Source: Gammaproteobacteria bacterium (GTDB taxonomy: Bacteria; Pseudomonadota; Gammaproteobacteria; GCF-002020875). From it: 37,607 nucleotides of DNA. The stretch is from contig DUYW01000013.1 in the NCBI GenBank assembly GCA_013349825.1, forward strand, positions 1-37,607. Reading direction: 5' to 3'. Shown one piece after another: positions 1-37,607 of this stretch; positions within the stretch are counted from its first letter, which is position 1; every line of letters starts with the position of its first letter. The notes below the pieces were generated by a model that did no database searches, had not been told where the DNA came from, and saw only the letters and a program-made list of their open reading frames with translations. A program made the translations under genes and the position numbers.

Positions 1-97
1 AAAACCTTGCTAATAGCCTACTATTGGCTGCGATCTTCGCCTTGATCTTGGACACTATGGACGTAATTCAAATTACCCAGACTTGTTCAGAGGTTCC
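1..97. mobile_element. MITE-like element, right part (left end outside window)
   Basis: This stretch matches the right half of the complete element at 22218-22438. It shares the run around GCTAATAGCC, the CGCCTTGATCTTGGAC segment and the terminal CAGAGGTTCC, followed by CTAG (98-101), the same target tetranucleotide as in the complete copy. It lacks an internal block of about 42 nt present in the other copy, so it is a length variant. There is no coding capacity. The window begins inside the element. Confidence 0.8.
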
Positions 98-237
98 CTA
101 GGCATACAGGTCCGTACCGACAAAGGTTCTTTTATTAAAGTCATTCCTTTAAAATGATACCTTAGGTCAAGTGTGAGCTGAATCCAGAAACGAATGAACA
201 GCTTACATAAAAATAAAACTGAAGGAATCTTAACCGG

Positions 238-1551
238 ATGCAAACGATTGACACGCTAATTCATGCCGAATGGGTGGTACCGATTGAACCGGTCAACACC
301 ACTCTTCACTCCCATTCCCTCTGTATAGACAATGGAAAAATTGTTGCGATACTCCCGACTCCGGACGCAAAACAGCAATTTCAGGCAGACAACCAATTTG
401 ATCTGAGCGGTCATGCGGTCATGCCCGGCCTGGTCAACGCCCATACACACGCAGCAATGTCCCTGATGCGCGGCTTGGCGGATGACCTTCCTCTGATGAC
501 CTGGCTACAGGAACATATCTGGCCTACGGAACAGCGCTGGGTTAATGAACGCTTTATTGAGGATGGCACAGAGCTGGCCATTGCAGAAATGGTCCGGGGC
601 GGAACAACCTGCTTCAATGATATGTACTTCTTCCCGGAAGTGACCGCACAGAGTGCAATACAGTGCGGTATGCGCGCAGTGGTTGGCCTGTTGATGATCG
701 ACTTTCCTACAGCATGGGGCAGCGGCCCGGATGAGTATTTTGAGAAGGGTATCGCTATTCATGAGCAGTATAGAAATTCACCTCTGATCCATACTACTTT
801 TGCACCACACGCCCCCTATACCGTCTCAGACCAGCCACTGGAACGTGTTGGTATACTTGCCTCCGAGCTCGATCTTCCGGTTCACATGCATATTCATGAG
901 ACTGCCGACGAGATCAACAACAGCATTGAACAGTTCGGAGTACGTCCACTTGCGCGGCTTGACCAACTCGGTTTACTCACTCCCCGGCTGGCTGCTGTCC
1001 ATATGACTCAACTCAACAATGAGGAGATCACACTATTGGCAGAACGTAACGTCTCCGTCGTCCACTGTCCTGAATCTAACCTCAAGTTGGCCAGCGGCTT
1101 CTGCCCGGTCAGTCAGTTACAGCGTGCGGGGGTCAATCTCGCTCTGGGCACCGATGGCGCTGCAAGCAACAATGATCTTGATCTACTGGGTGAGATGCGT
1201 ACCGCTTCTCTGCTTGCCAAGGGGGTTGCGCAGGATGCCACAGCACTCAATGCCCATCAAGCACTGAGGATGGCGACGCTCAATGGTGCCAAGGCTGTAG
1301 GGCTGGAGCAACTCATTGGCTCTCTTGAAGCGGGAAAAGCCGCTGACCTGATTGCTATCGACCTCAATACACTTAATAACCTCCCCCTCTATGATGTAGC
1401 TTCTCATCTGGTCTATACCACCGCCCGACATCAGGTAACCGAAGTGTGGGTGAATGGGCAACACCTGCTGCGTAAAGGGGAGTTAATCACCGTGGATAGC
1501 GAAAAAGTGAAGCGACAGACAACCGAATGGCAGGGTAAAATCGGCGCATGA
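238..1551 (+). CDS. mtaD: 5-methylthioadenosine/S-adenosylhomocysteine deaminase-type amidohydrolase
   Basis: A 437-residue metal-dependent amidohydrolase of the TRZ/ATZ family, expected to deaminate methylthioadenosine or S-adenosylhomocysteine in the cytosol. Visible motifs are NAHTH (H69, H71) at the first metal site, HMHIHE (216-221), [12 protein letters not shown] (276-287) and GTDGAASNN with metal-binding D306. The length is normal for the family. The ATG has an AAGGA ribosome site at 222-226. Its stop overlaps the ubiG start by 4 nt (ATGA), so the two are translationally coupled. The mtaD-ubiG-phosphatase-yciK order is known from Pseudomonas. The exact substrate (MTA, SAH or another aminopurine) cannot be read from sequence alone. 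Confidence 0.9.
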
Positions 1552-2264
1552 ACGATAGAACCCAAAACGTTGACCCAGAAGAGATTGCCAAATTTGAGGC
1601 TCTCGCCCACCGCTGGTGGGACCGAAACAGTGAATTCAAGCCACTCCATGATATGAACCCACTACGGCTCGATTATATTGAGCGCTTTGCTACCATGGAC
1701 GGAGCTCGGATTCTCGATGTCGGCTGTGGTGGTGGCATCCTCTCTGAGGGGATGGCCAAGGCTGGAGCAGAGGTTACCGGAATTGACATGGGGGAGGCCC
1801 CACTCTCGGTTGCCAAACTCCATCTTCTGGAGTCAAAACTGGAGGTTGAGTATCGACAGATTTCTGTAGAGGATTTAGCCGATGAGACGCCCGGCAGTTA
1901 TGACATCATCACCTGTATGGAGATGCTTGAACATGTTCCAGACCCTGCCTCCACCATCGAGGCCTGCAGCCGATTGGTGAAACCTGAAGGAGACCTCTTC
2001 TTCTCTACCATCAACCGTAATTTAAAGTCTTATTTAATGGCTATTATTGGCGCTGAATACATTCTCAATATGCTCCCTAAAGGGACCCATGAGCATGATA
2101 AATTTATCAAGCCTGCGGAGATGGAGCAGTGGTGTCGTCATGCTGCACTTGCTTTAGATGACCTGACAGGAGTTCACTACAACCCACTGACGATGATTTT
2201 TACGCTCGGTTCTAATGTGGATGTTAATTACTTTGCCCATGCCCGACCATTAGGGGACCTCTGA
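1548..2264 (+). CDS. ubiG: Ubiquinone biosynthesis O-methyltransferase UbiG
   Basis: A 238-residue SAM-dependent methyltransferase of ubiquinone synthesis that performs the two O-methylation steps. The SAM-binding motif [21 protein letters not shown], sits around residues 55-74, followed by the acidic end of strand 2 (TGID). The conserved segment FFSTINRN and the C-terminal YNPLT region are typical of UbiG. Length and N-terminus ([17 protein letters not shown]) match the family. The start overlaps the stop of the upstream deaminase. Ubiquinone production fits a respiratory proteobacterium. Confidence in the specific name is high because of both sequence and neighbours. Confidence 0.95.
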
Positions 2265-2272
2265 TACAAGTC

Positions 2273-2920
2273 ATGGTTGATGCCGTATTACTGGACCTGG
2301 ATGGTACGCTGGCAGATACCGCCCCCGATCTCGCTTATGCCCTCAACCAGACCCTGATTAAGGCTGACAGAGAGCCTCTCTCTTTTGAGTCGATTCGACC
2401 CGTTGCCTCAAATGGCAGTGCGCCCCTGATCGAACTCGGTTTTGGAACACAGTTAGATGAAGCAACCTTTGAGCACTACCGACAACAGCTACTCGATGTC
2501 TATCTGCAAAATCTGACCCGTGAAACCACTTTGATGGAGGGGATGGGGGCTCTTCTTCAAACACTGGAACAGCACTCCATTGCCTGGGGGGTTGTTACTA
2601 ATAAACCGGCCCGATTTACCGATCCATTAATGGCGCAGCTTAACCTCTCCGCTCGTGCCGCCTGTATTATTAGTGGTGACACCACCGAACACCCGAAACC
2701 GCACCCCAGACCTCTTCTTTTTGCCTGCGAACTGATGGGGGTACAGCCACAACAGTGTATCTATATGGGGGATGCACAACGGGATATTGAGGCTGGCAAG
2801 CGAGCCAAGATGTTAACTCTGGCCTGCCGTTTCGGATACCTCGCCCCTGAGGAGTCCATTGAACAGTGGAATGCAGATGCGATCATTGATCACCCTGAAG
2901 AGACTCTACAATGGATCTAA
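2273..2920 (+). CDS. mupP: HAD-family phosphatase (MupP / phosphoglycolate phosphatase type)
   Basis: A 215-residue haloacid-dehalogenase hydrolase. Motif I is DLDGTLADT with nucleophile D8 and acid D10; motif II is VVTNKP; the motif III lysine lies in KPHPRPLLF; motif IV is MGDAQRDIEAG. It starts 8 nt after ubiG. In Pseudomonas the gene in this position is MupP, the N-acetylmuramic acid 6-phosphate phosphatase of cell-wall recycling; older annotations call it Gph. The family assignment is certain, but the choice between MupP and phosphoglycolate phosphatase rests on gene order. Its 3' end overlaps rmuC by 10 nt. Confidence 0.85.
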   Translation: MVDAVLLDLDGTLADTAPDLAYALNQTLIKADREPLSFESIRPVASNGSAPLIELGFGTQLDEATFEHYRQQLLDVYLQNLTRETTLMEGMGALLQTLEQHSIAWGVVTNKPARFTDPLMAQLNLSARAACIISGDTTEHPKPHPRPLLFACELMGVQPQQCIYMGDAQRDIEAGKRAKMLTLACRFGYLAPEESIEQWNADAIIDHPEETLQWI

Positions 2921-4191
2921 CACTCCTGGCTTTAATTGCGGTTGCATCTGCCATCACTCTACTGCTGTGGTTTAAGAATGAGCGCCAACAACGCAAAAAC
3001 AGCCATCTGCGAGAGGAGAATGGCAGACTTAAGGCAACCCTGGAGAGTGAGCGCGGCCATTTTGAAGATCGACTGAAGCTAGCTCGCAACGAAAACCAGG
3101 ACCAGACAAACCAGATGATTCAGGAGTTGACCGCCTCAGCACTGAAAAATAATAGTGACTCTTTCCTGAAACTGGCACAGGAGTCTCTCAGCAAACATCA
3201 CACCCAATCGGACGGCGAACTGAAACAGCGCCAACAGGCCATTGATTCGCTACTAAAACCGATCCTTACTACACTGGAAAAGAGTGAAAAACAGCTCCAT
3301 GAGATCGAAAAGGAGCGTAAACAACAGTATGGCGCACTGACCCAGCAGATGGAGAGCATCACCCTCACCCAGCAACAGCTCCAGCAGGAGACCCGTAACC
3401 TGGTACAGGCACTACGCCGACCGGAAGTACGAGGACAGTGGGGAGAACTCACCCTCAAACGGCTGGCAGAGTTGGCCGGCATGGTGGAACATGCCGATTT
3501 TGTTGAACAGGAGCAGTCGCATGGAGAGCAGGGTATTTTGCGCCCGGACATGGTGATCCACCTACCTGATCAACGTGCCATTATTGTTGATGCAAAGACA
3601 CCTCTGGATGCCTATATCAATGCCACCGAGGCGAACAGTGATGAACAACGAAATATTGAACTGGAACGACACACCCGCAATGTTCGCAAAAGAGTCAAGG
3701 AACTCGCTGCCAAAAGTTACTGGTCCCAATTTGCTGAGAGTCCCGACTTCGTGGTTCTATTTATTCCGGGGGATCAATTTCTCAGCAGCGCATTGGAACG
3801 TGACCACTCACTACTGGAAGACGCATTGAAAGAGAAGGTTATTCTGGCAACGCCAACCAGTCTGGTTGCACTACTGCGAGCAGTTGCTTTTGGCTGGAAA
3901 CAGCAGGAGGTTGCACGCAACGCTGAGGCCATTCGTGAAGTCGGCGTACAACTCTATGATCGCCTCACAACCTTTAGCACTCATCTGGCAAAAATAGGCA
4001 AAAGTCTGGATAGCGGTGTAGATGCCTTTAACAAGGCGGTCGGCTCTCTGGAGAGAAATGTACTGCCCGGTGCACGGCGTTTTGTAGAGATGGGCATTCA
4101 CCCCAAAAAAGAGCTGCCAGAACCCAACCCCATAGAGAAACGTTCCAGAACGCCCAAGGTATTGGAGTCCAAGGTTGATGAGAGCGAATAA
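2911..4191 (+). CDS. rmuC: DNA recombination protein RmuC homologue
   Basis: A 426-residue protein with an N-terminal membrane segment (about residues 3-20), a long charged coiled-coil (about 25-160) and a C-terminal RmuC domain. That domain is marked by RRPEVRGQWGELTLKRLAEL and DMVIHLPDQRAIIVDAKTPL. RmuC proteins limit recombination at inverted repeats and have a nuclease-like core; the DAKT segment fits such a fold. It overlaps the preceding phosphatase gene by 10 nt, so it belongs to the same operon. RmuC is not usual in the ubiG-mupP-yciK run, so its insertion here is a lineage-specific arrangement. Confidence 0.9.
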   Translation: MDLTLLALIAVASAITLLLWFKNERQQRKNSHLREENGRLKATLESERGHFEDRLKLARNENQDQTNQMIQELTASALKNNSDSFLKLAQESLSKHHTQSDGELKQRQQAIDSLLKPILTTLEKSEKQLHEIEKERKQQYGALTQQMESITLTQQQLQQETRNLVQALRRPEVRGQWGELTLKRLAELAGMVEHADFVEQEQSHGEQGILRPDMVIHLPDQRAIIVDAKTPLDAYINATEANSDEQRNIELERHTRNVRKRVKELAAKSYWSQFAESPDFVVLFIPGDQFLSSALERDHSLLEDALKEKVILATPTSLVALLRAVAFGWKQQEVARNAEAIREVGVQLYDRLTTFSTHLAKIGKSLDSGVDAFNKAVGSLERNVLPGARRFVEMGIHPKKELPEPNPIEKRSRTPKVLESKVDESE

Positions 4192-4244
4192 ATGCCACGC
4201 CTATTGCAACAAGACACAACAAACCGATAAGATAAAATAGCCCA

Positions 4245-4991
4245 ATGGACAAGAACTACACTCCCCACCCTGAACTGCTACAAGGTCGCACGATTCTGGT
4301 AACCGGTGCCGGTAGCGGGCTGGGTCGTGCCGCCGCTGTACGTTATGCCGAGCATGGCGCTACCGTACTACTGGTTGGCCGTACCCAATTTCGTTTAGAA
4401 GATACCTACGACCTCATCGCTAAAGCAGGTCATGCACAGCCCTATATCTTTCCGCTTGATTTTGCCAAGGCTGATGAAGAGGCCTACCAAGGACTGGCAG
4501 GAGGTATTGCTCAGGAGATTGGTCATCTGGACGGGCTACTCCACAACGCCGCCCACCTCGGAGACCTCAGTCCAATCGAACACTACACGCTAAAACAGTG
4601 GGAGACCGTCTTTACAGTCAATGTAACGGCCCAATTTCTCCTCAGCAAATACTGTATTCCACTGCTCAGGCAGTCCGAAGATGGCAGCATAATTTTCACC
4701 AGTTCAGGTGTCGGTAAATCAGGGCACGCCTACTGGGGAGCCTACTCTGCCTCCAAGTTTGCCAACGAAGGAATGTCACAAATTCTTGCCGATGAACTTG
4801 AGGCCGATGGTATTCGTGTCAACACCATTGATCCGGGGGTTGCGCGAACGGTGATGCGCGCCAAAGCCTTTCCCGGTGAGAACCCCAACAATAACCCGAC
4901 CCCAGAGTCCCTGATGGGAGCCTACCTCTATCTAATGGGGCCAGATAGCCGAGAGGTCAGTGGGAGGCGCTTCAACGCCTGGGTTTCATGA
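4245..4991 (+). CDS. yciK: YciK-type short-chain dehydrogenase/reductase
   Basis: A 248-residue SDR oxidoreductase. The nucleotide-binding motif TGAGSGLG lies at residues 20-27, NAAH at 101-104, and the catalytic triad is a Ser in FTSSGV (about 153-154) with Y167 and K171 (YSASK). The sequence PGVARTVMRAKAFPGENP is typical of the YciK group, whose substrate is not established. It follows rmuC by 53 nt and probably ends the operon. Length is normal for the group. Confidence 0.88.
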   Translation: MDKNYTPHPELLQGRTILVTGAGSGLGRAAAVRYAEHGATVLLVGRTQFRLEDTYDLIAKAGHAQPYIFPLDFAKADEEAYQGLAGGIAQEIGHLDGLLHNAAHLGDLSPIEHYTLKQWETVFTVNVTAQFLLSKYCIPLLRQSEDGSIIFTSSGVGKSGHAYWGAYSASKFANEGMSQILADELEADGIRVNTIDPGVARTVMRAKAFPGENPNNNPTPESLMGAYLYLMGPDSREVSGRRFNAWVS

Positions 4992-5013
4992 AACAGTCGA
5001 AAAGTTGCATCCT

Positions 5014-5091
5014 CTACTGTTTCTTCAGATAGCGCACTACAACCATTATCAGCAGCGCCAGTAAAAGTATTAACAGCCAGATACGCCACAC
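5014..5091 (-). CDS. Candidate 25-residue single-span membrane peptide
   Basis: Reading leftward from a GTG at 5091-5089 gives 25 residues that are nearly all hydrophobic (WRIWLLILLLALLIMVVV) ending in RYLKKQ and a stop. This is a plausible small transmembrane segment with a positive tail. A GAGG lies about 11 nt before the GTG. The ORF starts 2 nt beyond the stop of the ankyrin gene and its frame is open back into that gene for 13 more codons without an ATG. It could be an independent small protein, or a former C-terminal anchor of the ankyrin protein lost by frameshift. Chance is also possible at this length. Confidence 0.3.
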   Translation of the reverse strand: MWRIWLLILLLALLIMVVVRYLKKQ

Positions 5092-5093
5092 GA

Positions 5094-5717
5094 CTATTTT
5101 ACCCTCTGTCGTGATCCGGCCTTCAATTCACTCTTCATCTTTCCACCTACTGCCAGATCCAGTGGCGTGTAACCATCTTCATTTTGTATATTCGCTGTTG
5201 CACCTGACTGCATCAATTCACGAACCATCATAGGGTTGCCTTTGCGCACTGCCATATGGAGAACAGTCTCTCCAAAGCGGCTCTGAGCATCCAGATTTGC
5301 CCCATGCTGAATCAGAATTTGAGTCATCACAATCAGGTCTCGACTGACCGCCTCACGTAGCGGGGTATCTCCAAATCGATTCTTGTGGTTAATATTGGCA
5401 CCATGTTCTATCAGTAACTCTGCCAACCCATGATCCCCTTTATAAACGGCTTGTAGCAGTGGAGAGTCTCCAAAATGGTTCTCAATATTGACCTCTGCCC
5501 CCCCTTTGATCAACAACTTCAGCATTTCCGGAGTGCGCGCCAGATGGAGGGGGCGTTCATCATAACGATTCGCCTGATTCACCTCCCCACCCTCCTTGAT
5601 GTAACGAGAAACCCGCTCCAGGTCGTTGTACACAACAAGGTCATGAATTGAATTCGCTGCCTCAACCGTAAAGGTTGAGAACAGTAATAACAGCGATAGC
5701 GCATTTACCCTAAACAT
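5094..5717 (-). CDS. Exported ankyrin-repeat protein
   Basis: A 207-residue protein with an N-terminal signal peptide (VNALSLLLLFSTFTVEA, cleavage near 20) followed by four to five ankyrin repeats from about residue 35 to 200. The repeats are marked by RPLHLA, SPLLQAVYKG, TPLREAVSRD, TVLHMAVRKG and TPLDLAV, each with HGAN/GGAEVN-type turns. A GGAGG ribosome site precedes the ATG. Such exported ankyrin proteins are thought to bind other periplasmic proteins; no partner is encoded beside it. A second exported ankyrin protein occurs at 33500-34462. Confidence 0.85.
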   Translation of the reverse strand: MFRVNALSLLLLFSTFTVEAANSIHDLVVYNDLERVSRYIKEGGEVNQANRYDERPLHLARTPEMLKLLIKGGAEVNIENHFGDSPLLQAVYKGDHGLAELLIEHGANINHKNRFGDTPLREAVSRDLIVMTQILIQHGANLDAQSRFGETVLHMAVRKGNPMMVRELMQSGATANIQNEDGYTPLDLAVGGKMKSELKAGSRQRVK

Positions 5718-5893
5718 AGCTAATTTCCTCCAGACACAAGAGCCTAATCCGGGACACCTCTAACAAGCTCTACTTTTCTTCCGAAACGGGTGTGCCTTGC
5801 GGTTTTCCGTGCCCTGCTTCCTGGAAGTCACGACAAAAGAACTATTATTAGAAGTGCCTTTCCGACTCATAAATCAATCGATTGGACCATAGT

Positions 5894-5920
5894 AATCCGG
5901 GAACTTGCCCGAGAATAGAG
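5894..5920 (+). repeat. Dispersed short repeat (CCGAGAATAGAG type), copy 1
   Basis: The sequence ATCCGGG...CTTGCCCGAGAATAGAG resembles copies at 7695-7728 (inverted), 8054-8071 and 23404-23424, all in intergenic DNA. It may be an end of a decayed element; no full element is visible. Confidence 0.5.
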
Positions 5921-6008
5921 GTCGTAGGCTATCCATTATAGCGGGTTACCCGGATAATTTTAGACTAAGTTTTATCTGCTATTGCTGACTGCTACTGACT
6001 GTTGCTGA

Positions 6009-6137
6009 CTACCGATGATAGTCACGCAATAAATCCATCTTCTCCTCCTGAGTGAGTCCTCCCCCATCAAACTGATGAGAATATCCTGTCATGATTTTAA
6101 TCAGATCATGTAGTATTTTTTCAATAATGCCTCTCAT
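6009..6137 (-). CDS. Candidate small protein, 42 residues
   Basis: The ORF starts at ATG (6137-6135) with an AAAGGGG ribosome-site-like sequence 7-8 nt upstream. It encodes 42 residues beginning MRGIIEKILHDLIKIM and ending LTQEEKMDLLRDYHR. The two predicted amphipathic helices separated by a Gly-rich turn (FDGGG) look protein-like. No family is recognised. The ORF is shorter than most gene finders report, and it could be the remnant of a longer gene or chance. Confidence 0.4.
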   Translation of the reverse strand: MRGIIEKILHDLIKIMTGYSHQFDGGGLTQEEKMDLLRDYHR

Positions 6138-6234
6138 TCTTCTGCCCCTTTCCGAATAAACCAGCCAAAGATACGTCGCATCTCTATACCCACATCAAAA
6201 ACTAAAGCAATTACTATTCCATCGATGTGGTGTG

Positions 6235-6255
6235 ATTCAAATTACCCAGACTTGT
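6235..6255 (+). repeat. Fragment of the MITE right end
   Basis: Twenty-one bases, ATTCAAATTACCCAGACTTG plus T, are identical to the subterminal right part of the elements at 1-97 and 22218-22438. The similarity stops on both sides, so this is a solitary fragment or a decayed copy. Confidence 0.6.
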
Positions 6256-6349
6256 CCACCCATCCCGGTTTTTCCCCGGCCAGGAGTGGGAGCAGTTGGC
6301 ACATGAAGGAACTTCATGCGACTATTGATACACCGACTGGAGAATTAAG

Positions 6350-6709
6350 ATGAATCAGCACGAAACAATCAGCTACATTGAGTTACCCGCCAAAGATCTT
6401 GAGGCAACCAAGATCTTTTTCACTCAGGTCTTCCTCTGGACATTTACCGATTATGGCCCGGAATACAGCTCGTTTTCACACCATGATATCAATGGCGGTT
6501 TCTACCAGTCGGAGCTGTCTGCATCCACAGAACTCGGCAGTGCACTCATCGTCTTCTACAGTCGCGACCTTGAAGGTACCCAAACAAAGATTGAGGATAA
6601 CGGTGGCATTATCATTAAACCAACATTCTCCTTTCCAGGTGGACGGCGTTTTCACTTTAGTGATCCCAGCGGAAATGAGTTCGCCGTTTGGTCTGAAGCT
6701 GATGTTTAG
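6350..6709 (+). CDS. VOC (glyoxalase/bleomycin resistance-like) family protein
   Basis: A 119-residue single vicinal-oxygen-chelate domain. The start ISYIELPAKDLEATKIFFTQ and the end FHFSDPSGNEFAVWSE are the usual first and last motifs of this fold, and the length is normal. GGAG precedes the ATG by 8 nt. These proteins are metal enzymes or binding proteins of varied function, so the substrate cannot be named. The gene overlaps the following DUF3179 gene by 8 nt. Confidence 0.85.
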   Translation: MNQHETISYIELPAKDLEATKIFFTQVFLWTFTDYGPEYSSFSHHDINGGFYQSELSASTELGSALIVFYSRDLEGTQTKIEDNGGIIIKPTFSFPGGRRFHFSDPSGNEFAVWSEADV

Positions 6710-7637
6710 ATTCCTGCTTGCCGTATCACTTCTGTTTACAGAACCCTCAATCTCTGCCACCAATGGATTTGACCTGAGTAACAGCGAGATTCCATTAGAA
6801 AAAATCTATGCGGGTGGCCCCCCACGGGATGGCATTCCTTCGATTGATACACCACACTTCCTCTCTTCCACAGTCGCAGAGAGTGAAATTAAAGATCATC
6901 AATCTGTGCTGGGTATTGAGATCGACAACATCAGCCGCGCCTACCCCATTGCCATCTTAAACTGGCATGAAGTGGTTAACGATAAGGTCAATGGACGCTC
7001 TATTGTCACCTCTTACTGCCCACTTTGTGGCTCCGGCATGGTCTTCAGCTCCACGTCTTCAGAAGGTGATTTGGAGTTTGGGGTCTCTGGCCTGCTCTAT
7101 AATAGTGATGTTCTGCTCTACGACCGGCAAAGCAGCTCACTCTGGTCGCAACTTATGGGAAAAGCCATCAGCGGCCCGATGCAGGGAACAAAACTACACT
7201 CCATTCCAGCCACCCATACCACCTGGGGGCTGTGGAAAAGCGCCCATCCAGACACGACCCTGCTCTCCAGAGAGACTGGATTCCAGCGCGATTATGATCG
7301 TGACCCATATAAAGGGTACACCGATCACAAGGGGATCTATTTTCCCGTTGAGACAGTAGACCCCGGATACCACCCGAAAGAGCGGGTACTTGGGATAGAG
7401 GTGAATGGTCGTTTCAAAGGTTACCCTTACTCAGAGCTATCGCGCACAACAACGCCGATTACAGAGCAGTTCAACGGATTAAATTACAGAGTATATTATG
7501 ACCAGGATACCAACACCGCCCGGGCTACTGATCTGGATAACCGGCCCATTGTGACGGTCTCTTCATTTTGGTTTGCATGGATGGCCTTTCACCCTGACAG
7601 CAAAGTTTTTACACAAAGCGATCTCTTGAAGCGTTAA
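6702..7637 (+). CDS. DUF3179 domain-containing exported protein
   Basis: A 311-residue protein with an N-terminal signal peptide (MFRFLLAVSLLFTEPSISA) and a DUF3179 domain. The domain is recognised from LNWHEVVND, the cysteine pair in SYCPLCGSGMVF, LLYNSDVLLYDRQSSSLWSQ and HPDTTLLSRETG. The function of this family is unknown. I chose the ATG at 6702, which gives the signal peptide and overlaps the VOC stop. A longer in-frame start (6675) would add 9 residues; the 419-residue reading from 6378 runs through the VOC gene and is not credible. Confidence 0.85.
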   Translation: MFRFLLAVSLLFTEPSISATNGFDLSNSEIPLEKIYAGGPPRDGIPSIDTPHFLSSTVAESEIKDHQSVLGIEIDNISRAYPIAILNWHEVVNDKVNGRSIVTSYCPLCGSGMVFSSTSSEGDLEFGVSGLLYNSDVLLYDRQSSSLWSQLMGKAISGPMQGTKLHSIPATHTTWGLWKSAHPDTTLLSRETGFQRDYDRDPYKGYTDHKGIYFPVETVDPGYHPKERVLGIEVNGRFKGYPYSELSRTTTPITEQFNGLNYRVYYDQDTNTARATDLDNRPIVTVSSFWFAWMAFHPDSKVFTQSDLLKR

Positions 7638-7676
7638 TTGCATCCCGGATGGTGCTCTTGAAAAACCTGTCTCAAA

Positions 7677-7949
7677 TCAGCTTCCCCTCGCTACGACTTC
7701 TACTCTCGGACAGCCACCCGGATAATCACGAGTCGAAAGCTGACTTTGACAGTCCGCTTCCTCTTGTGACTCAACCTCTGTGAATTGCGAGAAAAATTGG
7801 CTTTTCTGGTATGCCCTCTGCTTCTCTCTATTTTTCTGAAAAATAGCTCTGAGCCTCTCTTTGAGCTCAACTGAGTTCAATCTATTCAAGACATCTGTTG
7901 TCACAATAATCCCCCACTGCCCCATTGACCTATATGCAACGAACAGCAC
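7677..7949 (-). CDS. Hypothetical ORF, weakly supported
   Basis: Ninety residues from a GTG start (82 from an internal ATG at 7925). The middle part, VELKERLRAIFQKNREKQRA, is helical and charged like a real protein, but there is no clear ribosome site. The C-terminus (DYPGGCPRVEVVA) is translated from a copy of the dispersed repeat at 7695-7728. It may be a gene truncated by the repeat. Otherwise the interval 7638-8078 holds only a small hairpin (GCTGAC/GTCAGC, 8015-8034) and another repeat copy (8054-8071). Confidence 0.3.
   Translation of the reverse strand: MLFVAYRSMGQWGIIVTTDVLNRLNSVELKERLRAIFQKNREKQRAYQKSQFFSQFTEVESQEEADCQSQLSTRDYPGGCPRVEVVARGS
7695..7728 (-). repeat. Dispersed short repeat (CCGAGAATAGAG type), copy 2
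   Basis: On the minus strand this reads ATCCGGGTGGCTGTCCGAGA followed by GTAGAAG, similar to 5894-5920 and 23404-23424. It overlaps the 3' end of the weak ORF at 7677-7949. Confidence 0.5.
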
Positions 7950-8053
7950 AGCATTTATTGTTCCAACAATAACAACTTATTGATTAAAATAAGATAATTA
8001 TTCTACCCATTACAGCTGACAGAATATCGTCAGCCCAGAGAGAGAAAGAGAGA

Positions 8054-8071
8054 GCTTGCCTGAGAATAGAG
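8054..8071 (+). repeat. Dispersed short repeat (CCGAGAATAGAG type), copy 3
   Basis: GCTTGCCTGAGAATAGAG, one mismatch from the core of copy 1. It lies just downstream of the hemerythrin gene stop. Confidence 0.4.
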
Positions 8072-8078
8072 ATACTCT

Positions 8079-8480
8079 TTACATGACTTCACCAAGATAG
8101 GAACCCATCTCTATATCCGCCCCAAGGATATGCCCCGTCAACCACTGCTCCAGAAATGCGATATCTTCATTTGAGATCATCCCATTCTGTTGCAGAAATT
8201 TCTGTTGCACTGCTTTGGCACTATTGATCAACTCTTGATGCTCTGCCTTATGCGCCACAAGACCTTGATAACCATATTTGAGCATCAACCGCTCTTCATG
8301 TTTGAAATGCCAATCGGTACAACTGATCAGCTCTTCCAGCACGGCTTCGATATAGTCCGATGAACTCTCTTCTTCAATAGATTGACCGAGAATATTGAAT
8401 AGATCCACAAGTTTACGATGATCATCATCGATCTCCTGAATCTGTACACTGAGTGATTCATCCCAAATTAAAACTTTCAC
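8079..8480 (-). CDS. Bacteriohemerythrin (single domain)
   Basis: A 133-residue hemerythrin starting with the family-typical LIWDESLSVQIQEIDDDH. The seven di-iron ligands are all visible: H21, H58, E62, H77, H81, H117 and D122. Such proteins bind oxygen (or NO) at a non-heme di-iron centre and act in storage, delivery or sensing in the cytosol. A related hemerythrin gene lies 29 nt upstream on the same strand, so the two are probably co-transcribed. The partner domain that would make it a sensor is absent. Confidence 0.92.
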   Translation of the reverse strand: MKVLIWDESLSVQIQEIDDDHRKLVDLFNILGQSIEEESSSDYIEAVLEELISCTDWHFKHEERLMLKYGYQGLVAHKAEHQELINSAKAVQQKFLQQNGMISNEDIAFLEQWLTGHILGADIEMGSYLGEVM

Positions 8481-8509
8481 AAACTCGTCTCCTGGTGTGA
8501 TCGCTGTGA

Positions 8510-8902
8510 TTAAATATCCGTAAAAAGTGGCTTATACTTCATATCCTCATTCAGGATATGAGCTACCCACCAGTTCGCAAGAAATTTGATACTATCCTCA
8601 AGGCCGAGTCCATTGCAATGCGCTAATCTGTCGGCAAGCTGATCAGAGAACAGGTCATGTGACTTGGTATGCTCTTCCAGAAAGTCCGTCCCCTCTAGGC
8701 GTAAAATTGCCTCTTCTGCACCAAAGTGCTTAACCACAAGCTGAGAGATCTTGACGTAAGCGTGTAGCGCTTCCTGGACTGTAAACTCTGTTTCGGACAG
8801 GTCAATCAACCCATTAATCATCTCAACAATTTGCTGATGCTGAGCATCCATCAACGTATAACCAACACTGAATTTCTTGGCATCCCACAGGATTCTTTCC
8901 AT
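8510..8902 (-). CDS. Bacteriohemerythrin (single domain), second copy
   Basis: A 130-residue hemerythrin beginning MERILWDAKKFSVGYTLMDA. Ligands H22, H59, E63, H78, H82, H115 and D120 are present. The ORF is open 10 codons further upstream, but the ATG at 8902 has an AGAGGTG ribosome site at good distance, so I prefer it. It is clearly paralogous to the downstream gene but diverged, with Cys in the loop (HCNGLG). The pair suggests subfunctional copies rather than a fresh duplication. Confidence 0.9.
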   Translation of the reverse strand: MERILWDAKKFSVGYTLMDAQHQQIVEMINGLIDLSETEFTVQEALHAYVKISQLVVKHFGAEEAILRLEGTDFLEEHTKSHDLFSDQLADRLAHCNGLGLEDSIKFLANWWVAHILNEDMKYKPLFTDI

Positions 8903-9103
8903 AACCACACCTCTTGCATGTGAATTATCCAACCATAGTGCCTGATTGGAACCAGCTACGCAATCTGTTCTGGGTAAACAGATTTTTCAAATTGACTACA
9001 ATCAATTGATTTTGTAGCGGCTATTGGTTTGGCAAGATGAAACAGTCCATTGGAATCGGACAAGTGTTATAGACAATTATATTTTTTTATAACATTTCAT
9101 CAA

Positions 9104-9132
9104 TTGATGCCCTCTCGATAACTCTTTATAAT
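9104..9132 (+). promoter_or_regulatory. Strong sigma-70 type promoter
   Basis: TTGATG (9104-9109), a 17-bp spacer and a perfect TATAAT (9127-9132). Transcription would start near 9139, directly before the hairpin-forming region. Upstream lie an AATCAATTGATT palindrome (9000-9011) and a TGTTATA/TATAACA inverted pair (9065-9071, 9088-9094) that could be operators. Confidence 0.65.
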
Positions 9133-9138
9133 CGCCCG

Positions 9139-9403
9139 CGCCCCACCACTGGAGGAGGAGATTGAAAAATCACTTTGGTGGAGAGGGGCACCACTTCATT
9201 GAAGGCAGACCGTTATCCTCTGTAGTCAGAACAACTGCTTCAAAAGTCTTGCTCTTGGTCTCTTATCAAGCAACTCTCATTCACTGCCAAACCACTCAAA
9301 TGACCTTATTGGTTGTCGTTGAGGGTGTTACAGGGGTACTTATCCAGTACAATTACCCTGTTCCGCGAAACATCTCCTTATGAATACTTCATAATGTATT
9401 CAT
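9139..9403 (+). ncRNA. Candidate structured RNA or leader (alternatively a TTG-start ORF at 9162-9383)
   Basis: Several hairpins follow one another after the promoter. First, GCCCC (9140-9144) pairs with GGGGC (9185-9189), enclosing CCAC/GTGG and an inner GATT-GAAA-AATC hairpin with a GNRA loop (9160-9171). Next come TTGCT..TTG/CAA-GCAA near 9248-9275 and CAGGG/CCCTG near 9330-9361. Last is a perfect ATGAATAC/GTATTCAT pair (9380-9403). The first loop carries GGAGGAGGAG, which could be a ribosome site for a 73-residue ORF starting TTG at 9162, or CsrA/Rsm-type GGA sites. The 73-residue product resembles no family I know. It could also be the 5' leader of the H-NS-like gene at 9448. Confidence 0.4.
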
Positions 9404-9447
9404 CTGTGTAACGCTGGTAATTTTAAACAACCCATTAAAGGTAGCCC

Positions 9448-9795
9448 ATGAACGTAAAGAAAATGACTGACAAGAAACTGGATTCACTTCTTAAAGAGGT
9501 CAGTGCGGAAGTACAACGCAGAAAAACTGAAAATGATATCAACGCCAAGATCGAGAAAGAGCTGGCAGCCCTGTCCAGGAAATATGGCTCTGATACCGTT
9601 AAGAAGCTTGCAGCAACAACAAAGACCAAGGGACGTGCCGCGAAGAAGAAGGTACGCGCTAAAGTAGCTCCTGTTTACCGTAACCCTGACAACCACCAAC
9701 AAACCTGGACAGGTCGTGGTCGTACACCTCTATGGGTGACTGAAGCTGAAGCCAAACACAATGGGCGTGATGCACTGAAGATTGCGAATCAGTAA
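9448..9795 (+). CDS. H-NS family nucleoid protein
   Basis: A 115-residue H-NS-like protein. The N-terminal half (residues 1-50) is a charged coiled-coil for oligomerisation, followed by a Lys/Ala/Arg-rich linker. The C-terminal DNA-binding domain (about 76-96) has YRNPDNHQQTWTGRGRTPLW, the classic H-NS signature with the RGR-type minor-groove motif. AAAGG precedes the ATG by 8 nt. Such proteins silence AT-rich, often horizontally acquired DNA. A structured upstream region (9139-9403) may regulate it. Confidence 0.92.
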   Translation: MNVKKMTDKKLDSLLKEVSAEVQRRKTENDINAKIEKELAALSRKYGSDTVKKLAATTKTKGRAAKKKVRAKVAPVYRNPDNHQQTWTGRGRTPLWVTEAEAKHNGRDALKIANQ

Positions 9796-9800
9796 CTCCA

Positions 9801-10322
9801 ATGGCGGTGCTGATTGAGGCCATCTCGGTTGTAATACGGGTTAAGGCACTTCAATGTGGATTTGATTCAATTGAATCATTTTTAGAGACTGTCCCAAATG
9901 AGACCCTCTGTGGTGACAATGAGCTGATTCGTATTGGTTTTAACTCACCCACTGAGGTCGAAGAATATATTGCGCTGTTGGAACATCATGGATTGATTTT
10001 TCTTCAGGACAAAAAGACAATTGATCTCGTTGTTGTCGATCAGGAAAGTGGTCCTACGACTCCTTGTGACTGGATTGAGTTTGGTCGTACCAAAATCGAT
10101 TTAGATAATGCCGATGTTGCATCCTGCCGCTTAATCAACAGTCGTATTGTTGAGCTGATTACACCGCAAGGCTGGAGGTATGAAGATTCTCTCAGCCAGA
10201 ATCTTTCTATTGAGCACACTGACCAGACCCGAAAGTATCTGCAATTTCTTAGACAGGAGGATGGTCAGGAGATATATCTCAATAAGATGACCGGTGAAGA
10301 AGTCGCGATTGATTTACCATGA
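9801..10322 (+). CDS. Hypothetical protein, 173 residues
   Basis: No family recognised. It begins MAVLIEAISVVIRVKAL and is an acidic soluble protein with predicted alpha/beta content and no signal peptide or membrane segment. It includes ELIRIGFNSPTEVEEYIALL and a C-terminus IYLNKMTGEEVAIDLP. It starts 5 nt after the H-NS-like gene and overlaps the next gene by 4 nt (ATGA), so the three form an operon-like unit. Coding is well supported by the tight spacing on both sides. Confidence 0.75.
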   Translation: MAVLIEAISVVIRVKALQCGFDSIESFLETVPNETLCGDNELIRIGFNSPTEVEEYIALLEHHGLIFLQDKKTIDLVVVDQESGPTTPCDWIEFGRTKIDLDNADVASCRLINSRIVELITPQGWRYEDSLSQNLSIEHTDQTRKYLQFLRQEDGQEIYLNKMTGEEVAIDLP

Positions 10323-10672
10323 TCACGAGAGCGATCTGGGTTTTTTCTGTCACCCTGCTGTCATTCTTGTTTCCCTATGGGGGCGTTCTGTATATTGATA
10401 GACACTACGCCCCTATTGAAACCTTTCTACCGGACCCGGCTCAGGCTGAACGGACAAGATTGGTAGAACAAGGCTCCTGTAACCTGCCGGTTGCTTGGTA
10501 TGTATCACTCAACACTGAACAGCAACAGTGGTTAGATTCTATAAACAACAGAGATCAGTGTAACCCTTATAACCTGTGCAATGCCTCTTGTATCACAGAG
10601 GGGCGAGACCGACAAACTCAAGGTGGTTGCACAATTATCTGCTGGGATACACTTCTGAAACCGAAAGAGTAA
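10319..10672 (+). CDS. Hypothetical small exported or membrane-anchored Cys-rich protein
   Basis: 117 residues with an N-terminal hydrophobic segment (WVFSVTLLSFLFPYGGVLYI, about 7-26) that could be a signal anchor. The C-terminal half has six cysteines, one in GSCNLP and five clustered later in QCNPYNLCNASC and GCTIIC, which suggests disulfides or metal binding outside the cytosol. The start overlaps the previous stop. No family recognised. The partner gene at 9801 is the likely functional context. Confidence 0.65.
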   Translation: MITRAIWVFSVTLLSFLFPYGGVLYIDRHYAPIETFLPDPAQAERTRLVEQGSCNLPVAWYVSLNTEQQQWLDSINNRDQCNPYNLCNASCITEGRDRQTQGGCTIICWDTLLKPKE

Positions 10673-10710
10673 TTGCTTACTTTTGCTTCATAAACCCTCA
10701 AGAGAATACT

Positions 10711-11250
10711 ATGGCACTCAAGGCATCTATCTATAAAGCAGAAGTACAGATCTCAGATATGGATCACAACTACTATAATGACCATCAGCTTACGATCGCC
10801 CGTCACCCCTCTGAAAATGAAGATCGTATGATGGTCCGGCTGCTGACATTTATTCGGCATGCCGATGAATCTCTACAATTTACCAAGGGAATCAGTACCG
10901 ACAATGAACCGGACCTCTGGCTACGATCCCTAAGTGGTGAAATAGAGCTATGGATTGAATTGGGGCAGCCCGATGAAAAGCGTATCCGCCAGGCATGCGG
11001 CAGAGGCAAAGAGGTCTACCTCTACCTCTACAGTGGTCACAGTGCTGAAATTTGGTGGAAAAAGATGTCCGGCAAGTTGGCCACCATCGGTAACCTGCAC
11101 ATCTACAACCTCCCGCCCCATCAGCGTGATGAACTGTCTATACTGGCTCATAAGAGTATGACGCTACAGGTAACGATTCAAGATGGAGAGATCTGGATAT
11201 CGGATGGAGAGCTGAACGCCACCATAAACCTGGAGTGCTGGAAAGAGTAA
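10711..11250 (+). CDS. yaeQ: YaeQ family protein
   Basis: A 179-residue YaeQ protein starting MALKASIYKAEVQISDMDHN; the family is normally about 180 residues. YaeQ has a PD-(D/E)XK nuclease-like fold; the acidic segment EPDLW with ELWIELGQPDEKRIRQAC corresponds to its core. The ORF is open 45 codons upstream, but that part overlaps the previous gene and the ATG at 10711 gives the family-standard N-terminus. Its cellular role is unsettled. Confidence 0.9.
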   Translation: MALKASIYKAEVQISDMDHNYYNDHQLTIARHPSENEDRMMVRLLTFIRHADESLQFTKGISTDNEPDLWLRSLSGEIELWIELGQPDEKRIRQACGRGKEVYLYLYSGHSAEIWWKKMSGKLATIGNLHIYNLPPHQRDELSILAHKSMTLQVTIQDGEIWISDGELNATINLECWKE

Positions 11251-11456
11251 GAACTGTCACCAAATATTTGAAAATAGAGGACCTTGTCAAGCTGGTACAA
11301 ACACCTATACTCTATGGAAGACAGCACAGCAAAGTAATGTTTAACCTACCTGAAGAGTAACTGTTCTGGTTTGCCAATAAGAGGAGGCTGCTCAGGGGGC
11401 ACCTATACCGGGTATATTGGAGCCATACAGCATTAAAAGGTACTATAGACTGAATC

Positions 11457-12722
11457 ATGAGCAATCAAGTTCACATAAACCCCTTCTCCATTCAGCTTCT
11501 TCTCAACCGCAAGCTATGGCTGGTCCCCCTCCTTCTATGGGCAGGTGTTATCGGTTACTCACTTCTATCAAACATCTATATGATCCATGATGATCACACA
11601 GATCAAGCAACAACGAGTGCACGAAACATTTTCCAGTTTGTAGAGCTTACACGTTTATGGAATGCACGACACCGCACTGTCTATGTGCCAGAGACTGAAA
11701 AGACTCCACCTAATCCTTACCTCGAAATCTACAACAGGGATGTCATTACAAAAACCGGTATTTCTCTGACGATGGTTAATCCAGCCTATATGACACGACA
11801 ACTGGCGGAATTAATCAAGCCAGAGAGTGGCATTCAATTTCACATCACCAGCCTGGAACCACTTCGCCCTGAAAACAGGGCTGATAAGTGGGAACAACAT
11901 GCATTAGAGAGCTTCGAACGTGGCAATCATGAAATATATGAGAGGGTCACAAGTGACTCTTCAGATGTCTTCCGGTATATGGCACCTCTTTTCGTTAAAA
12001 AGCCTTGCCTCCAATGCCATATACGACAGGGGTATGAAATTGGCGAAATCCGGGGGGGCATCAGTGTTACCCTGAAATCTGATCAGATCTTTGGTCACGT
12101 CCATAAACTGATTAACCGAGAAATAATTAAGCATCTCAGCATCTTTGTTATCTCCGTGATCTTGGCCTGGCTATTCCTGGAAAAGATCCGACTCCATTGG
12201 CTTGAAATGGAGTCCATTAAGAAAACACAAGACCAGACCATCCGCAACAATACCGATGAGCTGATACAGCTTTCACGGAATGATCTCGCAACGAAGCTAC
12301 TCAACCGCAAAACCATTAGTGAAATCCTTGATAATGAGTTCAATAGAGCGGCTCACTTTCTCCGTGACCTATCAATAATCATGATCAAGATTAATGGCCT
12401 CAACCCCATCCTGGATCAATACGGTAAAGCCACAGAGAAAGAGGTACTAACTGCCGTTTCTGGCAGTATCGAAACTATAATTCGCCCCACAGACTGGGCT
12501 TCCCGCTTCAGCAATGATCACTTTGCAATTATCTTACCCGAAACATCTGCAAAAGATGCCCACAAGATGGTCTCTAACCTGCACACAGCCATCAATCAGC
12601 TTGAAATAAGCAGCAATACTGAAACCCTTAAAGTCACTACCCAGATCGGATCAGCCTCTTTCCCTGACCACAGTCAATCTGCAAGCTCACTGATCGAACA
12701 CTCTATCGAGTCGATGAAATAA
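11457..12722 (+). CDS. Membrane heme-sensor-like protein (DUF3365/Tll0287-type) with degenerate GGDEF domain
   Basis: 421 residues. One membrane span (about 20-42) is followed by a periplasmic DUF3365/Tll0287-like domain carrying a c-type heme motif CLQCH (184-188), then a second span (about 227-242), a short coiled-coil and a GGDEF-like domain (about 270-421). The signature that should read GGDEF is SNDHF (352-356), and the nearby metal-site residues are also altered, so cyclase activity is unlikely. It probably senses redox state or a gas through periplasmic heme and signals by protein contact. It is monocistronic, with 206 nt before it and no recognised promoter. Confidence 0.85.
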   Translation: MSNQVHINPFSIQLLLNRKLWLVPLLLWAGVIGYSLLSNIYMIHDDHTDQATTSARNIFQFVELTRLWNARHRTVYVPETEKTPPNPYLEIYNRDVITKTGISLTMVNPAYMTRQLAELIKPESGIQFHITSLEPLRPENRADKWEQHALESFERGNHEIYERVTSDSSDVFRYMAPLFVKKPCLQCHIRQGYEIGEIRGGISVTLKSDQIFGHVHKLINREIIKHLSIFVISVILAWLFLEKIRLHWLEMESIKKTQDQTIRNNTDELIQLSRNDLATKLLNRKTISEILDNEFNRAAHFLRDLSIIMIKINGLNPILDQYGKATEKEVLTAVSGSIETIIRPTDWASRFSNDHFAIILPETSAKDAHKMVSNLHTAINQLEISSNTETLKVTTQIGSASFPDHSQSASSLIEHSIESMK

Positions 12723-12821
12723 GCATTCCAATATTCAGCAAATTCTTCAGAGGCTTCATCTATTGTTATGTCATACCTATTCAATCACCTGCCTTAATTT
12801 GAGTCCATCATAGGGCTCCGA

Positions 12822-14423
12822 TCAACACCCCCATACCCCTACCTCTCGCTGTTGATAGCTGATCTGTCTGGACCAGATTTCATCATCCCATCTGATCTCC
12901 GGATTACGGTTGAAGATGATGAGGTGGACCTCTGCTGCGTTGTAGCTGTCTGCATACTCAACGCTCTGCTCTACACCCTTTTCAATTGTAGTATCGAGGC
13001 TGTTATGGAGGATCTTTAGCTCTATGATGACCCGTTGTACCTCTCCGAAGTAGCCTTGATCCGGGTCTATTGGCCACTCTATCGAGAGGTCGGTTCTTTT
13101 CCTCCCCAGGCCGTACTCCCGGTTGATTCTTCCACCACCATTGATGATGCGCTGGAGGAAGGCCTGAATCAGTAGCTGGGGACCCGCCTCTTTGTAGTCA
13201 AATTTTTCTATCCAGCTATCGGCATGTTCACGGAAGAATTGCTGGAAGGCGGTCAGGAGTTTTGGGATATCGAGTCTGTTCTCTTGGGTGAGATACCACT
13301 GCTGCTCTTGGTTGGCTATGGTGTACTGGGTGTTAAAAGTAAGCTCTCGGGGGATGATCTCACGGTAGATGCGGTTGCTGATGGCTATTTTTGGTCTTAT
13401 GGTGATTAACCCCAGATCAGCAAGGTATTGGAGGTCATCATTGTACAGTGTGGCACTCTCCTCTTGCTCTCCTGCAAGCAGGGTGGAGATGACTCGATGC
13501 ACCCTTGGCTCTTTCAGTTTATCTGCCAACTGGTCAAGATGGGTGGATCGGGATTGCACTAACCGCTCTCTTGCCGCCTGATAGTGCTCCAAGGTGATGG
13601 GGCGACTACGATCTCTCAGGGGTTTCTCTTTCCAGGTCATCTCATAAGCGAGTGCATTAACCAGCCACGGTTGCCCTTTGGTGTCTTCCCAGAGCTCTGC
13701 AAAGATCTCCGAGGCGAAGGGCTGCCCGGTCTCTTCGCTATGTTGCTGGTAGAGAGACTCTACCTCTTGCCGGGTAAAGTTCCCCATCTGCAGTGATTCT
13801 GATTTGATATTAAAGGCAGAGCCGCCGGTGATAATCTCTCCATCGGAGCGGTGGATTCGGTAGTCCTTTATATCCCGCAGTCCACAGAGAACAATGGTCT
13901 GGGGAAAGTGATCCGGGCGCTGGGCGTAGCCCGCCCTGATCTGGCGTAGCAGAGAAATCAGGGTGTCTCCAATCAGGGCGTCTGCTTCATCGATAAACAG
14001 GACTATGGGTTTTTCACTCAGCTCTGCAAGTTGCTCAAGCAGTGCCGTTAGCCTGTTATCTACCTCTACCTTTCTCCCCACTTCATTGTACCAATCTCTG
14101 AGACGCTCATCTCCCAACCAGGTTCTATAGGCGGATGCGATTACACTACATACCCCGCTGATCCCTGTCTCTTTATCATTGCGAGAGGCCTGTGCCCCCT
14201 CTATATTGGCGTAGAGGGCGTTGTACTCCCCTGCACGGTTGAGCGTCTCCATCATCTCCAGCAGGGCACTGGTTTTGCCAGTTTGACGGGGGGCGTGGAG
14301 CAGAAAATATTTCTTGGAGGCCATCAACACCTTTACCTCTTCCCAATCGATACGTTCCAGTGACGGGATATGGTAATGGTCATCCGGCCTGATGGGACCC
14401 GCTGTGTTGAAGAATTTATTCAT
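12822..14423 (-). CDS. AAA ATPase with C-terminal PD-(D/E)XK nuclease-like domain
   Basis: 533 residues from the ATG at 14423; 41 extra codons upstream read as Cys-rich nonsense and are left out. The N-terminal ATPase has Walker A APRQTGKT (44-51) and Walker B VLFIDEADAL (141-150). The middle (about 270-360) has winged-helix-like segments. The C-terminus (about 425-510) shows RTDLSIEW with D445 and VIIELKI with E468 and K470, the D...ExK pattern of PD-(D/E)XK nucleases. This layout recalls AAA-ATPase_like/DUF1703 proteins, a mobile family of unclear function that is often suspected in defence. It is in the accessory region, next to a HipA-type gene, with no operon partner. Confidence 0.8.
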   Translation of the reverse strand: MNKFFNTAGPIRPDDHYHIPSLERIDWEEVKVLMASKKYFLLHAPRQTGKTSALLEMMETLNRAGEYNALYANIEGAQASRNDKETGISGVCSVIASAYRTWLGDERLRDWYNEVGRKVEVDNRLTALLEQLAELSEKPIVLFIDEADALIGDTLISLLRQIRAGYAQRPDHFPQTIVLCGLRDIKDYRIHRSDGEIITGGSAFNIKSESLQMGNFTRQEVESLYQQHSEETGQPFASEIFAELWEDTKGQPWLVNALAYEMTWKEKPLRDRSRPITLEHYQAARERLVQSRSTHLDQLADKLKEPRVHRVISTLLAGEQEESATLYNDDLQYLADLGLITIRPKIAISNRIYREIIPRELTFNTQYTIANQEQQWYLTQENRLDIPKLLTAFQQFFREHADSWIEKFDYKEAGPQLLIQAFLQRIINGGGRINREYGLGRKRTDLSIEWPIDPDQGYFGEVQRVIIELKILHNSLDTTIEKGVEQSVEYADSYNAAEVHLIIFNRNPEIRWDDEIWSRQISYQQREVGVWGC

Positions 14424-14596
14424 GGCGTTTATTGTAACCCAGATCTGTTTTAGCCAAAAAAGCAGAGTGTCCGGCTTACCACAACAGCCTGCGCTTTTCA
14501 TGAACTTCAAAATTAAGCACAGCATGAGGCATACCATTACGCTCACCTAGGTCCAACGGAGCTCTTTCTGACCTGCACCTTTAGAGCGACGATCTA

Positions 14597-15931
14597 CTAC
14601 CCTTCAATCCCCTCCATCAAGGGGGCCACAGGGTTTCCATTACCTAGGAACTCTTTGAACTCATCTGATACCCGATCATCAGCAGCCACCCTATCCCAGA
14701 ATTGGATTGCCATATCCAATGCCGCTCGTGGATCTACTCGATCAATCACAGCTAATGAGTCCAATGCAGGAGGGACAAATTTCATTATTTGAACTTCGCC
14801 ACTCTTGGGCGCAAATCCCATTGAACACATATCGAATACAGGCAACAATCTGAACACATTCCCATCGATTCCTAAAGCAAGGTTCCCTAAATGCATATCT
14901 GTATTGTTAGTCAGTCGCCCGAACATCCACAGCAAGGTCGCATCATATACATGTTTCCAGCTAACAAGATCCTGCTTCAGTAGCTCAAGCATGACCAAGT
15001 GCCAATCACGGCCTCTACCCACAAACTCAGCATCAACACACTGCAGCGAAAGCTGAGAGTACCTACCAAATTCTCTGTTCCGATCAAATCTTTGTGACTC
15101 CAGGAACAGACGCCCATCACCTTCTATCAACCGCGTCTGAGCTGCCAGAGGATGCCTTTCATTGATGATCTCAGCCGCATAGTGCTCAGTGATTAGAATG
15201 TCTCTCCACCTCTGGGCTACCCGTTCATCTCCTCTTGGCGAGAACTTCACGATAACGTGGGCAAGTCGATCACCACAGTATGCAGTGAACTTGGGCTGCT
15301 CCCCACCGGCAGAAGACCCTGGTACTCCCCCCTTCATTATTTCATCTGCTAAAGCAGGGTAATCGTCGACCGTGCTTACAATCGGCCTATGACGAACACG
15401 TATTACCGACTGTTCACCAAACTGGAAGTTGCCCGGAAGGTCATCACCATTTGAAACCAAATACCTCCCTATGTGCTCTATATTCCAGTCCTTTGGATCT
15501 TGCGGAAAGAAATCAGACCGAGATGAAAGATCTGCGGCTATCTGCCGCCCAATAAAGCCCTGTGGCCCAAGATCCTGTAGGAAGTAAGGCAGATCATCAT
15601 AGAATCCATCTCTTCCCTCCCCCAACAAAACCGGAGGCATCCCTGGAAGTGGCTGTACATAGTAACCACCATGGGCCAATGGACGAACACGGGCAATGTA
15701 CGTGTTATTACCAAAAGGGTCAACAATGAATAATGGAAGATCATCTCCGCTGCCAAACGCATTCACAGCAAGGGCATACTTCGGAGATCTTCCTGCAGGT
15801 ATCTTGATTATCCGGTCACCCATCGCAGTCAGATGCCTTGCCACTGTCCTTTGAAGCATTCCAGTAGCAATCTGCAACTCTTTGGAGGAGGCAGGCCCCC
15901 TTTGTAGGATTTCAATAATTTGATCTGACAT
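14597..15931 (-). CDS. yjjJ: HipA-family kinase, YjjJ-like, with N-terminal HTH
   Basis: 444 residues, the size of E. coli YjjJ. The N-terminal winged-helix/HTH (about 1-55, SSKELQIATGMLQRTVARHL) is fused to a HipA-type Ser/Thr kinase. The kinase shows the glycine-rich segment GSSAGGEQPK (205-214), the catalytic loop NTDMHLGN (343-350; D345, N350) and metal-binding D367 (VFDMCS). All catalytic positions look intact. HipA toxins phosphorylate targets such as GltX. Here no hipB antitoxin gene is adjacent, and in this group the fused HTH may replace it. The 160 nt upstream is AT-rich, consistent with transferred DNA. Confidence 0.88.
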   Translation of the reverse strand: MSDQIIEILQRGPASSKELQIATGMLQRTVARHLTAMGDRIIKIPAGRSPKYALAVNAFGSGDDLPLFIVDPFGNNTYIARVRPLAHGGYYVQPLPGMPPVLLGEGRDGFYDDLPYFLQDLGPQGFIGRQIAADLSSRSDFFPQDPKDWNIEHIGRYLVSNGDDLPGNFQFGEQSVIRVRHRPIVSTVDDYPALADEIMKGGVPGSSAGGEQPKFTAYCGDRLAHVIVKFSPRGDERVAQRWRDILITEHYAAEIINERHPLAAQTRLIEGDGRLFLESQRFDRNREFGRYSQLSLQCVDAEFVGRGRDWHLVMLELLKQDLVSWKHVYDATLLWMFGRLTNNTDMHLGNLALGIDGNVFRLLPVFDMCSMGFAPKSGEVQIMKFVPPALDSLAVIDRVDPRAALDMAIQFWDRVAADDRVSDEFKEFLGNGNPVAPLMEGIEG

Positions 15932-16087
15932 GGCTTGCTTACCGACCTATTTAATGTCTAACATACACCTGAATATTTTAGATTTAATTCATTATTTGTC
16001 AATAATTTAATTAAATACATGGTATTACAGTGTCCACTTCAATGTCTAGCATTGACAGAACAAGATCACAGAGTACAATAAGAGAAC

Positions 16088-16423
16088 ATGCGGCACCTAG
16101 GGCGACGAATGAAAGGAGTCAAACTGCCTGACGCCATCGCAACACGCCCCAATGGAACGATCGTCTCAATTGAAATTAAGCGTACAATAAAAAGCCGTAA
16201 ACGATATGCTGAAATAATTGTTGAGCACCTGAAACAGCGAAAAAATGGACGATGGAAAGAAATTCTATATCTTTCACCTGACACCACTTTTTCCTCAAAG
16301 CTGGAAAAGGTGGTGACAAGCATAGAAACCGGACGCTATAACGGTGAAAAATTCAGCTTTAGCCCAGATCACTTAAAACCATTTAGCTTTCACGCACTAG
16401 AAGACACTGACAGCTGGTGCTGA
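16088..16423 (+). pseudogene. Remnant of a MobC-like / relaxation-type mobilisation protein
   Basis: 111 residues. The part KLPDAIATRPNGTIVSIEIK and ERTIKSRKRYAEII-like helix, followed by YLSPD, resembles the C-terminal nuclease-like domain of MobC-type proteins of plasmids and integrative elements. In those proteins it follows an HTH domain that is missing here. A stop codon lies two codons before the ATG, so the N-terminus is truly absent. The ATG has a poor ribosome site. It is read as a 5'-truncated leftover of a mobile element; it may still be translated. The family call is moderate. Confidence 0.45.
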
Positions 16424-16504
16424 AGCTATCCTATGCAACATATCGTAATAAATTGAAAAAATACAATTTATTACATTGTCTACATAAGTGGAAATACACC
16501 ATAT

Positions 16505-16547
16505 AACCCAGTTGTCATTTGACAACTGGGTTGTTCACAACTACTAT
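16505..16547 (+). promoter_or_regulatory. Palindromic operator embedded in a consensus promoter
   Basis: AACCCAGTTGTCA (16505-16517) and its exact complement TGACAACTGGGTT (16520-16532) are separated by TT, giving a perfect 28-bp palindrome. Its right arm contains a perfect -35 TTGACA (16519-16524). A 17-bp spacer leads to TACTAT (16542-16547), with the HicA-like gene start at 16564. No T-run follows, so it is not a terminator. A repressor bound to the palindrome would block the promoter; this is the layout expected for toxin-antitoxin autoregulation. Confidence 0.75.
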
Positions 16548-16563
16548 ACCCTACTATATTCCC

Positions 16564-16809
16564 ATGCAACGCAATAAACACCCAAATAAAGAGATTGAAA
16601 AGGCACTGCAATATGCCGAACAACATGGCTGGAGAGTAGAAAGTGGCGGCAGTCATGCTTGGGGAAAAATCTACTGCCCAACCAATAATAGCGAGTGCCG
16701 ATGCGGTGAGTTCTGTATAACCAGCATTTGGAGCACCCCCAGAAATGCAGTCAACCATGCACGACAAATCTACAGAGTAGTTGACCACTGTATTACAACC
16801 ACAAATTAA
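16564..16809 (+). CDS. HicA-like small protein with Cys-rich insertion (putative toxin)
   Basis: 81 residues from the ATG at 16564; the longer reading starts inside the operator. KALQYAEQHGWRVESGGSHAW matches the start of the HicA double-stranded-RNA-binding-like fold, with H31 in GGSH at the catalytic position of HicA RNases. Unlike standard HicA (about 60 residues), it has CPTNNSECRCGEFC (C38, C45, C47, C51), which could bind zinc, then IWSTPRNAVNHARQI. It lies 11 nt before an HTH gene and behind a palindromic operator. This family with its HTH partner occurs near restriction genes in other genomes, as far as I recall. Toxicity is inferred, not shown. Confidence 0.7.
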   Translation: MQRNKHPNKEIEKALQYAEQHGWRVESGGSHAWGKIYCPTNNSECRCGEFCITSIWSTPRNAVNHARQIYRVVDHCITTTN

Positions 16810-16820
16810 TTGAACCAGCC

Positions 16821-17348
16821 ATGAAACTATTTGAATTCACACTAAAATTTGCACTCCCCAAAGGGGAACTCAATAGCGAAATCTATGTTGAGCAACTGGC
16901 AACATCCGGTTGTGACGACGCACTGATCGGTATCGGGCAACCCGGCAAAATCGCACTACAATTTACCCGTAAAGCTAACGGTGCCAACGAAGCAATCCTT
17001 TCCGCAATTGGTGATGTCAAAAAGGCGATTCCTGATGCACATCTCACTGAAGCAACCCCAGACCTGGTCGGTATTACCGACATTGCCGAGCTACTGGGCT
17101 TCTCACGCCAAAACATAAGAAAGCTAATCCTTAATCATACCCAAGACTTCCCCAGCCCAGTTCATGAAGGTAAATCTTCAATCTGGCACCTATCCAATGT
17201 ACTGAAATGGTTTCAAGAAGATCGTCAACGACCAGTAGACCCCACTCTGCTAGAGACCGCCTATACCACCATGCAGGTGAACCTGGCCAAGGAGGCTACA
17301 AATCTTGATTCTCGCCTTCACTCCCAGATGACAGCCTTGATCTCATAA
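16821..17348 (+). CDS. HTH DNA-binding protein, putative antitoxin/autorepressor
   Basis: 175 residues. The N-terminal 80 residues form an alpha/beta domain (FEFTLKFAL...GCDDALIGIG...IALQFTRKA) whose position matches the toxin-binding part of HicB-like antitoxins; this likeness is inference. Residues 84-130 form a MerR/AlpA-like winged HTH (GITDIAELLGFSRQNIRKLI...SSIWHLSNVLKWF). It is cotranscribed with the HicA-like gene (11-nt gap) and is the natural candidate to bind the palindrome at 16505-16532. A decayed hsdR starts 12 nt downstream. Confidence 0.75.
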   Translation: MKLFEFTLKFALPKGELNSEIYVEQLATSGCDDALIGIGQPGKIALQFTRKANGANEAILSAIGDVKKAIPDAHLTEATPDLVGITDIAELLGFSRQNIRKLILNHTQDFPSPVHEGKSSIWHLSNVLKWFQEDRQRPVDPTLLETAYTTMQVNLAKEATNLDSRLHSQMTALIS

Positions 17349-17360
17349 AAAGTTGAAACA

Positions 17361-17775
17361 GTGACTGACTCAACAAACTTCAACTTTCTGAACCCGTACA
17401 ACCCTGTTTTTCTGCAGCTGGCCACTGCTGCTGAGCAGGCCTTTATCAGCGACCCCAACACCACACTGATCAAACTACGCCAACTTGCTGAGGCACTGGC
17501 ACAAGACCTTGCCGCACGTACAGGTATTGAATTTGATGAATCGACCACACAGGCAGATCTGCTCTGGAGACTGAACCGAGAGATTCATCTTGATCCGACC
17601 ATTCGTGATCTCTTCCACACCATCCGCATTGATGGCAATAAGGCCACACACCAGTTTCAAACCCGGCCCTTTCACTCCCCCCAAAGATCCAAGTCATCAG
17701 CTACAGGCACTACAGACCGAAATTGAACAGCTCAAGGGGCAGCTCTCTGAGCCAACCGCTCTCTTGCTCCAATGA
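17361..17775 (+). pseudogene. 5' remnant of a type I restriction HsdR / DUF4145 helicase gene
   Basis: From GTG at 17361 the first 98 or so codons encode a DUF4145-like N-terminal domain (NTTLIKLRQLAEALAQDLAA, RDLFHTIRIDGNKATHQFQT) as found at the start of HsdR-type subunits. At about 17655-17660 (TTTCAA) the frame breaks. The next frame continues with FKPGPFTPPKDPS and a coiled-coil LQALQTEIEQLKGQLSE, which in intact homologues follows after a stretch missing here. So an internal deletion with frameshift is combined with loss of the whole helicase/nuclease part. The 3' end runs into the antisense end of higA. Confidence 0.7.
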
Positions 17776-18051
17776 TTTGAACTCCTCTTCACGTGCGATC
17801 GCTTCGCGATACTGCACTTCACGGTTCAACCAGAAACGGGCACTACTCCCCAATACCCGCTCCAGAATGATAGCGGTCTCTTCTGCAATAGTGGCCTTAC
17901 CGTTGATCAGCTGGCTGATATGTTTTGTGGAGAACTCAGTACGTTGTGCGAGCTCTACCTGACTCCACCCCTTCTCTTCCAACAGATCAAAAATGGTGTC
18001 TCCAGGCGGGGAGACCCAGTCAGGCTGAAAGGTGTTTGTTAGTTCAGTCAT
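17710..18051 (-). pseudogene. higA: Truncated HigA-type antitoxin (HTH part)
   Basis: About 113 residues from the ATG at 18051 (GGAGA ribosome site; a TTG four codons earlier is less likely). The HTH (WSQVELAQRTEFSTKHISQL) and FWLNREVQYREAIAREEE are typical of the long HigA antitoxins that carry a C-terminal ImmA/IrrE-like domain. Here the protein stops soon after WLRELPL, where it meets the antisense hsdR remnant, so the C-terminal domain is lost. The DNA-binding half is intact and could still repress. The start overlaps the stop of the HigB-derived ORF by 8 nt, the normal higBA order. Confidence 0.7.
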
Positions 18052-18256
18052 GATAGTCTCCAATGTAGATGATGCGTACTTTTGTTACTCGCAACCAGTT
18101 GATACCACCCTCATCATGGCAAGGCACAGGGATATTGGCAGGCTCAAAGACCAAGCGTATTCCACCGTGCAGGCTGACTGCATATTGACGAGGCCAGCCT
18201 TTTTTGCGCACTTCAACGTAATATTGCTGCTTTCCGCGCTTTCGAATCGTTGCCAT
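18044..18256 (-). pseudogene. Chimeric ORF: integrase N-terminus fused to HigB toxin C-terminus
   Basis: 70 residues. Positions 1-24 (MATIRKRGKQQYYVEVRKKG plus WPRQ) are the standard start of a tyrosine site-specific integrase. From residue 25 the protein reads YAVSLHGGIRLVFEPANIPV with VTKVRIIYIGDYH, the C-terminal half of a HigB/RelE-type toxin. A deletion has joined the two genes in frame. The ribosome site (GAGGGG) is that of the integrase gene. It lies 88 nt from the 3' end of tRNA-Leu, where an island integrase belongs. The HigB half lacks its N-terminal helices, so toxicity is doubtful. Confidence 0.7.
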
Positions 18257-18344
18257 TTCATTCCCCTCAAAACAGACACTGCGTCAACAGCGCGTAAAAC
18301 AATCACACAAAACAGTGTAACATTCTGTTTTTTAAGAGTCAAAA

Positions 18345-18429
<85 letters not shown>

Positions 18430-18430
18430 A

Positions 18431-19702
18431 TCAAGCGTTGGTATTATAGACGTGGTAGCAGCTATGCACAATCCACCCAAACCATGAAAAGAAGAGCAAT
18501 AGCGCAAAACCTGCCAAATGAACCGCTGGTAAATAGAATATTGCAATAATCAGCAAGAACAGTGAGGAGAGATAGAGATAGAGTAGTCGGCGGCCACTAC
18601 TTGCCGGAAGTATCTGAAACAGACTCATTGGTGGCGACAATCTCCCCCCCTCTGCAGCTTTTTGAATAGCTCTTTGCTGCAGATGGAGAAACACCAGAAA
18701 TGGTGTAATTTTGAGCAATGAACCTGCCAACATCGGTAACAATACAATCAAGATATGAAACAACCCTAACCAGGCAGGAATGTCCGTCAACAACCATTGA
18801 CTGACTAATAATACTGTACCGCTCACAACCATTGCCCCCAGAGCAATCACCCAAAAGTGGATCGTTGAATCAACCATTCTTCTCTTTCGGTAGATAATCA
18901 ATTTCAGTGCTACAACACCAAACAGCATCAGTCCAGACGCTACAACAGACATTAGCAGGTTACTTAACAATCCAACACCGACCATCTCTCCGATCCCCCA
19001 ACCGTAGAGCGCTACCGCAACCGTGGGTATGAGCCATTTTCGAAGCCACCGAGGAAATTCATCGGTCACCAGAAACATTGGAATCATCTGAAAACTGGCT
19101 GCCATCAAAAGTAGGGTGAACCACCCTCCTAACCCCCAGAGAAGGTGTATATGAGTCCACTCTCTTGTAACACGACTCAATAACCCGCCCCACCCCGCCA
19201 ATAGCTGCAGCCCCAGCAACAAAAAAAGCACGAGAAACGGGTAGATAAAACGTAATTGAGTCACAAACTCAGAGCTGTTTACCTTCCGGTATAGCACAAG
19301 TAATGCACCCAGATAAGGGGTCAGCGCCACTACAAACAGTATCGTTGCAGGAATAAACAAGGCGGTCACTGAAAACAGTGAGCCTATAGTAAAGAGCACT
19401 AACGCTGCACTTATTGAGCTATGCACCCCTATGGAGAGTTTTCTCTGCCAGGGTATTTGCACCCCACCGACTACGGGAAGAAGTTGAAACAGCACGCCGA
19501 TCACCACCATCAACAGTACCCCAATAGTCAGCAGATGCAGGGCACCAATCATCGTGAGACTCCAGCGGCTCTCCAGCAGTGTCTCTCCTGCAAACATCAG
19601 CAATAGGGAGAATAACCCTCCAAAAACCGGGGCTGTCAAAAAAAACCGATAAGGCACCTCAATTGGCGGCGTATAGTCAATCGAGAGATGTGCCGTATTC
19701 AT
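18431..19702 (-). CDS. Twelve-span membrane protein with conserved histidines (NnrS / heme-copper-oxidase-like)
   Basis: 423 residues with about twelve hydrophobic spans. Intramembrane histidines at H56 (GALHLLTIG), H94, H184/H186 (THIHLLWGLGGWF), H282, H316 and H340 recall heme- or metal-binding polytopic proteins such as NnrS and oxidase subunit I. The match is not close enough for a name. It lies 2 nt after a DUF2249 gene and behind a hemerythrin, with an FNR-type box upstream of the set, which suggests a role in oxygen or nitric-oxide response. The stop is 1 nt from tRNA-Leu. Confidence 0.8.
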   Translation of the reverse strand: MNTAHLSIDYTPPIEVPYRFFLTAPVFGGLFSLLLMFAGETLLESRWSLTMIGALHLLTIGVLLMVVIGVLFQLLPVVGGVQIPWQRKLSIGVHSSISAALVLFTIGSLFSVTALFIPATILFVVALTPYLGALLVLYRKVNSSEFVTQLRFIYPFLVLFLLLGLQLLAGWGGLLSRVTREWTHIHLLWGLGGWFTLLLMAASFQMIPMFLVTDEFPRWLRKWLIPTVAVALYGWGIGEMVGVGLLSNLLMSVVASGLMLFGVVALKLIIYRKRRMVDSTIHFWVIALGAMVVSGTVLLVSQWLLTDIPAWLGLFHILIVLLPMLAGSLLKITPFLVFLHLQQRAIQKAAEGGRLSPPMSLFQILPASSGRRLLYLYLSSLFLLIIAIFYLPAVHLAGFALLLFFSWFGWIVHSCYHVYNTNA

Positions 19703-19704
19703 AG

Positions 19705-19989
19705 CTACCCTGACTGCATGACGTTATAGCGCTCCTTCACCCGGTTTTCAGCAACCTGATCTAAACGCTTATAGATCATCACTTCATAGGGTGCCTCTCC
19801 ATCAAGAACCAAACAGTGGGTAAAGCCCATATCATCCAACATTGAATAGAGTGGATATGGCTCCATGCGGTGCATCATCCGCACATATTCACCCTCATGA
19901 AGTTCTTGAACTGCCTCAATGACCTGTTGCATTGGCTCTGGTGGAGCACAATGTTGTACATCACAGCACTTCTCTCCACTCAACATCAA
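19705..19989 (-). CDS. DUF2249 (TusA-like) domain protein
   Basis: 94 residues. The C-terminal part LHEGEYVRMMHRMEPYPLYS followed by LDDMGFTHCLVLDGEAPYEV is a DUF2249 domain, a TusA-like fold. The N-terminus has CC and HC cysteines (KCCDVQHCAPPEP) that could carry a persulfide or metal; this is inference. It overlaps the hemerythrin gene by 4 nt (ATGA) and precedes the membrane protein by 2 nt, so all three are co-translated. DUF2249 proteins often accompany hemerythrin-like and nitrogen-oxide genes. Confidence 0.85.
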   Translation of the reverse strand: MMLSGEKCCDVQHCAPPEPMQQVIEAVQELHEGEYVRMMHRMEPYPLYSMLDDMGFTHCLVLDGEAPYEVMIYKRLDQVAENRVKERYNVMQSG

Positions 19990-20423
19990 TCTAACAGCTG
20001 CTCAAGCTGCCCCAGAACCGGCTGATCATCTCCTAACGCTTCATCAATCATTGGATAGAGGATCTGTTCCTCCTTCATATTGTGCTGCTGAACCATGATC
20101 ATTAAGGTATCCGAATAGCCCATAACCTGATCTTGAGAGCGCTCCTGAACGGCTTTCTTTAAACTTTCAAGAAGCTCTCGTACCTGCTGGTGCTCCATTC
20201 GCATCACTTGAGTTGGCCCCTGGCTACTCCCGACCTGCTGCTCAAAAGCGGGAAACAGAAAGTTTTCCTCCTCTGAAAAATGGTCCTCTATATGGCTACA
20301 TAGAAGTGTCAAAGCTTGGTCCACAGTACCCCACTCCTGCTCAGCAGCTGCGTTCTCCATATCTGAGAAGTGTTGATCACAAAGACGATGATGTTGTGTC
20401 ATAATGGACGATATTGAACGCAT
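19986..20423 (-). CDS. Hemerythrin HHE-domain protein
   Basis: 145 residues from the ATG at 20423 (GGAG 8 nt upstream; a GTG four codons earlier is also open). The HHE cation-binding pattern is visible: QHHRLCDQHF, LCSHIEDHFSEEENFLFP, MRMEHQQVREL and QQHNMKEEQILYP. It belongs to the HHE group, unlike the bacteriohemerythrins at 8.1-8.9 kb. This group includes iron-sulfur repair (RIC-like) and NO-related proteins. It is first gene of the hemerythrin-DUF2249-membrane protein operon. Confidence 0.88.
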   Translation of the reverse strand: MRSISSIMTQHHRLCDQHFSDMENAAAEQEWGTVDQALTLLCSHIEDHFSEEENFLFPAFEQQVGSSQGPTQVMRMEHQQVRELLESLKKAVQERSQDQVMGYSDTLMIMVQQHNMKEEQILYPMIDEALGDDQPVLGQLEQLLD

Positions 20424-20509
20424 GCTGTTCTCCACTGAATCCGCTGTTGAATACGCATCCTATTTCACCACTTCATGACAATCTGGTCTATCCTCTTACT
20501 CTGGCTTGT

Positions 20510-20523
20510 TTGATCTTCATCAA
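20510..20523. promoter_or_regulatory. Perfect FNR/ANR/DNR-type box
   Basis: TTGATCTTCATCAA fits the FNR-family consensus TTGAT-N4-ATCAA exactly. It lies 87 nt upstream of the hemerythrin start and 20 nt before tatD. The distance suits activation of the leftward operon at low oxygen or in response to NO; repression of tatD is also possible. The FNR-type regulator itself is not in this window. Confidence 0.7.
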
Positions 20524-20542
20524 ACATCATGAGATTCCTTAA

Positions 20543-21346
20543 ATGACTTCTCCACTGATTGACTCTCACTGCCACTTAGACGACCCTCAATTTGACCCTG
20601 ACCGCAACGATGTCCTCAACCGCTGTAATGAACTCAATATTATTCAGATCATCATCCCCGGAGTTGTAGAGCAACAGTGGCATCGAGCCTTTAGCTTGAG
20701 TGAACAGCATGACAACATCCAGGTAGCTGCCGGGCTTCATCCACTCTTTATCGATAATCACAACCACCACTCCAGCGATGCGCTCAACAGTACGCTACAA
20801 GCCCACCCTGAAACTGTTGCAGTAGGGGAAATTGGGCTCGACTTCTACCATAAAGATGACACTCACGATGCACAGCGTACGCTCTTTACCGATCAGCTTG
20901 AAATTGCAGCCACCTACAGAAAGCCACTACTCCTTCATGTCCGAAAGGCGCATCAGGAGGTAATTGAGCGTACCAGGAAGCATAATTACATACAGGGAAT
21001 CGTTCATGCCTTTAGTGGCAGTTACGAACAGGCAAAACTTTATATTGATGCAGGTTTTTTGATCGGTATAGGTGGTGTCATCACTCGCCCCAATGCCCTC
21101 AAACTCAAACGAGTTGTTGAGAAGATTCCATTAACCTCCATCGCATTAGAGACCGATGCTCCAGATCTTCCACCTATCTGGGCCCAGGGGACGAGAAACA
21201 GCCCCGAACAGCTCCCTAGCATAGCAGAACGTATTGCTCAGATACGTAAGATACCGCTGGAACTGGTCGCCTTTCAAACAACACAAAATGTAACCACCCT
21301 ACTCAAACTCCAACATTACAAGAGACAAGTCTGCACTAATGATTGA
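20543..21346 (+). CDS. tatD: TatD family metal-dependent DNase
   Basis: 267 residues. The start LIDSHCHLDDPQF gives metal-binding H9 and H11; VGEIGLDFYH, LLHVRKAHQEV and LETDAPDLPP supply the remaining metal ligands of the TatD barrel. The length is normal. TatD enzymes are 3'-5' exonucleases or D-aminoacyl-tRNA-type hydrolases, depending on the subgroup; this one looks like the YjjV/YcfH type. Its stop overlaps the start of the following hydrolase. Confidence 0.92.
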   Translation: MTSPLIDSHCHLDDPQFDPDRNDVLNRCNELNIIQIIIPGVVEQQWHRAFSLSEQHDNIQVAAGLHPLFIDNHNHHSSDALNSTLQAHPETVAVGEIGLDFYHKDDTHDAQRTLFTDQLEIAATYRKPLLLHVRKAHQEVIERTRKHNYIQGIVHAFSGSYEQAKLYIDAGFLIGIGGVITRPNALKLKRVVEKIPLTSIALETDAPDLPPIWAQGTRNSPEQLPSIAERIAQIRKIPLELVAFQTTQNVTTLLKLQHYKRQVCTND

Positions 21347-22217
21347 CGCGCTGAAGAAAAGAGTGAATCATTCACCGATGCACCGCCTCCTCTCCCCCCT
21401 GTTACTTACGCTGTTACTCAGCTTCAACAATATAGCAAATGCTGAGATTGCCATTCTGCTCCATGGTCTTCTGGGCAGTAGCAACTCATGGGAACGCAGT
21501 GGTGCTGCAGATGCACTGCAACAGAGCGGATGGGAGCGTGCCGGTTATATTCGCGGAGGTGGCCCCAACGGCGTTCTCTTAGCTCAGCCTCTTCGCACTA
21601 ATCGTGGGAACCGAATCTTCTACCTGGTTGACTTCCCCACGCTGATCCCTTTAGAGCAGCAGAGCGATCTTCTGGAAAAGATGATTACACGGATCTCAAA
21701 CAACCACCCGGATGAGCCCATCTATCTGGTTGGGCACTCTGCAGGCGGAATTGTTGCGAGGATGGTCGTGGTCCATAACCGTATACCTGCAATCAAAGGG
21801 CTGTTTACCATAGCATCTCCACATTTAGGCAGTCCGTATGCAGACCTAGCCTATGACTTAGCGACCTTACCCTATCCTTTGCGTCTGCTACCAAAGATTG
21901 TTGCCAATAAAAAATATAAGGCATTGAGGCGCTCACGCACGATGATCAAGGGGCTGTCACTTGCCAAACCGGGAACACTACTGCACTGGCTCAACCTTCA
22001 GCCACACCCTGACATCCACTACTACTCCATTATTCGTCGACAACCCCCATCAAAGGTTAAAGATGCTCTTGTCCCATATTGGAGTCAGGATATGAATAAC
22101 ATTCCTGCCATCCGACGCCGGGGAACAACACTATCAACCCATGCCTCGCACACTATCTCCTATGAAGATGGCATTCTGCTGGGGCAGTTATTGAATCAGC
22201 TTGTTGTTTTACCCTAG
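21339..22217 (+). CDS. Exported alpha/beta hydrolase (lipase-like)
   Basis: 292 residues. A signal peptide (MHRLLSPLLLTLLLSFNNIA, residues 14-33) follows a short N-extension; an ATG at 21378 would remove the extension. HGLLGSS (oxyanion region) lies near 42-48 and the nucleophile motif GHSAG at 132-136 (S134). Candidate acid and His are in DALVPYW and THASHTIS near the C-terminus. It is likely a periplasmic or secreted esterase/lipase. The stop TAG is formed within the CTAG target of the MITE that follows directly, so the insertion did not change the protein. Confidence 0.82.
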   Translation: MIDALKKRVNHSPMHRLLSPLLLTLLLSFNNIANAEIAILLHGLLGSSNSWERSGAADALQQSGWERAGYIRGGGPNGVLLAQPLRTNRGNRIFYLVDFPTLIPLEQQSDLLEKMITRISNNHPDEPIYLVGHSAGGIVARMVVVHNRIPAIKGLFTIASPHLGSPYADLAYDLATLPYPLRLLPKIVANKKYKALRRSRTMIKGLSLAKPGTLLHWLNLQPHPDIHYYSIIRRQPPSKVKDALVPYWSQDMNNIPAIRRRGTTLSTHASHTISYEDGILLGQLLNQLVVLP

Positions 22218-22438
22218 GGAACCCCTGAATAAGTCATGTGTAAATGTCTAACGCCCATAGCGCCCAATATCTTCGTTGCTCGACCTCGTTCCTCGGTTGA
22301 AAATCTTGCTAATAGCCTGCTATTGGCTGCGATCTTTCAAGGTGAGACGTATTACGTCGAGAGAGATACTCTGGGGTGCGCCTTGATCTTGGACGCTATG
22401 GACGTAATTCAAATTACCCAGACTTGTTCAGAGGTTCC
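22218..22438. mobile_element. Complete 221-bp MITE (IS5-type ends)
   Basis: The terminal inverted repeats are GGAACCCCTGAATAAGTC at the left and its near-complement at the right (GACTTGTTCAGAGGTTCC). The likeness continues imperfectly for about 55 nt inward, including ACGCCCATAGCG against CGCTATGGACGT. The whole element could fold back on itself. CTAG flanks it on both sides (22214-22217, 22439-22442), matching the YTAR duplication of IS5-group transposition. It encodes no transposase; the 68-residue ORF inside is incidental. Other copies are at 1-97 and 6235-6255. Confidence 0.85.
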
Positions 22439-22725
22439 CTAGTACTCCGACAATAGAGAGCCTCCTGAGCAGGCATATTTCCAATTCCATTCAGCCAAAA
22501 ATATATCTCATTTGGCCTGAATTAACACTAGGCTACCCGCCTTCACCGGCCCCATTCCTCATTCAGAGTCGAATGAGCTGTTTTTTTTCTTAAAATAACA
22601 AAAAATAGCTTCACATTACTTCTCAATACATACACAATCACCGTTCTTGAAGAGTGATCGATACTCTACACTCTAGTTCAAGTAGATATCGTTGTTTTCA
22701 TATGAAAGAAGGAGAACCCCCTGTA

Positions 22726-23052
22726 ATGACACCCAAAACCACCGCTGTAAAAGAAGCCTTTACAAAGGCACAGACAATCACAACTATTGCCGAGGATACT
22801 GGTCTATCCAAAAAGGCAGTTGCTGATGTTCTGACAAGCTTAGGCATTATTATTGAACGTCATGTTAAACCTCGTTCGGTTGGCCGCTTTGCTCTTCCAG
22901 GCTTGATGACGATCAAGCGTTATAAGAAAAAAGCCACAAAAGCACGTGAAGGTCGCAACCCACAAACCGGTGAGACAATTACAATTGCTGCCAAACCTGC
23001 ACAGAATGCTTTAAAGATCACTGTTGCTAAAGCACTCAAAGACGTATTGTAA
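22726..23052 (+). CDS. HU-family DNA-binding protein (divergent)
   Basis: 108 residues. The N-terminal helices (AFTKAQTITTIAEDTGLSKK) and GRFALPGLMTIKRYKKKATK with ARKG-like AREGRNPQTGETITIAAKP form the HU fold and DNA-binding arm with its Asn-Pro tip. The N-terminal extension (MTPKTTAVK) and the GLMTIKR variant set it apart from canonical HupB. The ATG at 22726 has GAAGGAGA upstream, slightly distant. A strong terminator follows the gene, so it is monocistronic. Confidence 0.88.
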   Translation: MTPKTTAVKEAFTKAQTITTIAEDTGLSKKAVADVLTSLGIIIERHVKPRSVGRFALPGLMTIKRYKKKATKAREGRNPQTGETITIAAKPAQNALKITVAKALKDVL

Positions 23053-23070
23053 GACTTATTATTTTTGAGC

Positions 23071-23103
23071 AATAAAAAACCCGCATCAGCGGGTTTTTTA
23101 TTG
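23071..23103 (+). terminator. Intrinsic terminator of the HU-like gene
   Basis: AAAAAACCCGC-ATCA-GCGGGTTTTTT: a perfect stem and T-run about 20 nt after the HU-like stop. Confidence 0.9.
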
Positions 23104-23172
23104 CCTGTTTAAATGATCATCTGGCCACCTTTTCCAGCTGGCAGAATCCACTTTCGCTATATCCTTTCACTC

Positions 23173-23208
23173 GAAAAAAAACGCCAACCATCATCCTGAT
23201 GATCGGCG
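23173..23208 (-). terminator. Intrinsic terminator for leftward transcription from ppiD
   Basis: Read on the minus strand: CGCCGATCATC-AGG-ATGATGGTTGGCG (one short internal asymmetry) followed by eight T. It lies about 260 nt beyond the ppiD stop. The 23053-23469 interval otherwise holds the HU terminator and a short repeat copy. Confidence 0.75.
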
Positions 23209-23403
23209 CAATATCCACTAGATTGGCTAAAGCGTAATCTAACGACCTCCTCCCATACCACTACTCAACATCCATATTGAGGCCTTTTTCCCCCATTGGA
23301 CTTGCCCTCTATCCTCACAAAAAAATCTGTCTTAATAGTAGGTCAAATAATGGCACCAGTCAACCACCTTGAAATCAACATGTCTAAATATTAAGACATC
23401 TAG

Positions 23404-23424
23404 GTGACTGTCCGAGAATAGAGA
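23404..23424 (+). repeat. Dispersed short repeat (CCGAGAATAGAG type), copy 4
   Basis: GTGACTGTCCGAGAATAGAG, close to the inverted copy at 7695-7728 and to 5894-5920. It is intergenic, between ppiD and its terminator. Confidence 0.5.
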
Positions 23425-23469
23425 GCCCACTACGGAAAAGCTGAATAGTTCGCTATTTAAGGCTGGTTC

Positions 23470-25386
23470 CTACAGTTGATCTTCATAAACCCGGATATTT
23501 GATTGACTACGCAGATGGGCAATATAGTTCTGGTAGTGGCTTCTCATATTACGGTCTGCCATTTCAAGCCGTGAAGACTTCTGTTTTGGCTCATCCAGAG
23601 CCTCTAACCGCCCCTCATCGACTCTCTTGAGTGCCATAATGGCATAACCACCACGCACCAGCTCAACCCCCTGGTAACGCTTCTTACCTTCCTCCGGTGT
23701 ACTCATACGAAATAGCTCCGTCACCACTTCAGAAGGGATTGAGCGATCATTACGCTCTATAGAGCGTTGCTCTCCCCATTTAAGACCGGTCTGCTCAGCA
23801 ACTTCATGATCAGCAGAGCCGTTACTGAGTTTTTCAATCCACTCTTTACCCTGTTTGAGAGCCAGAGCCTGCGCACGTTCTTTCAGCACTGCCTGAACCA
23901 CTTCATCACGCACACTCTCTAACGGCTTTTTACGTGCAACCTGATGGTCCAGCAATCGAAGGATAACAACATGATCCTCTGCCAACTCAATTGGATCACT
24001 ATTCTTACCCTCTTTCAGAACAAGATCTGAAAATGCTGCAGCTGTAACTGCAACTTCACCAGTCACCCCTTTACCTTTTCCCTGCCGACTAAACAGTTCA
24101 CTTTTCTGGATTGTCAGCCCCACTGTGTTTGCTGCACCATCCAGTGAATCTGGCTCTTCATAGGCAATATTAGAGATTGTCTCTGTATGTTCATAGAAAA
24201 GCTCTTCTGCCTGACGTCTTTTCAACTCCGTCAAAAGCTCATCACGAACTTCCTCATATGGGCGCAACTCAGAAGCCTGAATCTCTTCAAGACGAATCAG
24301 GTGGAAACCGAAGTCAGTCCGAACTGGTTCTGAAGTTTCCCCGACCGCCATTGAGAAAACAGCAGCATCAAATTCAGGCACCATAATACCCTTGGAGAAA
24401 AAACCCAAATCTCCACCTGCTGTTGCAGAACCAGGATCATCCGAGTAAGTTTTTGCCAGAGACTCAAAAGACTCTCCTGAGGCCAGTTTATGCTGCACTT
24501 CAGAGAGTCTCTTTTCAGCTGCTGCAACGGTCTCATCATTCGCACCTTTAGCCAACTCAATCAGAATGTGCCGTGCGTTACGCTCTTCATCTGCCATCAA
24601 GCTCTCTTTGCGCTCGCCATACAACTTCGTTAGCTCAGCTTCATCGACTGAAACCCCTTCAGCAAGCTGGCTCACAGAGAGTTCCAGATATTCAATCGAA
24701 ACCTGTTCCGGTACTTCGTAGGTGGTACCACTCTGCTGATAGTGGGCCGTGACAGCCTCCTCAGAGACCGTTTGATCTTCAAGCCTCTCAACTGTTGCCG
24801 GTATGGTAAGTAGTTTCATGGTCCGCTTCTGTTCCAGCAGACGTGTAGCCTCCTGAAGCTCCCACTGCGTTACGAAAGAGGCTGTCCGAAAACCATTTTG
24901 ATGCTGAGACTGCATCAGGTCACCGCGCAGGCTGTTCTCAAAAAACGGTTTGCTCATTCCCTGTGCTGCCAGCACCTGCTCATAGATTACAGGACTGAAA
25001 ACACCATCCTGTTGAAACGCTTCCACCCGTTCAATTTGACCAAGAAGCAGCCCATCACCAATACGAAAACCATCCTCCGCAACGTTTTGTGACAGCAACT
25101 CATTCTCAATCATTGCGTCCAGCACTGCGCGACGCATCTGAGGGTTCTCTAACATCTCTGGTCGATAGCTTGTTCCTAACAGGGAACGCATTCTCTGTCG
25201 CTGTTGCTGTAGAGAGCGCTGATACTCCTGTAGTGTAATCTCAGTACCGTCAATATCCGCTATAACTGCACTTCCGCCTCCATCAAAATAGGAGTTTATG
25301 CCCCAGAGTGCGAATGGAATAATCAACAATCCAACGATAACCCATGCGACCCAGCTCTGTGCCTGGTCATGAATCTTCTGTAGCAT
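23470..25386 (-). CDS. ppiD: Periplasmic folding chaperone/peptidyl-prolyl isomerase PpiD
   Basis: 638 residues with one N-terminal membrane anchor (WVAWVIVGLLIIPFALWGI) and a large periplasmic part. A SurA-like chaperone region is followed by one parvulin domain (about 268-365: NARHILIELA, YSDDPGSATAGGDLGFF, MVPEFDAAVF, FGFHLIRLEEI). Length and layout match PpiD, which helps exported proteins at the Sec exit. It follows lon at a distance, with tRNA-Val and tRNA-Asp between them rather than the usual hupB. Confidence 0.93.
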   Translation of the reverse strand: MLQKIHDQAQSWVAWVIVGLLIIPFALWGINSYFDGGGSAVIADIDGTEITLQEYQRSLQQQRQRMRSLLGTSYRPEMLENPQMRRAVLDAMIENELLSQNVAEDGFRIGDGLLLGQIERVEAFQQDGVFSPVIYEQVLAAQGMSKPFFENSLRGDLMQSQHQNGFRTASFVTQWELQEATRLLEQKRTMKLLTIPATVERLEDQTVSEEAVTAHYQQSGTTYEVPEQVSIEYLELSVSQLAEGVSVDEAELTKLYGERKESLMADEERNARHILIELAKGANDETVAAAEKRLSEVQHKLASGESFESLAKTYSDDPGSATAGGDLGFFSKGIMVPEFDAAVFSMAVGETSEPVRTDFGFHLIRLEEIQASELRPYEEVRDELLTELKRRQAEELFYEHTETISNIAYEEPDSLDGAANTVGLTIQKSELFSRQGKGKGVTGEVAVTAAAFSDLVLKEGKNSDPIELAEDHVVILRLLDHQVARKKPLESVRDEVVQAVLKERAQALALKQGKEWIEKLSNGSADHEVAEQTGLKWGEQRSIERNDRSIPSEVVTELFRMSTPEEGKKRYQGVELVRGGYAIMALKRVDEGRLEALDEPKQKSSRLEMADRNMRSHYQNYIAHLRSQSNIRVYEDQL

Positions 25387-25454
25387 TTTTCAACTTCCCC
25401 TATGTAAATTTTGTTTCAGCCTAACCGGATGAGAAAAACAGTAAAAACAGTGTA

Positions 25455-25490
25455 TAAAAAAAGGGCGTACCTGATATCAGGCACGCCCTT
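25455..25490 (-). terminator. Intrinsic terminator of the tRNA-Val/tRNA-Asp unit
   Basis: On the minus strand AGGGCGTGCCTGATATCAGG pairs with itself (GGGCGT/ACGCCC, CCTGA/TCAGG) and is followed by seven T, directly after tRNA-Asp. Confidence 0.85.
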
Positions 25491-25496
25491 CATATA

Positions 25497-25573
25497 TGGC
25501 GGAGCGGACGGGACTCGAACCCGCGACCCCCGGCGTGACAGGCCGGTATTCTAACCAACTGAACTACCGCTCC
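25497..25573 (-). tRNA. tRNA-Asp (anticodon GTC)
   Basis: 77 nt with encoded CCA. Acceptor arms GGAGCGG/CCGCTCC, anticodon loop CTGTCAC and T-loop GGTTCGAGTC are all present. It is 6 nt from tRNA-Val on the same strand, so the two form one transcript. Confidence 0.96.
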
Positions 25574-25579
25574 ATATAT

Positions 25580-25655
25580 TGGTGGGTGCTGCAGGGATCG
25601 AACCTGCGACCCTCGCCTTGTAAGGGCGATGCTCTCCCAGCTGAGCTAAGCACCC
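25580..25655 (-). tRNA. tRNA-Val (anticodon TAC)
   Basis: 76 nt with encoded CCA. Acceptor arms GGGTGCT/AGCACCC, anticodon loop CTTACAA and T-loop GGTTCGATCC are present. It is upstream in the tandem with tRNA-Asp, downstream of lon. Confidence 0.96.
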
Positions 25656-25762
25656 TATCCCTTCCGGCAATCTAACATCGACCACCTGCTTGGATAGCGC
25701 GCGCTAGTGTACGGTAAACCTCTCATTATTGCCAGCTCAAAAAGGTTTTTTTTTATAGTTTT

Positions 25763-28195
25763 TTAGTGTGTCTGCACCGTAGTCGATTTTGGCTTGCCTT
25801 TACCCTTTGGCTTTTCTTCAGACAACTCATCTTTCCCCTCTTCGCTCTCTGCCTCTATCTCTTCATCATTCAGAGGTATCGGAGGGGTACGCAACGCAAT
25901 CTCTAAGACCTCTTCCACCCAACGCACAGGTTTGACCTCTAAATCCTTCAGAATTTTTTCAGGAATTTCTTTAAGATCTTTTCTATTTTCTTCTGGAATC
26001 AGTACCGTTGTAATTCCACCACGGTGTGCCGCCAACAGCTTCTCTTTCAAACCACCAATCGGTAATACCTCACCCCGCAGGGTTATCTCACCAGTCATCG
26101 CCACATCTGCACGCACCGGAATATCCGTTAACACCGATACCAGGGTTGTACACATACCGACACCGGCACTCGGCCCATCTTTTGGAATAGCCCCTTCCGG
26201 TACATGAATGTGAATATCACTCTTGTCATAGCGTTTTGATTTGATTCCTAGCTGCGCTGAGCGGCTGCGTACTACGGTCATCGCGGCCTGAATCGACTCT
26301 TTCATCACATCACCCAACTGACCAGTCACCGAGAACTTACCCTTACCCGGCATTACCGCGCCTTCAATGGTCAGCAGCTCCCCCCCGACTTCCGTCCAAG
26401 CAAGACCGGTCACTTGACCAATTTGATCTCTCTCATCGGCGATACCATATCTGAATTTCTTAACCCCCAGATAGTGCTCCAGATTACGTACGGAGACGGA
26501 AACCTTATTGTTGTGGCTCTCAAGCACCAACTCCTTGACCACTTTACGCATCACTTTGGAGAGTTCGCGCTCTAGGTTTCGCACACCAGCCTCACGAGTG
26601 TAGTGGCGAACAATCTGACGAATGGACTCTTCACTAAAGCTTACCTCTTTTTTCTTCAGCCCGTTCTCACTCATCTTTTTGGGGATCAGGTATTGCTGCG
26701 CAATATTAAGTTTCTCTTCTTCGGTATAGCCCGGAATACGAATCACCTCCATGCGGTCACGTAGTGGACCAGGAATATTCATGCTGTTTGCCGTTGCTAC
26801 AAACATTACATCGGAAAGATCGTAGTCAACTTCGAGATAGTGATCTGCAAAGGTGTGGTTCTGTTCAGGGTCAAGCACCTCCAACAGTGCTGAAGCCGGA
26901 TCACCACGAAAATCCATCGCCATCTTGTCAATTTCATCCAGCAGGAAGAGTGGATTCTTCACTTCAGCCTTGGTCATATTCTGGATTATCTTTCCAGGCA
27001 TGGAGCCAATATAGGTACGACGATGCCCCCGAATCTCCGCCTCATCACGTACCCCACCCAGAGCCATGCGGACAAATTTCCGACTGGTTGCTCGCGCAAT
27101 TGACTGTCCCAATGAAGTCTTGCCCACACCTGGAGGCCCCACCAGACAGAGAATAGCACCCTTAATCTTACCGACACGTTTCTGGACCGCCAAGTACTCC
27201 AGAATGCGTTCTTTAACCTCTTCCAGACCAAAATGGTCTTCATTGAGAATTTTCTCAGCACGAGCCAAGTCACTCTTCAAGCGAGTCCGCTTCTTCCACG
27301 GCACATTGATCAAGGTCTCAATATAGGTGCGGACAACAGCGGCCTCTGCAGACATCGGGGACATCATTTTCAGCTTCTTCAGCTCTCCCTCCGCCTTTTC
27401 AAGCGCCTCTTTACTAAGCCCTGCCTCCTTGACCTTGCGCTCCAGCTCTTCAGACTCATTCGTTCCATCCTCAGACTCACCCAGCTCTTTCTGAATCGCC
27501 TTGATCTGTTCATTAAGATAGAACTCGCGCTGATTGCGCTCCATCTGTTTTTTAACACGACCTCGCACCCGCTTCTCAACCTCAAGGATATCGAGCTCCC
27601 CTTCCATAATAGAGAGGATAAATTCCATTCGCTCCTGAACGTCAAAAGTCTCCAGCAGCTGCTGTTTTTCATCAATCTTGAGCGTCATGTGTGCCGCTAC
27701 AGTATCACTGAGGCGACCCGGGTCATCAATCCCGGCCAGCGAGGTCAAAACCTCTGGCGGAATCTTCTTGTTCATCTTTACATAATGTTCAAACTGTCCT
27801 TGAATAGATCTTGATAATGCATTGATCTCAGATGTGTTTTCCAATCTATCCTGATGTATTTCAACCTGTGCCCGCATGTAACCATCCATCTCATCCAGGC
27901 TACTTATTTTTGCGCGCTCGCCCCCTTCAACCAGTACCTTGACCGTACCATCAGGAAGTTTGAGTAACTGAAGAATGGTTGCAACCGTACCGGCTCCGAA
28001 CAGATCTGCTGCGACCGGTTCATCCTTGGTAGCGTTCTGCTGAGCAACCAGCAGAATCTTTTTATGCTCTGCCATAGCCGCATCAAGGGCAGCGATGGAG
28101 CGGTCACGACCTACAAATAGTGGAATCACCATATGAGGGTAAACCACCACATCTCGCAGCGGTAAAACAGCAAATTCTTGTTCTAGTACATCCAT
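25763..28195 (-). CDS. lon: ATP-dependent protease Lon
   Basis: 810 residues. The N-terminal substrate-binding domain ([20 protein letters not shown]) is followed by a coiled-coil, an AAA+ module (Walker [10 protein letters not shown], Walker [11 protein letters not shown]) and a C-terminal Ser-Lys protease with the catalytic serine in PKDGPSAG. The last about 40 residues are acidic then basic ([17 protein letters not shown]), a longer tail than in E. coli Lon. It degrades misfolded and regulatory proteins, including antitoxins, which is relevant to the toxin-antitoxin genes in this window. It lies downstream of clpX in the usual order. Confidence 0.97.
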
Positions 28196-28333
28196 ATTGA
28201 GCTACTACCCATTGTCGTCAGGCAACTCTTTGAAATAATACCCAAAAATAAAATTCAAGAGTCGGGAGAATTAACATGTATGAAACAGTGACTCCAGGCC
28301 ATATAAAGAGCCATCACACCACTTCAAACTCTC

Positions 28334-28352
28334 AAAACCACTCCAAAAGTGG
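28334..28352 (-). terminator. Weak hairpin after clpX
   Basis: On the minus strand CCACT-TTTGG-AGTGG is followed by TTTTG. It is short, so it may only attenuate read-through into lon. Confidence 0.35.
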
Positions 28353-28357
28353 TGTAA

Positions 28358-29626
28358 TTACTTGGACGCTGCCAGCTTTCTCTGCTCACCACCCTCGAAG
28401 ATCAACAGAGGTTCTGATTTCCCGTCAATGACTGAACGATCAACAACCACTTTTTCTACATTTTCATAAGAAGGGAGGTGGTACATCGTGTCCAGTAGCG
28501 CCCGCTCCAGAATTGAACGCAACCCTCGTGCCCCTGTCTTACGAGAGATCCCCTTCTGAGCAATTGCATGAAGTGCATCTTCCCGAATTTCAAGTTCAGA
28601 ACCTTCCATCTCAAACAGCTTGCTGTACTGTTTAGTCAGTGCATTTTTTGGCTCTGTCAAAATCTGTACAAGGGCCTCTTCATCCAGCTCTTCCAGGGTG
28701 GCTTCTACAGGGAGACGGCCGACAAACTCAGGAATTAAACCATATTTAATCAAATCTTCAGGCTCTACATCGGTCAACACTTCACCAATAGAGCGTTCAT
28801 TCTCCTTACTCTTAACCTCTGCAGAAAAACCAATGCCTCCTCGCTCTGAACGATCACGAATAATCTTGTCCAGGCCTGCAAAAGCCCCTCCACAGATGAA
28901 GAGAATCTTGCTGGTATCCACTTGCAGGAACTCCTGCTGCGGATGCTTCCTGCCCCCTTGCGGAGGTACAGAGGCAACAGTACCCTCAATCAATTTGAGT
29001 AGTGCTTGCTGGACTCCCTCTCCAGAAACATCGCGGGTAATGGAAGGATTATCCGATTTACGGGTAATCTTATCGATTTCATCAATATAGATAATGCCAC
29101 TCTCTGCTCGAGCAACATCATAGTCACACTTCATCAGCAGCTTCTGGATAATATTCTCGACATCTTCACCCACATACCCCGCCTCAGTCAGCGTGGTTGC
29201 ATCAGCCATGGTAAAGGGGACATTAAGAATTCGGGCCAGCGTTTCTGCCAACAGCGTTTTTCCTGAACCGGTTGGGCCGATCAACAATACATTGCTTTTC
29301 GCCAACTCGACATCATCCCGCTTATAGCCTGCCTCAACCCGCTTGTAGTGGTTATAGACCGCTACAGAGAGTGCCTTTTTTGCCTTATCTTGACTAATGA
29401 CATAGTCATCCAGCGTGGAGCGGATCTTCTCTGGAATAGGCAAAGCATTATCTGCAGAGACCTCATCATTCTCCTCCTGCTCTTCGCGGATAATGTCATT
29501 ACAGAGTTCAACACACTCATCACAAACATAAACCGAAGGTCCTGCTATTAATTTACGAACCTCATTCTGACTCTTTCCACAGAAAGAGCAGTAGAGTAGT
29601 TTGCTGTCATCCTCTTTGTCACTCAT
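28358..29626 (-). CDS. clpX: ClpXP ATPase subunit ClpX
   Basis: 422 residues. The N-terminal zinc-binding domain has C13, C16, C35 and C38 (CSFC, CDEC). The AAA+ module has Walker A GPTGSGKT (117-124), Walker [12 protein letters not shown] and the pore-loop and [20 protein letters not shown] regions. The IGF-like ClpP-contact loop is seen as GIGFSAE. It unfolds tagged substrates and feeds them into ClpP. It follows clpP by 120 nt on the same strand. Confidence 0.97.
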
Positions 29627-29746
29627 CTGAATCTATACCTTTGCTCTCAATTTCATTGGACATTCAAATTCACTATGTTCCGTAAGGGTAACACAGTAAA
29701 AGACTATACATGACTTCACCTGATAATATCCAACTAATATTGTTGG

Positions 29747-30358
29747 TTATTTCTCTCGCTCTGCAAGAACCTGATCTATCAAACCATACTCTACAGATTC
29801 TGCTCCCCCCATAAAGTTATCCCGATCAGTGTCTTGCCGAATCTGCTCCATCGGTTGACCTGTATGTTTTGCCAAGATTGTATTGAGTCTCTCACGCACA
29901 TTGAGGATCTCCTTAGCATGTATTTCAATATCAGATGCCTGCCCTTGAAAACCGCCCAAAGGCTGATGAATCATCATTCTGGAGTGTGGTAAGCAGTAGC
30001 GCTTTCCCTCTGCTCCACCTGCCAGCAGAAGTGCCCCCATACTGGCAGCTTGCCCAATACACATGGTACTCACGTCAGGTTTGATAAACTGCATGGTGTC
30101 GTAGATCGAAAGCCCTGCTGTGACCGATCCTCCGGGAGAGTTGATATAGAGGTGGATATCCTTGTCAGGATTCTCAGATTCCAAAAACAGCAGCTGAGCA
30201 ACAACCAGATTTGCCATATGGTCTTCAACCTGCCCTACCATAAAAATAACCCGCTCCTTAAGGAGTCGGGAGTAGATATCATAGGCGCGCTCTCCTCTCG
30301 AAGATTGCTCAACAACCATCGGAACCATGCCACCAACATTCTCAATTATTTGACTCAA
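29747..30358 (-). CDS. clpP: ATP-dependent Clp protease proteolytic subunit
   Basis: 203 residues. The catalytic triad is S106 ([11 protein letters not shown]), H131 ([10 protein letters not shown]) and D180 (DTDRDN), at the same relative positions as in E. coli ClpP (offset +9 from mature numbering). The N-terminal propeptide-like segment is short. It forms the tetradecameric peptidase with ClpX. The gene is 39 nt from tig, in the conserved tig-clpP-clpX-lon order. Confidence 0.97.
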
Positions 30359-30397
30359 TATCTTTCTCCGTTAATTTCCAACAAGCAGTTGTGACGG

Positions 30398-31720
30398 TTA
30401 CTGTTCCGCACGATTAGCGTTCGATTTCTGCATCAGAGCTTCAAAGCTCATCGCCTCATCACGAATAACCGCATCCTTCATGATCAGATCGACCACCTGC
30501 TCTTCCATCGCCAAATTCTGCACGCCTTCCATATATTGAGGATTCTGGTTATACCACTCAACCACCTCAGAAGGGTTCTCATATCCTGCTGCCATACGAC
30601 CAATATGCTGTTGTACTCGTACCGGATCAACCTGAACATTATGCTCACGAACAACCTCTGCAAGCACCAACCCCAGTTTTACACGACGTTCAGCCTGCCC
30701 CTTGAACAGCTCAGGACTCAGGCTTGGCTGTTGTTGATTCTGGTTCTGGCTCTGCATTTGCTGCTGCATGTTCTCAGCCATACGGGCTGCCTCTTCATCA
30801 ATCAGTGCCGAAGGCACATCAAAACCATGAATTTCGTAGAGACCATCCATCACCTGATCCTTGTTAACCTGCTCAATGGCCTGGTCACACTCGCGCTGCA
30901 TATTTTCCAGAATCTGCTTACGGAACGCCTCCATTCCACCCTCTTTAACTCCGTATTTCTCGATAAATGCTTCATCGATCTCTGGTAGCTGTGGTTCGGA
31001 AACGCTCTGCACAGTAATCGCAAACTGCGCCTCCTTGCCAGCCAGTGGTTCAGCAGGGTAGTCTTCCGGGAAGGTAACATCGATACTCTTCTCATCCCCC
31101 GCCTTCATCCCAACAATTCCCTCTTCAAACCCCGCAATCATCGCGCCGGATCCCAAGACGACAGGAACGGCTTCCGCAGTCCCTCCATCAAAGGCCTCGC
31201 CATTCATGGTGCCGGTAAAATCGATGGTGACCTGATCACCATCCACGCTCTCACGCTCAACCTCTCCCCACCCCTTCTGCTGCTCACGCAAATTATCGAC
31301 CATCTTATCGACATCTTCATCACTTAGATCTACAGAAGGTCTCTCAACGGTGATCCCGCCAAAGTCGACGACTTTAACTTCAGGGTAGACCTCAAAGATT
31401 GCTTTATAGGTTATGTCTCCTCCTTTAGAGAAGTCTCCGGGTTCAATTTTTGGCACACCTGCAGGAGATAAATTCTCCTGATTCACCGCCTCTCCAAAAC
31501 TGGAGTTAATCAACTCTTCAGCCACCTCATAGCGCACTGAATCAGCAAATCGTTTTTTGATCACCGTCATAGGAACTTTACCCGGACGGAAACCATTCAG
31601 CTTCACAGTTTGCTTTAAGCGATTGAGACGGCTGGAAATCTCTTTCTCTACTCGCTCAGTTGGAACGGTAACCGTCATAGTACGTTGAAGGCCTTCGGTT
31701 GTTTCTACAGATACTTCCAT
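30398..31720 (-). CDS. tig: Trigger factor (ribosome-associated chaperone)
   Basis: 440 residues from the ATG at 31720, which gives the standard start MEVSVETTEGLQRTMTVTVP. An upstream in-frame extension of 17 codons is not conserved-looking and was dropped. The ribosome-binding signature GFRPGKVPMTVIKKRF lies near residues 44-59. The PPIase (FKBP-like) domain includes GDQVTIDFTGTMNGEAFDGG and PEDYPAEPLAGKEAQFAITV. A Gln/Asn-rich stretch (QQQMQSQNQNQQQPSL) occurs in the C-terminal chaperone domain. It folds nascent chains at the ribosome exit. Confidence 0.96.
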   Translation of the reverse strand: MEVSVETTEGLQRTMTVTVPTERVEKEISSRLNRLKQTVKLNGFRPGKVPMTVIKKRFADSVRYEVAEELINSSFGEAVNQENLSPAGVPKIEPGDFSKGGDITYKAIFEVYPEVKVVDFGGITVERPSVDLSDEDVDKMVDNLREQQKGWGEVERESVDGDQVTIDFTGTMNGEAFDGGTAEAVPVVLGSGAMIAGFEEGIVGMKAGDEKSIDVTFPEDYPAEPLAGKEAQFAITVQSVSEPQLPEIDEAFIEKYGVKEGGMEAFRKQILENMQRECDQAIEQVNKDQVMDGLYEIHGFDVPSALIDEEAARMAENMQQQMQSQNQNQQQPSLSPELFKGQAERRVKLGLVLAEVVREHNVQVDPVRVQQHIGRMAAGYENPSEVVEWYNQNPQYMEGVQNLAMEEQVVDLIMKDAVIRDEAMSFEALMQKSNANRAEQ

Positions 31721-32039
31721 GTCAAATCTCGATTCAGTCGTTAAAGAAATTAAGCGGTCAGAAAAGAGCATTCATCTGATCCATCCGCTCACAGCAAACG
31801 GCGTATTCTAGTACAGCAATCCAGAAAGAGCTATCTGCTCCACACCGTTTTATTTAAGAAGTCCAGCATCCCGATGAGAATCATCCATCCTATAAGGCTC
31901 TTTGGTGTAGCTATATGTAGTTGCAGTCTCTCATGTATTGCGTATGATTAAGCAAAAACAGGTAACCTCTCCATAATGCTTTCGATCTCAGTCAGAGTTG
32001 ATTATGGTGGGGATTGGTAAAGTCGATGGGAGGAAAGAC
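31721..32039. other. Divergent intergenic region between tig and the cytochrome cluster
   Basis: About 319 nt with no gene recognised. It must hold the leftward tig promoter and the rightward promoter of the cytochrome cluster; only the candidate at 31921-31948 stood out. Confidence 0.5.
31921..31948 (+). promoter_or_regulatory. Candidate promoter of the cytochrome cluster
   Basis: TTGCAG (31921-31926), a 16-bp spacer and TATGAT (31943-31948), about 90 nt before the cytochrome start. The match is moderate and no operator was recognised. Confidence 0.35.
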
Positions 32040-32708
32040 ATGCTAAAAAACCTTATACTACTGGTGCTTTCAACACTATTTTCTTCTGTTTCACTCAGTT
32101 GGGACGGTTTCGATTATGGCGGCGACATTACTGAAGCCATGGAACTGACCCCAGACATCGAACATGGTAAAAAACTCTATCAGACATGTGCGCACTGCCA
32201 TACAGAAACCGGGTGGGGAATGGCACCGGGCATTGGCAATTTCCGCTCCACCGCCACCTACCCACAAATTGCCGGCCAACACCAGCCTGTACTGATCAAA
32301 CAGTTATTAGATATACGTAATCTCAATCGTGATAACCCTTCAATGTATCCTTTCTCAACTGAAAAATACTTAGGTGGTGCGCAAAATATTGCGGATGTAA
32401 CCGGTTACATCACCTCCATGCCAACCAACAACAGCAATCAAAATGGCGATGGCAGGAACCTGGAACATGGAAAGTCACTCTACACAACCAATTGCTCCAA
32501 GTGTCATGGCGAAAACGGCGAAGGTGATTCTGAAAACTTTTATCCCAAACTTGCACACCAACACTATGAATATATGCTGCGACAATTCATCTGGATCAAA
32601 GATGGCAAGCGCAGAAATGCCAACCCAAAGATGGTCAAACAGATCCAGGGGTTCAAATTCAGTGATATAAAGGCTGTCATTGATTATGCATCCCGGTTAG
32701 GTAAATAG
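32040..32708 (+). CDS. Periplasmic diheme cytochrome c
   Basis: 222 residues with a signal peptide (MLKNLILLVLSTLFSSVSLS) and two heme c sites, CAHCH (50-54) and CSKCH (152-156). Each lies in a class-I cytochrome-like half (PQIAGQH, YPKLAHQHYEYMLRQ), so the architecture is that of cytochrome c4-type diheme proteins. The ATG at 32040 has a GGGAGG ribosome site; the longer reading from 31998 lacks one. It probably accepts electrons from the NapC-like or Fcc proteins encoded next and passes them to a terminal oxidase. Confidence 0.9.
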   Translation: MLKNLILLVLSTLFSSVSLSWDGFDYGGDITEAMELTPDIEHGKKLYQTCAHCHTETGWGMAPGIGNFRSTATYPQIAGQHQPVLIKQLLDIRNLNRDNPSMYPFSTEKYLGGAQNIADVTGYITSMPTNNSNQNGDGRNLEHGKSLYTTNCSKCHGENGEGDSENFYPKLAHQHYEYMLRQFIWIKDGKRRNANPKMVKQIQGFKFSDIKAVIDYASRLGK

Positions 32709-32769
32709 CGGGGCCATCAATCCTCAATACCCAACAACTGAAATAATAATCTCTAGAGAAATACACCCA

Positions 32770-33483
32770 ATGAACAAATTGATCATTCCGATTCTTATCT
32801 TTTTGGCAGGTGCTGCAGCACTGGGCGGCACCAATGTCTTCTTTGCTGCAACCAATGAAATGGAGTTTTGTACCTCTTGTCACTCCATGAAGATCAATTT
32901 AGAAGAGTACCGACACACCGTTCATTACAACAATCAGTCTGGTGTACAGGCAACCTGCTCCGACTGTCATGTCCCCAAGCAGTTTATCCCCAAAATAAAA
33001 GCCAAAATCATGGCCGCCAAAGATGTCTACCATTGGGTTCTGGGAACCATTGAACCCGATGAACTCCACTTGGTCAGCACAGAGGAGAATGGTAGCTGTC
33101 CCGATCTCTACATACCGGTCAAGGAGGGCTCAGACCTATGTGTCCCGAACTATGGTGAGCCATACTCAGACGATATGAGTGAAGAAGCTAACACACGCAG
33201 AGAAGCCGCTCTGAAAAAATTCAATGCCTACCGTTGGAAGATGGCAAACAGTGTCTGGGACAAGATGAAGGCCAGCGACTCCAGAGAGTGCCGTAACTGC
33301 CATAGTTTTGAAAATATGGATTTAGACTCACAAGACCGCAGCGCCAGAAAAAAACATGGACGAGCCACTGAAAAAGGTCAAACCTGTATAGATTGCCACA
33401 AGGGAATTGCCCATAGTGAGCCGGACGAACCCGAAGATGAGGATGAAGAGGTAGATGATGATGCCAACACAGATGCATCTTGA
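32770..33483 (+). CDS. NapC/NirT-family tetraheme cytochrome c
   Basis: 237 residues with an N-terminal anchor (LIIPILIFLAGAAALGG) and four CxxCH sites at 34-38, 63-67, 174-178 and 206-210. MKASDSRECRNCHSFENMDL is a family signature. Between hemes 2 and 3 there is a long segment (about 93-160) with an extra cysteine pair (C110, C124) not usual in NapC. The C-terminus is an acidic tail (EPDEPEDEDEEVDDD). NapC proteins pass electrons between quinol and periplasmic partners. It lies 61 nt after the diheme cytochrome and before the ankyrin gene. Confidence 0.88.
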   Translation: MNKLIIPILIFLAGAAALGGTNVFFAATNEMEFCTSCHSMKINLEEYRHTVHYNNQSGVQATCSDCHVPKQFIPKIKAKIMAAKDVYHWVLGTIEPDELHLVSTEENGSCPDLYIPVKEGSDLCVPNYGEPYSDDMSEEANTRREAALKKFNAYRWKMANSVWDKMKASDSRECRNCHSFENMDLDSQDRSARKKHGRATEKGQTCIDCHKGIAHSEPDEPEDEDEEVDDDANTDAS

Positions 33484-33499
33484 TGGGGGAAACAAAATT

Positions 33500-34462
33500 A
33501 TGACTAGTACTATAAAAAACCTGATAACAGCTATTGGCACCCTGTTAATACTGACTACTTCTGCACTCTGCCAGGCCTCACCTGATCTTGACCTTTCACT
33601 GTTAAAGGCCGTTCTTAACGGCGATTACAGTGAAAGCGAGCGTCTGATCAACTTAGGCGCTGACATCAATACAACCGGAAAATTGGGGCATACTCCACTG
33701 ATCTATGCCGCAGAAGATAACCAGTTACCTATTGCACAGCTTCTGCTGGACCATGGCGCGCGTATTAACATGCAGACTGAAGGTGGATATACCGCACTCT
33801 CAGCAGCGGCTGATGAAGGCAACATGCCCCTTGTATCACTACTCTTGAAATCAGGTGCTGACTCACACATCAAAACGCGTAACGGGCTTGATGCCATGAT
33901 GATAGCAATTCGCAGCGGTGAAGCCGATGTGATCTCCATATTGATGGCCTATAACAGCAATTTCAATACTGCTGACCGGCACGGCAACACCGCTCTGATG
34001 ACTGCTGTAGCACAAAGCAACATTGACGTAATCCATATGCTGCTGCTCGCAGATGCCGGCATTAACGTCAGAGACAACAAGGGAAAAACAGCCTTGATGA
34101 TCGCAACACAGCGTCAAGATTTCGAGGTTATCAAGATCCTGTTAAAACGAGGTGCATCAACCAATATATCAGATGACAATGGTGCCACAGCTCTCCATTA
34201 TGCCGTGACCCAAGACAGTGTTGGCATCCCTCTTATCCTGATAGAGCACAATGCCAAGCTCGACGCTACGGACCGTGATGGCTGGACTCCACTCATGGAA
34301 GCCGCAAGCCGTGGTAACTCCACCCTTGTTAAATTACTCATTAAACATGGTGCCAACCTTCAGCTAACCGATCATGAAGGGTTATCCATACCTCAAATTG
34401 CTGAAATTCACCGACACAAATCCTTAGGTACCCTACTTAGGGAAATAATGAGAAAACAGTAA
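33500..34462 (+). CDS. Exported ankyrin-repeat protein of the redox cluster
   Basis: 320 residues from the ATG at 33500, which gives a signal peptide (NLITAIGTLLILTTSALCQA). The longer reading overlaps the NapC stop and has no signal start. About eight ankyrin repeats fill the rest (TPLIYAAEDNQLPIAQLLLD, TALSAAADEGNMPLVSLLLK, TALMTAVAQSNIDVIHMLLL, TPLMEAASRGNSTLVKLLIK). It likely binds or protects other periplasmic proteins; its position between cytochromes and fccAB points to them as partners. This is inference, by analogy with periplasmic ankyrin proteins next to catalase genes. Confidence 0.85.
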   Translation: MTSTIKNLITAIGTLLILTTSALCQASPDLDLSLLKAVLNGDYSESERLINLGADINTTGKLGHTPLIYAAEDNQLPIAQLLLDHGARINMQTEGGYTALSAAADEGNMPLVSLLLKSGADSHIKTRNGLDAMMIAIRSGEADVISILMAYNSNFNTADRHGNTALMTAVAQSNIDVIHMLLLADAGINVRDNKGKTALMIATQRQDFEVIKILLKRGASTNISDDNGATALHYAVTQDSVGIPLILIEHNAKLDATDRDGWTPLMEAASRGNSTLVKLLIKHGANLQLTDHEGLSIPQIAEIHRHKSLGTLLREIMRKQ

Positions 34463-34700
34463 ACCCCGATTAATCTCATTTTCTCAAAAATTTCACTCGA
34501 TTGATTCTCAGTGCAGTGATCGCCAGATCTACATAAGAATAGCCAGATATACAAATAGACTCTTTTCTGCTTGCATATAAAGATTCTACTAGACTATGAT
34601 TGCTCTGTTCTACGTAGTTAAAGAAATTATTTTCAATAATCATAAAGAACAAAATTAATATTAATTTTTATAAACATTTCAATATTTCTTAGGAGGAGAT

Positions 34701-35303
34701 ATGAAAGTAACGAAACTTGCCATGGCCATTATCGGTGGTTGCGCAATCAGTTTCTCTGCAGTATCTGCAGGAGACAACATGACTGGAGCTGATGCTAGCA
34801 TGCTCTCTAACACCTGTGCCGGCTGTCATGGCACTGATGGTGCTAGTGTTGGACCAGCCATCCCATCCATTGGCGGAATGTCTGCCACCTATATCACTGA
34901 CATAATGAATGCCTACAAGTCTGGCGACACCAAAAGCACCATTATGGGGCGCATTGCAAAAGGCTACAGTGAAGATGAAATCGCAATGATGGCGGGATAC
35001 TACGCCAGTCAGGAACAGTCACGCGCTGACCAATCTTTTGATAACGCTAAAGTGGCCAAGGGCGCGAAGCTGCATGATAAGTACTGTGAAAAGTGCCATT
35101 CTGAAAGTGGAGCCCTTGCAGATGATGACTCCGGCATCCTTGCTGGTCAGCTGATGCCATATCTCCACTACAGCATGGAGGACTTCAGTAACGGTGATCG
35201 TTCTATGCCAAAGAAGATGAAGAAAAAAGTTAAGAAACTGCATAAAAAAGAAGGTGATGCAGGTATTGATGCCATCATCAACTACTATGCTAGTCAGCGC
35301 TAA
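34701..35303 (+). CDS. fccA: Flavocytochrome c sulfide dehydrogenase, cytochrome subunit
   Basis: 200 residues with a signal peptide (cleavage near VSA-G, 23/24) and two heme c motifs, CAGCH (39-43) and CEKCH (129-133). It has GPAIPSIGGM and LAGQLMPYLHYSMEDFSNGD in the two halves. Size and heme number match the diheme FccA of Allochromatium. The C-terminal region is Lys-rich (KKMKKKVKKLHKKEG). A strong ribosome site AGGAGG precedes the ATG. It ends 15 nt before fccB. The 238 nt upstream is AT-rich and may hold its own promoter. Confidence 0.9.
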   Translation: MKVTKLAMAIIGGCAISFSAVSAGDNMTGADASMLSNTCAGCHGTDGASVGPAIPSIGGMSATYITDIMNAYKSGDTKSTIMGRIAKGYSEDEIAMMAGYYASQEQSRADQSFDNAKVAKGAKLHDKYCEKCHSESGALADDDSGILAGQLMPYLHYSMEDFSNGDRSMPKKMKKKVKKLHKKEGDAGIDAIINYYASQR

Positions 35304-35318
35304 GGAGGAGCAAATAGA

Positions 35319-36647
35319 ATGAGTAAATTCAATCGTAGAGATTTTATGAAGGTATCGGGCGGCGCACTGGGCGCAGCTTCTGTAGCTACAGGTCTGGGAG
35401 TTGCCAGTAGCGCCTTTGCTGGTGCCAAAGGGCGTGTTGTTGTTGTCGGTGGTGGTTTGGGTGGCGCAACCTGTGCCAAATACATCAAACGTGCCGATGC
35501 TGCCATTGATGTAACCATCATTGAACCCAACAAGACCTACTATACTGGTTTCACCAGTAACCTGACGATCACAGGCATGGTTACTATGGACCAGCTGGCC
35601 CACACCTATGAAGGTTTGGCTGCAATGGGAATCAACATTGTTCACGACAACGTAACCGAAATTGGCGATAACAGCGTCAAGACAGCCGGTGGTGGCAACT
35701 ATGCATTTGACCGCTGCGTTGTCTCACCAGGTGTTGATTTCAAATATGTTGAAGGTCACAGTGAAGAAGTTGCCAACCAATCGGTTACACATGCTTACAA
35801 GTCCGGTCATCAGATGACCCTTCTTGCCAAGCAAATTCACTCCATGAAGGATGGTGGAACTGTCGTTGTTGCTGCACCGCGCAACCCATTCCGCTGCCCT
35901 CCCGGACCTTATGAGCGCGTCAGCCAGATTGCGGCTTACCTCAAGGTCAACAAGCCTAAATCAAAGATTATTGTTCTGGATCCAAAGGATAAGTTCTCTA
36001 AATTTGGCCTGTTCCGTGAGGCATGGAAGATTCATTACGGCTTTGATGGATCACAAGATGGTGGTGACAACTCAATGATAAGCTGGGTGAAAGGTGCTGC
36101 AGGTGGTGCAATTGAAGCCGTTGAAGCTGGCAGCAACACAGCAGTCTGCTCTATCGAAGAGTTCAAGGGTGATGTACTGAATGTCATTCCAGACATGAAG
36201 GCGGGCCAAGTTGCCATCAACAACGGTTTAACCGATGGTGACTGGTGTCCAGTTGACCTGCAGACTTTTGAATCCAAAAAACGTGCAAACATCTACGTTA
36301 TTGGTGACTCTAGTGCCGCTAAGGGTCTACCTAAGTCTGGCTATGCTGCCAGCTCTGAAGCCAAGATCTGTGCTGCCAGCATTGTTGCCGCACTTAATGG
36401 TAAGGGCGCACCAATTCCAGCATACACCAACACCTGCTACAGCGTAGTTGCACCTAATGATGCATTCTCTGTAGCGGCGGTCTATCAGCTTGCTGCTGAC
36501 AAGTCCAAGGTGATGAAGGTCTCCGGTGGTCTTACACCAAGTGGTGACAAGCGCAATGCTGCCCACCGCGTACGTGAAGTTCAGTATGCTCTGAGCTGGT
36601 ATGACAACATTACTTCTGACGCATTTAACGATGCCAAGAAACTGTAA
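35319..36647 (+). CDS. fccB: Flavocytochrome c sulfide dehydrogenase, flavoprotein subunit (variant)
   Basis: 442 residues. A Tat signal (NRRDFMKVSGGALGAASVA) directs the folded protein to the periplasm. FAD-binding GGGLGG (44-49), RCPPGPYERVSQIAAYL (C193) and NTCYSVVAP (C373) match FccB, and C193/C373 correspond to its redox-active disulfide. The position of the cysteine that holds FAD covalently in Allochromatium (YYTCYLSN) reads YYTGFTSN here, with Gly77. FAD may therefore be bound non-covalently. A TAAGGAGG ribosome site couples it to fccA. It oxidises sulfide and passes electrons to FccA hemes. Confidence 0.9.
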   Translation: MSKFNRRDFMKVSGGALGAASVATGLGVASSAFAGAKGRVVVVGGGLGGATCAKYIKRADAAIDVTIIEPNKTYYTGFTSNLTITGMVTMDQLAHTYEGLAAMGINIVHDNVTEIGDNSVKTAGGGNYAFDRCVVSPGVDFKYVEGHSEEVANQSVTHAYKSGHQMTLLAKQIHSMKDGGTVVVAAPRNPFRCPPGPYERVSQIAAYLKVNKPKSKIIVLDPKDKFSKFGLFREAWKIHYGFDGSQDGGDNSMISWVKGAAGGAIEAVEAGSNTAVCSIEEFKGDVLNVIPDMKAGQVAINNGLTDGDWCPVDLQTFESKKRANIYVIGDSSAAKGLPKSGYAASSEAKICAASIVAALNGKGAPIPAYTNTCYSVVAPNDAFSVAAVYQLAADKSKVMKVSGGLTPSGDKRNAAHRVREVQYALSWYDNITSDAFNDAKKL

Positions 36648-36672
36648 TCAATACAGTGTAAGTTGTTAATAA

Positions 36673-36703
36673 AAGCCCCTGAAAGTTCTACTTTCAGGGG
36701 CTT
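36673..36703 (+). terminator. Intrinsic terminator after fccB
   Basis: AAGCCCCTGAAAGT-TCT-ACTTTCAGGGGCTT, a perfect 14-bp stem, is followed by a pyrimidine-rich run (CCCTCTTTTA). It ends the fccAB operon. Confidence 0.9.
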
Positions 36704-36745
36704 CCCTCTTTTATAGAACAAATCCATTAAATATAATCTCTTCAT

Positions 36746-37093
36746 ATGAAAATAACATCTCTAGTACTAGGTACTTTCTTGCTCTACAGCAGTGCATCAT
36801 TTGCATCTAATGCTCAGCTACTCAACGAACGTCTGAATCAACTCGAGCAACGCATTGATAAACTGGAACAAACGTTCCAGAGCAACCAGCGTAAAGGACT
36901 CTGGAAAGAATCCATCCTATGGCAGCGAATCAAGATAGAGATGTCAGAGTACGAAGTGAAACAGTTAATCGGTAACCCCAACCGCATAGAACAGCGGATC
37001 TTTTCCTCCTGGTACTACCACCCTACCTCTAAATTACACAGCTATATCTGGTTTGACGAAGGCAAAGTTCTGGGTTGGAAAGGCCCGGAATAG
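36746..37093 (+). CDS. Small exported protein with coiled-coil and BamE/SmpA-like domain
   Basis: 115 residues. A signal peptide (MKITSLVLGTFLLYSSASFA) is followed by a short coiled-coil (LLNERLNQLEQRIDKLEQTF, about 25-44) and a C-terminal BamE/SmpA-like region. That region includes SEYEVKQLIGNPNRIEQ, SSWYYHP and YIWFDEGKVLGWKGP. The usual lipobox Cys is absent, so it is not a lipoprotein. It begins about 40 nt after the fccB terminator and is separately expressed. Family call is moderate, coding is well supported. Confidence 0.7.
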   Translation: MKITSLVLGTFLLYSSASFASNAQLLNERLNQLEQRIDKLEQTFQSNQRKGLWKESILWQRIKIEMSEYEVKQLIGNPNRIEQRIFSSWYYHPTSKLHSYIWFDEGKVLGWKGPE

Positions 37094-37117
37094 TAACTTT
37101 TCAATAATCCCATGCAG

Positions 37118-37487
37118 TTACACTTTCAACAGACGGACTTTTCCACTCAGAAAATCTGGTAGATAGGGGGGCCTGTTTTCGCCAGATGTTCGATCCCTGA
37201 TGAAGTCCCAAACCGAGTTGCTCTGTTTTCTGCAGGTTTTGATCAGGCTAAGGAAGGTATCTCTACACCGTCGCCCATTTTCTAATCGAGTTCCGCTGCT
37301 GATTTTTCGCTTGATTACATATTCCCGGATATCCCGCTCACTGAGGTTGTTGTGAAACGGTATTTCAGGGTGATTCAGTACCAGTAGAACTCTTCTTTGT
37401 TTTTTGCAAGCCGCTTTAAGGCCTGATTAAGGGTGGCAAAGGTGCTTTCTGTCTGACACAGGTCAGTTTGTGCCGGTATCTCATCCC
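37118..37487 (-). pseudogene. IS66-type transposase, C-terminal remnant with frameshift
   Basis: On the minus strand one frame reads QTDLCQTESTFATLNQALKR and then LAKNKEE before a stop. The next frame continues VLLVLNHPEIPFHNNLSERD, then IREYVIKRKISSGTRLENGR, ending at the TAA at 37118-37120. HNNLSERDIR is the typical IS66-family C-terminal motif. The frame changes near 37390, so the copy is dead. The 5' part is replaced by istB DNA. Confidence 0.75.
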
Positions 37488-37607
37488 CATCAACTTGAAG
37501 AGGGCATTGACCTGCTCTGGTTTGAGATTCAGGTAACCCAGTTCGTCAATTACGATCAGATCATAGTTGGCAAGCCGTTTCAGTAGGCGAGCTGAGGATT
37601 GATCGGC
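37488..37607 (-). pseudogene. IS21-type istB remnant (runs off the window)
   Basis: On the minus strand LLKRLANYDLIVIDELGYLN followed by LKPEQVNALFKLM is the Walker B region of IstB ATPases (IS21 family). It ends abruptly where the IS66-type sequence begins, around 37488, and continues out of the window to the right. Confidence 0.75.

Follow-up and report, generated by a model that had tools for sequence, protein, structure and literature searches.

An FCSD flavoprotein subunit with glycine at the FAD-linking cysteine site, kept together with a cysteine-bearing paralogue in a gammaproteobacterial genus

Flavocytochrome c sulfide dehydrogenase (FCSD) has been described with FAD bound to a conserved cysteine (available sections of PMC12010331), and roles are given for Cys42, Cys161, Cys337 and a conserved active-site Glu in the Allochromatium vinosum flavoprotein FccB (available sections of PMC3504083 and PMC12010331). 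Sulfide:quinone oxidoreductases (SQRs) hold FAD non-covalently or, in some cases, through a different cysteine, as on Cys121 of a type VI SQR (accessible part of PMC9666304). For complex II, the accessible part of PMC9557727 states that covalent attachment of FAD raises the potential and accompanies succinate oxidation, that relatives whose FAD is non-covalent carry out fumarate reduction only, and that the non-covalent flavin lies about 90–150 mV lower. Here we describe a variant of FCSD, a known enzyme, that is without the flavin-anchoring cysteine; this variant is what is new. We found no report of an FccB without this cysteine in the literature, parts of which were accessible; subscription papers might contain one.

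The window, by which we mean the whole stretch of DNA analysed (37,607 nucleotides), carries the following features around fccB.

31998–32708, forward strand: diheme c-type cytochrome, c4-like, a conserved neighbour
32770–33483, forward strand: cytochrome of the NapC/NirT type, a quinone-linked family, with four CxxCH motifs, a conserved neighbour
33455–34462, forward strand: ankyrin-repeat protein, a conserved neighbour
34701–35303, forward strand: fccA, diheme cytochrome c subunit, 200 aa, two CxxCH motifs
35319–36647, forward strand: fccB of the Gly type, FCSD flavoprotein subunit, 442 aa, with the Tat leader NRRDFMK
35547–35549, forward strand: Gly77 codon GGT, where Allochromatium FccB has its FAD-linking Cys42
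35787–35816, forward strand: residues 157–166, THAYKSGHQM, equal to segment 125–134 of 1fcd (from column conservation)
35895–35897, forward strand: Cys193 codon TGC, equal to Cys161 of 1fcd, catalytic disulfide by alignment
36435–36437, forward strand: Cys373 codon TGC, equal to Cys337 of 1fcd, catalytic disulfide by alignment

The fccB reading frame is intact and starts about 16 bp past the end of fccA; its product begins with a twin-arginine leader and contains the dinucleotide motif GGGLGG. The product aligns over its full length with PDB 1fcd chain A (E 8e-118), 3vrd_B and 5n1t_A, and matches Pfam PF21706 (FCSD_central, 141 bits, cut-off 27) and PF09242 (FCSD-flav_bind, 80 bits, cut-off 26). 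Its AlphaFold model (mean pLDDT 93, pTM 0.89) superposes on 3vrd_B with Z 59.5 and an rmsd of 1.1 Å over 392 residues and on 1fcd_A with Z 57.2; across 3vrd, 5n1t and 1fcd the range is Z 57–60 and 1.1–1.3 Å. SQRs share the overall fold of the model (Z about 33–37) but differ from the window FccB in being membrane-bound, in having a quinone as acceptor and in lacking an FccA. With the domains, the fold, the cysteine pair and Glu, and an adjacent FccA all present, the sequence identifies the frame as an FccB of the broad family with predicted activity.

In a pairwise alignment YYTG of the window FccB falls under YYTC of 1fcd. In a 244-row alignment Gly77 stands in the Cys42 column, Cys193 in that of Cys161, Cys373 in that of Cys337 and Glu199 in that of Glu167, which we take to be the A. 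vinosum number of the conserved active-site Glu. The codons for Gly77, Cys193 and Cys373 were read directly from the DNA as GGT, TGC and TGC. The initial annotation had reported the motif YYTGFTSN, which is exact, together with absence of the FAD-linking cysteine and retention of both disulfide cysteines, which also hold; glycine occupies the position in all six orthologues. The electron-path residues toward FccA (Tyr306, Thr336 and Trp391 in 1fcd) are unchanged in the window FccB, and both disulfide cysteines, Glu199, Tyr342, Thr372 and Trp427 are invariant in the alignment of the six Gly-type copies. The window system thus resembles Allochromatium FccAB in fold, disulfide, Glu and diheme partner, but Gly77 at the Cys42 site means that it is not filed as a covalent-FAD (Allochromatium-type) FCSD.

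The same genome encodes a second FccB on another contig (G000:C15:27201-28499, locus L002). It lies behind its own fccA, keeps the cysteine (YHSCFMSN) and is 64% identical to the window copy, which answers the proposal in the initial annotation to look for a second, Cys-bearing fccAB. Exactly two FccB matches were found in each of the six genomes examined of the family, which are also all those examined of the order and belong to one genus. All six have a Gly-type copy (YYTGFTSN, in one genome YFTGFTSN) and all six a Cys-type copy; the codons at position 42 are GGT or GGC in the former and TGC or TGT in the latter, one transversion apart. The Cys-type protein has the same disulfide and Glu but sits at a different locus. 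Judged by eye, its FccA carries a lipoprotein-like leader (VGC or AGC), unlike the Gly-type FccA, whose leader is of the soluble type.

In a 64-row IQ-TREE phylogeny, computed without the trait column and its neighbouring columns and with bootstraps not fully settled, the 12 FccBs of the genus form one clade (100/100). Within it the Gly-type clade (100/100, stem 0.33) and the Cys-type clade (100/97, stem 0.14) are sisters, and a 244-row FastTree agrees. This sister relationship indicates a lineage-specific duplication of fccAB followed by a change from Cys to Gly in one copy. dN/dS is 0.044–0.117 among Gly-type copies (15 pairs) and 0.022–0.087 among Cys-type copies (13 of 15 pairs computable); the values are rough because dS is high, at 0.92 to 3.06 and largely near saturation for the Gly type. 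The Gly copy is under purifying selection. Such conservation means that the Gly-type protein is used, and does not tell which substrate it oxidizes.

The cysteine site is not the only place changed. Outside the genus, 85 columns have a conservation of at least 90% across 210 Cys-type FccBs. All six Gly copies depart from seven of these (C42, D81, Y97, P125, W128, A130 and T134), and all six Cys copies from one (Y97). Five of the seven are C42 and positions in segment 125–134, where every Gly-type copy differs from 1fcd by P125T, W128Y, A130S and T134M, in columns conserved elsewhere. W128Y also occurs in 11 of 216 Cys-type rows and is absent from the other non-Cys lineages, in which no convergent second-site change was seen at the 20 columns compared. 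The segment roughly matches a stretch where an SQR-like protein has a cysteine, and which we take to hold the FAD-attaching cysteine of SQRs (accessible part of PMC9666304). By this analogy, the Cys42 site and the segment may both lie along one edge of the flavin. The changes in the segment could point to another substrate or an altered direction instead of simply accommodating the loss of the bond.

Our preferred reading, with a probability of about 0.72, is that the window gene encodes a working FccB from a duplicated fccAB that holds FAD non-covalently, likely at lower potential, giving two dehydrogenases with different ranges. After the duplication in this gammaproteobacterial lineage, one copy would have kept the cysteine and the other lost it along with the changes in a second stretch close to the flavin pocket. 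FAD would be held by the Rossmann motif without an 8-alpha-S-cysteinyl thioether, and the Gly-type FccB would be exported by the Tat path with its flavin aboard and pair with the diheme FccA encoded just upstream. Sulfide would attack the Cys193–Cys373 disulfide, and electrons would pass from FAD through conserved aromatic residues to the FccA hemes. The Gly-type flavin would be dissociable and have a lower midpoint potential; since the non-covalent flavin of complex II is the lower one, the potential of the window FccB is probably lowered as well. A cell whose supply of sulfide and acceptor varies would be well served by two FCSDs that differ in potential or affinity. The initial annotation had offered non-covalent FAD with a changed redox potential or, alternatively, another sulfur substrate. 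This is partly supported: the cysteine loss is real and conserved, non-covalent FAD is the best inference and a lowered potential is probable by the complex II analogy, but another substrate lacks direct support because none of the disulfide cysteines, the Glu or the electron-path residues has changed.

It is quite unlikely that the Gly copy instead runs chiefly backwards or acts on polysulfide, with electrons running from the quinone pool through NapC-type and diheme cytochromes to a low-potential FAD while the Cys copy oxidizes sulfide. Such a role has a precedent in complex II, where relatives holding FAD non-covalently are confined to reducing fumarate (accessible part of PMC9557727), and it would fit the excess of changed conserved columns in the Gly copies (seven of 85, against one in the Cys paralogue). 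It also draws on the neighbourhood: the NapC/NirT cytochrome lies beside Gly-type fccAB in six of six genomes and the c4-like gene in five of six, the contig of the remaining genome (G004) beginning just upstream of the NapC gene. However, NapC-type genes also stand beside Cys-type fccAB in other families (for example at L018, L023, L024, L032, L033, L034, L038 and L039), and we rejected a NapC neighbour as diagnostic of Gly-type copies. The genus, moreover, has an oxidizer's gene set: dsrA is matched in six of six genomes (over the cut-off in five) and soxB in three of six, so it looks like a sulfur oxidizer. The sox genes that follow the Gly-type locus in G002 and G003 likewise suit oxidation.

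In favour of the preferred reading, fccA adjoins Gly-type fccB in all six genomes of the genus. The order NapC–ankyrin–fccA–fccB recurs around Cys-type fccAB of other families (L277, L275 and L186). The Gly copy therefore probably stayed in place as the original-locus copy, with the Cys copy elsewhere. At the Cys-type locus an ArsR-type regulator adjoins in four of six genomes and an SQR-like gene in three of six, with redoxin-like genes near in some. One such SQR-like protein (L003:11522-12661, reverse strand) has only Cys127 and Cys338 and resembles the Cys121/Cys332 pattern of a type VI SQR (accessible part of PMC9666304). Several families have a NapC/NirT cytochrome next to fccAB, in some cases with an ankyrin-repeat protein, which may connect FCSD with the quinone pool. 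Downstream of the window fccB, a small protein with a secretion-like leader (36746–37093, forward strand) follows fccB in three of six genomes and had no Pfam or NCBIfam match. The broken frames at the contig end (37110–37607, reverse strand) look by eye like the remains of insertion-sequence transposase genes.

A further alternative, that FAD is still covalently bound in the Gly copy through some other residue, we regard as very unlikely. Attachment sites do differ in the wider family, the FAD of a type VI SQR being on Cys121 (accessible part of PMC9666304). Yet just three cysteines, C133, C193 and C373, are invariant among the six Gly copies, and 1fcd has each of them. C133 is thus also present in an enzyme whose flavin is on Cys42, and C193 and C373 together form the disulfide. 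The other cysteines vary (C52 in four of six copies, C277 in three, C351 in four, and C310 as well), and no new cysteine is fixed in the six copies. Window residues of about 157–160, the SQR attachment region in a loose alignment with one SQR-like protein, contain no cysteine, and the non-Cys lineages outside the genus have no newly acquired Cys, His or Tyr in common at columns 40–49. A compensating new cysteine was rejected on these grounds. The initial annotation had also asked about a cysteine at another flavin-attachment site; none has been gained at the known FCSD position or, as far as the loose alignment shows, at the SQR one. This points to non-covalent FAD as the best reading of the sequence, and the window FccB likely holds its FAD in this way.

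It is highly improbable that the Gly copy has degenerated or serves as a structural subunit without catalysis. The longer stem of the Gly clade (0.33 versus 0.14 for its Cys sister) would suit degeneration, but all six reading frames are intact, dN/dS is low, the catalytic residues are kept and the partner gene is adjacent in all six genomes; intact frames and low dN/dS also rule out a pseudogene. A sequencing or assembly error at the Gly77 codon has a negligible chance even in a draft genome of 274 contigs, being refuted by glycine in six genomes with two synonymous codons (GGT or GGC).

The cysteine loss behind the preferred reading of a working FccB with non-covalent FAD is recurrent and not unique to the genus. 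Across 243 distinct full-length FccBs (1fcd row excluded, five rows shorter than 330 aa dropped, identical rows counted once), the Cys42 column holds Cys in 216, Gly in 23, Pro in three and His in one. These rows mix the class draw, part of the phylum draw matches (29 new loci and 40 regions) and 28 loci from a pattern scan, and in so mixed and biased a sample 27 non-Cys rows in 243 are not a population frequency. L041 and L042, whose FccBs are those of L006 and L007 with equal scores, add nothing to the count. In the class draw alone, with the genus excluded, six of 138 full-length copies from 104 genomes are without the cysteine; 112 genomes matched, of which four are in the genus, and four of the other 108 gave no row (apparently G030, G057, G228 and G305, the last with a short match). 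Non-Cys copies occur in 4 of 25 genomes with multiple fccB genes versus 2 of 79 with a single copy, a weak association (Fisher p 0.029, genus excluded, kinship uncorrected). Both disulfide cysteines are kept in 241 of 243 FccBs, against 216 for Cys42, making the disulfide the more constant feature of the family. The cysteine of the covalent bond is common but dispensable in FccB evolution.

The non-Cys rows comprise the Gly clade of the genus (6), a group of 14 from families f215 and f211 of another class (motif YYSGPLSN), and L017, L159, L179, L156, L175, L183 and L067. The Cys42 column changed at least 11 times on the 244-row FastTree and at least eight times on the 64-row IQ-TREE, counts that do not separate gain from loss. 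Since Gly and Cys are interleaved in the f215/f211 group, regain of the cysteine is possible. L017, the only FccB match in genome G222 of the same class, has Gly at the same position as the window and adjoining c4-like, ankyrin and multiheme/b-type cytochrome genes. Its change is independent of that in the window's group, as the closest FccBs, L016 and L019, carry Cys; a single clade of L017 and the window's group was rejected (p-AU 7e-5). Two other loci depart from the pattern differently. L179 (G175:C2) has Gly at position 42 and a cysteine three residues on (VTGPFCN), which might attach the flavin there. L149 (G201:C36, reverse strand), the only full-length FccB row from its genome, keeps Cys42 and has lost both disulfide cysteines (FRAPPAP and VSIYS); a NapC-type gene is its neighbour.

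The genus thus offers a natural pair in one cell, with and without the FAD-linking cysteine, in addition to several independent losses elsewhere. Comparing the paralogues would make the role of the covalent bond in FCSD directly testable, and FccB annotation should not demand this cysteine. An unlikely but broader idea is that loss of the covalent bond is a recurrent switch in FCSD and that the genus gained by duplication a matched pair of enzymes, one covalent and of high potential, the other non-covalent and of low potential, the latter quinone-linked through NapC-type and diheme cytochromes and possibly a periplasmic polysulfide reductase.

Two further observations concern the surrounding sulfur and cytochrome genes. 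In the window's genome a 13.2-kb stretch with dsrA occurs twice at 99.99% identity and in opposite orientation (contigs C33 and C35, loci L269 and L270), either a duplication or an assembly artefact; a third full-length dsrA on C95 (L271) had no nucleotide match to this stretch at the cut-off used. A protein at L258:6117-8084 (reverse strand) has nine CxxCH motifs fused to a membrane part resembling formate dehydrogenase gamma, and its relatives lie upstream of fccAB in many gammaproteobacteria, including several of loci L043–L061.
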